In this document: positions 1-64,000 of the stretch, in pieces
How positions within the stretch are numbered: the first letter of the stretch is position 1
Layout of the letters: every line of letters starts with the position of its first letter
Assembly (NCBI RefSeq): GCF_024448695.1
Contig: NZ_JAMOHY010000006.1
Coordinates: 62,001-126,000, forward strand
Direction of reading: 5' to 3'
Source of the DNA: Stutzerimonas stutzeri
GTDB lineage: Bacteria; Pseudomonadota; Gammaproteobacteria; Pseudomonadales; Pseudomonadaceae
Length of the DNA stretch: 64,000 nt
Program-made: the position numbers and the translations under genes
Notes under the pieces: generated by a model
What the model was told of the DNA's origin: nothing
What the model saw: only the letters and a program-made list of their open reading frames with translations
Databases searched by the model: none

Positions 1-925
1 GCGGCACTTCACCGATGAAGTTGAGCATCGCGCTTTCGCCCAGCTTGGCGGTCGAGCCTAGCGGCAAGCCCGTGATGGCCCGCAGATGGTTCTCGAACTG
101 GCTGCACTCGGCGCCTTCGATGGTCCAGTGCCCGGAGTTGTGCACGCGCGGCGCAATCTCGTTGGCCTTGAGCCCACCGTCGATTTCAAAGAACTCGAAA
201 GCCAGCACACCGACATAATCCAGCTTGGTCAGCACGCGGCTGGCGTAATCCTCGGCCAGCGTCTGCAGCGGATGGCTGCTGCTGGCTATCGAAAGCCGCA
301 GGATGCCGTCTTCATGGGTGTTGTGTACCAGCGGATAGAAGCAGGTCTGACCGTCACGACCACGCACCGCAATCAGTGAAACCTCGCCGGTGAAGGGTAC
401 GAAACCTTCGAGAATGCACGGCACGCTGCCCAGCTCGGCGAACGCATTGACCACGTCGGCCAGCTTGCGGAGCACCTTCTGACCCTTGCCGTCATAACCC
501 AGGGTGCGGGTCTTCAGCACTGCCGGCAGGCCGATGCGGGCCACGGCGGCATCCAGATCGTCCTGGGACAGCACATCGGCGAATTCCGGTGTCGGGATAC
601 CCAGATCCTTGAGCATCGACTTCTCGAACCAGCGATCACGGGCGATCCGCAGCGCCTCGGCACTCGGGAAGACCGGTACGAACTGCGACAGGAAAGCCAC
701 CGTTTCAGCCGGTACGCTTTCGAACTCGAAGGTCACCATATCCACTTCGTCGGCCAGCTGACGAAGATGATCCTGATCGCCGTAATCGGCACGCAGATGC
801 TCACCCAGCGCCGCGGCACAGGCGTCCGGTGCAGGATCGAGGAAAGCGAAGTTCATCCCCAGCGGCGTACCCGCCAGAGCCAGCATGCGGCCCAGCTGGC
901 CGCCACCGATTACGCCGATCTTCAT
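1..925 (-). CDS. purK: 5-(carboxyamino)imidazole ribonucleotide synthase PurK (C-terminus outside window)
   Basis: ATP-dependent carboxylation of aminoimidazole ribonucleotide in purine synthesis; its product goes to PurE. Translating the minus strand from the ATG at 925 gives MKIGVIGGGQLGRMLALAG, the nucleotide-binding start typical of PurK. An ATP-grasp loop reading GYDGKGQ follows at about residue 150, and the catalytic FEFFEIDGG...NEIAPRVHNSGH segment at about 260-285. The frame stays open to base 1, so roughly 308 residues are present and the last part of the protein lies outside. The start codon abuts the purE stop codon (926-928), so the two genes form one purEK transcription unit. The family call is secure. 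Confidence 0.97.
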   Translation of the reverse strand, partial: MKIGVIGGGQLGRMLALAGTPLGMNFAFLDPAPDACAAALGEHLRADYGDQDHLRQLADEVDMVTFEFESVPAETVAFLSQFVPVFPSAEALRIARDRWFEKSMLKDLGIPTPEFADVLSQDDLDAAVARIGLPAVLKTRTLGYDGKGQKVLRKLADVVNAFAELGSVPCILEGFVPFTGEVSLIAVRGRDGQTCFYPLVHNTHEDGILRLSIASSSHPLQTLAEDYASRVLTKLDYVGVLAFEFFEIDGGLKANEIAPRVHNSGHWTIEGAECSQFENHLRAITGLPLGSTAKLGESAMLNFIGEVP

Positions 926-1417
926 TTACGCGTTCCTCGGGTCCGGATTGTCGAGCACGGTTTGCGTCTGCTCATCGCGGAATTTCTTCAGCGCGGCATG
1001 ATATTCGGGGAATTCGTGGCCAATGATGCTGGCCGAGAGCAGCGCCGCATTGATCGCCCCGGCCTTGCCGATGGCCAGCGTCGCCACCGGCACGCCAGCG
1101 GGCATCTGCACGATGGACAGCAGCGAATCGACCCCCGAGAGCATAGACGACTGCACCGGCACGCCCAGCACAGGCAAATGCGTCTTGGCCGCGCACATGC
1201 CCGGCAGATGCGCCGCGCCACCGGCACCGGCAATGATCACGCGCAGACCGCGCTCTTCCGCCTGCTCGGCGTACTGGAACAGCAGGTCGGGCGTGCGGTG
1301 CGCGGACACCACGGTGACTTCATGGGGAATGCCGAGCTTTTCCAGCATCTCGGCGGTATGGCTGAGGGTGGACCAGTCGGACTTGGAGCCCATGATCACG
1401 CCTACCAGTGCGGTCAT
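926..1417 (-). CDS. purE: N5-carboxyaminoimidazole ribonucleotide mutase PurE
   Basis: Moves the carboxylate of N5-CAIR to give CAIR, the step after PurK in purine synthesis; soluble octamer in the family. The 163-residue product begins [18 protein letters not shown], the class I PurE signature (GSxSDW). It continues with SAHRTP at about 43-48 and [10 protein letters not shown] at about 70-79, the substrate-binding segments. The frame could start earlier at 1468, but that adds 17 residues with no match to the family, so the ATG at 1417 is chosen. It directly precedes purK. A perfect hairpin lies in the leader (1460-1488). Confidence 0.97.
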
Positions 1418-1459
1418 CGTTGTGCCTCTCGTTGTGCGCAGCGCAGCGCTACAAAACCA

Positions 1460-1488
1460 ACAAGCCACGCATCAGAGGCGTGGCTTGT
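1460..1488 (-). promoter_or_regulatory. Perfect hairpin in the purE leader, possible attenuator
   Basis: An 11-bp perfect inverted repeat (ACAAGCCACGC and its complement) with a 7-nt loop lies 43-71 nt upstream of the purE start. Read toward purE it is followed by TGGTTTTG, a short U-rich stretch, so it could terminate early or gate the leader. A -10-like TATACT lies further upstream at 1532-1537 on the minus strand, without a convincing -35. The hairpin is directly visible; its role is inference. Confidence 0.5.
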
Positions 1489-1671
1489 CATGTGCGGGCC
1501 GAATCAACCTTGCGCTGATTCAGGGCGACGAAGTATACCGTAAAGCCAATCAGGCATCCCCATAAACGCTTGCCGAAGCACTTCTCCCGCAGCTCTATCG
1601 GCGGCCACTGCAAAGCGCAGAACCTGAGCAGATTGGCGGTGGCTCAGCCGTATCAAGACAGTAATGAATGT

Positions 1672-2928
1672 TCACCGCTGCTGCCATTTGACACGATCAA
1701 TAAATGCATTCAGCCCGACCAACCAATCACGCTGAACATCCGTATAGGTCGCCTGTATGGGACCCGGCACAACAAGCTGCAAACCATGCGAGCGCATTTC
1801 TCTTGTCTGGGTTTCACTAATGGCAGCCTCCAGAGTCACGAGATGTTTTCTGGCAATCCTGTCAGCCTCACTCAACACCTGTCGCCAGCGGTCCTTGCAT
1901 GTTGTCTTTGCCCCCAACATGGACAGTCGATCTATCGGGAAAGCAGGATTTCGATAATCGACAAAGCCGGGAAATAAAAAATCCGGCTTGGCACTGTTCT
2001 CAGTTACACGCCCCTTGCCACGCCCCTGCTCAAACCGCAAGCCGTGCAACTTGAAAAGCCGATCCAAATGCCCTTCAAATGCGTGCCCTACCCGCGACTT
2101 GCGCCGATTTTGCACGCTCAACGAAAAGCTGATGAAAGCATCTACATCATCACCATCGGCACCAAAACCCAAACACAAACGCTTTTTCACCAAATGCCGC
2201 TCATAAATACGGAACAGTTTTTCTTCATGGTCCATCCAGTCAAGAACAGCCTGATCTGGATCTTGTAATGGATCAACACCGTCCCCAACCGTCTCTCGGG
2301 CATAGGCCGAAAAGATGGACGTAGTGGGGAAATCTTTTTCTCCAAAAAGTCCGATCAAACGCTCAAGCCAAACATCATCCCCGTCTTCTACACGACTGAG
2401 CTCAACACCAAGGTCCTCCAGCATCAGCCGAAGGGGCAGGAGTAGCTGCACAGCATTCAGGGTTCCCGCCTGAAAATCCTTGCCAATATGATCAAGCCCG
2501 AACAAGAGTCGCAACTGGCTCTCAACTGTACTACCGCCAGGCGTAAAAACCATTAGCAGTGAGTTGTCTCGCATTTTTGCAACGAGAAGAAAATCCCCCT
2601 CTGCCAACAGTTCGGTTACTGGTGTTGTGTAGTAATAGAGGCGATATTCAGGGCCGCGATGTGGCTTGTTTCGCCGACAATCATACCAAGTGACCAAGCC
2701 TTCGCTTATTTCAGGGGCATCAGATTCATCCGTGAGATAAATCTGCTTCGCCATGAAACGATGTTCTGCTCCTTCACCTTTTCCAGGCTCGCCGAGGTAG
2801 CGTTTAAAGCCTGCCGCAGGCAGCCCGCCAATCTCATGCCCATTTGAGCGCGCGGGATCGGCATCTACGGCGCTCAGGTATTTGGCAGCAACACCTTCGA
2901 AGTAATCACTAATTTTGTCGTTGAACAT
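1672..2928 (-). CDS. EcoRII-type type II restriction endonuclease
   Basis: Predicted to cut DNA at the sequence protected by the neighbouring Dcm-like methylase, probably CCWGG by homology with EcoRII. The 418-residue product resembles EcoRII (404 aa) along its length. It has an N-terminal effector-type domain (a GHEIG segment near residue 30) and a C-terminal catalytic domain. That domain contains NRRKSR at about 280, PDFLFPG at about 315, AKTTCKDRWRQVLSEADRI from about 340, and a closing LQLVVP. The PDF...KTTCK block corresponds to the endonuclease active site of the family. The ATG at 2928 is preferred (GGAAA upstream); an in-frame ATG at 2973 would add 15 residues. It overlaps the end of vsr by about 20 bp. 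The base composition is AT-richer than flanking core genes, suggesting transfer. Confidence 0.92.
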   Translation of the reverse strand: MFNDKISDYFEGVAAKYLSAVDADPARSNGHEIGGLPAAGFKRYLGEPGKGEGAEHRFMAKQIYLTDESDAPEISEGLVTWYDCRRNKPHRGPEYRLYYYTTPVTELLAEGDFLLVAKMRDNSLLMVFTPGGSTVESQLRLLFGLDHIGKDFQAGTLNAVQLLLPLRLMLEDLGVELSRVEDGDDVWLERLIGLFGEKDFPTTSIFSAYARETVGDGVDPLQDPDQAVLDWMDHEEKLFRIYERHLVKKRLCLGFGADGDDVDAFISFSLSVQNRRKSRVGHAFEGHLDRLFKLHGLRFEQGRGKGRVTENSAKPDFLFPGFVDYRNPAFPIDRLSMLGAKTTCKDRWRQVLSEADRIARKHLVTLEAAISETQTREMRSHGLQLVVPGPIQATYTDVQRDWLVGLNAFIDRVKWQQR

Positions 2929-3391
2929 TGTGGGATTTCCGATGCGAATTTTCTTCCTGAATACACGCATCATTTACCAGCCACCTTGCAATAAGGTCAA
3001 TCAGTGTTTCGCCATTCTGTCTTTTCGCTGCACGAATTTCACATTCCCAAACAGTCATAACCCTCCAGCCCAAAGCTCGCAGCGCTAATTCCTGGCGCTC
3101 GTCCCTGAACCGGGTTTGGCCAATTTTTTCCAACCAGAAATTCGTACGAGTTTGCGGTACTTTGAAGTATTTGCAGTTGTGCCCATGCCAGAAGCAACCA
3201 TGCACAAAAATGACTGCTTTGTACTTTGGAAAAATCAAGTCCGGCTTTCCTGGCAAGCCCTTTGCGTGTAAACGAAAACGAAAACCCCTTGCATGCAAAG
3301 CTTTTCGAATCGCGAGTTCAGGCTTTGTATCCTTGCCACGAATGCCGGACATCATCCGGCTACGAGTGTCTTTATCTACAACATCAGCCAT
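2909..3391 (-). CDS. vsr: Very-short-patch DNA mismatch endonuclease Vsr
   Basis: Nicks 5' of the T in T:G mismatches that arise when 5-methylcytosine deaminates at Dcm sites, starting very-short-patch repair. The 160-residue protein (E. coli Vsr is 156) keeps the key residues at the same numbers as I recall for E. coli: catalytic D51 in GKPDLIF, and H64, C66, H71, C73 (HGCFWHGHNC) with C117 for the catalytic and structural-zinc sites. It begins with MADVVDKDTRSRMMSGI, the usual N-terminal helix. Its ATG shares one base with the stop codon of the preceding 91-residue gene, so translation is probably coupled. It sits between the methylase and the nuclease of the same system. Confidence 0.96.
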   Translation of the reverse strand: MADVVDKDTRSRMMSGIRGKDTKPELAIRKALHARGFRFRLHAKGLPGKPDLIFPKYKAVIFVHGCFWHGHNCKYFKVPQTRTNFWLEKIGQTRFRDERQELALRALGWRVMTVWECEIRAAKRQNGETLIDLIARWLVNDACIQEENSHRKSHNVQRQN

Positions 3392-3666
3392 CAGGCCGCA
3401 GCCATAGCGAGCCCCCTCATGGCGACCGGATAGCAGGCCTTATATACCCCATCACCAAATGACTCAAAAAGCTGCACCATGATTATTCTTACTGCAGCCA
3501 CTTCAGTAGCAGTAAAAACCGGCGTATTTGTTGCGATCAAAAAGATATCTCCCGGGTCATCATCCGGATGAAAAAGCAACCCCACTTCCTGCATGGAGGA
3601 GAACCACTCTTGGGCAGCTACAAGGGTGAAGCCTTTCACTTTTGGGATGCGAGAAATACTTTGCAT
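3391..3666 (-). CDS. Unknown 91-residue protein embedded between dcm and vsr
   Basis: Family not recognised. The product is acidic in its middle (HPDDDPGD at 33-40), has a hydrophobic C-terminal half with a helical FTATEVAAVRIIMVQLFESF stretch, and ends in an alanine-rich tail. No helix-turn-helix, nuclease or membrane motif is clear. Evidence that it is real: an AAGGTGG ribosome-binding site 5-6 nt before the ATG at 3666, only 13 bp after the dcm stop (3680), and a TGATG overlap with vsr. All genes of the restriction-modification unit run the same way, so it is probably co-transcribed. It could be an accessory or control factor for Dcm, Vsr or the nuclease; this is inference. Confidence 0.72.
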   Translation of the reverse strand: MQSISRIPKVKGFTLVAAQEWFSSMQEVGLLFHPDDDPGDIFLIATNTPVFTATEVAAVRIIMVQLFESFGDGVYKACYPVAMRGLAMAAA

Positions 3667-3679
3667 GACACCACCTTGT

Positions 3680-4927
3680 TCATTCGGAAAAAAGAGCCAA
3701 CTCCGGCTCCAAGCTAGCAGGCTCTAGAAACTGCTGCATCAAGCGAGCAACATGAGACATAACACCAACCACTACGGAATTTCCAAACTGCTTGTATGCG
3801 CGCGTATCAGACACCGGAATACGGAAAGTATCCGGAAACCCCATCAAACGAGCACACTCTCGCGGGGTAAGACGGCGCGGATTATTTCCATCACCTTGAT
3901 CTACGAGAATTTCAGAACCGTCTTTGTAATAACGAGCTGAAAGAGTGCGGGTAACACTATCTGGGCCGACCAGTCCAAACCCGAACCCGTTACCTTTTGC
4001 ACGATGCTTTGCTGCATACATCTGCAAATATGCCCAGAGCCTTGGTGTGAGAGTGTATTTATCAGGCACCTGTCTAACGTCATGATCAAAGAAACGCTTG
4101 CCATCCCACTCCAGCACAGGCTCCGTACCATCTGTACGGTGGAGAATATCTTTCAGGATACGGCTACCCTTTGCCGGTAATGGCAAGGCGTCCCAGTCAA
4201 AAGCCACTTGCTCACGGAATCCAACAATAAGAATTCGCTCGCGATGCTGCGGTGTAAAGTGCGCACCGTCGATTACTTTATGAAAGATGTGATAGCCCAG
4301 CTCGTCTCTTAACGTCTGGCGAATTACTTCAAAAGTTCGCCCCTTATCATGCGACATTAGGTTTTTGACGTTTTCCAGCAGGAAAGCGCGTGGCTTTTTA
4401 TGAGCAATGATGCGTGCAACGTCAAAAAATAATGTGCCTTGGGTTGCATCCTGAAAACCGTGGGCACGGCCAAGAGAGTTCTTTTTTGACACTCCGGCAA
4501 TTGAAAACGGTTGGCAAGGAAATCCAGCCAGAAGCACATCATGATCCGGTATTTCAGCCTCATGGAGCTGAGTGATGTCGCCATTCAGCGCGTGCTGATC
4601 GCGATGATTGGCTTGATAGGTACGCTGCGCATAAGCGTCCCATTCACTGGTAAAAACACATTTTCCTCCAATGGACTCGAATGCCAAACGCAACCCACCA
4701 ATACCGGCAAACAGGTCAATAAAGGAAAAAGCGCCTTCGGCTTGCTCCTCATCAAGAGGGATAACCATTTGCTTAAGACGATCGACAACATAGGGCTTGG
4801 GCTTTGTCTCACCAATTTCCCAGCGTCGAACAGTACCTACGTCCACTTCGAGTGCTGTGGCGAGGTCACGACGACTGTAGGACTTGAACGCCTCTTGGAG
4901 ATAATAATTGACCTGCGCGCTGCTCAT
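3680..4927 (-). CDS. dcm: DNA (cytosine-5-)-methyltransferase, Dcm/M.EcoRII family
   Basis: Methylates cytosine C5, probably in CCWGG by close similarity to E. coli Dcm, protecting DNA from the EcoRII-like nuclease. The 415-residue protein has an N-terminal helix-turn-helix-like segment (about 20-45, [20 protein letters not shown]). Methylase motifs follow: [10 protein letters not shown] at 69-78 (SAM binding), GFPCQPFS with catalytic Cys at about 138, ENVKNL at about 185-190, PQHRER, and a C-terminal [11 protein letters not shown]...QFGNSVVV block. The ATG at 4927 has GGAG seven bases upstream; a longer frame to 5044 adds residues unlike the family and is rejected. It leads the restriction-modification operon and may regulate itself, as M.EcoRII does through its N-terminus. 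Confidence 0.96.
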
Positions 4928-4952
4928 TTTTAGCTCCAAAGGGAATTTTTTG

Positions 4953-4984
4953 TGCATTCTGCATAAAAAACAACAACTGTACAA
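4953..4984 (-). promoter_or_regulatory. Candidate dcm operon promoter with overlapping palindrome
   Basis: Read on the minus strand, TTGTAC (4984-4979) and CAGAAT (4961-4956) are 17 nt apart, about 30-55 bp upstream of the dcm ATG. The palindrome TGCATTCTGCA (4953-4963) covers the -10. This would suit autorepression by the N-terminal DNA-binding segment of the methylase. The hexamers are weak (3/6 and 4/6 matches), so this is a candidate only. Confidence 0.35.
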
Positions 4985-5156
4985 GCAGCCAGTATCACTT
5001 CCTTCGTCTTGGCCCCACGCTTGATTCCGCACCAAAGCCGCCACCCAAAACCCCTCTGATACTTCCTCGGTTACGCGCTAGCACACTGCCCGCGATGGCC
5101 AGCGCCGAGCACCTCCAAGCTTGATATGCTCATCGCGTACTGTCATCGGAGGTGCC

Positions 5157-6545
5157 GTGTTCTCATTGAAGCGCCAGGGCGATTTTCGCCTGCAACTGAC
5201 CCGCACGCTGACCAAACCGGGCCGGCATCTGGTCGAGCTGTACCTGTTCACCCCCCATGAGACCACCTTTTCCACCCGCACCCTGACCGAGGATCAGTTC
5301 TTTCACAGCGCCCTGGTCCATCGCTTCCGCCTGCTCGGCCTGCCGACACAGGACCGGGCCAGCAAGCTGGACACTTCCTTTTCCCTGCTTTCGCCGCACT
5401 ACGAAATCATGCACGGCGCCTGGTTCTTCCAGTACCAGGCGTCCCTGGATCGTCTGCGCCAGCAATTTCAGGGCAAGGCGAGCGCCGAACCCCTGGGACG
5501 TGCATTACGGCTCAGTCAGAACTTCGGCCAGCGACTGCGCAAGGCAGAACCGAAGGGGAGCAAGCAAGCGCGCTATTTCCGCCAGCTGGATATCTATTTC
5601 TCCTGGCTGGCAGAGCAGTTCCTGCTGGAAAGCATGATGCTGGAAGGCTACGACGACCTCGATGACGAGCTGAAACTGGGGGTGCAGGAATTTCTTCAGC
5701 AGGAGCAGCGCTACCGCACCGATCGTGATTACCTCGGTGATTTCAAGGGCCCGCCGACCCGCGTCTGGAACCGCATGAGCCTTTATGTGCGGCTGCTGGA
5801 GTATCCGGTGGTACTGCGCCAGAAGGTCATCGAGCTGGGCGCCGGCACCCGCAAGCTGGTCAAAGCGACGTCCACCATGTTGATCATGTCGCTGTTCACC
5901 TATTTCCTGTTCAACGTGCGCGACGCCAGCCAGAAACTTTCCCTGGCGCTGCTGGTGGGTATCGCACTGATCTATGCGGTGCGCGATCTGCTGCGTGACG
6001 ACCTGAACGAGACCGTCACCCGCTGGCTGCGCAAGGGCAAGCCGCGCTGGAGGCTGCGCCTGCTGATGCCCTACACCCAGAAGCTGATGGCGCAGCAGCT
6101 GGTCTGGCTCGATTACCGCAAGCTCTCCGAACTGAGCAAAGCGGTGCGCGAGCATTCGGGAAAATGGGCGACCAACGAGGAGCGGCAGATCGTCTGCTAC
6201 CGCTCACGGCTGATACTGGACAAGGCAGCCCTGACCCAGGACGAAATCCAGGAGCGCCTGATTCTGGATTTCGAGCCGTTGTCCGCGCTGATCCAGGCCA
6301 GTCACCAGCAGCTGTTCGAGTGGAAGCGAGAAGAGGGTCAGCCACCGGTCGTTCAGGCTCACACCATCGAAAAGCAGCATGACTACAACCTGCTGGTGGT
6401 GTGCCGACAGCCGGGGCAGGAGGAACCCCTGGCGCAACGCTGGACACTGCGGCTGGGCGCCGCCGGCATCGTGCGCTGCGAGAACAAGTCGGTGGCCTGG
6501 CCCGAATCATCACCACGGCGGAGCCTGTGGCGGCGGGGCCGATGA
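5157..6545 (+). CDS. Unknown two-helix inner-membrane protein
   Basis: Function not recognised; I recall similar uncharacterised proteins in pseudomonads. The GTG at 5157 is chosen because a strong GGAGG lies five bases upstream, giving 462 residues. A soluble N-terminal region (about 1-230) is rich in aromatic and charged residues and leucine-rich helices. Two adjacent membrane helices follow (about 238-254 and 261-280), then a charged C-terminal domain of about 180 residues. Both soluble parts are probably cytoplasmic, joined by a hairpin anchor. The last residues (SSPRRSLWRRGR) are abruptly arginine-rich and end 5 bp before the convergent thioredoxin gene of the arsenic island. The native C-terminus may therefore have been replaced when the island arrived. 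Confidence 0.75.
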   Translation: MFSLKRQGDFRLQLTRTLTKPGRHLVELYLFTPHETTFSTRTLTEDQFFHSALVHRFRLLGLPTQDRASKLDTSFSLLSPHYEIMHGAWFFQYQASLDRLRQQFQGKASAEPLGRALRLSQNFGQRLRKAEPKGSKQARYFRQLDIYFSWLAEQFLLESMMLEGYDDLDDELKLGVQEFLQQEQRYRTDRDYLGDFKGPPTRVWNRMSLYVRLLEYPVVLRQKVIELGAGTRKLVKATSTMLIMSLFTYFLFNVRDASQKLSLALLVGIALIYAVRDLLRDDLNETVTRWLRKGKPRWRLRLLMPYTQKLMAQQLVWLDYRKLSELSKAVREHSGKWATNEERQIVCYRSRLILDKAALTQDEIQERLILDFEPLSALIQASHQQLFEWKREEGQPPVVQAHTIEKQHDYNLLVVCRQPGQEEPLAQRWTLRLGAAGIVRCENKSVAWPESSPRRSLWRRGR

Positions 6546-6550
6546 TGCTG

Positions 6551-6790
6551 TTACTGGCGGGCCTTGAGCAGAGTCTCGATCTCGTCGCAGGTGAGCACCT
6601 TGCCCACCGACACCACCTCGTCGTCGATGGCCAGCGCTGGAGTCGACATCACGCCGTGGGCAGCGATCTCGGCAAAGTCGGTGACTTTGACCACATCGGC
6701 CTGCCGCCCGAGACGGGTCAGCGCCGCGTGAGTGTTTTCGGTGAGTGTCACGCACTTCTTGCAGCCTGAACCAAGGACTTTGATGATCAT
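6551..6790 (-). CDS. Small thioredoxin-fold redox protein (CKKC)
   Basis: A 79-residue member of the minimal thioredoxin family (redox-active disulfide protein 2, TM0996-like). The active-site CKKC is at residues 10-13 and the cis-proline motif STP at about 49-51; the rest matches the short beta-alpha fold with no extension. It is the last gene of the left arm of the arsenic island, 15 bp after the ArsP-like permease. Small thioredoxins of this family commonly accompany such permeases, so it may supply electrons or handle thiol-bound arsenicals; the substrate is not shown by sequence. Confidence 0.88.
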   Translation of the reverse strand: MIIKVLGSGCKKCVTLTENTHAALTRLGRQADVVKVTDFAEIAAHGVMSTPALAIDDEVVSVGKVLTCDEIETLLKARQ

Positions 6791-6805
6791 GATGCTTCTC
6801 TCGGG

Positions 6806-7810
6806 TTAGAGGAACAGGTGGGTGAAGGTGTTGAACAGGTAGCCGATCAGCATGATGCCTGACACGACGATGGCCAGAAACAGGATCAGCAACGGCGCCT
6901 TGACCACCTTCTTGAGCATGATCAGCGATGGCAGCGACAGCGCGGTTACCGCCATCATGAAGGCGAGCACGGTACCCAGGCCGACCCCCTTGGCCACCAG
7001 CGACTCAGCAATCGGCAGGGTACCGAAGATATCGGCATACATCGGTGCGCCTGCCAGGGTCGCCAGCGGCACCGACCACCAGTTGTCGCTGCCGAGCAGC
7101 GCAATGATCAGGTCCTGTGGAATCCAGTTGTGGATGGCCGCCCCGATACCCACACCGATCAAAATGTACAGCCAGACCTTGCGAATGATTTCCCCGACCT
7201 GCTCACGGGCGTAGCTCAGACGGTCGCCCAGAGTCAGCTGGTCCTGCGGCAGTTCCAGCACCTTCTGCTGGGTGACGAAGGCTTCGACGTACTGTTCCAT
7301 GCGCGCCTTGCCGATCAGGGTGCCACCGACCACCGCCAGCACAATCCCCACCACGACGTAGGCCAGGGCAATTGACCAGTTGAAGATGCTAGCCAGCAGG
7401 ATCATCGACGCCAGATCGACCAGCGGCGAGGAGATCAGGAACGAGAAGGTGACTGCCAGCGGCAGACCCGAGCTGGTGAAACCGATGAACAGCGGGATCG
7501 ACGAGCAGGAGCAGAACGGCGTGACCGTGCCCAGCAATGCCCCGGTGAGGTTGGCCCGGAAGCCGCGCAGGCCACCCAGAATGCGGCGAGTGCGCTCGGG
7601 TGGAAAATAGCCCTGCACCCAGGAAATGGCGAAGATCAGCACCGATAACAGGATGAATATCTTGATCACGTCATAGATGAAGAAATGCAGGCTGCCACCG
7701 AGGCGGCTGGCCATGTCCAGGCCGAACACATCTTCAACCAGCAGTTGCACCAGCCAGTGCAACCAGTCCATGCGCAGCAGTTGATCATTCAGCCATTTGA
7801 AAATATCCAC
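6806..7810 (-). CDS. ArsP-like permease (DUF318 family)
   Basis: Predicted eight-helix inner-membrane permease of the ArsP/YraQ group, whose characterised members export trivalent organoarsenicals. The diagnostic GTVTPFCSCSSIPLF cysteine motif is in the first half, followed by hydrophobic segments and a hydrophilic central loop (about 190-215). The GTG at 7810 is chosen (334 aa) because GAGGAAA sits upstream and it avoids overlap with acr3, whose stop is at 7821-7823; an ATG at 7846 would overlap. It lies between acr3 and the small thioredoxin. Calling it arsP is reasonable from the motif and context, but substrate cannot be read from sequence. Confidence 0.86.
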   Translation of the reverse strand: MDIFKWLNDQLLRMDWLHWLVQLLVEDVFGLDMASRLGGSLHFFIYDVIKIFILLSVLIFAISWVQGYFPPERTRRILGGLRGFRANLTGALLGTVTPFCSCSSIPLFIGFTSSGLPLAVTFSFLISSPLVDLASMILLASIFNWSIALAYVVVGIVLAVVGGTLIGKARMEQYVEAFVTQQKVLELPQDQLTLGDRLSYAREQVGEIIRKVWLYILIGVGIGAAIHNWIPQDLIIALLGSDNWWSVPLATLAGAPMYADIFGTLPIAESLVAKGVGLGTVLAFMMAVTALSLPSLIMLKKVVKAPLLILFLAIVVSGIMLIGYLFNTFTHLFL

Positions 7811-7820
7811 GCTGCTTTCC

Positions 7821-8900
7821 TCAGTGATGCGCCAGCCCACGCTCATACCAGGTGCTGCTGTTGTTGATCATCTTCACCAGCCAGAGCATCACCGGCACCT
7901 CGATCAGCACTCCGACTACCGTGGCCAGCGCCGCGCCCGAGTTGAAGCCGTAGAGCACGATGGCCACCGCCACCGCCAGCTCGAAAAAGTTCGAGGCACC
8001 AATCATCGCCGCAGGCCCGGCAATATCGTGGCGAACCTTGAGTTTGCGGCACATCCAGTAGCCCAGCGCGGCGATGCAAAGGGTCTGCAAAAGAATCGGC
8101 ACGGCCAGCATGGCGATGATCAGCGGCTGCGCGACAATGGTCTGGCCCTGAAAGGAAAACAGCAGCACCAGCGTGGCCAGCAGGGCAACGATGGAGAACG
8201 GGCCGATGCGTGCGAGCACAGCTTGCAAGGCTGCTTCACCTTGACGCAGCAGGCGCTTGCGAATGAACTGGGCAATCGCCAGGGGGATGACGATGTACAT
8301 CACCACTGAAAGCAGCAGGGTGTCCCAGGGCACCGGGATCGACGACACACCCAGCAGCAGGGCAACGATGGGCGCGAAGGCGAATACCATCACCAGGTCG
8401 TTGATTGCCACCTGCGTCAGGGTGAAATTGGCGTTGCCGTTACACAGGTGGCTCCAGACGAAGACCATGGCCGTGCAGGGCGCCGCACCCAGCAGAATCA
8501 GCCCGGCCACGTAGCTGTCGATCTCCTCGGCCGGCAGCCAGCCGGCGAAGACATGGCGCAGAAACAGCCAGGCCATAAAGGCCATGGTGAAAGGCTTGAT
8601 CAGCCAGTTGATGCTCAGCGTCACGCCAAGACCGGCGCGCTGCTCATAGACTTCGCCGATGGCGCTGAAATCGATCTTCATCAGCATCGGAATGATCATC
8701 ACCCAGATCAGCAGGCCCACCGGAATATTCACCTGGGCGACCTCCAGTGCACCTACGGCCTGGGCTGTCTCTGGGGCGAACAGACCGAGCAGCGTGCCAC
8801 CGATGATGCACAGAAAGACCCAAAGCGTCAGGTAACGCTCGAAAAACCCCAGAGGGGCGCCTGCAGCTTGTTTGGCGACGACTTCACACTGGCTGGACAT
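7821..8900 (-). CDS. acr3: ACR3-family arsenite efflux permease
   Basis: Ten-helix antiporter that expels arsenite from the cytoplasm. The 359-residue product has the ACR3 signature LLGAAPCTAMVF with the conserved cysteine at residue 142, and a late GASNFFELAVAVAIVLYG segment with the conserved glutamate. The ATG at 8900 has AGGAAA seven bases upstream; the ATG 39 bases earlier is less likely. It follows arsO by 50 bp and precedes the permease by 10 bp in the left arm of the island. The efflux role is established for the family. Confidence 0.95.
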   Translation of the reverse strand: MSSQCEVVAKQAAGAPLGFFERYLTLWVFLCIIGGTLLGLFAPETAQAVGALEVAQVNIPVGLLIWVMIIPMLMKIDFSAIGEVYEQRAGLGVTLSINWLIKPFTMAFMAWLFLRHVFAGWLPAEEIDSYVAGLILLGAAPCTAMVFVWSHLCNGNANFTLTQVAINDLVMVFAFAPIVALLLGVSSIPVPWDTLLLSVVMYIVIPLAIAQFIRKRLLRQGEAALQAVLARIGPFSIVALLATLVLLFSFQGQTIVAQPLIIAMLAVPILLQTLCIAALGYWMCRKLKVRHDIAGPAAMIGASNFFELAVAVAIVLYGFNSGAALATVVGVLIEVPVMLWLVKMINNSSTWYERGLAHH

Positions 8901-8950
8901 TGCAATTTCCTGGTAACTGAGTGACGGCCTGTGCGGCACTCGGATGCTTT

Positions 8951-10024
8951 CTATTGAGCTGTATCGCCCTGCAGGGCTTCTGCTATCTCACTGACCGTGC
9001 TGCGGGCAGTGCGGGTGACGCCGATCAGGGTGGCCGATGCTGCCCCGGTCCATTCGCCATAACCGACCAGCCACAGCCCGGGCTGTTTGAGCGCGCGGGT
9101 TCCATCGACAGCGATCCTGCCGTCGGCCTCCAGCACATTCAGACCTTGCAGATGATCAAGCGCCGGGCGAAAACCCGTGCACCAGATCACTGCATCCACG
9201 GCCTCACGGCGACCATCGGCCCACTCCACGCCCTCTTCCGTGAAACGCTGGAATGGCCGCTCGGCCACCAGCACGCCGCGCTCGCGGGCCTCACGGACGG
9301 GTTCAACCATCACGATATCGCCCAGGCCGCCCACCGGCTGATCGATCACGCGGCCTTCCTGCTGGGCCTTCCAGCGTTCGGTGGCGCGCTCGAATAACAC
9401 CCGGCCATCGACCTCATCAGGCAGAAAAGCCGGCGGCTCCGGGGTGATCCACAGGGTGTCGGCGACTTTGGAGACCTCGGCGAGAATCTGCGCCCCGGAG
9501 TTGCCACCGCCCACCACCAGCACTCGCTTGCCGGCAAAAGCCTGCGGATCGCGATAATGCGCCGAGTGCAGCTGCTGGCCGGCAAACTGCGCGCGGCCTG
9601 GGTAGGCCGGGATAAAGGGTTTGCTCCAGGTGCCGGTGGCGCTGACCAGGGCGCGACAACGCCACTGCCGAAGGCCGGCCTGCACCACAAACAGTTCCCC
9701 CTGGCGTGTCACGGCATCGACATGCATCGGTCGCAGAATGGGTAACTGATAGCGGGCCTCGTACCGGGCAAGGTAATCGATCACCGCATCGCGGTGCGGG
9801 TAGCCAGGCTCCTGGCTGGGCATCTGCCAGCCGGCGATGGAGCTCCAGGTTGCCGGGGAAAACAGCCGCAGCGAATCCCAGCCATGCTGCCAGGCGCCGC
9901 CGGGTTGCGCCTGGTCATCCAGCAGCAGATACGCCAGCTGAGTGCGACGCAGAAAGTAGCCGGTGGCCAGCGCAGCCTGACCACCGCCAATCACCAGCAC
10001 ATCCAGCGGCGCTTGCGTCGTCAT
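8951..10024 (-). CDS. arsO: ArsO-type flavin-dependent monooxygenase
   Basis: FAD/NADPH oxidoreductase of the flavin monooxygenase superfamily found in arsenic operons; its reaction in vivo is not settled. The 357-residue protein has an N-terminal FAD fingerprint ([17 protein letters not shown], about 11-27), an FMO-like [11 protein letters not shown] motif in mid protein, a second Rossmann fingerprint ([12 protein letters not shown]), and a late ATG-like WCTGFRPAL segment. The start has AAGGAG nine bases upstream. It is the first gene of the left arm, divergent from the ArsC-ArsR fusion across a 114-bp control region. Confidence 0.9.
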
Positions 10025-10076
10025 GCAGTCGCTCCTTGGTTGCTTGCCACAGCAAGCGGCCCGTCAATACATATGG

Positions 10077-10105
10077 TTTACAATATATACGGATTTAAAT
10101 ATATT
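10077..10105 (+). promoter_or_regulatory. Promoter and likely ArsR operator of the right arsenic arm
   Basis: TTTACA (10077-10082) and TATATT (10100-10105) are separated by exactly 17 nt, each a 5/6 match to the sigma-70 consensus, and would start transcription about 27 nt before the ATG at 10139. The inverted repeat AATATAT (10082-10088) and ATATATT (10099-10105) overlaps the spacer and -10, a good position for repression by the ArsR domain encoded just downstream. The divergent arsO gene shares this AT-rich intergenic segment; I could not place its own hexamers. Confidence 0.7.
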
Positions 10106-10138
10106 CGCCAAACCGAATTTTAATGGCGCACCGTGGCA

Positions 10139-10912
10139 ATGACGTCGAAAACCCGAGTGTTGTTTCTCTGTGTGGCCAATGCCGCTCGCTCGCAGATGGC
10201 CGAAGCCCTGCTGCGCCACACCGACCCCGAAAACTATGAGGCCTTCAGCGCCGGCACAGTACCGGGAGAAGTCGATCCCCGTGCGCGCCTGGCGCTTGAG
10301 CAACTGAGGGTGAGCTGCGAGGGCCTGCACAGCAAGCCTCTGGAAGACTTCGACGGTCAGCAGTTCGATTACGTGATCACGCTGTGCGACAAGACTGCCT
10401 TCGAGTGCAGCACCCTGCCGGGGGCCAGTGAGTACATCGCCTGGGACTTCGAAGACCCGGCCAGCAGCCGCCGGCGCGACGCCTACAAGACCACCCTCCA
10501 GCAGATCCACGAACGCATCAGGATGTTTGTGCTGGTCAAGAGCAAGGCCCCTTCACCCGTGCAGATGCTCGCACCGGTCAGCCTGTTCAAGTGTCTGGCC
10601 GATGACACCCGCGCCCGTATGACCCAGCTGATCGTGGTGGAGGGTGAATTGTGCGTCTGTGAACTGACCGCCGCACTGCAGGAAAGCCAGCCGAAAATTT
10701 CCCGCCACCTGGCCCAGCTGCGCAGCTGCGGCCTGCTGCAGGATCGCCGCGCCGGACAGTGGGTCTACTACCGTCTGCACCCGCAACTGCCGGCCTGGGT
10801 CGGCGAAACCCTGACCCAGGTGCTCAAGGCCGATGACCCGCAACTGGCCGAAGATCGCCTGCGTCTGCACAGCATGCGCGACCGTCCCGATCGCACATCG
10901 CTGTGCGGCTGA
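10139..10912 (+). CDS. ArsC-ArsR fusion: arsenate reductase joined to arsenic-responsive repressor
   Basis: Two proteins in one 257-residue chain. Residues about 1-135 are a low-molecular-weight-phosphatase-fold arsenate reductase: P-loop CVANAARS with nucleophile C11, redox pair in TLCDKTAFEC, and WDFEDPA carrying the general acid. Residues about 145-250 are an ArsR/SmtB winged helix with the As(III)-binding ELCVCEL motif. The third cysteine of the plasmid R773 type motif is replaced by Thr. Recognition helix QPKISRHLAQLRSCGLL and the YYRL wing follow. The ATG at 10139 or the GTG at 10133 may start it; neither has a clear Shine-Dalgarno. It is the first gene of the right arm and would control its own promoter. 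Confidence 0.93.
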   Translation: MTSKTRVLFLCVANAARSQMAEALLRHTDPENYEAFSAGTVPGEVDPRARLALEQLRVSCEGLHSKPLEDFDGQQFDYVITLCDKTAFECSTLPGASEYIAWDFEDPASSRRRDAYKTTLQQIHERIRMFVLVKSKAPSPVQMLAPVSLFKCLADDTRARMTQLIVVEGELCVCELTAALQESQPKISRHLAQLRSCGLLQDRRAGQWVYYRLHPQLPAWVGETLTQVLKADDPQLAEDRLRLHSMRDRPDRTSLCG

Positions 10913-10936
10913 TCTACCGGTACCCGGAGAACGTCC

Positions 10937-11647
10937 ATGACCGTTGAATTGCCCAATATCGACCCCGAACTGCTGGATCTGCCCAGTCAGGCAGCGCCGG
11001 TACAACCGACTGCTACACACAGGCCGCGCATACTGCTGCTTTACGGCTCCAACCGGGCGCGCTCCTACAGCCACCTGCTGACCGAGGAGGCCGCGCGCCT
11101 CCTGCAGCAGTTCGGCGCCGAGACGCGAATATTCAACCCCAGCGGCCTGCCCCTGCCGGATGACGCCCCGGAGGACCACCCCAAGGTGCAGGAGCTGCGT
11201 GAACTGGTGCTGTGGAGTGAAGGCATGGTCTGGTGCTCGCCCGAGCGCCACGGCGCGATGGCCGGAGTGTTCAAAGCACAGATCGACTGGATTCCGCTGA
11301 GCATGGGCGCGATCCGTCCGACCCAGGGCAAGACTCTGGCGCTGATGCAGGTATCCGGCGGCTCCCAGTCGTTCAACGCGCTGAACCAGATGCGCGTACT
11401 CGGCCGCTGGATGCGCATGTTCACCATCCCCAACCAGTCCTCCGTAGCCAAGGCCTGGCTCGAATTCGACGAAGCCGGACGGATGAAGCCCTCGGCCTAT
11501 TACGACCGGGTGGTAGATGTGATGGAAGAACTGGTCAAGTTCACCCTGCTGCTGCGTGACCGCACCGACTACCTCGTGGATCGCTACTCCGAACGCAAAG
11601 AGTCCGCCGAGCAGCTGTCCAAACGGGTCAATCAGGCATCCATCTAA
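10937..11647 (+). CDS. arsH: ArsH, NADPH-dependent FMN organoarsenical oxidase
   Basis: Flavodoxin-like FMN protein; characterised ArsH enzymes oxidise trivalent methyl and aromatic arsenicals to the less toxic pentavalent forms. The 236-residue product has the phosphate-binding [12 protein letters not shown] near residue 38, [21 protein letters not shown] at about 97-117, and the ArsH-specific [22 protein letters not shown] segment region, followed by a helical C-terminus. GGAG lies eight bases before the ATG. It is 24 bp after the ArsC-ArsR gene and clearly in the same operon. Confidence 0.95.
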
Positions 11648-11669
11648 TCAGTTGCAGGATCACATCATC

Positions 11670-12164
11670 ATGCCCCACCCTTTCGACACTCTCGACATTC
11701 CTGCCCGCCCCGGTCGGCTGATCTTCACGCCCTGCCCAGGCACCAGGGACGGCAGCATCGATCAGGCCCTCGACACACTCAAACAGGCCGGCGCCGAGGC
11801 AGTGCTGACCCTGATGCCATCCGCCGAACTGGCGCAAAACGCGGCCAGCGATTTGCCTGCGCTGTGCGCCGCGAAGGACCTGCTCTGGCTGCATTTACCC
11901 GTGGCTGATGAACAGGTGCCGCAGGCAGATTTTGATGCGGCCTGGGCGGCGACCATTGTGCAGATTCAAGAGCTGCTGGCGGCTGAAAAGGCCATCGCCA
12001 TTCACTGCAAAGGGGGCTCGGGACGCACCGGCCTGGTTGCCGCGCGCATCCTGATCGACTGCGGTCTGCCGCACGCCGAGGCCGTTGCGATGGTTCAGAC
12101 CCTGCGTCCCAAGGCCATTCAGCACCCCGCTCATGTGAGCTGGCTCGAACGCTTCGGCCAATAG
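11670..12164 (+). CDS. Dual-specificity/tyrosine phosphatase in the arsenic operon
   Basis: A 164-residue cysteine phosphatase. The P-loop HCKGGSGRTG gives catalytic C113 and R119, and an upstream LPVADEQVP loop (about 77-85) supplies a likely general acid. The fold resembles the kinase-associated/CDKN3-like phosphatase group rather than the ArsC group. It lies 22 bp after arsH and 9 bp before ynfA, so it is an integral operon member. Its substrate is unknown. Hydrolysis of a phosphorylated or arsenylated metabolite is one idea given the GAPDH-ArsJ pair downstream; nothing in the sequence proves it. The ATG at 11670 is chosen; the open frame upstream overlaps arsH. Confidence 0.88.
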   Translation: MPHPFDTLDIPARPGRLIFTPCPGTRDGSIDQALDTLKQAGAEAVLTLMPSAELAQNAASDLPALCAAKDLLWLHLPVADEQVPQADFDAAWAATIVQIQELLAAEKAIAIHCKGGSGRTGLVAARILIDCGLPHAEAVAMVQTLRPKAIQHPAHVSWLERFGQ

Positions 12165-12173
12165 GCAGCCGTC

Positions 12174-12500
12174 ATGCTCAAGACCTTTGCCCTGTTTGCC
12201 GTCACGGCCCTGGCCGAGATTGTCGGTTGCTATCTGCCCTATCTCTGGCTTCGTCAGGGCAAGAGCGCCTGGCTACTGGTACCGGCCGCCGCGGCACTGG
12301 CTTTGTTCGCCTGGCTGCTGTCGCTGCACCCGACCGCCGCCGGACGCGTCTACGCAGCCTACGGCGGCGTCTACATCGGTGCGGCGATCCTCTGGCTGTG
12401 GCTCGTCGACGAAATCCGCCCCACCGGCTGGGATCTGCTCGGCTCTGCCGTGGCCCTCACCGGCATGGCCATCATCATGTTCGCGCCTCGAAGCGCCTGA
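12174..12500 (+). CDS. ynfA: YnfA-family small membrane protein
   Basis: A 108-residue, four-helix inner-membrane protein of the YnfA (UPF0060) family, related to small multidrug resistance exporters. Visible features are [14 protein letters not shown] near the N-terminus, [19 protein letters not shown] in the third helix, and [19 protein letters not shown] before the fourth. It is set tightly between the phosphatase and the GAPDH gene. A transport role is inferred from family and context; no arsenic-specific residue is evident. Confidence 0.9.
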
Positions 12501-12515
12501 CACAGGGGAATCAGC

Positions 12516-13520
12516 ATGACCATCAAAGTAGGCATCAACGGCTTTGGCCGTATCGGGCGACTGGCCCTGCGCGCGGCATGGGGCTGGCCGGAACTTGAGT
12601 TCGTACAGATCAACGACCCCGCCGGCGATGCCGCAACCCACGCCCACCTGCTGAATTTCGACTCGGTGCATGGCCGCTGGCAGCATGAGGCGGGCAGCGC
12701 TGACGACTGCATCGTCATCGAGGGCAGGCGCATCAAGGTCACCGCCAACAAGGCCATTGCCGACACCGACTGGAGCGGCTGCGATCTGGTGATCGAGGCC
12801 AGCGGCAAGATGAAGACGGTTGCCGTGCTGCAAGGCTATCTGGATCAAGGCGTTAAGCGCGTGGTGGTCTGCGCGCCAGTGAAAGAGCCGGGCGCGCAGA
12901 ATATCGTGATGGGCGTCAACGATCAGCTGTTCGATCCTGCCCGACACCGCATCGTCACCGCGGCGTCCTGCACCACCAACTGCCTGGCGCCGGTGGTCAA
13001 GGTGATCCATGAGGCGCTCGGCATCCGCCACGGCTCGATCACCACCATCCACGACCTGACCAACACCCAGAGCATTCTCGACACTCCCCACAAGGACCTG
13101 CGCCGTGCCCGCGCCTCCGGCATGAGCCTGATCCCGACCAGCACCGGCTCGGCCACGGCGATTGCCGAGATATTCCCGGAGCTGCGCGGCAAGCTGAACG
13201 GCCATGCGGTACGCGTGCCGCTGGCCAACGCCTCACTGACCGATTGCGTGTTCGAGCTGGAGCGAGCGACTACGGTAGAAGAGCTCAATGCGCTGCTGAA
13301 AGCCGCCGCAGACGGTCCGCTCAAGGGCATTCTCGGTTATGAGGAGCGCCCGCTGGTCTCCATCGACTACCGCACTGACCCGCGCTCGTCGATCATCGAC
13401 GCGCTCTCGACCATGGTGGTCAACGGCACCCAGGTGAAGATCTACGCCTGGTACGACAACGAGTGGGGCTACGCCAATCGCACCGTGGAACTGGCGCGAC
13501 TGGTCGGCTCGACTCAATAA
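12516..13520 (+). CDS. ArsJ-associated glyceraldehyde-3-phosphate dehydrogenase
   Basis: Uses arsenate in place of phosphate to form 1-arseno-3-phosphoglycerate, which ArsJ exports; this partnership is established for arsJ-linked GAPDHs. The 334-residue protein has the NAD fold [14 protein letters not shown] at 7-20, the catalytic cysteine at 152 in [10 protein letters not shown], a substrate-side histidine in the following helix, and the closing [11 protein letters not shown] motif. A housekeeping role cannot be excluded, but the position between ynfA and arsJ argues for the dedicated arsenic version. Confidence 0.95.
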
Positions 13521-13546
13521 ATCACCACGTCCTGTTCCACTGCTCC

Positions 13547-13576
13547 GGTGGAAATGCTGCGCGATTTCCACCCTAC
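13547..13576. repeat. REP-like hairpin between GAPDH gene and arsJ
   Basis: GGTGGAAAT and ATTTCCACC form a perfect 9-bp stem around an 8-nt loop, followed by CTAC. The right arm shares the CCACCCTAC end of the larger REP-like elements at 57372 and 59295. It lies between the GAPDH stop and the preferred arsJ start, where it could tune mRNA stability or arsJ translation. Confidence 0.6.
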
Positions 13577-13595
13577 GCCGGATCGACCCTCTCCC

Positions 13596-14819
13596 ATGCC
13601 CAGCCTCAGCCGACTTTCCCCTGAAATCCGCCAGTACCTGCTGGTCACCGGCAACTACTGGGCCTTCACGCTCACCGACGGCGCGCTGCGCATGCTGGTG
13701 GTGCTGCATTTTCATGGCCTGGGCTACACGCCGCTGCAGATCGCCGCGCTGTTCCTGTTCTATGAAATATTCGGTGTAGTCACCAACCTGCTGGGTGGCT
13801 GGCTGGGCGCGCGTATCGGTCTGAACCGCACCATGAACATCGGCCTGGGCCTGCAGGTAGCGGCGCTGCTGATGCTGACGGTGCCGGCAGCCATGCTCAC
13901 GATCCCCTGGGTGATGGCCGCGCAAGCGCTATCAGGCATCGCCAAGGACCTGAACAAGATGAGCGCCAAGAGCTCGATCAAGATGCTGGTCGCCGATGGG
14001 CAACAAGGCACGCTCTACCGATGGGTGGCGCTGCTGACCGGCTCGAAGAATGCGCTCAAGGGTGCAGGGTTTTTCCTCGGCGGCGTGCTGCTCGCCGTCA
14101 TCGGCTTTACCGGCGCGGTGCTGGTGATGGCTGCCATGCTGGCGCTGATCTGGCTGGCCAGCCTGTGCCTGCTGAAAAAGGATCTGGGCAAGGCGAAGGT
14201 CAAGCCGAAATTTCGCGACATCCTCTCCACAAGCCGCGCCATCAATATCCTCTCGGCGGCGCGGCTGTTTCTCTTCGGCGCCCGTGATGTCTGGTTCGTG
14301 GTGGCCCTGCCGGTCTACCTGTCAGCCAGCTTCGGCTGGGACTTCTGGCAGGTCGGCGGCTTTCTCGCGGCCTGGGTGATCGGCTACGGCATCGTGCAAT
14401 CCTTCGCGCCGCATTTCACCGGCAAGCGCAGTGGCAGGGTGCCGGATGGTCGCGCCGCCTTCATCTGGGCCGCACTGCTGGCCGGTCTGCCAGCAGTCAT
14501 CGCCCTGGGCCTGGGCAGCGAACTGCCGGCGCAACCCGTGCTGATCGGCGGCCTCATGCTGTTCGGCGTGCTGTTCGCCATCAACTCGTCGCTGCACAGC
14601 TACCTGATCGTCAGCTACGCCAGGGAAGACGGCGTATCACTGGATGTCGGTTTCTACTACATGTCCAACGCGCTGGGTCGGCTGCTCGGCACCCTGCTCT
14701 CGGGGTGGGTGTTCCAGGTGCACGGGCTGGAGGCCTGCCTGTGGGTATCCAGCGCCCTGTTGTTGCTGGCCGCGCTGATCGCCATCGGCCTGCCGCGGCA
14801 TGCCATCACGCTGAACTGA
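13596..14819 (+). CDS. arsJ: ArsJ, major-facilitator exporter of 1-arseno-3-phosphoglycerate
   Basis: Inner-membrane transporter of the major facilitator superfamily (407 aa, about 11-12 helices) that removes the unstable arsenylated metabolite made by the adjacent GAPDH. Family-typical segments are RQYLLVTGNYWAFTLTDGALR near the start, GGWLGARIGLNRTMNIGLGLQ and SGIAKDLNKMSAKSSIK. In-frame GTG 13548 and ATG 13554 lie inside the REP-like hairpin and give an unusual N-terminus, so the ATG at 13596 is preferred. It is the last gene of the right arm. Confidence 0.94.
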   Translation: MPSLSRLSPEIRQYLLVTGNYWAFTLTDGALRMLVVLHFHGLGYTPLQIAALFLFYEIFGVVTNLLGGWLGARIGLNRTMNIGLGLQVAALLMLTVPAAMLTIPWVMAAQALSGIAKDLNKMSAKSSIKMLVADGQQGTLYRWVALLTGSKNALKGAGFFLGGVLLAVIGFTGAVLVMAAMLALIWLASLCLLKKDLGKAKVKPKFRDILSTSRAINILSAARLFLFGARDVWFVVALPVYLSASFGWDFWQVGGFLAAWVIGYGIVQSFAPHFTGKRSGRVPDGRAAFIWAALLAGLPAVIALGLGSELPAQPVLIGGLMLFGVLFAINSSLHSYLIVSYAREDGVSLDVGFYYMSNALGRLLGTLLSGWVFQVHGLEACLWVSSALLLLAALIAIGLPRHAITLN

Positions 14820-14994
14820 GCCGGATAAGCGCGATACATTTGGTCTGTCAAAGGCCTGCTTTGGTAATTGGCATCGCGGTCTTTACCGCCTGCTTCTGAG
14901 ATGAGAAACCCATGCCTCGGCTCGTGCCGCGAGGTCATGATCGAGCCGTTCTGGCTGAACGCTTCAGCTGCCTTTATCGACTGATGGAGTACCC

Positions 14995-15984
14995 ATGCCC
15001 GCTTGCGAAAAAATCCTGCTGCTTTATACCGGCGGCACCATCGGCATGCAGCAGAGCGCCACAGGACTGGCGCCCGCCTCCGGTTTCGACAGCCGCATAC
15101 GCGCCCGGCAGCAAGAGCAGTCGCTGGATTTGCCGCACTGGCAGTTCCACGCGCTGCAGCCGCCCATCGACAGCGCCAACATGAATCAGCACCACTGGCT
15201 GGCCATGGCCGAGACCATACGCCACGCCGTCGAGGCCGATGGCTGCGAGGGCGTGCTGGTACTGCACGGCACCGATACCTTGGCCTACAGCGCCGCCGCC
15301 CTGAGTTTTCTGCTGCTGGGGCTGCCGCTGCCGGTCTTGCTGACCGGCTCCATGCTGCCGGCGGACGCACCCGGCAGCGACGCCTGGGCCAACCTGTTCG
15401 GTGCCATGCAGGCCCTGCAAGCAGGCATGGCGCCCGGCGTACGACTGTATTTCCACGGCAGGACACTGCACGGCGCGCGAGCCAGCAAACTGGGTACGGC
15501 AACGCTCGACGCCTTCGACGTTGCGCCACGCCTGCGCCAGAGCGAGCGAGCTGCACAAATCCCGGCCACCCTGGACTATCGCCAGCAACGCCAACCGGTC
15601 AACTTGGCCGTACTGCCGCTCTATCCTGGCATCCAGGCCGCTCAGTTGCAGGCGCTGCTCGACACGGGCGTGCAGGGGCTGCTGCTCGAATGCTACGGCA
15701 GCGGCACCGGGCCAGCCGAGGATGATCAGTTACTGACGGCGCTGCACAGCGCCCATCGACGCGGCGTGGTGCTGGTGGCCATCAGTCAGTGCCCGCAGGG
15801 GCATGTGGAGTTCGGCCTCTATGCCGCCGGCAGCAAGCTGGCGAGAACCGGGCTGATCTCGGGCGGCGGCATGACCCGCGAAGCCGCACTCGGGAAACTG
15901 TTCGCCCTGCTTGGCGCGGGTCTCTCACAAGCCGAGGTGGAACGCTGGTTTGCGCTGGATCTGTGCGGTGAGCTCACGGACTGA
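14995..15984 (+). CDS. L-asparaginase, cytoplasmic type
   Basis: Hydrolyses asparagine to aspartate and ammonia. The 329-residue product has the two asparaginase catalytic threonine motifs: LLYTGGTIGM at about 9-18 and LVLHGTDTLAYSA at about 87-99. No signal peptide is present, which fits the cytosolic group. A late GSGTGP segment belongs to the second domain. It follows the arsenic island on the same strand after a 175-bp gap and looks like a return to ordinary chromosome. Its 3' end is 7 bp from the convergent histidine kinase gene. Confidence 0.92.
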   Translation: MPACEKILLLYTGGTIGMQQSATGLAPASGFDSRIRARQQEQSLDLPHWQFHALQPPIDSANMNQHHWLAMAETIRHAVEADGCEGVLVLHGTDTLAYSAAALSFLLLGLPLPVLLTGSMLPADAPGSDAWANLFGAMQALQAGMAPGVRLYFHGRTLHGARASKLGTATLDAFDVAPRLRQSERAAQIPATLDYRQQRQPVNLAVLPLYPGIQAAQLQALLDTGVQGLLLECYGSGTGPAEDDQLLTALHSAHRRGVVLVAISQCPQGHVEFGLYAAGSKLARTGLISGGGMTREAALGKLFALLGAGLSQAEVERWFALDLCGELTD

Positions 15985-15991
15985 CCATCAG

Positions 15992-18463
15992 TCACAGCGC
16001 CGGCAGCACGATCCAGAAGCGACTACCAACGCCCGGCGCGCTCCGGAAACCGATATCGCCGTTCATCAGCCGGGCATATTCCAGGCATAGCGACAGCCCT
16101 ACACCGGCTCCCAGAATGCTTGAGTTTTCGCGACCCAGACGCTGGAAAGGCTCGAATATCCGCGCCTGCTGGGTTTCTTCAATTCCCAGACCGCTGTCTT
16201 CGACGATCAGATGTACCTGACCGCCCTGCCTCTCGACAGCCAGCAGAATCCGTCCGTTCGGGGTGTTGTACTTGATGGCGTTGGACAGGAGATTGAGCAA
16301 CACCTGACGCAACCGTCGTGGCTCGGCCAGCACCTGCAGCGAAACATCCGGCAGATCAAACGCCAGCCGCAGGCCCTGACGCTGTATATCAAGGGCCACC
16401 AGCTCTGCGCATTCACGCATCAGCGCGGTGACTTCGACCCGCTCCAGCTGCAAGCATGGAGGCTCTGCCTGCAGGCTTGACCAGTCGAGAATATCGCCCA
16501 GCAGTTGGTTGAGATGCCGGCTGGCCAGCAGGATCTCGTCAAGGTAGTCGGCCGCCTCCGGATCGGCTTCCGCCGAGCAGTCCATGCGCATCAGCTGGGC
16601 AAAGCCGAGAATCGCATTGAGCGGCGTACGCAGTTCATGGCTGATGCCGGATATCAGATGGGTCTTGGCCTCGTTGGCGCTCTGGGCCTGTACGGTCGCC
16701 TGACGCAGGTCTTCCTCGACCCGCTTGAGCGCATCGATATCCACGTAGGTACCGGCCATCAGCACGGCCTGCCCGGTCTGCGGGTCTCGCTCGAGTACAC
16801 GCCCCCGACTCAACAGCCAGTGGTAATCACCCAGGGCGTCGGCAAAGCGGAATTCACTTTCGTAACGCAACGCGCTGTCTCGGTGCATACGCTCAAGCTC
16901 GGCGCGCATGCGCGGCAGATCGGCGGGGTGAACACGCTGCAGAAACTGCGCTTCGCTGAGCCGCGACGAAGGCAGCCCGAAGCGCGCCGGCAGACGCCCG
17001 CGAAACTGTAGCGTGGCGCTGCGCAGGTCGCTTTCCCAGAGGCTTTCGGTGGCGCTTTCCAATACCAGCTCCAGACGTCGCTGCGCCTGCGAACGCTGCG
17101 CTTCACTGAATTCCAGCTGGCAGCCGATGGTCTGGGTATGCCGTGCCAGGTCATTCAGCTCGCGGATATCCGAAGTGGCCAGCTGTGGACGCCAGTGCCC
17201 CAGACCGATCTGCCCCATCATTTGCGAAATGCTGGCGATGGGCGCCAGCAGCGACTCACTGAGGCGACGCGCACGCAGCCACATATAGACGAAGAACAGC
17301 AGATAAAACAGCACCAGCCCAACGATCAGCAGGTAGCCGATCTGCTGGTAACGGCTGGCCAGGGCGTTGGTCTGGCTGAAGACCTGGCCTTCATCGACAA
17401 CCGCCAGCAGATGCCAGCCGGTGTGCTCGACCCGGGTACGGGCGACGAGCTTTTGCTGTCCACCGATGCTCAAACGCTGCAGGCTTTCGTCTTCGGCGGC
17501 TACGGCCTTCGCCAGCTCACGGGTTTGTGGCCGACTGCCAAGACGAAAGTCCTCGGGCTTGAATACCTCACGGCGAATTGCTTCCTCGTAGGAGTGTTCG
17601 GTCAGCTCATCAAGCCCGAAGTCACGCTCACCGGCTTCGGGCAATGCCATGATCTTGAGGTCACGGCTGACCAGCATGGCATAGCCATTCCACGGCAGGC
17701 GCAGGCTTGCAATCTGCTGCAGCAGGCCGCTGACGGTGATGTCGATACCCGTGACACCTTCGAGGAAATCGCCGCTGTAGACCGGCGCAATGGCCGACAT
17801 CATCCAGCCCTGCCCGGCAGGGTCCAGGTAGACGTCGGTCCAGACAACTTCGCGCTTCGGGTTGTGCCAGGCGTTGGCCAGGTAATAGAAGTTGTAGCTG
17901 GGGATGTCCATGTCCGGCGGGTACTGGCCGGCGGTGTCGAACCAGGGGTAGATATGGTTGTAACTGTCCCAGCTATTGAAATAGAGGCTGGCAATCAGCG
18001 GATTAGCGGCGTGCAGCTCCTTCATCAGTGAATCGAGGCGCTGCAACTGCCCGACCTTCTCCAGATCCTGCTGGGCAGCTGCGGTGGCCGCCGAATAGAA
18101 ACTCGCTGCGCCCCCTTCATCGCGCGGACTGTAACGCACGCCACGGCCATCCAGATTCAGCAGCACCGGCCCCTCGCCGCCCGTCAGCAGTGCCTGTTGG
18201 GTGAGGTTGCGGTATAGCGCGGTGGTCGCCGCAATCTGCTGCAGCTGCTGGTCGATGACCCGTGCCTCCATGTCCACCGAAGCCTGCAGATCGGCCAGTG
18301 CCGTCTCGCGCAGATGCTCGATCTGTGCATCGCGAATGGCGTTGTTGGTCAGCAAATAGACGGCAATGAGCACCGCCTCCACCAGCACCAGCGGGATCAG
18401 CGCACTCTGCACGAAGGCGCGCCAGATCCAGCGGCGCATGCCGGGAGCTTTCCTTGCAGTCAC
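15992..18463 (-). CDS. Orphan membrane histidine kinase (dCache-PAS-HisKA-HATPase)
   Basis: Sensor kinase of 823 residues. A first membrane helix (about 15-38) and a second (about 372-396) enclose a large periplasmic double-Cache-like ligand domain with SLYFNSWDSYNHIYPWF and GVTGIDITVSGLL segments. A cytoplasmic PAS_3-like domain follows at about 470-590. The dimerisation helix contains ISHELRTPLNAILGF with phospho-accepting H609, and the ATPase domain has NAIKYNT, DSGLGI and GAGVGLSL boxes. No receiver domain or adjacent response regulator is present. The frame starts with GTG at 18463; an ATG at 18439 preceded by AAGGA is a reasonable alternative. Its ligand is unknown. Confidence 0.9.
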   Translation of the reverse strand: MTARKAPGMRRWIWRAFVQSALIPLVLVEAVLIAVYLLTNNAIRDAQIEHLRETALADLQASVDMEARVIDQQLQQIAATTALYRNLTQQALLTGGEGPVLLNLDGRGVRYSPRDEGGAASFYSAATAAAQQDLEKVGQLQRLDSLMKELHAANPLIASLYFNSWDSYNHIYPWFDTAGQYPPDMDIPSYNFYYLANAWHNPKREVVWTDVYLDPAGQGWMMSAIAPVYSGDFLEGVTGIDITVSGLLQQIASLRLPWNGYAMLVSRDLKIMALPEAGERDFGLDELTEHSYEEAIRREVFKPEDFRLGSRPQTRELAKAVAAEDESLQRLSIGGQQKLVARTRVEHTGWHLLAVVDEGQVFSQTNALASRYQQIGYLLIVGLVLFYLLFFVYMWLRARRLSESLLAPIASISQMMGQIGLGHWRPQLATSDIRELNDLARHTQTIGCQLEFSEAQRSQAQRRLELVLESATESLWESDLRSATLQFRGRLPARFGLPSSRLSEAQFLQRVHPADLPRMRAELERMHRDSALRYESEFRFADALGDYHWLLSRGRVLERDPQTGQAVLMAGTYVDIDALKRVEEDLRQATVQAQSANEAKTHLISGISHELRTPLNAILGFAQLMRMDCSAEADPEAADYLDEILLASRHLNQLLGDILDWSSLQAEPPCLQLERVEVTALMRECAELVALDIQRQGLRLAFDLPDVSLQVLAEPRRLRQVLLNLLSNAIKYNTPNGRILLAVERQGGQVHLIVEDSGLGIEETQQARIFEPFQRLGRENSSILGAGVGLSLCLEYARLMNGDIGFRSAPGVGSRFWIVLPAL

Positions 18464-18525
18464 CCCAACGCCCCCGCGATCACCTCAGCCATGGCCTGCA
18501 TGTAATACCACCCGACAAACATGCT

Positions 18526-19341
18526 TCAGCGATTCGCCAGATCGATCAGTTCGCTGCGCCAGTCAACCCCGCGCGGCAGCGCCAGAAAGGACGGGTTGAG
18601 GTAGGTTTCGCGCGCCTCGTAGGTCAGGGGCGCACCGCTGATGTCCAGCACTTCGCCACCGGCGCCTTCGAGCACACCCTGTGCAGCAGCGGTGTCCCAC
18701 TGGGAGGTAGGCGCCAGCCGCGGATAACAGTCGGCAGCGCCTTCGGCCAGCAGGCACAGCTTCAGGGAACTGCCGATACTGGCCAGTTCCAGCTCGCCGA
18801 AACGCTGACGCAGGCCGTCGAGCAACTGTTCCTGCGCCGGGCTCGAGTGGCGACGGCTGGCAACCACGGTGAAGCCCTGCGACGGGTTGTGCCGCACCTG
18901 CAAGGGAAGCACGCCGCCCTCGACATCGGCCATCCAGGCGCCAAATTCGGCGCCACCGTAGTAGCAGCGGCCATTGGCCGGGATGCCCACCACACCGAAC
19001 ACCACTCTGCCCTGCTCGATCAGCGCGACATTGACCGTGAATTCTTCGCTGCCGGCGATGAATTCCTTGGTGCCGTCCAGCGGGTCTACCAGCCACCAGC
19101 GTGTCCAGCCGGCGCGTTCGGCCAGGCTCAGTGCGCAATCCTCCTCGGACAGCACCGGAATGCTTGCATCCAACGCCAGCAGCCCCTCGACCAGCAGATG
19201 ATGCGCGGCCAGATCAGCCGCCGTGACTGGCGAGGCATCGGCCTTTTCATGCACCTGCACGCCGCTGCGCCAATGCGGCAGGATGGCGTGCCCCGCCGCG
19301 CGAACCAGATCGATCACCGGCGCCAGATAAGGATGGCTCAT
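18526..19341 (-). CDS. cysQ: 3'(2'),5'-bisphosphate nucleotidase CysQ
   Basis: Mg-dependent phosphatase of the inositol monophosphatase superfamily that clears 3'-phosphoadenosine 5'-phosphate formed in sulfate assimilation. The 271-residue protein shows the metal-binding triad motifs SEED (about 66-69), DPLDGTKEF (about 84-92) and WDTAAAQGVLEGAGG (about 214-228). The start ATG overlaps the nudE stop by four bases (ATGA type), so the two are co-translated. Confidence 0.96.
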   Translation of the reverse strand: MSHPYLAPVIDLVRAAGHAILPHWRSGVQVHEKADASPVTAADLAAHHLLVEGLLALDASIPVLSEEDCALSLAERAGWTRWWLVDPLDGTKEFIAGSEEFTVNVALIEQGRVVFGVVGIPANGRCYYGGAEFGAWMADVEGGVLPLQVRHNPSQGFTVVASRRHSSPAQEQLLDGLRQRFGELELASIGSSLKLCLLAEGAADCYPRLAPTSQWDTAAAQGVLEGAGGEVLDISGAPLTYEARETYLNPSFLALPRGVDWRSELIDLANR

Positions 19342-19904
19342 TGATTGAACTCCCCGCGCTGGATCAGTAGATCACGCGCCAGATAGAGCGCAGCCAGTGC
19401 GCGACCTTCGCTGAACTGCGGGTTCTGGATCAGGCTCGACAGCTCGCGCAGATCGACCCGGTCGACGCGCATTGGCTCTGGCTCGTCGCCGGGCAATCGC
19501 TCGGGATAAAGATCACGAGCCAGCACCACCTGAATCTTCTGGCTCATGTAACCGGGCGACAGCGACAGCTCGGTGAGCAGTTCCAGCTGGTGCGCACCGA
19601 AGCCGGCTTCCTCCTTGAGTTCGCGATTGGCGGCGTCCAGCACGCTTTCACCCGGTTCGATCAGACCCTTGGGCAAGGACAGCTCGTAGGTGTCGGTGCC
19701 GCCGCAATATTCCTCGATCAGCAGCGCCTGTCCGTCTGCATCGAGCGCGACGATCATCACTGCGCCATAGCCGGCGCCCTTGCCGACCAGCCGTTCGTAG
19801 GTGCGTTCGGCACCATTGGAAAAGCGCAGCTGCAGCTCCTCGACACGGAACAGGCGGCTGGTTGCGACGATCTCACGGGCAAGCACGGTAGGTTTCTGGC
19901 GCAT
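19338..19904 (-). CDS. nudE: ADP compounds hydrolase NudE
   Basis: Nudix hydrolase acting on ADP-ribose, Ap3A and related dinucleotides, releasing AMP. The 188-residue product contains a full Nudix box, GLIEPGESVLDAANRELKEE continuing AGFG, at about 81-104, matching the Gx5Ex7REUxEExGU pattern. It is upstream of and overlaps cysQ, an arrangement typical of pseudomonads. It is divergent from yrfG across about 145 bp. Confidence 0.94.
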   Translation of the reverse strand: MRQKPTVLAREIVATSRLFRVEELQLRFSNGAERTYERLVGKGAGYGAVMIVALDADGQALLIEEYCGGTDTYELSLPKGLIEPGESVLDAANRELKEEAGFGAHQLELLTELSLSPGYMSQKIQVVLARDLYPERLPGDEPEPMRVDRVDLRELSSLIQNPQFSEGRALAALYLARDLLIQRGEFNQ

Positions 19905-20049
19905 GGGAGGTTCCTTGAAACGCGAGGCCCAATCATAACCCGGCTTATCGCAGGGTCTGTTGACGTTTCATCACATCCGCGCCGAGCCTCTTTGCATCGA
20001 ACCGACCACTGCCGCACCATTGCACCCTGCCGAACCACAAGAGCCTGCC

Positions 20050-20730
20050 ATGACCGCTTCCCTGCCCTGGTCCGAAATCGATACCGTCCTGCTGGACATG
20101 GACGGCACCCTGCTGGACCTGCATTTCGACAATCACTTCTGGCTCGAATTTCTGCCTCAGCGTTATGCCGAACTGCACGGCATCAGCCGCACCATGGCCG
20201 AGCTCGAACTGGCGCCGCTGTTCAACGCCCATCAAGGCCAGTTGAGCTGGTATTGCCTGGACTTCTGGACCCGCGAGCTGAACCTGCCGATCCGCGAGAT
20301 GAAGCGCGAGATGGCCGACCTTATCGCCCTGCGGCCCGCCGCCGACCAGTTCCTCGCCGCGTTGCGCCAGGCCGGAAAGCGCGTGGTGCTGATCACCAAT
20401 GCCCACCGCGACTCGCTGTCGCTGAAGCTCGAGCGCATCGAGCTGGCACCCTGGTTCGACCGCTTGATCAGCTCCCATGACTACGGCTTCCCCAAGGAGC
20501 AGGCACAGTTCTGGTATGCACTGAAAACCGACCTGGATTTCGATCCGGCAAACGCGCTGTTCATCGACGACAGCCTGCCGATACTGCGCAGCGCCCGTGA
20601 CTTCGGCATCGCGCACCTGCTGGCAGTCAGCCAGCCGGATAGCCGTCGCGGGCAGAAAAATACCGAGGAATTCGCAGCCGTTGGCGATTATCTGGAGCTG
20701 ATCCGCAGCCTGCAGGGCTATCCTGACTGA
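20050..20730 (+). CDS. yrfG: GMP/IMP nucleotidase YrfG, HAD superfamily
   Basis: Haloacid-dehalogenase-like phosphatase of 226 residues. Motif I is LLDMDGTLLDL (nucleophile Asp near residue 15), motif II is VLITNAH, the motif III lysine is in FPKEQAQFW, and motif IV is FIDDSLP. E. coli YrfG dephosphorylates GMP and IMP. The ATG at 20050 is chosen; the open frame extends upstream to 19960 but with no family match. Its neighbour nudE also handles nucleotides. Confidence 0.9.
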   Translation: MTASLPWSEIDTVLLDMDGTLLDLHFDNHFWLEFLPQRYAELHGISRTMAELELAPLFNAHQGQLSWYCLDFWTRELNLPIREMKREMADLIALRPAADQFLAALRQAGKRVVLITNAHRDSLSLKLERIELAPWFDRLISSHDYGFPKEQAQFWYALKTDLDFDPANALFIDDSLPILRSARDFGIAHLLAVSQPDSRRGQKNTEEFAAVGDYLELIRSLQGYPD

Positions 20731-20783
20731 AACGCCTTGAGCAACACCCTTGCTGTCAAAACCCGTACTTGTCGAGTCTGCCC

Positions 20784-21620
20784 ATGAATGCTCCACGCCA
20801 TCCAGCCTTGCCCCCTGAACCCAACACCGCCGCGCCTGCAGGCGCCAGCGGGCACTATCATTTTCAAGCCATTGGCCAGACGCAACCGGAAGCCATCGAA
20901 CTGGCCGAGGAATGCGCGCTGGCCATCGCCTACAACGGCATCAGCCAGGCCGTGATGATGGTGTCGCCGGCCGACCTTGAGGATTTCGTGGTGGGCTTCA
21001 GCCTCGGCAGCGGCATCGTCGAGCAGGCCGGCGATATCTACGACATCCGCATCAGCGGCACGGGCGAGGGTCGCCAGGCCGAGGTGGACATTGCCAGCCG
21101 CGCCTTCTGGAAGCTCAAGCAGCAGCGCCGCCAGCTACCCGGAAACGCCAGTTGCGGCCTGTGCGGAGTCGAGGCACTGGAACAGGCGCTGCCACACTTG
21201 CCGAGCCTGCCCGGCGCACCGCTGCCACCGGCACATTGGCTGGATGACCTGCGCCAGCGCATCGGCGAATTCCAGATACTCGGGCAGAGTTGCGGCGCGG
21301 TGCATGCCGCGCTGTTCATGGATGCCCAGGGCGAGATTCGCCTGAGCCGGGAAGACATTGGCCGGCACAATGCGCTGGACAAGTTGATCGGGGCCATCAA
21401 CCGCAGCGGCCTGGAGGTCGCGGGTGGCGTCGCGGTCGTCACCAGCCGCTGCAGCCTGGAACTGATCCACAAGGTCCAGCGCGCCGGCATCTCGACGCTG
21501 GTCAGCCTCTCGGCACCCACGGGCCTCGCCACGCGCTGGGCACAGCGGCACAACCTCAACCTGATCCATATTCCGCATCGCAGCCCGCCGCGCGTGTACA
21601 GCCCGCAAGCCGGAATCTGA
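20784..21620 (+). CDS. fdhD: FdhD sulfurtransferase for formate dehydrogenase
   Basis: Transfers sulfur from IscS to the molybdenum cofactor so that formate dehydrogenase is active. The 278-residue protein has the ASCGLCGV motif with the persulfide-carrying cysteines near residue 120, plus REDIGRHNALDKLIG and VVTSRCSLELIHK motifs of the family. An in-frame TTG at 20769 exists, but the ATG at 20784 is preferred. No formate dehydrogenase genes lie in the window. Confidence 0.95.
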   Translation: MNAPRHPALPPEPNTAAPAGASGHYHFQAIGQTQPEAIELAEECALAIAYNGISQAVMMVSPADLEDFVVGFSLGSGIVEQAGDIYDIRISGTGEGRQAEVDIASRAFWKLKQQRRQLPGNASCGLCGVEALEQALPHLPSLPGAPLPPAHWLDDLRQRIGEFQILGQSCGAVHAALFMDAQGEIRLSREDIGRHNALDKLIGAINRSGLEVAGGVAVVTSRCSLELIHKVQRAGISTLVSLSAPTGLATRWAQRHNLNLIHIPHRSPPRVYSPQAGI

Positions 21621-21790
21621 GGTTCCAATTGACGGCACGCGCACCGAAGACCGCTTCGCTTGTCGAAAGTTCCAGATATAAATCAACAAGTTGCACAAAG
21701 CGAAGTGCTTCACACCTTTCGTCTCCCGGCGCTTGCACAGGCCCGCTCGACAGCCGAGGATCGCGCCGTCATTCCTGCTGAGGTTTCACC

Positions 21791-22252
21791 ATGAAGTACC
21801 CCTCGATTCTGCTGTTGTCCGCCAGCCTGCTCAGCGGCGCCGCCCATGCCGGTAGCAACACCGAAGCCGCCGTAGGCGGGGCGTTGGGCGGTGCGTTAGG
21901 CTCGGTGGTGGGTGAACACCTGGGCGGCTCTACGGGTGCAGCCATCGGAGCCGGCGTTGGCGGCGCAGCGGGCGGCATGGTCGGTGCGGACAAGCGCAGC
22001 CGTACGGAAGCGGCCATCGGCGGCGGTCTGGGCGCGGCGGGCGGCAACGTAGTCGGTCAGCGCGTTGGGGGGAGCACTGGCGGCCTGATCGGCGCGGCAG
22101 TCGGCGGCGGCGCGGGCGGTGCAATAGGCAATGCCTACGGCGACGACGACGATGACTACCGTCGCCACCGCGATGACCGCCGCCACTACGGGCCTCCCGG
22201 CAAAGCCAAGGGCCATTACAAACACAAACACAAGCACGGCCACAGACACTGA
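21791..22252 (+). CDS. Exported glycine-zipper protein with His/Lys-rich tail
   Basis: A 153-residue protein with a clear signal peptide (cleavage after SGAAHA, about residue 20). Two tandem copies of a glycine-zipper unit follow (about 22-66 and 70-115). Each starts with a TEAA-GG pattern and carries repeated GGALGG/GGAAGG steps, so it is an internal duplication. An aspartate run and a basic tail ending in HYKHKHKHGHRH complete it. Glycine-zipper proteins of this kind insert in or line the outer membrane. The tail could bind metal or polyanions; that is inference. It stands alone with about 170 bp upstream. Confidence 0.82.
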   Translation: MKYPSILLLSASLLSGAAHAGSNTEAAVGGALGGALGSVVGEHLGGSTGAAIGAGVGGAAGGMVGADKRSRTEAAIGGGLGAAGGNVVGQRVGGSTGGLIGAAVGGGAGGAIGNAYGDDDDDYRRHRDDRRHYGPPGKAKGHYKHKHKHGHRH

Positions 22253-22276
22253 AACGCTCGTAACAGCGGCGGCAGT

Positions 22277-22735
22277 TCAGGCGATGCTGCTGCCGCCGCC
22301 GCCCACCAGCAAGGCCTCCAGCGCCTTGCGCAGCCCAAATGGAATCCCGATTGCGCGGTTCTGCGCGCGCTCGACGAAGACGTGCACGACCTTCCCCACC
22401 GCGCAGGCCTGGGTCTCGCCCTGCCTGAAGATGGCCAGCTCGTACTGCACCGAACTGTTGCCCACTCTGGCAACACGCAAGCCGACCTCGATGGCATCCG
22501 GGAAGGCAATCGGCTCGAAGTAGTCACAGGACGAACTCACCACATAACCCACGACCTCTCCAACATGGATATCCAGCCCGCCCTGCTGGATCAGGTAGGT
22601 ATTTATCGCACTGTCGAAGTAGCTGTAGTAGGTGACGTTGTTGACGTGGCCGTAGAGATCGTTGTCGTGCCAGCGAGTGCTGACCGCATGGAAATGCCGA
22701 TAGTCACTGTGCAGATGCCTGGGTTGTTCGGGCAT
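22277..22735 (-). CDS. Hotdog-fold acyl-CoA thioesterase
   Basis: A 152-residue 4-hydroxybenzoyl-CoA-thioesterase-type enzyme. The active-site region reads RWHDNDLYGHVNNVTYYSYFDSA (shown in parts: HDNDLYGHVNN with the catalytic Asp). It is the last gene of a minus-strand run with an Fe-alcohol dehydrogenase, an acyl-CoA dehydrogenase and a 3-hydroxyacyl-CoA dehydrogenase, so it probably releases CoA from an intermediate of that pathway. The start is 18 bp from the dehydrogenase stop. Confidence 0.9.
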   Translation of the reverse strand: MPEQPRHLHSDYRHFHAVSTRWHDNDLYGHVNNVTYYSYFDSAINTYLIQQGGLDIHVGEVVGYVVSSSCDYFEPIAFPDAIEVGLRVARVGNSSVQYELAIFRQGETQACAVGKVVHVFVERAQNRAIGIPFGLRKALEALLVGGGGSSIA

Positions 22736-22753
22736 TCTTTTTTCTCCGCTCCG

Positions 22754-23917
22754 CTAGTAGGCCGCTTGATAGATGGCCAGCGCATCGGCCTCGGTGATTT
22801 CGCGCGGGTTGTTCACCAACAGGCGCTGTTGCAGCATCGCCTCCCGGGCCAGTTGCGGCAGCATCGCCTCGGGTACCCCGGCGTCGCGCAGCCGGGTCGG
22901 CAGACCCATGCGCCCGCTCAGTTCGCCAAGCTCCTCGATCAACTGATCGGCGAAGGTGGCCGGGTCGTCACTGCGCAGGCGCTCACCCAGCACGATGGGC
23001 GCCAACTCGCTGTAATGGCTGGTCGCCGCGCTGACGTTGAAGCGCAACACGTGCGGCAGCACCAGCGCGTTGGACAGCCCGTGGGGAATATGGAAGTTGC
23101 CGCCCAGCGGATAGGCCAGCGCATGCACGGCCGCCACCGGCGCATTGGCGAAAGCCTGACCGGCAAGGCACGCACCCAGCAGCATGGCCTGACGCGCCTC
23201 GCGATTGCTGCCGTTGTGTACGGCCTCATGCAGGTTGGCCGAGAGCAGGCGCAGCGCTTCCCGGGCCAGCAGGTCCGATAGCGGATTCTTCTTCAACACG
23301 CTGGTGTAGGCCTCGATGGCGTGCACCATGGCGTCGATGCCGGTTGCAGCGGTCACGGCAGGCGGCAGGCCGAGGGTCAGGTCGGCATCAAGCAGCGCCA
23401 GGTCCGGCAGCAAAAGCGTGGAGACCACCCCCATCTTGGTGGTTTCGCCGGTGGTGATGATGGCGATCTGGGTGACTTCGGAACCGGTGCCTGCGGTGGT
23501 TGGCACCTGAATCAGTGGCAGGCGCTGGCCCCGCGCGTTTCCCACGCCGTAGATATCCTGCAGCGACTGGGCACACTGCGGATGCGCCAGCAACGCCACA
23601 AGCTTGGCGACATCCATCGAACTGCCGCCACCAAAGCCAATGACCAAGTCCGCCTTTACCGCTCTGGCCTGCGCCACGGCAGCCAGAACGATATCCTCCG
23701 GCGGGTCTGCCACCACCTGATCGTAGACAGCCACCTGCAAGCCCTCGGCCTCGAAACCCGGCAGCACATCATCGAGCAAGCCGAAACGGGTAATTCCAGG
23801 ATCTGTCACCACCAGTACCGAGCGCGCCCCGCGCTCAAGGCAGAGACTGGCCAGCCGACGCGACGAGCCTGGCTCGCAGATCAGTTGAGCGGTCGTGGCG
23901 AAATTGAACGGATGCAT
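22754..23917 (-). CDS. Iron-containing alcohol dehydrogenase
   Basis: NAD-dependent group III alcohol dehydrogenase (387 aa). The N-terminal nucleotide-binding half has GFGGGSSMDVAKLVA at about 96-110. Metal-ligand histidines lie in MVHAIEAYTS, HALAYPLGG and HIPHGLSNALVLPHVLRFN. AGGAGG six bases before the ATG is a strong ribosome-binding site. It sits within the acyl-CoA operon, so its substrate is likely an alcohol feeding or leaving that pathway. Confidence 0.92.
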   Translation of the reverse strand: MHPFNFATTAQLICEPGSSRRLASLCLERGARSVLVVTDPGITRFGLLDDVLPGFEAEGLQVAVYDQVVADPPEDIVLAAVAQARAVKADLVIGFGGGSSMDVAKLVALLAHPQCAQSLQDIYGVGNARGQRLPLIQVPTTAGTGSEVTQIAIITTGETTKMGVVSTLLLPDLALLDADLTLGLPPAVTAATGIDAMVHAIEAYTSVLKKNPLSDLLAREALRLLSANLHEAVHNGSNREARQAMLLGACLAGQAFANAPVAAVHALAYPLGGNFHIPHGLSNALVLPHVLRFNVSAATSHYSELAPIVLGERLRSDDPATFADQLIEELGELSGRMGLPTRLRDAGVPEAMLPQLAREAMLQQRLLVNNPREITEADALAIYQAAY

Positions 23918-23941
23918 CGGTGCCTCCTGTGTTCGATAAGG

Positions 23942-25732
<1,791 letters not shown>

Positions 25733-25734
25733 GC

Positions 25735-26973
25735 TCAGGCCTCCTTCTTCTGATCGGCGAAACGGCCACCGACGGTCGCCAGGTTTTCAATCAATTCAGC
25801 CGGTTTCCAGTGCTCGCCGTGCTGCTCGGCCAGTGCGTCGAGGCGATCCTTGATCGCCGGCAGGCCCTCACCATCCGCCCAGGTCATCGGCCCGCCAGCG
25901 GCTGCCGGAAAGCCATAGCCATTGAGGTAAACGGTGTCGATATCGGCGCTGGAGCCGGCCATGCCTTCCTGCAGAATTTTCGCGCCTTCGTTGACCAGCG
26001 CCAGCAGGCAACGCTCGAGGATTTCCGCTTCGCCAATCTCGCGCCGGTCGTAGCCAAGCCGCTCGGCTTCACGCTGCACCAGCGCATCCACTTCCGGATC
26101 GTGCTCAGCCTGGCGGCTGCCTTCGGCGTAGCGGTAGTAACCCATGCGCGACTTCTGGCCGAAGCGGCCCAGCTCGCACAGGCGATTGTCGACCTGTACC
26201 TCCGGCTCGTCCTGGCCCTCACCGGCCAGTTCGCGGGCGCGCCATTCCAGGTCGATGCCGACCACGTCGTACATGCGGAACGGGCCCATGGCGAAGCCGA
26301 AGCCCTGCAGCGCGGCGTCCACCTGATGCGGATAGGCGGCTTCGAGTAGCATCATCCGCGCCTCGCGCACATAGGTCGCGAGCATGCGGTTGCCGATGAA
26401 GCCCGGGGAGTTGCCGGCAATCACGCTGACCTTGCCCATGCGCTTGCCCAGTTCGGTGGAGGCGTCGAGCACGGCCTTTGAGGTCTTCGCACCGCGGACG
26501 ATCTCCAGCAGCTTCATGATATGCGCCGGGCTGAAGAAGTGCAGACCCACCACCTGCTCCGGTCGCCCGGTCACGGCAGCGATGGCGTCGATATCCAGTG
26601 CCGAAGTGTTGCTGGCGAGGATGCCGGTCGGCTTCACGATGCCGCCCAGCTCGCGGAAGATCTTCTGCTTGAGTTCGAGGTTTTCGTACACCGCCTCGAT
26701 CACCAGATCGACATCGGCCAGCGCCTGGTAATCAGCTGCCTTGCTGATGCAGGCGCGTCGCGCTGCGGCCTGGGACTCGTCGATGCGCCCCTGGCGGACG
26801 CTATGTGCGTAGGTGTCGGCCACCACGCCCAGCGCCTGTTCCAGCATCTCGGGATTGTTGTCCAGCCAGCGCACCTGCACGCCGGCGTTGGCCAGGCTCA
26901 TGACGATACCGCGGCCCATGGTGCCCGCGCCGATCACGGCGGCGGTCTGGATATCGAAGCGGGTTTGGCTCAT
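25735..26973 (-). CDS. 3-hydroxyacyl-CoA dehydrogenase
   Basis: NAD-dependent oxidation of 3-hydroxyacyl-CoA in fatty-acid breakdown. The 412-residue protein opens with the Rossmann fingerprint AAVIGAGTMGRGIVMSLANAG (in parts: GAGTMGRGI at about 16-24). It has ASNTSALDI and the catalytic His in GLHFFSPAHIMKLLEIV at about 140-156, and a double C-terminal helical domain. There is no enoyl-CoA hydratase domain, so it is the stand-alone form. It is the first gene of the operon, divergent from the LysR gene. Confidence 0.94.
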   Translation of the reverse strand: MSQTRFDIQTAAVIGAGTMGRGIVMSLANAGVQVRWLDNNPEMLEQALGVVADTYAHSVRQGRIDESQAAARRACISKAADYQALADVDLVIEAVYENLELKQKIFRELGGIVKPTGILASNTSALDIDAIAAVTGRPEQVVGLHFFSPAHIMKLLEIVRGAKTSKAVLDASTELGKRMGKVSVIAGNSPGFIGNRMLATYVREARMMLLEAAYPHQVDAALQGFGFAMGPFRMYDVVGIDLEWRARELAGEGQDEPEVQVDNRLCELGRFGQKSRMGYYRYAEGSRQAEHDPEVDALVQREAERLGYDRREIGEAEILERCLLALVNEGAKILQEGMAGSSADIDTVYLNGYGFPAAAGGPMTWADGEGLPAIKDRLDALAEQHGEHWKPAELIENLATVGGRFADQKKEA

Positions 26974-27057
26974 TGCGGCAGTCCTCGTCGCTGGGCTGGA
27001 AAAACGGAAGACCCACCATAGACGAAGACACTACTATTTTTGAAATTTAGTCTTGTG

Positions 27058-27975
27058 ATGATTAAGATTCACCAGATGAATATCTATAACTTCGATCTCA
27101 ACCTGCTCCGCGTGCTGGACGCCCTGCTGCGCGAGCGCAACGTTTCCCGTGCAGCCCAGCGGCTTTCCCTCAGCCAACCGGCAGTCAGCAATGCGCTGGG
27201 TCGCCTGCGCGAATTACTCGACGATCCGCTGCTGGTGCGCGTGGGTCGTGCCATGCAGCCCACGCCCCGCGCGCTGAGCCTGGAAGTGCCGATTCGCGAT
27301 GCGCTGCAGCAGATCGAACACACGCTCAATGCCGGCGACTTCTTTGACCCGGCCACCAGCGGGCAACGCTTCGTCATCGCCGTGACCGACTACGTCGAGC
27401 TGATCTGCATGCCGCCGCTGATGGCGCATCTGGCCAGGGTAGCGCCGGGTATCCAGCTGGCGATCCGGCACCTGACCCCAACCCTGCCCGCCGAGGCCCT
27501 GGATAATGGCGAGCTGGATCTGGCGCTGGGGCGTTTTCCTGAGGTGCCGACGCGCTTCCAAAGCCGCCGCTGGGCCAGCGAAACCCTGCAGGCGGTGCTG
27601 CGCAAGGCACATCCGATGATCGACGGCGGACTCGATTTACCGACGTTTCTGCGCCTGCGCCATCTGTGGGTTCACGGCGGGCAGACCCGTGGCATGGTCG
27701 ATCAATGGCTGAAAGAGCACAACCTGACGCGCGATGTGGTCTACACCACACCCAACTACCTGCAGGCGGCGCATATCGTTGCCAGCAGTGATCTGGCCGT
27801 CGTGCTGCCCACTCAGCTTGCGCGGTACTTTGCCAAATTGCTGCCGTTGCAGCTGTTCGACATGCCGTTCGATCTGGGCAGCTTTCAGCTGGATATCGTC
27901 AGCGTCGCGCAACGGGAGCGGGATGCGGCCCTGCAATGGTTGATCGAACAGATCGTAGCCATCGCCCATGATTGA
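27058..27975 (+). CDS. LysR-family regulator of the acyl-CoA operon
   Basis: Transcription factor of about 305 residues. The N-terminal winged helix-turn-helix reads RNVSRAAQRLSLSQPAVSNALGRLRE, and a periplasmic-binding-protein-like effector domain follows. Divergent placement 84 bp from the 3-hydroxyacyl-CoA dehydrogenase gene suggests it controls that operon and itself. Possible starts are the ATG at 27058 and the ATG at 27076 (MNIYNFDLNLL); the second gives the more usual N-terminus for this subgroup. No strong ribosome-binding site decides between them. Confidence 0.93.
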   Translation: MIKIHQMNIYNFDLNLLRVLDALLRERNVSRAAQRLSLSQPAVSNALGRLRELLDDPLLVRVGRAMQPTPRALSLEVPIRDALQQIEHTLNAGDFFDPATSGQRFVIAVTDYVELICMPPLMAHLARVAPGIQLAIRHLTPTLPAEALDNGELDLALGRFPEVPTRFQSRRWASETLQAVLRKAHPMIDGGLDLPTFLRLRHLWVHGGQTRGMVDQWLKEHNLTRDVVYTTPNYLQAAHIVASSDLAVVLPTQLARYFAKLLPLQLFDMPFDLGSFQLDIVSVAQRERDAALQWLIEQIVAIAHD

Positions 27976-28373
27976 TGCCTGCCCGCCAATCCGCAGCAGG
28001 CCGGCTTTCGACTGAAACATAGAGCGATTCACGCAGGTGGGGTTGAAGGTCTCTCCAGATGGCAAAAAACCCGCCGAAGCGGGTTTTTCCTGACCATTTC
28101 AATCCGTTGAAGCGCCTTCCTGGCTTGGCCGATCATCCATGATCCTGAGCGCTTCCTGCGCTTCAGAGACGTGCATAGATTAAGCATCTGCAAAGAAAGG
28201 CAGAAGGGGCGATAGACGCGACGACGTGTAAGCCTTTCGCTATAGCTGTGTGGCTGACAAAGAAGGCTGAACCGACAGCAGGCCTGCTTCACACTGGTGC
28301 CGGCACCGCCTTTGTCTATGCTCAACCCATCCCGCATGGCCATGCAGGTAATAGTGAAAGCAAAGGAATGACC
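27976..28373. other. Long intergenic stretch between LysR gene and sdhB-like gene
   Basis: About 400 bp without a convincing gene. It contains the terminator at 28064-28088. Short open frames on both strands lack ribosome-binding sites and family resemblance. I see no tRNA. The promoter of the sdhB-like gene must lie in its right half, but no good hexamers stand out. Confidence 0.6.
28064..28088 (+). terminator. Rho-independent terminator after the LysR gene
   Basis: AAAAACCCGC, loop CGAA, GCGGGTTTTT: a perfect stem with T-tract on the plus strand and A-tract before it, so it can work in both directions. Confidence 0.88.
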
Positions 28374-29081
28374 ATGATCGACGTACTGGTATACCGCTAC
28401 AACGAAGAACAGGACACCAGCCCCTATATGCAATCGATGCAGGTGCCCGAAGCTTTTCGCCAGCGCATGGTGCTTGATGTGCTGGAGTCTCTGCGCGAGA
28501 CGGACCCTTCACTGGCCTACCGCCGCTCCTGTCGCGAAGGCGTTTGTGGCTCGGATGGAATGAACATCAACGGCAAAAACCGCCTGGCCTGCATCACAGC
28601 GGTTGCCGATGCCCTGGACGGCAGCGGTCGTCTGGTCATCCGACCGCTGCCGGGTATGCCGGTGATCCGTGACCTGGTCGTGGATCAGAGCCTGTTTTTC
28701 AAGCAGTACGAACGCGTCAAACCCTGGCTGATCAATGACGAACCGGCGCCCGGCATCGAGCGCCTGCAATCACCGGATGAACGTGCCCGGCTTGATGGCC
28801 TGTACGAATGCATACTCTGCGGCTGCTGCTCGTCGCAGTGTCCGTCCTGGTGGTGGAACCCGGAAAAGTACGTGGGCCCTGCCGGACTGCTGCAGGCCTG
28901 GCGCTTCATAGTCGACAGCCGAGACACCGCTGCCGCCGAACGCCTGTCCGATCTCGACGATCCCTTCAGCGTGTTCCGCTGCCGCAGCATCGGCAATTGC
29001 AGCTGGGTCTGCCCAAAGGGGCTAAACCCGATGGGCGCGATTGGACACATTCGCCGCGCACTGACGCAGCAGGGGACCTGA
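28374..29081 (+). CDS. Orphan succinate dehydrogenase/fumarate reductase iron-sulfur subunit paralogue
   Basis: SdhB-like electron-transfer subunit (235 aa) with no sdhC, sdhD or sdhA beside it. All cluster cysteines are present: [2Fe-2S] C53, C58, D61, C73 (CREGVCGSDG); [4Fe-4S] C146, C149, C152 and C213; [3Fe-4S] C156, C203, C209. WWWNP near 159-163 matches the quinone-site tryptophan. The residue after C203 is Arg (CRSIGNC), where E. coli SdhB has His207. AAGGA six bases before the ATG at 28374 fixes the start. It may pair with another flavoprotein or an alternative membrane anchor encoded elsewhere. Confidence 0.88.
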   Translation: MIDVLVYRYNEEQDTSPYMQSMQVPEAFRQRMVLDVLESLRETDPSLAYRRSCREGVCGSDGMNINGKNRLACITAVADALDGSGRLVIRPLPGMPVIRDLVVDQSLFFKQYERVKPWLINDEPAPGIERLQSPDERARLDGLYECILCGCCSSQCPSWWWNPEKYVGPAGLLQAWRFIVDSRDTAAAERLSDLDDPFSVFRCRSIGNCSWVCPKGLNPMGAIGHIRRALTQQGT

Positions 29082-29115
29082 AGCGGGCTTCAGCCACGAC
29101 GCACATCCTTGAGTC

Positions 29116-29541
29116 CTATTCCCGGCCCAGTGCCTCTTGCCTGGCGAGGAACTCTTCCTGCAACAAGGCATCGGTGACCCGCTGTGGCTCTTCATCCAGC
29201 AACGGATCGGCGAGCTGCCCGGTGGCAACCACTTTCGCATCGAGCTTGCCCATCAGATGGCCGATGGCGTTGTGCATTTTCTCGGCAGCCCCGTCGACCG
29301 CCAATTGCAGCGACTCGGCTTTGTGGGTGACCGATAGCGGCTGATGGCCCTTGGGGCGCGCTTCGATCTGGCACCGCTTGTCGGCAGCGCCGGCCTTCTG
29401 CGCGTTCTCGTCGCCAACGTGGACTTCCACCCGCATGAGGAAATCCTCGAAACGCTCCAGCCGGTCCTGCACCGCTGCGCCAACCCACTCATGAAGTCCG
29501 GAACTGCCTTCGATATGGTTACTTCTCACCTGGATCTGCAT
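29116..29541 (-). CDS. HPF/RaiA-family ribosome-associated protein
   Basis: A 141-residue protein whose N-terminal about 100 residues match the hibernation-factor fold: MQIQVRSNHIEGSSGLHEW and VHVGDENAQK, then RCQIEARPKG and a helix with AAEKMHNAIGHLMGKLDAK. It lacks the full C-terminal dimerisation domain of long HPF and instead has a short acidic tail. Family members bind the 30S mRNA channel to silence ribosomes. It is not in an rpoN-hpf locus, so it is probably an additional, stress-type copy. Confidence 0.78.
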   Translation of the reverse strand: MQIQVRSNHIEGSSGLHEWVGAAVQDRLERFEDFLMRVEVHVGDENAQKAGAADKRCQIEARPKGHQPLSVTHKAESLQLAVDGAAEKMHNAIGHLMGKLDAKVVATGQLADPLLDEEPQRVTDALLQEEFLARQEALGRE

Positions 29542-29633
29542 TGGATCTCACCTCTTTCGTGGTACGTCTCAAGGTTCGAGGATGAGACCCGCGCCGGGGT
29601 TCAGAATGATCGGACGGATCACCTGCACGCCGA

Positions 29634-30218
29634 CTAATCAGCCATCAGTTCCCGGTAGCGCCGCTGATAGTCCTCATATGACAGGTTTTCACCCATCAGC
29701 CGCTCGATCTGCTGCTGCCGGTACGCCGCCTTGCTCAAGGGTGCCGAGCCGTCGGCCACCTCCGGTGCAGGCCGGCCAAGGTTGAACGCGCCGTGGGGAA
29801 ACAGCTGGTGCGTGAGTTCGGCGATCTTGTTCTCGGCGCTGATGAATTTGTCCAGCCGCCCACCCCCCCAGCGCGCATCGTACTCAGCCTGCCCGACCTG
29901 GCGGCCCTTCTCGTATACGCGGATATCGGCATATTTCATGTACAGCGCCAGATCCCAGCCCCAGTGGCCAATATAGGTGGTGGCGAGCGCACAGCGATCA
30001 GGGCTGCTGCCGGGCGCCATCATGCGCGTCCTGAAGCCTTTTTCAGCCAGTTCGTTCTGGTAGGCACTGGTGAAGCCGGCACGCAGATTCGGCGCAGGAA
30101 TCATGCAGATCTCCGGCGCCAGCTCGGCGGAAAGGGTTGCAGGGGTGACGCTCTGCTGGATGCTGCAACCACTGATGGCAACAACGGCGACCAGTGTGAA
30201 CAACGATGCGATGCGCAT
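29634..30218 (-). CDS. Sbal_3080-type lipoprotein
   Basis: A 194-residue exported protein starting MRIASLFTLVAVVAISGC, a type II signal peptide with the lipid-accepting cysteine at residue 18. The rest matches the uncharacterised Sbal_3080 lipoprotein family as I recall it (ICMIPAPNLRAGF, YIGHWGWDLALYM and ARWGGGRLDKFI segments). It is anchored in the membrane facing the periplasm. Function unknown. The ATG at 30218 is used rather than one four codons earlier because it gives a normal signal peptide. Confidence 0.82.
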   Translation of the reverse strand: MRIASLFTLVAVVAISGCSIQQSVTPATLSAELAPEICMIPAPNLRAGFTSAYQNELAEKGFRTRMMAPGSSPDRCALATTYIGHWGWDLALYMKYADIRVYEKGRQVGQAEYDARWGGGRLDKFISAENKIAELTHQLFPHGAFNLGRPAPEVADGSAPLSKAAYRQQQIERLMGENLSYEDYQRRYRELMAD

Positions 30219-30291
30219 GACAACCTCCATGTCGGAAAAAGTGAATGGCAGTTTGCCAGCAGTCAGGACGCGCGTCTTCAGTCAATCTCCG

Positions 30292-31590
30292 TTACGGCTT
30301 GTGCCCGTACCGATCGGCCCTGCCACCCAGGTACCAGCCCAGCACAGCCCAGACCGCCGCACAGCCGGCACCCACCAGACCGATCAACAGGGCACCCTGG
30401 CCGAGCATGTCGAGTAGCGTCTTGACCCAGCCGCTGAGTGCGTCTCCGCCGCGATAGACCACCGTATCGATGAAGTTCTTCGCCTTGTACTTGCTCATCG
30501 CATCCAGCGGTGCGAAGAGCATTTCGCGACCCGGACGAACGAAGGCATACTCGCCAATGCGCCGCACGATCATCACCGCCGCCAGCACGGCAAAGGTCGG
30601 TGCCAGAGCCAAGCCGATAAAGCCCAGACAAACCAGCGCCGGTACCGCCGCCAGCAACACGCGCACGCCGAGGCGCTGAGCGATGCGTCCGGTGATGAAC
30701 AGCTGCGACAGCAACGCACCGGCCTGTACCACGAAGTCGATAATGCCAAACACCCGCACCTGTTCGGCACGGCCCGGGAACAGTTCGGCCACCAACCGCG
30801 CCTGCTCGAAATACAGAAAGGTGCTGGCGGTGGTCAGCAGCAGCACGAATGCCGCGATACCCAGCAGATAGCCAGACCCCAGCACCCGCGTCAGGCCGCT
30901 GAACGGATTGCCCGCCACCGGACGCCGCGGACTCTCTGCCGGCACGGCGCCAGGGCGCCCGGCGCCGCCCCTATCTCGCCAGTTCATCAGATAGCGCTTG
31001 AGCCCCACGGCGACGACCAGCAACAGTGCCGCCAGCAGCATCAGACCGAACTGGCCTGTCACGCCCACCAGCAGAGCACTCAGCGCCGGCCCGACAAGGC
31101 CACCGACGCTGGCGCCTGCGGCAATGAACGCGAACAGCCGCTTGGCCTGTGGCGCATCGAATACATCGGCCATCAGACTCCAGGCCACGGAAACCACGAA
31201 CAGGTTGTAGACCGAGATCCACACGTAGAACACCCGTGCCAGCCAGACGCTGTCGTCCATGAAGAAGAACAGCCCGGCAAACATCAGCAGGTTGAGGCAG
31301 AAGAAGCCGTAGACCCAGTCGATGTAATGAATGCGCGCCACCCGCGAGTTGAGCCAGGCGAACAGCGGCACTGCCACCAACATGGCGACGAAGGTCGCGG
31401 TAAACAGCCACTGCAGGTTTTCCACGCCACCCTGGATGCCCATCGATTCGCGGATCGGCCGCAGCATGAAGTAGCCGCTGAACAGACAGAAGAACAGGGC
31501 GAAGCCGGCCAGCGAGGCGGACAGTTCGCCAGGCCGGGCGTTGATCAGCCGCGCCAGGCGTACCTTGGCAACTCGCTCAACCGAAGGCAT
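30292..31590 (-). CDS. NTP/NDP-exchange-type major facilitator transporter
   Basis: A 432-residue inner-membrane carrier with about 11-12 hydrophobic helices. It resembles the bacterial NTP/NDP exchange transporter group (distant relatives of the ATP/ADP translocases of intracellular bacteria). Marks are FFCLFSGYFMLRPIRESMG in helix 1 and RRIGEYAFVRPGREMLFA plus YKAKNFIDTVVYRGGDALSGW in the C-terminal half. Its N-terminus overlaps the preceding aldo/keto reductase gene by 14 bp. The true substrate in free-living bacteria is not known. Confidence 0.82.
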   Translation of the reverse strand: MPSVERVAKVRLARLINARPGELSASLAGFALFFCLFSGYFMLRPIRESMGIQGGVENLQWLFTATFVAMLVAVPLFAWLNSRVARIHYIDWVYGFFCLNLLMFAGLFFFMDDSVWLARVFYVWISVYNLFVVSVAWSLMADVFDAPQAKRLFAFIAAGASVGGLVGPALSALLVGVTGQFGLMLLAALLLVVAVGLKRYLMNWRDRGGAGRPGAVPAESPRRPVAGNPFSGLTRVLGSGYLLGIAAFVLLLTTASTFLYFEQARLVAELFPGRAEQVRVFGIIDFVVQAGALLSQLFITGRIAQRLGVRVLLAAVPALVCLGFIGLALAPTFAVLAAVMIVRRIGEYAFVRPGREMLFAPLDAMSKYKAKNFIDTVVYRGGDALSGWVKTLLDMLGQGALLIGLVGAGCAAVWAVLGWYLGGRADRYGHKP

Positions 31591-32491
31591 CGGCGATCAG
31601 TTGACGCTGCCGCGCATCCGGCAGGCGCCCCTGTCCGGCCAGCAGGTTGTCGGCCATGTAACGAGGGGTCGACGTCGCCGGAATCACCGCCGTCACCGCG
31701 GGTTCGGCAAGGATGAACTTGAGCGCCAGCTGTGCCCAGGAAGTGGCATCGAGCTCAGCCGCCCACTCGGGCAGCGGCTTGTTCCTGACCTGCCCGAGCA
31801 GATTGCCGCGGGTAAAAGGACGATTGATCAGCGTGGCAATGCCGTTGTCGGCGCAATACGGCAGCAGGCGCTTCTCGGCGTTGCGCTCGCCCACCGAGTA
31901 GTTGAGCTGGACGAAATCGACCTTCTCCTGCCTGAGCACGTCGAGCAACCGCTCGTGTGCCGACTCCACATAATGTGTGACGCCGATATAACGAATGCGC
32001 CCCTGCTCTTTCAGTTCGCGCAACAGGCCGAGCTGGTTGCTGGTGTCCTGCAGGTTGTGCACCTGGATCAGGTCGATGGTATCGGTTTGCAGCGCCTCGA
32101 AGCTGGCCTCGATCTGCGCCAGCCCGCGTTCGCGACCGGTCGATGAGACCTTGCTGGCGAGAAATACCTGCTCACGCACAGAGCGCCGTGCAACCAGCTC
32201 ACCACTGACCGCTTCGGCATTGCCATAACTCGGCGCGGTATCGATCAGTTTTGCGCCGCCTTCGACGAAGATCCGCAGCACCTCCAGCAGCGCATCCATC
32301 TGCGGATCATCGAGGCCGACGTCATGGGTGCGCGAAGTGCCCAGGCCGATCACCGGCAGCATCTCGCCCGTGGATGGAATTCGTCGCTGGCGCAAGGGTT
32401 CTGCCCACGCCAGGGCTGGCAGGAGCGGCCCCAGCGCAGCGAGCGCGGCAACCAGTGCGGAACGGTGAAGAAGCTGACGACGCGTCTGCAT
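31577..32491 (-). CDS. Exported aldo/keto reductase
   Basis: A 304-residue NADPH-type aldo/keto reductase with an N-terminal export signal. MQTRRQLLHRSALVAALAAL then PALAWA carries twin arginines, suggesting Tat export of a folded cofactor-bound enzyme. Catalytic residues are visible: Asp in KLIDTAPSYG with Tyr, Lys in LASKV, and His in LIQVHN. The ATG at 32491 (GGAG nine bases upstream) begins the signal peptide; a longer frame from 32650 does not fit. It overlaps the downstream transporter gene by 14 bp, so both are co-expressed. Confidence 0.88.
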   Translation of the reverse strand: MQTRRQLLHRSALVAALAALGPLLPALAWAEPLRQRRIPSTGEMLPVIGLGTSRTHDVGLDDPQMDALLEVLRIFVEGGAKLIDTAPSYGNAEAVSGELVARRSVREQVFLASKVSSTGRERGLAQIEASFEALQTDTIDLIQVHNLQDTSNQLGLLRELKEQGRIRYIGVTHYVESAHERLLDVLRQEKVDFVQLNYSVGERNAEKRLLPYCADNGIATLINRPFTRGNLLGQVRNKPLPEWAAELDATSWAQLALKFILAEPAVTAVIPATSTPRYMADNLLAGQGRLPDARQRQLIADAFG

Positions 32492-32716
32492 GAGCGTGTT
32501 CTCCGGAGGGCTACACGGACTTGGCGATTGAGTATGGTCGACATCGCAAAGACCATCAGGCGATCGGAGGACGGAGGGTTTTCTGTTTGTTTCAGTGACG
32601 CCCCGCCATCGGCTGCTTGTCCGCCGGATGGCGACGCACAGTACTGGCAATATGCCGCCAGTTCGGTTTTACTGCGCCCGCCATCGGCAACCTACGCTAC
32701 GCGCTATCGAGACCGC

Positions 32717-32932
32717 ATGCCCCGCCAGACCCACAGACCAGATCCCCCTCCCCCGGCGGGCCCACACGCGACCACGCTGTCGAAGTCGCGCCGGAAACGG
32801 CACAACAACAGGCTGATCAGCCTTGTTTACGCGCTGGGCCTGCTGCTGATCTTCATCCTCAGCCTGCTTCTGCTGCCTGCCGATACCGGTCTCGGCAAGC
32901 TACTGTGGAGTTCGCTGAGCGCCGGACACTGA
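32717..32932 (+). CDS. Possible small single-helix membrane protein
   Basis: A 71-residue open frame: a proline-rich start (HRPDPPPPAG), a basic patch (KSRRKRHNNR), then one strong membrane helix (LVYALGLLLIFILSLLLL) and a short tail. The positive-inside pattern is consistent with a bitopic inner-membrane protein. The ribosome-binding site is poor and the open frame extends far upstream, so both start and reality are uncertain. It converges on the chemoreceptor gene. Confidence 0.4.
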   Translation: MPRQTHRPDPPPPAGPHATTLSKSRRKRHNNRLISLVYALGLLLIFILSLLLLPADTGLGKLLWSSLSAGH

Positions 32933-32974
32933 CAAGCAGCTCCCGGCCTCACGAGCCGTTTTGCACGGCTCGAT

Positions 32975-34609
32975 TCAAACGCGAAAACGCCCGACCAGCC
33001 CCGCCAGGCGCTGCGACAAGCCGGACAACTGCTGGCTCGCGTGCATGCTCTGCGCCGAATTCTCCGCTGCTTCGTTGGACAGGTCACGGATATCGGTGAT
33101 ATTGCGCGCAATTTCCTCGGTCACGCTGCTCTGCTCTTCGCAGGCCGTGGCAATCTGTGCCGCCATGTCGTTGATACGCCGCACCGCCTGGGTGGTATCG
33201 GAAAGCGCCTGATCCACTCCGGTGGCCCGCTCGACACTTTCGCGCGCCTTGCCACTGCCGGCATGCATGGCCTGAACGGCCTTGCCGACACCGCCTTGCA
33301 GGCGCTCGATGCGAGCCTGGATGTCCTTGGTCGATTCCTGGGTCCGCGCCGCCAATGCCCGGACCTCGTCTGCCACCACCGCAAACCCGCGTCCCTGCTC
33401 TCCCGCCCGTGCCGCTTCAATGGCTGCGTTGAGCGCCAGAAGGTTGGTCTGCTCGGCGATGCCGCGGATGACCTCCATCACATCACCGATGCTGGAGGCT
33501 TCCTCGGCCAGCGCCTCGATACTGTGCGAGGTGCTTTCGACTTCCTGGGCGAGCTGGCGAATCGATTCGATGGTGCCGCTTACCACCCCTGCACTCTCGT
33601 GCGCCTGGCTCTCTGCCTGACGCGCCGCATCCGAAGCACTCTGCGCATTGCGCGCCACTTCATGCACGGCAGCGCTCATCTCGGTGGCCGCGGTACTGAC
33701 CTGATCGACGGCGGCGTGCTCGCCGCTGATCAGCTGGTCATTGGCAGAGGCCATGCCGGACATCCCCCGAGCCGCCGCCTCGACTTCGGCAGTCACCTGC
33801 CCGACCTCGGCAATCAGGGGCTGCAACTTGTCCAGAAAGCCGTTGAAGGCCTTGCCCAGCTGGCCCAGTTCGTCCGCCGAACGGACATCCACGCGCGCAC
33901 GCAGATCGCCATCCCCTTCGGCAATCTGCTCGACACGCTGAAGCAGCCGACGCATCGGACGCAGCACCACCAGCGGCATCCCCAGAACCAGCACGATACA
34001 GCCGATCAACCCCACCAGCAGAATGGCGCCCTGCTGCGCAGCGACGGCCAGGCCCTCGGCAATCGCCGATTCACCGACACCGTTGGCGGCCTGATCTTCC
34101 AGCTCGCCAAGCTTGTCGATGGCCTCACGCATGGCCTCGAAGCGCACCTCGCTGTCACCGAAGCTCAACGCACTGGCAGCCTGCGGATCGCTATCGACCA
34201 GCTGAATGACACGCTGCGAAACCTGCCGCCACTGCTCGAAGCCGCGGTTGAACTGATCGACAAGCGCCAGCGCCTCGGCACTCGGTTTCATCTGGGCATA
34301 TTGCTGCACGCGCTCATGAGCCTGCTGCAGGTTTTCCGCATGGCTCTTGCGCAGTGTCTGAGCATGATCCGCAACGTCATCGCCCAGCAGGCTGCGTTCG
34401 GCGATGAACGCCTGATACAGATCGCGATCAGCATTGAGCAGCAGGCTGATGGCGGGCAGATAACGTGTCGCCAGCGTGCTGCTGGAAGACGCGACTTGAT
34501 CGATGCCCCGCATGCTCAGCCAACCCATCAGCACCAGCAAGAGCGCCAGAAAGCTGATCGGCAGGGTAATTTTCCAGCGAAAGCCGAGATCGGCGAAAAA
34601 ACGCAACAT
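32975..34609 (-). CDS. Methyl-accepting chemotaxis protein, four-helix-bundle sensor
   Basis: Membrane chemoreceptor of 544 residues: first helix about 13-32, a periplasmic helical-bundle domain (about 33-185), second helix about 190-212, HAMP (about 213-265), and the signalling hairpin with [20 protein letters not shown] followed by [14 protein letters not shown]. No CheR-binding pentapeptide ends the protein (it stops at GRFRV). AAGGAG precedes the ATG, and a sigma-28-type -10 lies just upstream (34637-34644). The ligand is unknown. Confidence 0.94.
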
Positions 34610-34959
34610 GGCATCACTCCTTGAAAGCTTTTCTGGTTATCGGCAAAGACGCTTGCAACGAGAGGGCACCAAACAGCATCGCCTGTTGCGCCACCACCAC
34701 GACCGCGCCCAAAGCGCAATGGGAGCCACACAGTTGCACAGCGACAGAGCGCAACCCTTGAGCCGCATCAACCGTACGACATGATTTTTCTTCTACTTAA
34801 GTACGAGCACCATGGTTGCATAGCCAGCCTTGCCAACCGACCAGTAGCCTGAATCGCACACGGCAGGCGCCAGTGGTATTCCCGATATGCCATGCAATGC
34901 CCAGCGACGCTGTTTACCGCAAGCGGCAGCTTCCCCATCGATCTGCGCGAGTACCGCCC
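34610..34959. other. Divergent intergenic region between the two chemoreceptors
   Basis: 350 bp without a supported gene. It holds the FliA-type element for the leftward chemoreceptor at 34637-34644 and, in its right part, the undefined promoter and leader of the FIST-domain receptor. A CCCGATAT at about 34882 is a poor FliA match without a -35. Confidence 0.6.
34637..34644 (-). promoter_or_regulatory. FliA (sigma-28) -10 element for the membrane chemoreceptor
   Basis: GCCGATAA, an exact match to the sigma-28 -10, lies on the minus strand 27 bp before the ATG, leaving a short leader with AAGGAG. The -35 region at the expected spacing is only weakly TAAAGTTT-like, so the assignment rests on the -10 and on gene type. 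Confidence 0.6.
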
Positions 34960-36981
34960 ATGTTTCCGTTTTCCCACTTCAAGCCGGGCAGCAAGCAGGC
35001 CGATGGCGTGCTGAGCCTGCTCGGCAGTGCGCAACAGCTGACACAGCAACTCGCCACACTGCGCTTCAACCCGACCTACATTGCCGGCTTCGTCTCGCCG
35101 CACGTGGATATCGACGCCGTGGCACGGCAGATCACGCAACGCTTCCCCCAGGCGGTACTCAGCCTGTGCACCACCTCGGGCGAGCTGTCCAGCGACAACC
35201 CGCACCTGTATTGCACCACCGGGGCGCACTGGGACCGAGTGGTGCTGCAGCTGTTCGACGCCAGCGTGATCGCCGCGGCGGAGATCGTGCGGGTGCCGCT
35301 GGAATGCGAGGACATCCGCGGAACGGGCCAGCGCATGAGCATGGCCCAGCGCATTGCAAAGCTGACCGCTTCGATCAAGCGCCTGCAGGTGTCAATGAAG
35401 ATCGACTACCGCGACACCCTGGCCAACATCTTCTTCGACGGGCTTTCGGCCTCGGAATCCTTCTTCATGGAGGCGCTGTACGAGTCCGGCCGTTTCCCCT
35501 GCCTGTTCGTCGGCGGCTCAGCCGGCGGCACGCTGGACTTCCAGAAAACCCAGCTGCATGACGGCCAGCGCGCGTACCAGAACCACGCGCTGATCGTCTT
35601 CCTCAAGTGTGCCCGCGACGTGCGTTTCGGCGTATTCAAGAGCCAGAACTTCGAGCCCACCCCGCTCAGCCTGAGCGTGCTCAGCGCGTCTCTGGAAGAC
35701 CGTTACATCAGCCAGGTAGTGGACGCCCGCGGCAATATCCGCAGCATGGTTGCCGCACTCTGCGAGGCGCTCAACTGTGCGCCACAAGAACTGGAACGGC
35801 GTCTGGCGGACTACTCTTTCGCGATCCGGGTGGGTGAGGAAGTATTCGTGCGTTCGATCTCGCGGATCGATTTCGCCAACGAGCGCGTGCATCTGTTCTG
35901 CGACGTGGCGCCCGGCGAGGAGCTGATCATGGTCAAGCGCACGCCGCTGGCCGAAGCCACCCGCCGCGACTATGAGCGCTTCCTGCGCAACAAGCCGGGC
36001 AAGCCGCTGGTGGGCATTCTCAACGACTGCATCCTGCGCCGGCTCAACAACGAACAGGCACTGGGCAGCATGGACCCGGTGTTCGGCGACGTACCGGTGG
36101 CAGGTTTTTCCACCTTCGGCGAGATCCTCGGGCTCAATCTCAACCAGACGCTGACGGCGGTGTTCTTCTTCCGCACCAACGGCAAGGCTGAGTTCCACGA
36201 CGAGTACACCGACAACTTCATCGCCTACCACGGCGAGTTCAAGGCGTTTTTCCTGCGTCGGCAGATCAAGAAGCTCACGGGCCTGAGCCAGGTGGTGGTC
36301 AAGCAGATCGAACAGTTCAAACGCCAGGACTACGGCAGCACGGTGGACGTCAACGGCCTCGACGAACACATTCGACCGGTGTTCTCGGGGCTTGCCGACC
36401 TGGGCCAGGTGCTGTCACAGGCCGACCAGGAGCGCCAAAGCATCGCCGGGCAATTGAACCATTACGCCACAGAGCTGCATGGTTCGATGGACGACCTGAG
36501 CCTGAACATCAGCCGCCAGGGGCAGGTCATCGAGCAGGCCGCCGGCTCGGTCAAGCAGATGGTCAATCAGGCCGACAAAGTGGTCAGCAGCGCCCGCGAC
36601 CTGGCGCAGTCGAGTCAGCGTATTCAGTCGGTGGTGCAGACCATTCAGCAGATCGCCGGACAGACCAACCTGCTGGCGCTCAACGCCGCCATCGAGGCGG
36701 CGCGCGCCGGAGAGATGGGCCGCGGGTTTGCGGTGGTGGCCGACGAGGTGCGCAAGCTGGCGGAAATCACCGGCAGGAATGCCGAGGAAATCGGCACCGA
36801 CATCGAACGCCTGGCCAGTGAAATACGCGCCGTGGCGCAGCATATCGAGGCGCAATCGACCGACGTCGGCTCGCTCACCGGGCTGCTCGATGCCCTGGAA
36901 GACTCCAGCAACCTTACCGCCGACACCTCTCGTCAGACCAAGGGTGTCGCCGATCTGCTGCTCGGTCTGACGGCACGTTGA
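34960..36981 (+). CDS. Cytoplasmic FIST-domain chemoreceptor
   Basis: A 673-residue soluble transducer. The N-terminal about 400 residues form FIST_N and FIST_C sensor domains: [16 protein letters not shown] near 35, [17 protein letters not shown] near 185, then [19 protein letters not shown] near 380-398. The C-terminus is a short methyl-accepting signalling hairpin with [20 protein letters not shown] and [16 protein letters not shown]. No transmembrane helix is seen. FIST domains include NosP, a haem-based nitric oxide sensor, so gas or small-molecule sensing is possible. The ATG at 34960 is chosen; an upstream frame to 34816 lacks support. Confidence 0.92.
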
Positions 36982-36987
36982 ATCCGC

Positions 36988-38934
36988 TTATTCAGGCTGG
37001 GGCCGCTGCGAACGTGCGACGTGCTCACGCACTTCGGCATAGGGATAAGCTTCCAGGGAAGCGAAACCTGGTGTGCCGCGCGCCTTGAGTCGGGTGAACA
37101 GCGGCACGCTGATGCCACAGAGAAAACGTGTCAGGCACTCGACGCCGGGCTCGCTATTGGTCAACTGCCCATAGCGCTGGTTGAACTCGGCACAGCGGGC
37201 AGCGACGTCGATCCCGGCCAGCGGCGCCAGTTGCGGTGGCGCCGGCAGTTGCGCGACATGCCCCTGGCAGACCGAACAATGCCCGCAACGCCGCGGCGCC
37301 TGATGATCACCGAAGTAGTCGGCCAACCGCCAACTGAGGCATTCGCGCGACTCGAACAGCGCGAGCATGTTGTCTATGCGGGTGATTTCACTGGTTTCAT
37401 GCTGCTTGAAGTAGGCGTGCAGCTCGGCACTCAGCGCGTCTGTATCGAAGTTCGAATCGAGCAGCGCATAGACCTCGGTCATCTGCTTGCTCTCAAGTTC
37501 GATCCAGCCCTTTTCCTGGAAGTAATCCAGCGCCTTGACCACCCGTGCCCGATCGGCGCCGTGCTGCTGGTAGAGCACATCGAAATCCAGCGTGCACCAG
37601 GTTCGTGCCCGTGCAGAAGTCTGCACAATGGCTTCGACAAACTGCCGCCGTTCGCCCTCGAAGCGCGCGGACAGGGCTTCCGGCTCCAGGAGGTACTTGA
37701 AACGATACTCGGCGAAATAAGCAAAACGCGGCGCGATGATGCCTTTGAGTTCAAGCTGCACCAGCAGGGTTTTCAGCGGCAGTTGACGGATATTGCTCTG
37801 TTCGGAAAGCCGATTGAGCATCAGCTCCCACTGACCGCCCGGGCCAACGCTCGCCAGCTCATCCAGCACATGGCGGATACCGACGCGCTCCGGCGTGTCG
37901 CCGTAGACGAAATTCTGCAGCACGTTGAGGCTGTCGCGGTTGGCCAGCACCAGGCAGTCGGAAGGCTGACCGTCGCGTCCGGCCCGGCCTATTTCCTGGC
38001 TGTAGTTCTCTACCGACTTGGGCAGGTCGAAGTGCAGCACATTGCGGATATCGGCCTTGTCGATGCCCATGCCAAAGGCGATGGTGGCGACGATGCAGTT
38101 CAGTTCGCCCGCCATGAAGCGCCGCTGGATGGCTTCGCGCAGCTCGTGGGCCATGCCGGCGTGATAGGCGCTGGCCGGAAATCCGTGCTGCGCCAGGTGC
38201 TCGGCAACCTGCTCGGCAGTCTTCTGCTGGGTGACGTAGACGATGGTGGGCTGTGCCGCCTTATCGGCCAGCCACTCCACCAGCCGGCGCTGCTTGTCGA
38301 AACCGCTGACCGGCTCCACCAACAGATTGAGGTTGGATCGGTAGAAGCCGGTGGTGACCACATCCTCAGCCGCAATGGCGAATTTGGCCTGCATGTCGGC
38401 AATCACCGGCGGCGTCGCCGTGGCGGTCAGCAACAACACTTGGGGAATCTTGAACTGGCGCTGATAGTCGGGGAGCTTGAGGTAGTCCGGGCGGAAATTG
38501 TGGCCCCACTCGGAAATGCAATGCGCCTCATCCACCACCAGCAATGAAATCGGCACCTGGCTGATGAAATGGCGGAAACGCTCGTTCTTCAGGCGCTCGA
38601 CGGAAATCATCAGAATCTTGAGCTCGCCGGACTTGGCGCGGCTCATGGTGTCGCTGGCCTGCTCGCGGCTCTGCGCCGAGTCGATGCTGGCCGCCGCGAT
38701 GCCATGGCGATGCAGAAAGGCCAACTGATCCTGCATCAGCGCCAGCAATGGCGAAACCACCAGGGTCAGGTGCGGCAGATGCAGCGCCGGCAACTGGTAG
38801 CACAGCGATTTGCCGGAGCCGGTGGGAAAGATCGCTGCCGCCGAGCGGCCAGCCACCACGGTGCGAATGGCTTGTTCCTGGCCAGGACGAAAACCGTCAT
38901 AGCCGAACGTCTGGGCAAGTGTCTGCTCGATCAT
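36988..38934 (-). CDS. RecQ-family ATP-dependent DNA helicase
   Basis: 3'-5' superfamily 2 helicase of 648 residues for recombination and repair. Walker A TGSGKSLCYQLP is at about 39-50, Walker B DEAH in LVVDEAHCISEWGHNF at about 134-150, motif III TATA, and motif VI EIGRAGRDGQ at about 300. A zinc-binding CGHCSVC lies in the C-terminal third, with a family-specific tail rather than a clear HRDC domain. It converges with the FIST receptor (6-bp gap). Pseudomonads carry more than one RecQ-like protein, so I do not assign the symbol recQ. Confidence 0.92.
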   Translation of the reverse strand: MIEQTLAQTFGYDGFRPGQEQAIRTVVAGRSAAAIFPTGSGKSLCYQLPALHLPHLTLVVSPLLALMQDQLAFLHRHGIAAASIDSAQSREQASDTMSRAKSGELKILMISVERLKNERFRHFISQVPISLLVVDEAHCISEWGHNFRPDYLKLPDYQRQFKIPQVLLLTATATPPVIADMQAKFAIAAEDVVTTGFYRSNLNLLVEPVSGFDKQRRLVEWLADKAAQPTIVYVTQQKTAEQVAEHLAQHGFPASAYHAGMAHELREAIQRRFMAGELNCIVATIAFGMGIDKADIRNVLHFDLPKSVENYSQEIGRAGRDGQPSDCLVLANRDSLNVLQNFVYGDTPERVGIRHVLDELASVGPGGQWELMLNRLSEQSNIRQLPLKTLLVQLELKGIIAPRFAYFAEYRFKYLLEPEALSARFEGERRQFVEAIVQTSARARTWCTLDFDVLYQQHGADRARVVKALDYFQEKGWIELESKQMTEVYALLDSNFDTDALSAELHAYFKQHETSEITRIDNMLALFESRECLSWRLADYFGDHQAPRRCGHCSVCQGHVAQLPAPPQLAPLAGIDVAARCAEFNQRYGQLTNSEPGVECLTRFLCGISVPLFTRLKARGTPGFASLEAYPYAEVREHVARSQRPQPE

Positions 38935-39038
38935 GCTGAGTCACTCCTTTGACCGGGTAGCCCGAGGTGGGTAAATGGAAAGACACCGCATGGTGGACCG
39001 GGTTACACGGCCCACCAAGGGAGCATGATTCAGGCGAG

Positions 39039-39641
39039 TCAGAAACGGTCGCGGATGACCACCTCCTCGAACGGCAGTTTGCCGACGCGGGGCTTGGGAT
39101 CGACGGTGCGCTTGCCCACCGCGACCATCATCGCGATCACATGATTCTCCGGCAGGCCGATCAGCTTGCCCACCGCCTCGAAATCGAAGCCGTCCATGGG
39201 GCAGGAGTCCAGGCCCTTGCCGCGTGCTGCGAGCATCAGTGTCTGTGCCATCAGGCCGCAGCTGCGCATGGTTTCGTCACGCTGTACCTGCGGCTTGTCG
39301 CGGTAGTAGTTGTCGATGGCGCCAGCCATGTAGTCCTGCACTTCCGCAGGCGTGCCTTCCCAGACGCGCCGGGCGTTCTTCTCCCAGCTGTCGACCTGGG
39401 CACAGAACACCACCAGCATCGAGGCATCGGTCATCTGCGCCTGGTTCCAGCCCACCTCGCGGATCTGCGCACGCAGGGCCGGGTCGACCACTTCCAGCAT
39501 CCGCACGTGCTGCAGATTGAACGCCGAAGGTGCCAACAGTGCCAGGCGCAGCAAGTCATCCTTCTCCTCGCGGCTGAGCTGGAAACTGCTGTCGTAGGCC
39601 TTGACCGCGCGACGGCTCTGAATGGCTTCTTCGATATGCAT
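39039..39641 (-). CDS. Nitroreductase-family FMN protein
   Basis: A 200-residue NAD(P)H-dependent flavoprotein. FMN-binding RRAVKAYDSSF at about 10-20, LALLAPSAFNLQH at about 33-45, and the late GLDSCPMDGFD and MMVAVGKR segments fit the family. The native substrate is unknown; such enzymes reduce quinones, nitro compounds or enals. It stands alone between recQ-like and pckA genes, all on the minus strand. Confidence 0.9.
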   Translation of the reverse strand: MHIEEAIQSRRAVKAYDSSFQLSREEKDDLLRLALLAPSAFNLQHVRMLEVVDPALRAQIREVGWNQAQMTDASMLVVFCAQVDSWEKNARRVWEGTPAEVQDYMAGAIDNYYRDKPQVQRDETMRSCGLMAQTLMLAARGKGLDSCPMDGFDFEAVGKLIGLPENHVIAMMVAVGKRTVDPKPRVGKLPFEEVVIRDRF

Positions 39642-39762
39642 GAGGTGGACTCCACTGAGTTGAACAAGAGCGCCATGCTATGCCCCCACCCCACTCAAAT
39701 CCATGGGCCTTTGTTGATGCAAACCATCTACTTTATCGATCCATGCAACGACAGCCAGCCAC

Positions 39763-39788
39763 AAAAAAGCCGCCAGAAGGCGGCTTTT
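39763..39788 (-). terminator. Rho-independent terminator of pckA
   Basis: AAAAGCCGCC, loop AGAA, GGCGGCTTTT. Read on the minus strand the stem is followed by a T-run, 16 bp after the pckA stop. Confidence 0.9.
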
Positions 39789-39804
39789 CGGTAACGCTAC
39801 GGCG

Positions 39805-41346
39805 TTAGAGCTGCGGACCAGCCGCCTTGATGGCGTCGGAGACATCGAACTTCTTGAAGTTTTCGATGAACTTCTCAGCCAGCAGCTTGGCCGCTTCGTC
39901 ATAGGCGCTGGCGTCTGCCCAGGTGTTGCGCGGGTTGAGCAGCTGGGTATCGACGCCCGGAACCGAGGTCGGCACGTCCAGGTTGATGATCGGCAGATGC
40001 TCGGTAGGCGCACCGACCAGAGTGCCACCCTGAATCGCCGCGATCACCGCACGGGTAGTCGGGATATTGAAGCGCTTGCCGACGCCGTAGCCGCCGCCGG
40101 TCCAGCCGGTGTTGACCAGATAGACCTTGGAGCCGAAGGCCTGGATGCGCTTGATCAGCAGCTCGGCGTAGACACCGGCCGGACGCGGGAAGAACGGCGC
40201 GCCGAAGCAGGTAGAGAAGGTCGACTTGATGCCACTGCCCGAACCCATCTCGGTGGAACCGACCAGCGCGGTATAACCGGAGAGGAAGTGATAGGCCGCC
40301 TGCTCTTCGTTGAGGATCGACACCGGCGGCAGTACGCCGGTCAGGTCGCAGGTCAGGAAGATCACCGCGTTCGGCTCACCGCCGAGGTTCTTCTCGGAAC
40401 GCTTCTCGACGTGCTCCAGGGGGTAGGCGGCGCGGCTGTTCTGGGTCAGGCTTGCATCGGCGTAATCCGGTACATGGTTGTCGTCGAGAACCACGTTCTC
40501 CAGCACGCTGCCGAACTTGATCGCCTTCCAGATGACCGGCTCGTTCTTCTCCGAGAGGTCGATGCACTTGGCGTAGCAGCCGCCTTCGATGTTGAACACC
40601 ACGCCGGTGCCCCAGCCGTGCTCGTCATCGCCGATCAGGTAGCGGGATTCATCGGCCGACAGGGTGGTCTTGCCGGTTCCGGACAGGCCGAAGAACAGCG
40701 TGACGTCGCCTTCTTCACCGATGTTTGCAGCGCAGTGCATCGGCAGCACGTCAGCTTCTGGCAGCAGATAGTTCTGCACCGAGAACATGGCCTTCTTCAT
40801 TTCACCGGCGTAACGCATGCCGGCGATCAGCACTTTTCTGGCAGCGAAGTTGATGATCACGCAGCCATCGGAGTTGGTGCCGTCACGCTCTGGGACGCAC
40901 TCGAAGTTGGCAACGTTGAGCACCTGCCACTCGCCCTTGCCTGCCTGATTGTACTGCTCTGGATTGATGAACAGCTGACGACCGAAGAGGTTCTGCCAGG
41001 CCGTGGCAGTGGTCATCTTGATGGGCAGGTAGTGGGACTCGGAAGAGCCTACATGGACATGGGAAACGAAGTGATCCTGGGCCTGGTTGAAGGTTTCGAC
41101 ACGGTCCCAGAGCGCATCGAACTTCTCCGCCGGGAACGGGCGATTGATCGGACCCCAGGCAATATTGTTCTGGCTGCCTGGCTCTTCGACGATGAAACGG
41201 TCAACGGGAGAGCGACCGGTACGATGCCCAGTCCTGACGACCAGCGCGCCATTGGCGGCCAGTTGGCCTTCGCCGCGCTGGATGGCTTGTTCAACCAGTT
41301 GAGCGGCGCTGATATCGATGTACACGGCGTTGGTGGCTTGCGTCAT
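39805..41346 (-). CDS. pckA: ATP-dependent phosphoenolpyruvate carboxykinase
   Basis: First committed step of gluconeogenesis, oxaloacetate plus ATP to phosphoenolpyruvate. The 513-residue protein has [14 protein letters not shown] near residue 35-48, the P-loop [13 protein letters not shown] at about 230-242, and the Mg-binding [10 protein letters not shown] just after, with [13 protein letters not shown] near 425. It has its own downstream terminator and a 143-bp upstream gap to hslO, so it is monocistronic. Confidence 0.97.
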
Positions 41347-41489
41347 GAGTTTCCCGTCGGCTCTGGGCCGATTCCTCCATGCTGTTGTAGCCCACCAAAC
41401 AGCGGACTACACCGAAAAAAGTGGGCGCGATTATGACAGAAAAGGCGCGGTGCTGGGTATGAGCGCGTGATGGCAAAAAGGTTCAGAGC

Positions 41490-42383
41490 CTAATGCCGTG
41501 TGCCTGACGGTCCTTCGACACCCGCGCCGGCAAACAACTGTGCGATATCCGCTGCATCGAAGCGATAACTGTGGTTGCAGAACTGGCAGTCGATGGTGAT
41601 CGCATCACCCTGCTCGCGCAACAGCTGTTCAGCATCCGTCTGACCCAGGCTGATTACGGCCTTGGCCGAGCGCTCGCGTGAGCAGCTGCAGCGGAAGGTG
41701 ATCGGACGCGGTTCGAACAGGCGCACCGACTCATCGTGATAGAGCCGGTGCAGCACAGTCTGGGTATCCAGACCCAGCAGTTCTTCAGCCGACAGCGTGT
41801 CGGCCAGGGTTCGCAGATGCTGCCAGCTGGCTTCGCGCTCTTCGCTATCGCGGATGCGATCGGCAGGCAGTTGCTGCAACAGCAGGCCGCAGGCGCGACG
41901 GCCATCGGCGTTAAGCCAGAAGCGCGTCGGCAACTGCTCGGATGAAGCGAAGTAATTGGACAGACTGTCCGCCAGGGTGACGCCATCCAGCGCCACAATG
42001 CCCTGATATCGCTGACCATTGGTCGGGTCGACGGTCATCGCCAGCATCCCCTCGGGCATCAACTCGCCAAAGGTGGCGCCCGGGGTCAACTGGTCGGCGT
42101 GGTAGCGCGCAATGCCACGCACCTCTCGCTCACTGGAGCACTCAACCATCAGCAGCGGCACCGGCCCGCTGGAGCGCGCCTGCAGCACCATCAGCCCGTC
42201 GAATTTAAGGGTACCGACCAGCAATGCCGCAGCGGCCAGCAGTTCCCCCAGCAACTGGGCAACCGGCTCCGGGTAGTCGTGCTTGGCCAGCACTTCGGCA
42301 TAGCTGCGCTCAAGCCCGACCCACTCGCCACGCACATCGGTGTCATCGAAGAGAAAACGCTGGGTGTAATCGGAATCGAGCAT
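41490..42383 (-). CDS. hslO: Redox-regulated chaperone Hsp33
   Basis: Holdase activated by oxidation. The 297-residue protein begins [21 protein letters not shown]. It ends with the zinc redox switch CSC (in [10 protein letters not shown], about 235) and CQFC (about 267), the CxC-x27-32-CxxC pattern. The frame is open upstream to 42632, but the ATG at 42383 matches the family start. hslR lies immediately upstream on the same strand, the usual hslR-hslO pairing. Confidence 0.96.
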
Positions 42384-42519
42384 GAGTAGGACCAGACCAG
42401 ATTGAAGAACGGGAGCCGTAGCGGGCAGCGGAACTTGGCGAGTTACGCAAGCCTTGGTGACCCACGAGAGAAGGGACCGCATTCTAGGTTGAAAGTGGCG
42501 CCCATCCAACCGCTGCAGT

Positions 42520-42915
42520 TCATTGCTGGTCCGCACGAAAGCGCTGCAGGTCGCGGCGCTGCTTCTTGCTCGGCCTGCCGTCGGTTTCCACACCCAGCGC
42601 TCCGGCCTTGCGCTGCGCCGCTGCCTGCTCACGGCGGATCAGGCTGTCGGCTGTTTCTTCGTATAGCAGTTGCGCTTCCGGCGCGCCCTTGCGCACGGCG
42701 GACAGGGCGCGGACCACCACGGTGCGCTCGTCAAAACCGGCGCGGATCACCAGCTCCTCACCGACCCTCGGCTCCTTGCCCGGTTTGCAGCGCTCACCCC
42801 GACAGTGCACCTTGCCGCCTTCGATGGCGGCCTTGGCCAGCGCCCGGGTCTTGAAGAAGCGTGCAGCCCACAGCCACTTGTCCAGACGGAATTTGCCGTC
42901 ATCTTTTTCGCTCAT
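42520..42915 (-). CDS. hslR: Hsp15, heat-shock S4-domain ribosome-rescue protein
   Basis: Binds 50S subunits carrying stalled nascent chains. The 131-residue product has the S4 RNA-binding domain ([29 protein letters not shown] in parts: [10 protein letters not shown] at 13-22 and KAAIEGGKV at 28-36). A basic tail with [15 protein letters not shown] follows. It precedes hslO and is divergent from rimB. Confidence 0.95.
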
Positions 42916-42988
42916 CGTTCAACTCTGCCTGCCATGTTGGGTCATAGGTTCGTACAGATAGATGCGCTTGTCATGCACCCCATCTAGA

Positions 42989-43483
42989 ATGGCGCAACCC
43001 TACTGGATACTCGCCTTGGATACTCCCGACCCACACACCGTCATCGGATTGCGCGAATGGATTGCACTGCCCGAACTCGGCGTGGTCGGTCTGCGCGCGA
43101 AGATCGACACAGGCGCCAGCACTTCGGCGCTACACGCCACCGAGATCAGCGAATTCGACCGCGACGGTCAACGCTGGGTGCGCTTCACCGCCCACCTGGG
43201 TACGCAAGTGCAGCGCCGACACCGCTGCGAAGCACCGCTGGTGACGCGCAAGTTGATCAAGAGCTCCAATGGCCATACCCAGACCCGCTATGTAGTGCGC
43301 ACACTGCTGGCGCTGGGCGATCACCTGTGGCCGGTCGAATTCACCCTGACCTGCCGCAAGACCATGCGCTATCGCCTGCTATTGGGCTCCAGGGCGCTGA
43401 TGGATGGCAAATGGCTGATCGATCCGGCGCTGACCTATGTGCAACAAAAACCCCAAACCCTTACTTTTCCCGGTGCCCAATGA
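42989..43483 (+). CDS. rimB: Retropepsin-like aspartic protease RimB
   Basis: A 164-residue member of the family once called ATP-dependent zinc proteases, now recognised as retropepsin-like. The active-site motif [13 protein letters not shown] is at about 40-52 and a second [11 protein letters not shown] segment at about 136-146. In pseudomonads RimB acts with RimK on the glutamate tail of ribosomal protein S6. The ATG at 42989 is preferred over 42962. Its TGA overlaps the rimK ATG (ATGA), strong evidence of coupled function. Confidence 0.88.
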
Positions 43484-44385
43484 AAATCGCCGTGCTGTCG
43501 CGCAATCCCCGCCTGTATTCGACTCGCCGACTGGTGGAGGCCGGCCAGCAGCGTGGCCATGAGGTCGTGGTAATCGACACCCTGCGCGCCTACATGAACA
43601 TCGCCAGCCACAAGCCGCAGATCCACTACCGGGGCAAGCCGCTGGAAGGCTTCGACGCGGTGATTCCACGGATCGGCGCGTCGGTGACTTTTTACGGCTG
43701 CGCGGTACTGCGTCAGTTCGAGATGATGGGCGTATTTCCGCTCAACGAGTCGGTCGCAATCGCCCGCTCGCGGGACAAGCTGCGCTCGCTGCAACTGCTG
43801 TCGCGCCGGGGCATCGGCCTGCCAGTGACCGGCTTTGCGCACTCGCCCGATGACATCGCCGACCTGATCCAGATGGTCAACGGCGCGCCGCTGGTGATCA
43901 AGGTGCTCGAAGGCACCCAGGGCATCGGCGTGGTCATGTGCGAAACGGCGACAGCGGCCGAATCGGTGATCGAGGCCTTCATGGGTCTCAAGCAGGACAT
44001 CATGGTGCAGGAATACATCAAGGAAGCCGGGGGCGCGGACATCCGCTGCTTCGTGGTGGGCGACAAGGTCATCGCGGCGATGAAGCGTCAGGCCAAGCCG
44101 GGTGAATTCCGCTCCAACCTGCACCGTGGTGGCACGGCCAGCCTGATCAAGATCACCCCGGAAGAACGCATGACCGCCATTCGCGCCGCCAAGGTCATGG
44201 GCCTGAGCGTCGCCGGCGTGGACATCCTGCGCTCCAACCACGGCCCGCTGGTGATGGAAGTGAATTCCTCACCCGGCCTGGCCGGCATCGAGGAAACCAC
44301 TGGCAAGGACGTGGCCGGGCTGATCATCCAGTATCTGGAGAAGAACGCCGGCCCGCATTTGACCAGAACCAAGGGCAAAGGCTAG
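43480..44385 (+). CDS. rimK: Ribosomal protein S6 glutamate ligase RimK
   Basis: ATP-grasp ligase (301 aa) that adds glutamates to the C-terminus of S6 and so changes translation. It starts [18 protein letters not shown]. Family motifs are GSFDAV-type [18 protein letters not shown] near 60, [11 protein letters not shown] near 141-151, [16 protein letters not shown] near 192, and [12 protein letters not shown] near 260. The ATG at 43480 overlaps the rimB stop; a longer frame antisense to nothing extends upstream but only through rimB. Confidence 0.96.
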
Positions 44386-44396
44386 ACCAACCCGAC

Positions 44397-45719
44397 CTAT
44401 GACGCCTCGGCAGCACCTCGCGGCAACAACAGCCCCAAAGGCAGGCTGACGCGAGCTTCCAGCCCTCCGCCGGCACGATTGCGCAGCTCGATGGTGCCGC
44501 CATGCTGGGCGGCGATGCGCTTGACGATGGCCAGCCCCAGCCCGGTACCCTGCCCACCGCGAGCGCGGTCGCCGCGGATGAAGGGATTGAAGATCTCGCC
44601 CAGCTCATCCGGATTGATCCCGGCACCCCGGTCAAGCACGCTCAACACCACATAGGGCGCCTGGCGCTCGCCCGAAACGAAAGCCGCCACTTCGACTCCA
44701 TGCCCGCCGTAACGCAGGGCATTCTCGATCAGGTTGACCAACAGGCGCTTGATCGACACCCGCCGCAGCGCCAGTTCCGGCATCGGCTCCACGCACAGGC
44801 GCACGGTTTCCCCGTACTGGTTGTAGGGCGCCACCACTTCGCACACCAGCTCACCGAGGTCGATGCTCTCCACCGGCTCGTCGCTGCCATCACGCACGAA
44901 GGCGAGGAACTGATCGAGGATGGCGTCCATGTCCTCGACATCGCGGATCATGTCATCGGTCAGCTCATCGTCACTGGACATCAGTTCCAGTGACAAACGC
45001 AGGCGCGTCAGCGGCGTACGCAGATCGTGGGAAACCCCGGCAAGCATCAGTTCGCGCTCACGCCCGGCCTGCTCGACGTCCTCGGCCATCTGGTTGAAGG
45101 CCCGATAGACCTCGGTCATCTCGCTCGGCGTGTCGCTGACCGGCAGGCGCACGCTGCGCCCCTTGCCGATCTGCCGGGCGGCGTAGACCAGACGCTTGAG
45201 CGGCAGGTTGAGCTGACTGACGAAGATCCAGGCGGCAGCGGTGGAGAGCAGACCGATCCCGAGGAACCAGCCCAACACGCTCCAGATCCGCTGGCCGCGC
45301 AAGGGATAGGCATACAGCGGCACTTGCAGCCAGTCCGGCCCGAGTTTCGGGGCGCGCACCCATATCGCCGTCTGTGGCTGGATACGCACCCGCACATCGG
45401 TGTCGATGCCGAGCTCGGCCTGCATCTGCCGCTGAAAGATTTCCGTGTAGGGCCAGTGGTATTCGCTGGGCGGTACCTCCTCGGGCGGCACGCGCAGCAG
45501 GCCGGCAGCCGTGGCGATACGCTCGCGGTTTTCCTCGTCCGCTGCCCAGTAGGCACGCAGGGTCAATGCCGCACCGTGGCTGTACTGACGATCGACCATC
45601 ACGTCTTCATTCATCATCAGGTACACCAGCATCAGTACCTTGGAGAACAGGACGACGATCAGCACCATCCACAGGGTGCGGGCGAAGAAACTTTGCGGGA
45701 ACCAGAGCGGGGCTTTCAT
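44397..45719 (-). CDS. amgS: EnvZ-like sensor kinase AmgS
   Basis: Membrane histidine kinase of 440 residues, the sensor of the AmgRS pair that in P. aeruginosa handles envelope damage and aminoglycoside tolerance. Helix 1 is at about 15-36, a periplasmic domain at about 37-155, helix 2 at about 160-180, then HAMP. The H box is AGVSHDLRTPLTRLRL near residue 230, with an ATPase domain (LIENALRYG, GRGAGI-like DRGAGINP, GTGLGLAIV). It is transcribed after amgR across an 86-bp gap. Confidence 0.94.
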   Translation of the reverse strand: MKAPLWFPQSFFARTLWMVLIVVLFSKVLMLVYLMMNEDVMVDRQYSHGAALTLRAYWAADEENRERIATAAGLLRVPPEEVPPSEYHWPYTEIFQRQMQAELGIDTDVRVRIQPQTAIWVRAPKLGPDWLQVPLYAYPLRGQRIWSVLGWFLGIGLLSTAAAWIFVSQLNLPLKRLVYAARQIGKGRSVRLPVSDTPSEMTEVYRAFNQMAEDVEQAGRERELMLAGVSHDLRTPLTRLRLSLELMSSDDELTDDMIRDVEDMDAILDQFLAFVRDGSDEPVESIDLGELVCEVVAPYNQYGETVRLCVEPMPELALRRVSIKRLLVNLIENALRYGGHGVEVAAFVSGERQAPYVVLSVLDRGAGINPDELGEIFNPFIRGDRARGGQGTGLGLAIVKRIAAQHGGTIELRNRAGGGLEARVSLPLGLLLPRGAAEAS

Positions 45720-45805
45720 CTAGCTGCAGACCTCAGGCTTCATGCTGCAGGCAAAAGCTCCCCACGTCATCATCGCTTGCCGATGGCGACGTGTTGCTGG
45801 CCGCT

Positions 45806-46540
45806 TCACTTGTTGCCGTCTGGCACGAAAACGTAGCCCACGCCCCAGACCGTCTGGATATAGCGCGGCTTGGACGGATCGGGTTCGATCAGGCGGCGCA
45901 GACGCGAGATCTGCACATCGATGGAGCGCTCCAGGGCGTCCCATTCACGACCACGGGCAAGGTTCATCAGCTTGTCGCGGGTCAGGGGTTCACGGGCGTG
46001 CTGCACCAGCGCCTTGAGCACTGCGAACTCACCGGTGGTGAGCATATGCACTTCGTCGCCCTTCTTCAGCTCGCGGGTGCCGAGGAACAGCTCGTAGTCA
46101 CCGAAGGTCACCGTCTCGTCTTCACTGCCCGGTGCGCCCGGCACCTGTGGCGCCTGGCGGCGCAACACGGCACGTATCCGCGCCAACAATTCACGCGGAT
46201 TGAAAGGCTTGGCCAGGTAATCGTCGGCCCCCTGCTCCAGCCCCTGGATACGACTGGCCTCGTCACCCTTGGCGGTAAGCATGATGATCGGAATCTGATT
46301 GCCGCTTTCACGCAGGCGGTGGCAGGCCGACAGGCCGTCCTCACCGGGCATCATCAGGTCCAGTACCACCAGGTGGAACAGCTCGCGGCTGAGCAGACGA
46401 TCCATCTGCTCGGCGCTTTCCACGGTACGGACACGATATCCCTGCTCATCGAGAAAGCGTTCAAGCAAACGCCGCAGACGGGCATCGTCATCGACGATGA
46501 GGATCTTTTCACCTTCGCTGGCTGACGCAGTGCTACTCAT
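45806..46540 (-). CDS. amgR: OmpR-family response regulator AmgR
   Basis: Response regulator (244 aa) paired with AmgS. The receiver domain has the acidic pair in IVDDDARL near 15, phospho-acceptor Asp in [14 protein letters not shown] near 59, and Lys in LTAKGDEA near 110. The C-terminal winged helix reads [21 protein letters not shown] and ends in [11 protein letters not shown]. The ATG at 46540 begins the family-typical protein; the open frame further upstream is not conserved. Divergent from tex. Confidence 0.96.
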
Positions 46541-46768
46541 GGAAACTCCCCGATTTATCGACGCCACATTATGCGCTTGCCAATGACAAGGCGATTGGCG
46601 GCCATTGTTAGCAGATTTTGCGGGCCAAGCGCGATGGCGGATAAATTCCGATCCATTACCTGTGCCGCTTTTTCTTTCAGCTTCCAGCCCCAGGCTTCCG
46701 GCTGCCCTTATAATCCCGCCCTTTCGCGCAGGCACGGCCTGCATGGTTTGACTGACCCAGGTAGGTTC

Positions 46769-49081
46769 ATGGACAGCATCAATTCCCGCATTGCCAACGA
46801 ACTGGGCGTGCGCCCGCAACAGGTCGCCGCCGCCGTGGCGCTGCTCGATGAAGGCTCTACCGTGCCCTTCATCGCCCGTTACCGCAAGGAAGTCACCGGC
46901 AGCCTCGACGACACCCAGCTGCGCAACCTCGAAGAACGTCTGCGCTACCTGCGCGAGCTGGACGAGCGCCGCGCCTCGATCCTCTCCAGCATCGAGGAAC
47001 AGGGCAAGCTGACCCCCGAACTTGCCCGCGAGATCAACCTGGCCGAGACCAAGACCCGCCTCGAAGATCTCTACCTGCCGTACAAGCAGAAACGTCGCAC
47101 CAAGGGCCAGATCGCCCTGGAAGCTGGCCTCGGCGAGCTAGCCGATGCGCTCTTCGCCGACCCGACACTGACGCCCGAGACCGAAGCCGCACGCTTCGTC
47201 GATGCCGAGAAGGGCTTCGCCGACACCAAGGCCGTGCTCGAAGGCGCCAAATACATCCTTATGGAGCGCTTCGCCGAAGACGCCAACCTGCTGGCCAAGC
47301 TGCGTGACTTCCTCACCCACAACGCAACGCTCAGCGCCCGCGTGGTGCCGGGCAAGGAAGCCGAAGGCGCCAAGTTCAGCGACTACTTCGAGCATGACGA
47401 GCCGCTCAAGAGCACGCCATCGCACCGTGCGCTGGCGATATTCCGCGGACGCAACGAAGGTGTGCTCAGCGTAAGCCTGAAGGTCGGTGATGAAACCCCG
47501 GGCGCCATGCACCCAGGCGAAGTGATGATCGGCGAGCGCTTCGGCATCGCCAACCAGAACCGCGCTGCCGACAAGTGGCTCGGCGAAGTGGTGCGCTGGA
47601 CCTGGAAGGTGAAGCTCTACACCCACCTGGAAACCGATCTGCTCGGCGAGCTGCGCGACAAGGCCGAGGACGACGCCATCGGTGTGTTCGCCCGCAACAT
47701 GCACGACCTGCTGTTGGCCGCACCGGCCGGTCCACGCGCGACCCTTGGCCTCGATCCGGGCCTGCGTACCGGCTGCAAGGTGGCAGTGGTCGATGCCACG
47801 GGCAAACTGCTGGACACCGCCACCGTCTATCCACACGCACCGCGCAACGATTGGGACGGCACCCTGGCCGTGCTGGCCAGGCTCTGCGCCAAGCACGCAG
47901 TCGACCTGATCGCCATCGGCAACGGCACCGCCAGCCGTGAGAGCGACAGGCTGGCCGCGGACCTGATCAAACAGGTGCCTGGCCTGAAGTTGACCAAGGT
48001 GATGGTCTCCGAGGCCGGCGCCTCGGTGTATTCTGCCTCGGAGCTCGCAGCCAAGGAATTCCCGGATCTGGACGTTTCGATCCGCGGCGCCGTATCCATC
48101 GCCCGTCGCCTGCAGGACCCGCTGGCCGAGCTGGTGAAGATCGATCCGAAGGCCATTGGCGTCGGCCAGTACCAGCACGACGTTTCCCAGCTCAAGCTGG
48201 CGCGCTCGCTGGATGCCGTAGTCGAGGATTGCGTGAACGCCGTGGGCGTCGACGTCAACACGGCCTCGGTAGCGCTGCTGGCGCGTATCTCCGGCCTGAA
48301 CACCACCCTGGCGCAAAACATCGTTGCCTACCGCGACGCCAACGGCGCATTCAAGGCCCGTAGCGAGCTGAAGAAGGTGCCGCGCCTGGGCGACAAAACC
48401 TTCGAGCAGGCCGCCGGCTTCCTGCGCGTGATGAATGGCAGCAACCCACTGGACGCCTCGGCTGTCCACCCGGAGACCTACCCGCTGGTCAAACGCATTG
48501 CCCAGGACACCGGTCGCGATATCCGCTCGCTGATCGGCGATTCGACCTTCCTCAAGCGCCTCGATCCCAAGCAGTTCACCGATGAGAGCTTCGGCCTGGT
48601 GACCGTCAGCGACATTCTGCAGGAACTGGAAAAGCCAGGCCGCGACCCGCGCCCCGAGTTCAAGACTGCCGAATTCCAGGACGGTGTGGAAAAGCTCAGC
48701 GACCTGACACCGGGCATGGTGCTCGAAGGCGTGGTGACCAACGTGACCAACTTCGGCGCGTTCGTCGACATCGGCGTGCATCAGGATGGCCTGGTGCATA
48801 TCAGCGCACTGTCGGAGAAGTTCGTCAAAGATCCCTACGAAGTGGTCAAGGCGGGTGACATCGTCAAGGTCAAGGTCATGGAAGTGGACATCCCGCGCCA
48901 GCGCGTCGGCCTGTCCATGCGCATGAGCGACACGCCCGGCGAGAAGGCCGAAGGCCCTCGCGGCGGCAAGCCACGCGGCAATGCACCGCGCAGCGAACGT
49001 CATGCGCCACAGGAAAAGCCCGCGCCGGCCAACAATGCCATGGCGGCGCTGTTTGCCAATGCCAAGAACCTGAGGAAGTGA
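46769..49081 (+). CDS. tex: Tex, S1-domain transcription accessory protein
   Basis: Nucleic-acid-binding protein of 770 residues, implicated in transcription and RNA metabolism. Tex N-terminal helical region ([19 protein letters not shown] onward), YqgF-like nuclease-fold domain near 320-440 with [15 protein letters not shown], helix-hairpin-helix region near 500-560, and a C-terminal S1 domain near 645-715 ([20 protein letters not shown] in part). A basic, proline-rich tail follows. The ATG at 46769 follows GTAGG weakly; the family start agrees. Confidence 0.96.
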
Positions 49082-49083
49082 AG

Positions 49084-49473
49084 ATGAGTATTCAAGTCGA
49101 GGCGGCGGGCAATTCCAGCGCCTTCGCACGCCTGCTCGGCCTGGAGATTCACCGCGTCGAGCATGGCGAGGCCGTTCTCGGTCTGACCATGCACGACGGG
49201 CTGCGCAACCTGCACGGCAAGCTGCATGGCGGCGCGCTGTTCTCGCTGATCGATACCGCCATGGGCCAGGCCAGCCACAGCCTCAACGGCGGTCTGCCGA
49301 ACAGCGTGACCCTGGAATGCAAGGTCAACTACATTCGCCCGGTGACCGAAGGCGAACTGCTGTGCCGGGCCTGGGTCGTGCATGGCGGGCGTCGCACCCA
49401 GGTGCTCGAAGCTGAGGTTCATCAAGGCGACAAACTGATCGCCAAGGCACAGTCGACCTTTGCCTGCCTGTAA
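49084..49473 (+). CDS. PaaI-type hotdog thioesterase
   Basis: A 129-residue thioesterase. The active-site stretch is NLHGKLHGGALFSLIDTAMG, and the strand NSVTLECKVNYIRPV completes the fold. GAGGAAG precedes the ATG at 49084, just three bases after the tex stop; a GTG at 49078 overlapping tex is possible. It is probably co-transcribed with tex, as in other pseudomonads. Substrate unknown. Confidence 0.9.
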   Translation: MSIQVEAAGNSSAFARLLGLEIHRVEHGEAVLGLTMHDGLRNLHGKLHGGALFSLIDTAMGQASHSLNGGLPNSVTLECKVNYIRPVTEGELLCRAWVVHGGRRTQVLEAEVHQGDKLIAKAQSTFACL

Positions 49474-49583
49474 GCGACAAACCGCAAGCGAAAGCCGTGC
49501 ATGCTTCTTCTTGATGCCTGCAGCTTGAAGCTTGCCGCTCCCCGCCCCATATTGGGCCGACTGATGCGTGAAGGAACCCGAAC

Positions 49584-51167
49584 TTGAGCGATTTCTCCCA
49601 CCGCCTGGCGTTGCTGGCCGAGCCCCCGAACCTTTCGCTGCTCGCCCAATGCCTGCACGGAATCGAGCGTGAATGCCTGCGTATCGACAGCCGCGGCAAG
49701 CTGGCGCTGACGCCGCACCCGCAGGCACTTGGGTCGGCACTGACCCACCCGAAGATCACCACCGATTATTCCGAGGCGCTGCTGGAGTTCATTACCGGCA
49801 CCGAAACCGATCCGCAGCAGACGCTGGCCGAGCTGGACAGGATTCATCGTTATACCTACAGCAAGCTGGGTGATGAGTTTCTCTGGAGCCCCTCGATGCC
49901 GGGTCCTCTGCCCGAAGAGGCAGAGATTCCCATTGCCGAATACGGCAGCTCGAATATCGGTCGGCTCAAGTATGTCTATCGCCAGGGTCTGGCGCTGCGC
50001 TACGGCAAGACCATGCAGTGCATCGCCGGCATCCATTACAACTTCTCGCTGCCCGAAGCGCTGTGGTCGCTGCTGCAGACCGACGACGGCGACCCGCGCA
50101 GCCGACAGGACTACCAGTCTTCGCGTTATATCGCGCTGATTCGCAACTTCCGCCGCTACAGCTGGCTGCTGATGTACCTGTTCGGCGCTTCCCCGGCACT
50201 GGATGCCAGCTTCATGCGCGGGCGTTCGCACCAACTCGAACAGTTGGACGAAGACACCCTCTACCTGCCCTGGGCCACCAGCCTGCGCATGAGCGACCTG
50301 GGCTACCAGAGCAACGCCCAGGCCGGCCTGACGCCCTGCTACGACAATCTGTCCAGTTATACCGACAGCCTGCACAAGGCCGTGTCGACGCCGTATCCGG
50401 CCTATGCCGCGATGGGCACCCGGGACGCCGACGGCAACTGGCTGCAGCTCAACACCAATGTCCTGCAGATCGAAAACGAGTACTACTCCAACATCCGCCC
50501 CAAGCGCGTCACCGAAACGGGCGAACGTCCGCTGCAGGCGCTGCGCGCTCGTGGCATCCAGTACATCGAAGTCCGCTGCCTGGATATCAATCCTTTCCTG
50601 CCGCTGGGCATCGACCTTGCAGAAGCGCGCTTTCTGGATGCCTTCTTGCTCTTCTGCGCATTGGAGGAAAGCCCCTGCCTGGCCGCAGGCGAGTGCAGCG
50701 CCAGCAGCGACAACTTCCTGAAGGTGGTTAACGAAGGGCGCAAGCCGGGTCTTGAATTGCAACGTTGTGGCGAGCAGATAGGGCTGCAGACATGGGCAGA
50801 AGAGCTGCTCGACAGGATCGGCCAGGTCGCCGCGCTGCTGGACCGCAGCCATGGCGGTGATGCGCACGTCCAGGCACTGGTGGAGCAACAGGCCAAGGTA
50901 GCCGACAGCCGTCTGACACCCTCCGCGCGCTTACTCGACGAGCTCAAACGCAGCGGGGAAAGTTTCAGCCAGTTCGCCCTGCGCCAGACTCAAGCCCATG
51001 CCGAGTTTTTTCACAGCCAGCCGCTGAGCGCTACCGAGCTAGCCTGGTTCGAAACTGCTGCGAAAAAATCGCTCAACGAACAGGCCGAGCTGGAGGCTCA
51101 GCAGGAACTGGATTTCGACCAGTTCGTTGCGGCCTATCAGGCGAGCCTGCTGGCCATCGGCAGCTGA
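49584..51167 (+). CDS. gshA: Glutamate-cysteine ligase, first enzyme of glutathione synthesis
   Basis: Forms gamma-glutamylcysteine with ATP. The 527-residue product fits the proteobacterial GshA type: [10 protein letters not shown] near 28-37, [15 protein letters not shown] near 65, [20 protein letters not shown] near 116-135, and [15 protein letters not shown] near 330. It starts with TTG at 49584; AAGGA eight bases upstream decides this. The weak start may limit expression. Confidence 0.96.
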
Positions 51168-51180
51168 GCGCGGCAGACGC

Positions 51181-51206
51181 GTAGGGCCGAATAAATTCGG
51201 TCCTAC
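51181..51206. repeat. 26-bp palindrome between convergent gshA and argA
   Basis: GTAGGGCCGAAT, AA, ATTCGGTCCTAC: 12-bp arms with one mismatch. It shares the CCGAAT/ATTCGG core with the shorter palindrome at 59410. It is placed between two convergent genes where it may act as a two-way terminator; T-run TTTTT follows at about 51219 on the plus strand. Confidence 0.7.
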
Positions 51207-51228
51207 AGCCTGCAGCGTTTTTATCGTC

Positions 51229-52527
51229 TTACAACTTCTTCTCGAACACCTTGGATTGGCGCTGGAAGTTGTACAGCGAGGCTCGCGCCGCTGGCAAACG
51301 TTCGACGCCGCTGGGCTCGAAGCCGCGCTCGCGGAACCAGTGGGCAGTGCGTGTGGTGAGCACGAAGAGCGTCTTCAGCCCCAGCTTGCGCGCACGCGCT
51401 TCGATACGTTCGAGCAACTCGTCGCCGCGACCTCCGTGGCGATATTCGGGGTTGACCGCCAGGCAGGCCAGCTCACCCCAATCCGAATCGGGGATGGGAT
51501 ACAGCGCGGCGCAGGCGATGATCAGCCCGTCGCGCTCGACGATGCTGAATTGCTCGACCTCGCGCTCCAGCACATCCCGCGAACGACGCACCAGAATGCC
51601 CTGCTCTTCCAGAGGCGTGATCAGGTCTATCAGCCCACCCACATCCTCAATGGTCGCTTCGCGCAGCTGCTCGAACTGCTCCTGGGAGACCATGGTGCCG
51701 GCGCCATTGCGGGTGAACAGCTCATTGAGCAACGCACCGTCATCGGCATAGCTGACCAGATGGCTGCGCCGTACCCCGCCGCGGCAGGCCTGTGCGGCGG
51801 CATCCAGCAGTTCGGCCTGATAATCGCCACCCAAACGCCCGACATGGGCGGGGATCTGCGGCGGGCGCAACTCACGCACCAGATTGCCGTTCTCATCCAG
51901 CAAGCCGCGCTCGGCACCGTAGAGGACCAGCTTGTCGGCCTGCAGGTCGATGGCGGCGCGAGTGGCAACGTCTTCACAGGACAGGTTGAAGATTTCCCCG
52001 GTTGGCGAGTAGCCCAGCGGCGAAAGCAGCACGATGGTGCGCTCGTCCAGCAGGCGACCGATGCCTTTGCGGTCGATGCGTCGCACCTCGCCGGTGTGCT
52101 GGTAATCGACCCCCTCGACCACGCCGATGGGCCGTGCAGTGACGAAGTTGCCGCTGGCCACGCGCAGCCGTGCGCCCTGCATGGGCGAGGCAGCCATATC
52201 CATCGACAACCGTGCTTCGAGCGCGATGCGCACATGTCCGACGGCATCTATCACGCATTCCAGGGCGGCGGAATCGGTAATCCGCAGGCCCCGATGAACA
52301 TGCGGTTCGATGCCGCGGGTGGCCAGTCGCGTCTCGATCTGCGGGCGCGAGCCAAACCCCAGTACCAGACGCACACCAAGGCTGTGCAACAGCACCAGGT
52401 CATGGACGATGTTGGCGAAATTGGGATGTTCCAGGCCGTCGCCCGGCAACATGACCACGAAAGTGCGGTCACGGTGCGCGTTGATATAAGGCGAGGAGTC
52501 GCGAAGCCAGGTGACGTAGTCGTGCAT
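51229..52527 (-). CDS. argA: Amino-acid N-acetyltransferase ArgA
   Basis: Makes N-acetylglutamate, the first arginine intermediate, using acetyl-CoA. The 432-residue protein has an N-terminal amino-acid-kinase-like domain (about 1-290, arginine feedback site; VLGFGSRPQIETRL near 55) and a C-terminal GNAT domain (about 290-432, with EYRHGGRGDELLERIEA for CoA binding). The start ATG lies 90 bp downstream of argE on the same strand. Confidence 0.96.
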   Translation of the reverse strand: MHDYVTWLRDSSPYINAHRDRTFVVMLPGDGLEHPNFANIVHDLVLLHSLGVRLVLGFGSRPQIETRLATRGIEPHVHRGLRITDSAALECVIDAVGHVRIALEARLSMDMAASPMQGARLRVASGNFVTARPIGVVEGVDYQHTGEVRRIDRKGIGRLLDERTIVLLSPLGYSPTGEIFNLSCEDVATRAAIDLQADKLVLYGAERGLLDENGNLVRELRPPQIPAHVGRLGGDYQAELLDAAAQACRGGVRRSHLVSYADDGALLNELFTRNGAGTMVSQEQFEQLREATIEDVGGLIDLITPLEEQGILVRRSRDVLEREVEQFSIVERDGLIIACAALYPIPDSDWGELACLAVNPEYRHGGRGDELLERIEARARKLGLKTLFVLTTRTAHWFRERGFEPSGVERLPAARASLYNFQRQSKVFEKKL

Positions 52528-52617
52528 TGCAGAAGCCTTCGGGTAGCAGCTTTTTTGATCCGGGAGCCGGGTTGGGTTCGAGGGATTGCGGAGCAGATTT
52601 CCTAGCGGAATCTGCCC

Positions 52618-53775
52618 CTATCCTCGGCTCGCCGGCTGCAGGCAATAGTGATCGATCATGCTGCGCAACAGCCTCACGGTGGGTTCGATACGGGCCAGAT
52701 CAAGGTATTCGTCCGGCTGATGCGCACAGGCGATGTCGCCCGGGCCGAGAACGATGGTCTCGCAGCCAAGCTGCTGAAGATAAGGCGCTTCGGTAGCGAA
52801 CGCCACTGCTTCGGCCACATGCCCGGTCAGGCGTTCGGCGAGCGTAACCAGCTCGCCCCCTGCGGCCTGCTCGAAGGCTGGCACGCTGGGGAACAGCGGC
52901 GCCAGCTCGATCTGCACCTGATGCAGCTCGGCCAGCGGCTGCAAACGTTGGCGAATGGCAGCGCGCAGCTGCTCGGGCTCCATGCCGGGTAGCGGACGCA
53001 GGTCAAACTCCAGCGCACACTGGCCGCAGATACGGTTGGGGTTGTCGCCGCCATGAATACAGCCGAGATTGAGTGTCGGCACGGAAACGTCAAACAGCGG
53101 GTTGTTGTATTCACGCTGCCATTGCTGGCGCAGCGTCAGCAGCTCGCCCATGGCTGCGTGCATCGCTTCCAGCGCGTTATGACCGTATGCGGGGTTGGAT
53201 GAATGGCCACTCTGCCCCTGGATACTGATGCCCTCCATCATGATGCCCTTGTGCAGTCGCACCGGGCGCAAACCAGTGGGTTCGCCGATCACTGCGGCGC
53301 GCCCCAGCGGTCGACCGGCTTCGGCCAGCGCACGGGCGCCGGACATGGAGCTTTCCTCGTCGCAGGTGGCCAGAATCAGCAGCGGCTGCCTGAACGGCTG
53401 GTCGAGCAGCGGCAGCACCGCTTCGATAACCAGGGCGAAGAAGCCTTTCATGTCGCAGCTGCCCAGGCCGTACCAGCGGTCGTCCGCTTCGCGCAATTGC
53501 AACGGGTCGGACTTCCACAGCTCGGCGTCGAAGGGCACAGTGTCGCTGTGCCCGGCCAGCACCAGCCCGCCGGGACCGCTGCCGTAGCTGGCGAGCAGAT
53601 TGAACTTGCCGGGCGCAATTTCCTGCGTCTCGCAGGCAAACCCCAATTCGCCAAGCCAGGCCGCCAGCAGCTCGATCACCGGGCGATTGCTCTGATCCCA
53701 GCTAGGCTGGGTACAGCTGACCGAGGGCGCTGCGACGAGCGCTGCAAACTGTTCCTTGAGCGAGGGAATGGGCAC
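52618..53775 (-). CDS. argE: Acetylornithine deacetylase ArgE
   Basis: Zinc hydrolase (385 aa) of the M20 family that removes the acetyl group from N-acetylornithine. Metal site GHSDTVPFDAELW near 77-89, WYGLGSCDMKGF near 105-116 and the catalytic ATCDEESSMSGAR near 138-150 are present, with the dimerisation lid domain in the middle. It is upstream of argA in the same direction, so both arginine genes may be expressed together. Confidence 0.95.
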   Translation of the reverse strand: MPIPSLKEQFAALVAAPSVSCTQPSWDQSNRPVIELLAAWLGELGFACETQEIAPGKFNLLASYGSGPGGLVLAGHSDTVPFDAELWKSDPLQLREADDRWYGLGSCDMKGFFALVIEAVLPLLDQPFRQPLLILATCDEESSMSGARALAEAGRPLGRAAVIGEPTGLRPVRLHKGIMMEGISIQGQSGHSSNPAYGHNALEAMHAAMGELLTLRQQWQREYNNPLFDVSVPTLNLGCIHGGDNPNRICGQCALEFDLRPLPGMEPEQLRAAIRQRLQPLAELHQVQIELAPLFPSVPAFEQAAGGELVTLAERLTGHVAEAVAFATEAPYLQQLGCETIVLGPGDIACAHQPDEYLDLARIEPTVRLLRSMIDHYCLQPASRG

Positions 53776-53848
53776 CGGCTACCTCCGTGATGCAATCGGA
53801 CAGAATGCGCAGTGAAACATGAAACGCATCGCGCCGGGACCCACAAAC

Positions 53849-53876
53849 AAAAACGCCCCGTCAGATCGACGGGGCG
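53849..53876 (-). terminator. Rho-independent terminator of the phosphate transporter gene
   Basis: CGCCCCGTC, loop AGATC, GACGGGGCG. On the minus strand it is followed by TTTTTGTTTG, 25 bp after the pit stop and before argE. Confidence 0.88.
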
Positions 53877-53900
53877 CTTCGCATCGGTGACCTGCAGCCG

Positions 53901-55166
53901 TCAGATGAAAATAGCGCGCAGGATCAGGAAGAACACGATAGCCAGGCCCGCACCGACCGGCAGCGTGACCAGCCAGGACATGAAGATCTTGCCAATCACA
54001 CCCAAATTCAGCGCGCCGATACCACGGGCGATTCCCACCCCGAGCACAGCGCCGACCAGCGTATGCGTGGTGGAAACCGGTAGGCCGATGGCCGATGCAC
54101 TGACCACCGTGGTGGCGGTGGCCAGTTCGGCAGCAAAACCGCGGCTTGGCGTCAGCTCGGTGATCTGCTTGCCGATGGTGGCGATCACCTTGTACCCGTA
54201 GGTGGCCAGGCCGATAACGATGCCGACCGCACCCAGCAGCAGGATCCAGCCCGGTACAAGCGACTTCTCTCCGGCAACGGCTTCACCGCCACTCTGGATG
54301 ACACCGACGATGGCCGCCAGCGGGCCTACTGCGTTGGCAACATCGTTCGAGCCATGGGCAAAGGCCATGGAGCAGGCGGTGAAGATCATCAGCACAGCGA
54401 AGACCTTCTCTACGCTGGCGAAGTGGAAGCTCTTGTCCGCCTCGACATCGACCTGGATACGGCTGAGCAACGCGATGCCGAGCAGCATGACCAGCGCACC
54501 GATGGCAAGGGCGAGCAGCAGGCCCTCGCCCCCGCTGAGGTTCAGGCCGACGTGCTTGAGCCCCTTGGTTACCGTCATCAGGGAAATCATGAAACCGGTA
54601 ACGAACATGTACAGCGGAACGAAGCGCTTGGCATTGCGGAACGGGTCATCGGTGTCGATGATCAGTCGCTGCACGCTTATGAACAGACCGAAGGCAATGG
54701 TGCCGGAGAGCATGGGCGAGACAACCCAGCTGGCAACGATCGGACCGACCCCTCCCCAGTTGACCGCATCCACGGAAACGCCCACGGCTGCGAAACCGAT
54801 CACCGCGCCGACGATGGAGTGGGTGGTAGAGACCGGCCAGCCCTTGATTGACGCGATCAGCAGCCAGGTGCCGGCGGCCAGCAGAGCGGACATCATCCCC
54901 AGCACCATCAGGTCGGGGGTAATCATCGAGGCGTCAACAATGCCGCTCTTGATGGTTTCGGTCACTTCGCCGCCGGCCAGGTACGCGCCGCAGAACTCGA
55001 AGACCATGGCGATCAGGATCGCCTGTTTGATAGTCAGCGCACGCGAGCCCACCGAGGTGCCCATGGCGTTGGCCACGTCATTGGCGCCGACGCCCCAGGC
55101 CATGAAAAAACCGAACAGGCAGGCGAGCACCAGGAGTACGAGGCCGTAATCCGCGATAAATGACAT
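53901..55166 (-). CDS. pit: PiT-family inorganic phosphate transporter
   Basis: Low-affinity phosphate/metal-phosphate symporter in the inner membrane (421 aa, about 10-11 helices). It has the duplicated PiT signature GANDVANAMGTSVGSRAL near 26-43 and GSNDVANAVGPLAAIVG near 265-281, and the paired VSTTHSIVGA and VSTTHTLVGA motifs. It follows the DUF47 gene by 38 bp, a standard two-gene unit in which the DUF47 protein modulates the carrier. Confidence 0.95.
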   Translation of the reverse strand: MSFIADYGLVLLVLACLFGFFMAWGVGANDVANAMGTSVGSRALTIKQAILIAMVFEFCGAYLAGGEVTETIKSGIVDASMITPDLMVLGMMSALLAAGTWLLIASIKGWPVSTTHSIVGAVIGFAAVGVSVDAVNWGGVGPIVASWVVSPMLSGTIAFGLFISVQRLIIDTDDPFRNAKRFVPLYMFVTGFMISLMTVTKGLKHVGLNLSGGEGLLLALAIGALVMLLGIALLSRIQVDVEADKSFHFASVEKVFAVLMIFTACSMAFAHGSNDVANAVGPLAAIVGVIQSGGEAVAGEKSLVPGWILLLGAVGIVIGLATYGYKVIATIGKQITELTPSRGFAAELATATTVVSASAIGLPVSTTHTLVGAVLGVGIARGIGALNLGVIGKIFMSWLVTLPVGAGLAIVFFLILRAIFI

Positions 55167-55204
55167 AAAAATTACCTGTTGAACCCAGAAAGGACGCTGG
55201 CGCC

Positions 55205-55882
55205 TTAGCGCGCCAGCAGTTGTTCCAGTCGATTACCGACGCGCTCGGCACGGTCGGCCACATCACCAATCCATTCGATGATCTTGTAGAGGAAAATGAC
55301 GTCCACCGGTGGCAATTCGCGCTCCAGCTTGAACAGCTCGCGACGCACCTTGATCTGCATGCGATCGGTTTCGCGCTCGATCTCTTCGAGTTCTTCGACC
55401 ATGCCTTCGACAAGGGTGGCCTCACGTCCGCTGAAACCGGTTTCCAGCAGCGAATCAAGCTCCTTGAGGGCCTTGAGGGCCTGTGCACTAGCATCGACAC
55501 AGCGCTGTACGTAGGCCAGCATCAGCGGCTGCAGCTGCTCCGGAATCGTCATGCAGCGGCCCAGCATCAGGCCGGCGATGTCCTTGGCGCGGTTGGCGAT
55601 CTTGTCCTGTACACTCAGCAACTCCAGCAGATCGGAGCGCGGGACCGGCAGGAACAGGCTCTTGGGCAGATGCTGGCGAACGCTCTTCTTGAGCTTGTCG
55701 GCCTCGTTTTCCAGGCGCGCCATCTCTTTCTGGATCTGCTCGACCCGCTCCCAGTCTTCTTCCGTGATCGCCTGAAACAGGGGCACCAGGTTGGCGGCAC
55801 ATTCATGGGACTTGGCCATGTGCTGCTGCATCGGGCCGATGGGCGAGCGCCCGAACAGGCTGACGAATGGATTGATTGGCAT
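55205..55882 (-). CDS. DUF47/TIGR00153 phosphate-transport accessory protein
   Basis: A 225-residue PhoU-like helical protein (MPINPFVSLFGRSPIGPMQQ at the start, long amphipathic helices with EELEEIERETDRMQIKVRR near the end). The family controls or assists PiT carriers. The ATG at 55882 is used; the open frame upstream to 55981 is not conserved. It shares an upstream region of about 110 bp with the divergent CYTH-CHAD gene, linking phosphate import and polyphosphate-related functions. Confidence 0.92.
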   Translation of the reverse strand: MPINPFVSLFGRSPIGPMQQHMAKSHECAANLVPLFQAITEEDWERVEQIQKEMARLENEADKLKKSVRQHLPKSLFLPVPRSDLLELLSVQDKIANRAKDIAGLMLGRCMTIPEQLQPLMLAYVQRCVDASAQALKALKELDSLLETGFSGREATLVEGMVEELEEIERETDRMQIKVRRELFKLERELPPVDVIFLYKIIEWIGDVADRAERVGNRLEQLLAR

Positions 55883-55992
55883 AGGGAATACCCCGGCTTC
55901 AGAAGGCGGCAAGTATACGGACAGGCTATCGCGCCTGCTACCGTATGCCATCAAGCTGTAACACAAACTTGCTATAGGCATTGATCGGCATC

Positions 55993-57357
55993 ATGCAGAA
56001 AGAAACCGAAATCAAACTGCGCGTCAGTCGCGACACCCTGGCGGCGCTGCGTGACCACCCGTTGCTGAAGAAACGCAACAAGAGCGGCTGGCAGCGCCAC
56101 GAACTGTTCAATCAGTACTACGACACGCCCGGGCGTGAATTGGCTCAGGCGAAAGTCGCGCTGCGCCTGCGCCGCGACGGCGATCAGTTCATCCAGACGC
56201 TGAAGAGCCGTGGCCAGAGCGTAGCCGGCCTGTCCGAGCGCAACGAGTGGGACTGGTATCTGGACAAGGCCAAGTTGGACCCGAAGAAGCTCACCGACGA
56301 CTGCTGGCCGGCGGCACTCGCCGAACTGGACAAGAAAACCCTCAAACCGATCTTCACCACCGACTTCGTCCGCGAAAAGGCCGAGATCGCCTGGGGCCGC
56401 GGCAAGGCCAGGGTCGTGATCGAAGCGGCGCTGGACCTGGGCCAGGTGCTGATCGGCAAGCACGCCGAGGAAATCTGCGAGCTGGAACTGGAACTGCGCC
56501 AGGGCGAGCCCGAAGCGCTGCTGGAGCTGGCCAGCGAACTGGCCGCCGACCTGCCGCTGATGCCCTGCGACATCAGCAAGGCCGAACGCGGTTATCGCCT
56601 GCACGACGCTGACAGCTATGCGCTGAGCCTGCCCGCACCGGCCCTTGAGGCAAGCATGGCGCTGGACGACGCCCTCGCCGCGCTGGCCTGGCACCTGCTG
56701 GGCAACAGCCAGCGCCTGGCCGAGCAGTACCGCTTCAACGGCCACTGGAAACTGCTCGGCCAGTGGCTGCAGCAACTGATCGACCTGCGCGCCCTGCTCG
56801 GCAGCCTCGGCCAGGCCGCACCGCGCGCCAGCAGCCGTGAACTGCGCGAACGGCTGGACGCGCTGATCGGCGACTGGCGCCCGCGTATCGAAGCCGGTCA
56901 GGATGACGAAACGATCCGCCAGCAAGCACCCGGCGAATTCGCCACCGAACTCGATCAGCCGCGCTGGGGCCTGTTTTCGCTGAAGACTTCGTTATGGCTG
57001 TGGCAACGGGGCTGGACCTCTGCGCGCAACAATCGCGGCGAGCGCCAGGGCGCTGCCGAGCTGGGCAAATGGCTGCCACGCCAGCTGGCCGAAGAAGCCG
57101 TGGCGCTGCAGTTGCTGCGCTATCAGCAGCAACCGGAAGACCTTGCCGAGCAACGCCCGCGCATGGAGCGCCTGCTGGTCTGGCTACGGTTGGCGCGTAC
57201 GGTGCTGGACGTGCCCGAAACCGACCGCCTCTATGGCGAGCTGTCCAAACTCTACGAGCTGGCGCAGCAACCCCTGAGCGAAGACGTGCTCGATGCGCGT
57301 GTCGAACAGGCACGTACTGTGTGGACGCTCAAAGCCTGGAAGATGCTGACGAAGTAA
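55993..57357 (+). CDS. CYTH-CHAD protein, probable inorganic triphosphatase
   Basis: A 454-residue protein. The N-terminal CYTH domain (about 1-200) starts with the ExExK signature QKETEIKLRV and makes the triphosphate tunnel (RLRRDGD, FEREKAEIAWGRGKARVVIE region). The C-terminal CHAD domain (about 220-450) is a histidine-rich helical polyphosphate-binding module. E. coli YgiF of this layout hydrolyses triphosphate. The ATG at 55993 is chosen over a TTG at 55981. Adjacent phosphate genes fit a phosphate role. Confidence 0.92.
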   Translation: MQKETEIKLRVSRDTLAALRDHPLLKKRNKSGWQRHELFNQYYDTPGRELAQAKVALRLRRDGDQFIQTLKSRGQSVAGLSERNEWDWYLDKAKLDPKKLTDDCWPAALAELDKKTLKPIFTTDFVREKAEIAWGRGKARVVIEAALDLGQVLIGKHAEEICELELELRQGEPEALLELASELAADLPLMPCDISKAERGYRLHDADSYALSLPAPALEASMALDDALAALAWHLLGNSQRLAEQYRFNGHWKLLGQWLQQLIDLRALLGSLGQAAPRASSRELRERLDALIGDWRPRIEAGQDDETIRQQAPGEFATELDQPRWGLFSLKTSLWLWQRGWTSARNNRGERQGAAELGKWLPRQLAEEAVALQLLRYQQQPEDLAEQRPRMERLLVWLRLARTVLDVPETDRLYGELSKLYELAQQPLSEDVLDARVEQARTVWTLKAWKMLTK

Positions 57358-57371
57358 GCTGCGAGCCAAGC

Positions 57372-57473
57372 GTAGGGTGGATCACGCTTCACCGATCCAC
57401 GGGGTGGCAATCCACCGAGTGGCATCCCACCCGTCGGCGTCACGGTGGATGTAAAAAGCGACATCCACCCTAC
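57372..57473 (+). repeat. REP-like element, left copy
   Basis: A 102-bp element with 11-bp inverted ends (GTAGGGTGGAT and ATCCACCCTAC). The interior includes CACGCTTCACCGATCCAC and GTGGATGTAAAAAGCGACAT. The reverse complement of 59295-59383 repeats almost the same sequence, so the two copies face each other around the PulE-like gene. No transposase is present; it is a non-autonomous repeat. Confidence 0.85.
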
Positions 57474-57496
57474 ATCGGCTTTCCCAGGAGTTCTTG

Positions 57497-59281
57497 ATGT
57501 CCGTCTTCGCCCCGTCTGCTGCTGATCGCTTCCTCGACCTCAACGAGCTGCTGCGCGATCTGGTGGCGCAGGGCCGGCTCCTGCAGGAAACTGCCGAGCA
57601 GTGTCTGACGCTGCGCCGCAATACGGCGGCCAGCCAGCAGCATCCGCTGGAATTTCTTGCTGCGCAGCAACTGGATGACCTGATCCGTCCGGGCAAGAAG
57701 CTGGACCTGGAAACCCTGACCGTCTGGCTCGCCGAACAGGCCGGCCAGCCTTACCTGCGCATCGATCCGCTGAAGATCAACGTCGCGGCCATCACACCGC
57801 TGATGTCCTACGCCTTTGCCCAGCGCCACAAGATTCTCGCCGTGGCGGTGGATACCCAGAGCGTGACTATCGCCAGCGCCCAGCCGTTCGTGAACAGCTG
57901 GGAAGCCAATCTGACCCATGTGCTCAAGCGGTCGATCAAGCGGGTAGTGGCCAATCCGGTGGAGCTGCAGCGCTTCACCGTGGAGTTCTACCGGCTGGCC
58001 AAGTCGGTCAGTGGCGCCACCGCGACAGATCAGAAAATCAGCGGCACCGGCAATTTCGAGCAACTGCTCAACCTTGGCGCCAGCGATCAGGAGCCTGACG
58101 CCAACGACTCGCACATCATCAACATCGTCGACTGGCTGTTCCAGTACGCCTTCGACCAGCGCGCCAGCGACATTCACATCGAGCCGCGTCGCGAGCAGGG
58201 CACGGTGCGCTTTCGCATCGACGGCGTACTGCACAACGTCTATCAGTTCCCGCCACAGGTGACGATGGCAGTGGTCAGCCGGCTGAAATCCCTGGGCCGG
58301 ATGAACGTCGCCGAGAAGCGCAAACCGCAGGATGGCCGGGTCAAGACCAAGACGCCGGACGGCGGCGAAGTCGAGCTGCGTCTGTCGACCCTGCCGACGG
58401 CCTTCGGCGAAAAGATGGTGATGCGTATCTTCGACCCGGAAGTGCTACTCAAGGGCTTCGACCAGTTGGGCTTCTCCGCCGAAGACCTGCGCCGCTGGCA
58501 GAGCATGACCGGCCAGCCGAACGGCATCATCCTGGTCACCGGCCCCACCGGCTCGGGCAAGACCACTACGCTCTACACCACGCTCAAGCAGCTGGCGACG
58601 CCGGAAGTGAATGTCTGCACCATCGAAGACCCGATCGAGATGATCGAGGGCGCCTTCAACCAGATGCAGGTGCAGCACAACATCGAGCTGACCTTCGCCA
58701 GCGGCGTACGCGCGCTGATGCGCCAGGACCCGGACATCATCATGGTCGGCGAGATCCGCGATCTGGAGACCGCGGAGATGGCCATACAGGCGGCGCTGAC
58801 CGGCCATCTGGTGCTCTCCACCCTGCACACCAACGACGCGCCCAGTGCCATCACCCGCCTGCTGGAACTGGGCGTACCGCATTACCTGTTGCGCGCGACA
58901 TTGCTGGGCGTAATGGCCCAGCGCCTGGTGCGCACGCTGTGCCCGCATTGCAAGGCGCCCGTGCAGTTGGACGCCGATGACTGGCAAGCACTGACCAGGC
59001 CATGGAATGCGCCGCTGCCGAGCCATGCACAGCAGGCGGTGGGCTGCATCGAATGCCGGGACACGGGCTATCGGGGCCGCGCGGGGGTCTACGAAATCAT
59101 GCTGCTCAACGATGCCATCAAGCCGCTGATCACCGCCGACACGGACCTCGTCGCCCTGCGCCGCCAGGCCTTCAAGGACGGCATGCACAGCCTGCGCCTG
59201 TCCGGCGCGCAGAAGATCACGGCTGGACTGACCACGCTTGAGGAAGTGCTGCGGGTGACGCCGCAGAGCGAGCAGAAATAG
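57497..59281 (+). CDS. Stand-alone PulE/GspE-type secretion ATPase
   Basis: Hexameric traffic ATPase of 594 residues. N1-like domain (about 1-150), then a core with SDIHIEPRREQG near 217-228, Walker A TGPTGSGKTTTLYTTL near 350-365, DPDIIMVGEIRD near 412-423, HTNDAPSAITRL near 445, and a tetracysteine zinc site, CPHC with CIEC. AGGAG upstream supports the ATG at 57497. No other type II secretion or type IV pilus genes are near; the homologue in P. aeruginosa is likewise annotated only as a probable secretion ATPase. It is bracketed by inverted REP-like elements. Confidence 0.93.
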   Translation: MSVFAPSAADRFLDLNELLRDLVAQGRLLQETAEQCLTLRRNTAASQQHPLEFLAAQQLDDLIRPGKKLDLETLTVWLAEQAGQPYLRIDPLKINVAAITPLMSYAFAQRHKILAVAVDTQSVTIASAQPFVNSWEANLTHVLKRSIKRVVANPVELQRFTVEFYRLAKSVSGATATDQKISGTGNFEQLLNLGASDQEPDANDSHIINIVDWLFQYAFDQRASDIHIEPRREQGTVRFRIDGVLHNVYQFPPQVTMAVVSRLKSLGRMNVAEKRKPQDGRVKTKTPDGGEVELRLSTLPTAFGEKMVMRIFDPEVLLKGFDQLGFSAEDLRRWQSMTGQPNGIILVTGPTGSGKTTTLYTTLKQLATPEVNVCTIEDPIEMIEGAFNQMQVQHNIELTFASGVRALMRQDPDIIMVGEIRDLETAEMAIQAALTGHLVLSTLHTNDAPSAITRLLELGVPHYLLRATLLGVMAQRLVRTLCPHCKAPVQLDADDWQALTRPWNAPLPSHAQQAVGCIECRDTGYRGRAGVYEIMLLNDAIKPLITADTDLVALRRQAFKDGMHSLRLSGAQKITAGLTTLEEVLRVTPQSEQK

Positions 59282-59294
59282 GCTGGAGGCGATT

Positions 59295-59383
59295 GTAGGG
59301 TGGATGTCGCTTTTTACATCCACCAATACTCCGCACCCGGTGGATCGCCACCCGGTGGATCGGTGAAGCGTGATCCACCCTAC
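59295..59383 (-). repeat. REP-like element, right inverted copy
   Basis: An 89-bp element with GTAGGGTGGAT and ATCCACCCTAC ends, the inverse of the copy at 57372-57473 but 13 bp shorter in the middle. It begins 14 bp after the PulE-like stop, so it would fold as a hairpin in the 3' untranslated RNA. Confidence 0.85.
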
Positions 59384-59409
59384 GTTTCGTTCGCGATAAA
59401 CCCGCTCTG

Positions 59410-59454
59410 GGCCGAATTCATTCGGCCGACATGCGAAAGCCGAACACGTTCGGC
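59410..59454. repeat. Two short palindromes with CCGAA cores
   Basis: GGCCGAAT-TC-ATTCGGCC (59410-59427) and GCCGAA-CACG-TTCGGC (59439-59454), both perfect. They lie between the right REP-like element and the end of the convergent L,D-transpeptidase gene and resemble the palindrome at 51181. Confidence 0.6.
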
Positions 59455-59475
59455 ACTACGCTGCTTGCCGCCGAG

Positions 59476-60183
59476 TCAGCCCTGCCGCGCCGCCAATATC
59501 CCCGCCACGCGCGAAGGCTCGCAATTCAGATAGGCCGACGACTGCAGCCAGTCCTGATCGGGATACCAGGAAAACATGAACTGGCCGCCCTTGAGGCTAT
59601 CGACCACCATGCGCGCCACTTCCGGGCGCACTGCGGGGCAGCCCTGGCTACGACCGATGCGCCCCTGGGTAGTGATCCAGGCGGGATTAACGTAGTCCGC
59701 CGGATGAATGACGATCGCGCGCTCGCGGGCACGATCATTGACGCCAGGCTCCAGGCCATCCATGCGCAGTGAGTAGCCATGCTTGCCGGTATAGCTTTCA
59801 GACGTACGGAACAGGCCGATGCTCGACTGGTGACTGCCGACCACGTTGGAAAATTGCGTGGCCTGGTTTTCACCGGACTTCTGTCCGTGGGCAACGAAAT
59901 CCTCCAGCAGCAGACGACGCTGTCGCAGATCGAAAATCCACAGCCGACGCTCCGAGGAAGGCAGAGAAAAATCGATCACCGCCAGCCGCTGTGCTGGCCT
60001 GGCGCCATTGTTCACGGCGCACTTCATGGCAGCCACGGCGTGGGTCAGAACCTGGGTATCCAGAGTGGGTGCCACTCGCGACAGATCGTTCAGCAAGGGC
60101 TGGTAGGAGGGACTGGCGGAAACCAGCGGCGCAAACAGAAACAGGCCGGCGGCAAGGCACAGGTGCCGAAGCGTAGTCATCAT
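59476..60183 (-). CDS. Exported murein L,D-transpeptidase catalytic-domain protein
   Basis: A 235-residue periplasmic protein with a signal peptide (about 1-24, cleaved near VSA-SPSY). The catalytic region has the His in AIVIHPADYVNP and the nucleophilic cysteine in RIGRSQGCPAVRPEVAR, the L,D-transpeptidase pattern of the PF13645 type. It likely forms or modifies 3-3 peptidoglycan links or attaches proteins. A GAGG site precedes the tandem ATGs at 60183 and 60180. It is divergent from a second L,D-transpeptidase. Confidence 0.9.
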   Translation of the reverse strand: MMTTLRHLCLAAGLFLFAPLVSASPSYQPLLNDLSRVAPTLDTQVLTHAVAAMKCAVNNGARPAQRLAVIDFSLPSSERRLWIFDLRQRRLLLEDFVAHGQKSGENQATQFSNVVGSHQSSIGLFRTSESYTGKHGYSLRMDGLEPGVNDRARERAIVIHPADYVNPAWITTQGRIGRSQGCPAVRPEVARMVVDSLKGGQFMFSWYPDQDWLQSSAYLNCEPSRVAGILAARQG

Positions 60184-60416
60184 GTGCTAAATACCTCATC
60201 CGGTGCCAATGCCGACGGTCTCCCGTCAGGCCGGCGCCTATACTTGCTACCAAGCCCCAGTAGGGAGTAGCGAATCAGGTCAGACGAGGCAGAAAGCACG
60301 CCGGGAGCGTCTGACAGAGCATGTTGTAATGACCTGAAGGGGCCTGCTTTTCCCAGGCGCCGCAGCCGGTTTAGCGGCGCAGTCTAGCAGTCGGCGGGAT
60401 AATCTGGAGTGAAGCC

Positions 60417-62045
60417 TTGTACAAAAAACACGCATTTCGTCTGCTCGCCCCGCTGTTGCTGGCGCCCTTGCTGGCATGCGCAGAGCCGGTTAACGAGCAA
60501 CCTGCCCCCCTGTATGAAGCACTGCAAAGGCTCCCGGAGGCTTGCGCAAAACCGCTGTCCGATATCGATCAACAGGCTCGGGAACAGCTGCTCGCACTCT
60601 ATCGGCAACATCATTTTGAGCCGCTGTGGACTGCCTATGAGCAACTCGACCAGTTGTTGATTCAACTCGATGCACTGGCCGATGACGGGCTGGAGCCCGC
60701 CACCTATCACCCCGAAACCATTCGCCGCGCGCTGCAGACCGCCACTGCAGAACCCTTGCAGCGCGAGTGCAGCGACCTGCTCGCCAGCCACGGTTATCTT
60801 CTGGCGCTGCGGCATCTGGCTCAGGGTCGCCTCTCACAGGAGCGTCTAGAGCCGATCTGGCGCGGCCCAGGCGCCGTGCAACAGCAGCAGGAAAACACCC
60901 GCCTGCTGGAGATTGCCTCCCAGGCGCTGGAACAGGCATCACCACAACTGGCATTCGACAAGGCACGCCCCGCCCTGGAGCAGTACCGCAATCTGCGCAA
61001 GGCCTATGCCCAGCTGCGTACCGACGAGCAACCCGAGCCCCTGGCCATCCCTTCCGGCAATACCCTGCGTCCCGGCATGTCGGACCCGCGCCTGCCACTG
61101 CTGCGGCAGCGCTTGAGCGATGACGGCCACCTGGTGGATACAGCCTGGACCGCGGACGCTGCAGACAATCGTTACAACGCTTCCGACGAGGCGGCACTGA
61201 AGTCCTTCCAGCGCCATCACGGACTCCAGGACGACGGCATACTGGGCGCCGAAACACTCGCCATGCTGAATGCCACACGGGACGAGCGACTGGGCCAGCT
61301 CAGGGTGAACCTGGAACGTTTTCGCTGGTTTGCCCGCGATATCGAGGCACAGTCGCTGCTGGTGGATATCGCCGGCGGGCGCGTCATCCACATTCATCAA
61401 GGCCAGCCATTGTGGGAAACCCGCGCTCAGGTCGGACGCAGCACCCGACAAACACCGGCGATCAAGTCCAGCGTCACCCGCCTCACGCTAAACCCGACCT
61501 GGACAGTACCGCCAACCATCATGCGCGAGGACAAGCTGCCGAAGATTCGTGAAAATCTTGACTATCTCGCCCAACAGGGCCTGCAAGTCCTTGATCACCA
61601 GGGCAACCCGCTCGACCCGCAGCTGATCGACTGGCGCAATCCTGGCAACATTCTTCTGCGCCAGGCAGCAGGGCCGGACAATTCGCTTGGACGGGTGGCA
61701 ATCCGCTTCGCCAATCCCTTTTCAATCTACCTGCACGACACACCAAGCCAGAGCCTGTTCGCCCGCTCACAGCGGGCCTTCAGCTCCGGCTGCGTCAGGG
61801 TCGAATCGGTGATGCAGTTGATCGATCTGCTGCTGGCCGACACCGAGCACGTACGCTTCGAGCAGTTGCTTGAAACGGGCAAGACGTACGAATTTCGCTT
61901 GAGCCAACCGATGCCGATACTGCTCGCCTACTGGACAGCCGAAGCCGACAGTGCCGGCCAGCCACGCTATCGCCCCGACATCTACCAGCGTGACCGCAAC
62001 CTGCTTGCCGCACTGCGAGCCGCGGATCGATCAGCGATACCCTGA
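60417..62045 (+). CDS. L,D-transpeptidase, YcbB/LdtD type
   Basis: A 542-residue exported protein. The signal sequence (about 1-22, LAPLLLAPLLACA) may carry a lipobox (LLAC). A helical N-terminal domain, a peptidoglycan-binding domain near 225-285 (FQRHHGLQDDGILGAETLAML) and a YkuD-type catalytic domain near 300-460 follow. The catalytic His is in YLHDTPS and the nucleophile Cys in RAFSSGCVRVE. It starts with TTG at 60417 behind GGAG. LdtD in E. coli makes 3-3 crosslinks under envelope stress. Divergent from the smaller L,D-transpeptidase across 233 bp. Confidence 0.93.
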   Translation: MYKKHAFRLLAPLLLAPLLACAEPVNEQPAPLYEALQRLPEACAKPLSDIDQQAREQLLALYRQHHFEPLWTAYEQLDQLLIQLDALADDGLEPATYHPETIRRALQTATAEPLQRECSDLLASHGYLLALRHLAQGRLSQERLEPIWRGPGAVQQQQENTRLLEIASQALEQASPQLAFDKARPALEQYRNLRKAYAQLRTDEQPEPLAIPSGNTLRPGMSDPRLPLLRQRLSDDGHLVDTAWTADAADNRYNASDEAALKSFQRHHGLQDDGILGAETLAMLNATRDERLGQLRVNLERFRWFARDIEAQSLLVDIAGGRVIHIHQGQPLWETRAQVGRSTRQTPAIKSSVTRLTLNPTWTVPPTIMREDKLPKIRENLDYLAQQGLQVLDHQGNPLDPQLIDWRNPGNILLRQAAGPDNSLGRVAIRFANPFSIYLHDTPSQSLFARSQRAFSSGCVRVESVMQLIDLLLADTEHVRFEQLLETGKTYEFRLSQPMPILLAYWTAEADSAGQPRYRPDIYQRDRNLLAALRAADRSAIP

Positions 62046-62166
62046 CGATGACCAGACCGACGGTTCTGGCAGACCGCCATAGACCGGAGTTTACTGGTAC
62101 CAAGCCCGTCCCGAGCATCTTGCGCACCGGTGCAGGCCGCTGAGGACGACCCATGATTTTGCCGAC

Positions 62167-64000
62167 ATGGACAGACGAGCAGAAATCTTGAACGACGAAA
62201 ACCGCACCATTCGCAGGGACGAAACCGGACGGCAGGCAGCGCTGACCGACTACCGCATGCTCGATGCGCCCGACGCAGCGGCATTCGACGATCTGGTGTC
62301 GCTGGCTGCCGAGCTGTGCCACACCGCCAGCGCCGCCATTGTTTTCGACGATGGCGAGCGCCAGTGGATCAGGGCTTCGCACAATCTCGAAAGTGACGGC
62401 CATGCCTACGCCACCACACTCTGTGCCAGGGCGATGGAGCACCCACCCCTCCTGATCATTGAAAACCTTGCAGACGATCCTCAGGCCAAGCAGATGTCGG
62501 GCTTTTATGCTGCGGCACCGCTACATACCCCTGATGGATTGCCTCTGGGCGCACTGTGCGTGCTGGATACCGAACCACAACGGCTCAATGAGAAACAGCA
62601 GGCACAACTGCAGACACTCGCGCGGCAGATCATGGCGTTGCTGGAGCTGCGCCGGAGCCACCGCCCCGACGCACTCGACCCGACCAACCAGAACAATGGC
62701 TGCGCACATTTTCGCAGTGTCGTGGACCGGGCGAGCCAGGCCCTGCTGGAGGCCGAGCAGCGTGTCAGCCTGGCCAATGAAATCGCCTCCATCGGCGTCT
62801 GGGAGTATGAGCTCGAAGACAACACCCTGCGCTGGGACACTCAGCTCAAGGCGCTCGCTGGCATCGCGCCGAACGAACCGGAGCTGAGCATCGACGAATT
62901 TCTCGCCAGAATCCACATCGAAGACCGCCCCGCCCTGCTCGATGCCTTCCGCAAGGCCCTGGATGGCCAGGGTGAAGGCGAACTCAATCTCGACTACCGG
63001 GTTTACGATGTCGCCGGCGAAAAGTTCCGCTGGCTGACCAACCGGGGACGCCGCCTGCTGGACCCCGACGGCAAGATCCGCCTGCTCGGAACCGCACGGG
63101 ACATCACCGCCGAGCGCACTGCGGCGCTGAAACTGCTGAGCATGAATACCCTGCTCGAAGAGCAGATCCGGGAAAGGCAGCGCGCCGAGCAGCGCCAGAC
63201 CGTGCTCATGGAACTGGGTGACCTGCTGCGCGGCCAGCCTGACAGCAACACCATCGCCTACGCAGCGGTACAGGCGCTGGGCCAAACCCTGGACGTCTCC
63301 CGAACCGCCTTCCTAACCTTCCCCACGTGCTACCAGTTCGCCACCGTCGAGCGCTCCTGGAGCGACGGTGCACTGGACGATTACAGCGAAGACCTGTGCT
63401 TCGCTGATTACGGCGACTTCATCGACGACCTGCAGAACGATGAGCTGGTGGTGATCGCTGATGTACAGCACGACAATCGCACCACCTCCCAGGCTGCAGC
63501 GTTGCGGCAGCGGCATATCCAGAGCCTGGTCTGCGTGCCGCTACAGGAACAGGGACGGCTGAGCGCTGCCCTGATCCTTCTGCAGGATCGGCCCAGACAT
63601 TGGGCCGATGAGGACATCACCTTCATTCGCGAAGTGGCCGACCGCGCCTGGACGGCTGACGAACGTATCCGTGCCGAACGCGCGCTTCGCGCCAGCGAAG
63701 AACAGTTCCGCACGCTCGCCGACAACATGAGTCAGCTTGCCTGGATGGCGAACCCGGACGGGAAGATCTACTGGTACAACAAGCGCTGGTACGACTATAC
63801 CGGCACGACGCTTGAAGCCATGCTCGCCCTGAGTTGGCGCGCGGTAAACCACCCGGACCACCATGAACGGATCAGCGCCTCGCTAAAGCGTGCCGTGGCC
63901 ATTGGCTCGATCTGGGAGGAAACCTTCCCGCTGCGCGGCAAGGACGGCCAGTACCGCTGGTACCTGTCACGCGCACTGCCTATTCGCGATGATTTCGCCC
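62167..64000 (+). CDS. GAF-PAS-GAF-PAS sensor protein (C-terminus outside window)
   Basis: The open frame runs to the window end; about 611 residues are present. From the ATG at 62167: GAF domain (about 20-170; LCHTASAAIVFDDGERQWI and PLGALCVLDT), a PAS_3-type domain (about 205-325; IGVWEYELEDNTLRWD, WLTNRGRRLLDPDGKIRLLG in part), a coiled linker, a second GAF (about 345-500; VCVPLQEQGRLSAAL), and the start of another PAS_3 (about 515 onward; MSQLAWMANPDGKIYWYN). The output domain (kinase or cyclic-di-GMP enzyme) is outside. No transmembrane segment is seen, so it is probably cytoplasmic. A TTG at 62188 is an alternative start. Confidence 0.85.
   Translation, partial: MDRRAEILNDENRTIRRDETGRQAALTDYRMLDAPDAAAFDDLVSLAAELCHTASAAIVFDDGERQWIRASHNLESDGHAYATTLCARAMEHPPLLIIENLADDPQAKQMSGFYAAAPLHTPDGLPLGALCVLDTEPQRLNEKQQAQLQTLARQIMALLELRRSHRPDALDPTNQNNGCAHFRSVVDRASQALLEAEQRVSLANEIASIGVWEYELEDNTLRWDTQLKALAGIAPNEPELSIDEFLARIHIEDRPALLDAFRKALDGQGEGELNLDYRVYDVAGEKFRWLTNRGRRLLDPDGKIRLLGTARDITAERTAALKLLSMNTLLEEQIRERQRAEQRQTVLMELGDLLRGQPDSNTIAYAAVQALGQTLDVSRTAFLTFPTCYQFATVERSWSDGALDDYSEDLCFADYGDFIDDLQNDELVVIADVQHDNRTTSQAAALRQRHIQSLVCVPLQEQGRLSAALILLQDRPRHWADEDITFIREVADRAWTADERIRAERALRASEEQFRTLADNMSQLAWMANPDGKIYWYNKRWYDYTGTTLEAMLALSWRAVNHPDHHERISASLKRAVAIGSIWEETFPLRGKDGQYRWYLSRALPIRDDFA

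Follow-up and report, generated by a model that had tools for sequence, protein, structure and literature searches.

The window, a stretch of 64,000 nucleotides from Stutzerimonas stutzeri, encodes a protein of 257 residues in which an arsenate reductase (ArsC) and an arsenic repressor (ArsR) follow one another in a single polypeptide, with a short linker between them. Judged from its sequence, this protein may be an arsenic repressor that carries its own domain for arsenate input, in which As(III) produced in cis loads the cysteine pair C172/C174; we put the chance of this at about even. The open frame runs from 10133 to 10912 on the forward strand, with an ATG at 10139 and a TGA at 10910-10912, and the assignment of the arsC-arsR fusion gene to 10139-10912 is based on this frame, on domain matches and on relatives. 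The frame and the domain matches bear out the original prediction that a single chain holds both a reductase and a sensor of the As(III) type.

The ArsC domain (residues 4-131, 10148-10531, forward strand) has the low-molecular-weight (LMW) phosphatase fold, as seen from the match to Pfam LMWPc (residues 7-130, 66 bits against a cut-off of 23) and from the matches of the AF2 model. Its CX5R loop, CVANAAR, contains the catalytic nucleophile C11 (10169-10171) and R17 (10187-10189), both of which are intact in nearly the whole family. The second and third redox cysteines are C83, within a TLC motif (10385-10387), and C90 (10406-10408), the counterparts of C82 and C89 of pI258 ArsC; D106-P107 is also retained. 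The curated ArsC families score below their cut-offs (59 against 174 bits for TIGR02691, the thioredoxin type, and 56 against 158 bits for TIGR02689). The ArsC half is thus related to both curated subfamilies but belongs to neither, being a divergent subfamily, and in the ArsC tree the fusion-type ArsCs form a clade separate from the usual operon ArsCs with a branch support of 100.

The ArsR domain (residues 145-257, 10571-10909) matches Pfam HTH_5 (ArsR, PF01022) over residues 157-201 with 45 bits against a cut-off of 22, and NCBIfam PRK10141 (ArsR; NF007528) is also above its cut-off. The sensor pair C172-V-C174 (10652-10660) lies at the position of the R773 ArsR pair, with T177 at the position of the third R773 cysteine. 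It had been claimed beforehand that the reductase cysteines and the CxC pair were all intact and that the third R773-type cysteine was missing; C11, R17, C83, C90, C172 and C174 are indeed all there, and T177 accounts for the missing one. In R773 ArsR two of the three cysteines suffice and CVC is common in stand-alone ArsRs, making the two-of-three arrangement unremarkable. The mean dN/dS among nine fused close relatives is 0.083 for the ArsC half and 0.061 for the ArsR half, which argues that both are under purifying selection. The linker (residues 132-144, 10532-10570), with a mean dN/dS of 0.27, evolves fast and is predicted from its low pLDDT to be flexible.

In the AF2 model of the monomer (mean pLDDT 85, pTM 0.54) residues 138-140 fall below a pLDDT of 50. 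The ArsC half superposes on Staphylococcus aureus pI258 ArsC (1ljl) with a TM-score of 0.89 on the target and also matches Deinococcus indicus ArsC2 (8p5n/8p6m), the scores ranging from 0.86 to 0.89 on the target. While the fold and the three redox cysteines are shared with these enzymes, the identity is only 28-34% and both of them stand alone. Given the low confidence in the linker and the pTM of 0.54, no fixed channel is predicted, and the suggestion that product is channelled locally to the sensor finds no support in a linker predicted to be flexible and an uncertain placement of the domains.

Downstream of the fusion on the forward strand lie arsH (10937-11647, TIGR02690 above cut-off), a dual-specificity phosphatase resembling VarH (11664-12164, from phosphatase families and from its position, which is that of varH in PMC9601151), a ynfA (UPF0060) membrane protein gene (12174-12500, from family matches and from its occurrence in the same place in several relatives), an ArsJ-associated gapdh (12516-13520, NF033735 above cut-off) and arsJ (13548-14819, NF033734 above cut-off). 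With a repressor gene, gapdh and arsJ together (the latter two at 12516-14819), the locus is a gapdh-arsJ operon of the var type. Divergent from it, on the reverse strand, are an arsO monooxygenase gene (8951-10024, NF040505 above cut-off), the arsenite pump gene acr3 (7821-8939, TIGR00832 above cut-off) and a gene for an arsP-like permease (6806-7846, PF03773). The fused ArsC is the sole reductase encoded in the cluster. Elsewhere in the genome PF03960 matches two Grx-type ArsC-family genes. Two further LMW phosphatases lack the TLC...C signature of ArsC when inspected by eye, which leaves the fusion as the only three-cysteine ArsC found in the genome.

The region between the two arms contains two promoter-like sites where 0.2 would be expected. 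A sigma-70-like promoter for the fusion operon, TTTACA-17-TATATT (10077-10105, forward strand), matches at 10 of 12 positions and is conserved in 22 relatives. It is overlapped by a divergent promoter-like site from the sequence scan, TTGGCG-18-TATATT (10082-10111, reverse strand), directed towards arsO-acr3-arsP. Within this region lies an operator-like element, ATATATACGGATTTAAATATATTCG (10083-10107), the presumed site of the ArsR half. The AT-rich block, ATAT...AATATATTCG, occurs once in the window and is conserved 5' of the gene in fused as well as split relatives; as a conserved sequence block it is presumed to be the candidate operator.

In the explanation that we favour, a dimer of the ArsR half would occupy the AT-rich element of the promoter region that the two arms share (10077-10111), repressing both of them, fusion-arsH-varH-ynfA-gapdh-arsJ on one side and arsO-acr3-arsP on the other. 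Arsenate would enter the CX5R pocket of ArsC, where, as the intact residues suggest, C11, C83 and C90 would reduce it. The As(III) made beside the repressor would then load C172/C174 and the protein would leave the DNA, such that the operon would answer arsenate as well as free arsenite. Tethering would raise the level of As(III) nearby; we do not propose a tunnel. Coupling arsenate to the switch makes sense because the fusion heads operons with gapdh-arsJ, which act on arsenate, and a reductase on the repressor would fill a gap, since these operons export arsenate whereas As(III) is what an ordinary ArsR detects. With no other reductase encoded in the cluster, the fused ArsC probably also feeds Acr3. 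It counts against this explanation that, with Acr3 present, a plain reductase role would suffice in this cluster.

Fusions with the ArsC domain first are common in the Gammaproteobacteria. In the sample of the order, 30 of 392 genomes, besides the window's own, have a match that reaches 1e-50 or better, and 28 of these matches are listed as full-length; of 30 loci whose surroundings were read, 25 have gapdh-arsJ. Searches at the family level found matches in 48 of 180 and 45 of 178 genomes. With a single sequence as the query there was no match at 1e-40 in the sampled genomes of the class; a profile search brought out further fusions in other orders of the class. Every ArsC-first fusion among the matches listed for the phylum sample comes from the Gammaproteobacteria, and among these matches the ArsC-first family is, as far as seen, confined to that class. 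A locus from another class (L266) has the reverse order, with ArsR first, and lies beside acr3.

The fusion usually heads a gapdh-arsJ operon. In the context counts (49 fused, 59 split and 60 other arsJ loci, which include close relatives and are not independent), gapdh and arsJ lie within 7 kb at 43 of the 49 fused loci and an arsenite pump is found at 36 of them, a second ArsC is nearby at 9 fused loci against about 50 of the 59 split loci, arsJ is present at 28 of the split loci, and a stand-alone ArsR occurs at 44 of the 60 arsJ loci that were sampled and have no fusion. The rarity of a second arsC at fused loci, together with the conserved promoter and operator block, is further support for in-cis supply of As(III). 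On the other hand, a stand-alone ArsR with CVC takes the same place in many gapdh-arsJ operons, which means that such an operon does not require the reductase half. Three loci (L165-L167) have the fusion placed between gapdh and arsJ rather than at the head of the operon, with a sensor motif that reads CVN. Two complete genomes (G294 and G325) have fusion-gapdh-arsJ, and in neither whole genome was there an acr3 or arsB above the family cut-off, from which it would seem that the reductase hardly serves bulk detoxification there; an arsP-like permease near the fusion could be an alternative exit for As(III).

The two sets of functional residues have not been kept equally across the family. Of 118 fusions, 116 retain the reductase residues C11, R17, C83 and C90 and 80 the CxC pair, such that 78 fusions have both intact, 38 have kept the reductase and lost CxC and 2 have lost the reductase and kept CxC. 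The two intact halves, the purifying selection on them and the retention of both in 78 of 118 fusions across the Gammaproteobacteria speak for in-cis supply of As(III). In the 38 fusions that have lost CxC, As(III) would be unreadable at that site, and most of these have no cysteine at all in the ArsR part. On a quick tree with some long branches the sensor changed at least three times and the reductase twice, the losses of the reductase being single tips (L262 and L264) whereas the loss of the sensor marks large clades. L262, in its 7.7-8.5 kb region, and L264 have a dead reductase half, with C11, R17 and C83 replaced, and an intact CxC; fusions that keep the sensor without the reductase residues count against in-cis supply. 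Among the stand-alone ArsRs of arsJ loci the CVC pair is present in 41 of 46, and the difference in CxC retention between these and the fusions (Fisher p 0.005) is indicative only, the rows being related. The idea in the original prediction that enzyme and sensor are coupled is partly supported: it is plausible for the window protein, given the arsenate-acting gapdh-arsJ at most fused loci, but the fusions that lack CxC speak against it as a general rule.

Such losses are found in a Vibrio-type clade (L297-L323 and L328-L347, family f228), with Vibrio campbellii (NZ_CP050465.1) as a named member, a match that came from a protein search with a Vibrio-type sequence. These proteins have kept the reductase triad while their ArsR part is mostly free of cysteines, and C9, R15, C81 and C88 (L297 numbering) are invariant in their alignment (A3). 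Most of the operons read fusion-varH-gapdh-arsJ and have no pump; at two loci (L339 and L346) acr3 is present and a separate ArsR lies beside it. A nucleotide search of plasmids with the Vibrio-type locus gave no match, and annotated phages searched with the Vibrio-type protein gave only split or partial matches and no close one. In V. campbellii the fusion (L348, 4481-6744, and L337) has no gapdh-arsJ close by and is divergent from another MFS transporter, and possibly it regulates this different exporter. Because the Vibrio-type clade has lost the sensor and kept the reductase, a reductase that makes As(III) for the adjacent sensor cannot cover the whole family, and across the family it is more likely that the ArsC domain is an arsenate-input domain.

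This leads to the best-surviving alternative, that the ArsC half is itself the sensor, with bound arsenate, a C11-arsenate adduct or the C83-C90 disulfide that arises during turnover shifting the ArsR half directly. It would act with or without C172/C174, CxC being an older and dispensable As(III) input. The alternative fits the unequal retention of the two sets of residues, the equivalents of C11, C83 and C90 often being the sole thiols in the Vibrio-type proteins, and it fits the invariance of C9, R15, C81 and C88, the mostly pumpless operons and the separate ArsR that accompanies acr3 in L339 and L346. It also draws on pI258 ArsC, which changes shape when C82 and C89 are oxidised. The pTM of the L297 AF2 model (0.71, with pLDDT 91) exceeds that of the window model, as if the domains pack, though the alignment depth and the sequences differ. 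Both models are of monomers whereas ArsR acts as a dimer. The window CxC is under strong selection, which suggests that binding of As(III) by thiols still matters, and two stand-alone ArsRs of arsJ loci (L232 and L233) lack CxC in the absence of any ArsC. For the window protein we regard direct sensing as possible but less than likely. Within the Vibrio-type clade it is probably what happens, since the ArsR part there cannot bind As(III) through thiols. A broader reading, also less than likely, is that throughout the family the ArsC half has turned from a reductase into a sensor of arsenate that acts straight on the ArsR half through C11, C83 and C90; this would have replaced As(III) sensing in the Vibrio-type proteins and left the window protein with two inputs, arsenate and arsenite.

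A further alternative is that the fusion couples nothing. By this account the chance loss of a stop codon joined two translationally coupled genes and the halves work alone, with ArsC doing the bulk reduction, ArsR serving as a normal As(III) repressor and equal dosage as the most that was gained. The split relatives lend this some weight. In other Pseudomonas the two genes adjoin in the same order but are split, with a spacing of -4 to +12 bases in most split relatives: in L012-L020 and L175-L177 they are in frame, one stop codon away from fusion, with 9-12 bases to the arsR start, and in L031-L074 they overlap by 4 bases. This retention of adjacency and order suggests that the gene pair was already a unit before the fusion, which speaks for in-cis supply of As(III). 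Comparison of the junctions shows that where split relatives have a stop codon and an arsR ribosome-binding site the fused ones have the linker, and on the ArsC tree, which has few columns and many open forks, the fused and split states interchange with at least six changes, two of them forced by well-supported branches. The flexible, poorly conserved linker and the position of the fused ArsC as the cluster's sole reductase are also as this account would have it. However, the fusion persists through most of the class and in many genera, and the reductase residues persist without an encoded arsenite pump and without ArsR cysteines. It would moreover be an odd design for a bulk enzyme to be held at the abundance of a repressor and repressed by the other half of its own chain, and we think an uncoupled fusion improbable. 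An internal start that yields free ArsR was considered and is not general, the ribosome-binding site of the split genes being gone in the fused genes compared; the Met preceding LAPV, though present in most of the close relatives, is missing from L011, L017, L087 and L089.

Although relatives often have split versions, an artefact of sequencing, assembly or frame, or chance, is practically excluded by the ten close relatives (L003-L011 and L022) that are fused likewise with 80-91% identity per domain, by more than 100 further in-frame fusions and by selection on both halves. The window fusion, in its cluster at 6806-14819, is 80-91% like those of L003-L011 and G267, which are Pseudomonas of another genus group, but only about 65% like its counterparts within its own genus, a pattern that points to transfer between genera.

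Fusions of ArsR and ArsC as such are known. They are described, as ArsR-ArsC, for Leptospirillum ferriphilum, Microbacterium and Sinorhizobium (PMC6205960) and in the actinobacterial clusters C4 and C7 (PMC6514093), and a sensing advantage has already been proposed for them (PMC6205960). Like the window protein these combine ArsR and an LMW-phosphatase-type ArsC in one chain; the window family is set apart from them, going by these descriptions, in having ArsC first, a divergent ArsC and a tie to gapdh-arsJ. Other fusions, ACR3-ArsC of Mycobacterium, AqpS-ArsC of Salinispora and ArsRM of Brevundimonas (PMC6205960, PMC6514093, PMC10190100), likewise join ArsC or ArsR to a second arsenic function, but there the partner is a transporter or a methyltransferase. 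The operon arsC1-arsR-arsC2-acr3-arsH of Pseudomonas stutzeri TS44, as quoted in PMC6595428, has the arsC1-arsR order of the split loci L012-L079, L106 and L108; as quoted there its genes are separate and include a second ArsC that is absent from the window cluster.

Another known parallel is the var operon of Vibrio cholerae, arsR-varG-varH-arsJ, which is inducible by arsenate, has an altered As(III)-binding motif in its ArsR and, in the strain studied, makes no measurable As(III) (PMC9601151). It too has gapdh, a phosphatase and arsJ under a repressor, but that repressor (VC1068) is described as a plain ArsR. The same paper raises the puzzle that arsenate is exported while ArsR senses As(III), and leaves arsenate sensing open (PMC9601151). 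A literature search, mostly without subscription journals, found no report of an ArsR that senses arsenate and has a reductase domain, and none on an ArsC-first family, its tie to gapdh-arsJ or the retention of the reductase where the As(III) site is lost; to that extent these last three are new here. A widespread repressor led by an intact arsenate reductase, often minus its As(III) site, offers a concrete, testable answer to the puzzle and, if true, would provide biosensors with a natural switch specific for arsenate.

The ars cluster adjoins an orphan-looking C5 DNA methyltransferase gene (3680-5044, reverse strand) whose product has an N-terminal helix-turn-helix-like part. Between this gene and arsP lies an open reading frame of 474 residues (5121-6545, forward strand), for which there was no match in a library of defence systems. 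The ynfA gene is found between the phosphatase and gapdh in L003-L010, L175-L177 and L179 as well, and its place inside the ars operon of several relatives suggests that it may be an overlooked arsenic gene.
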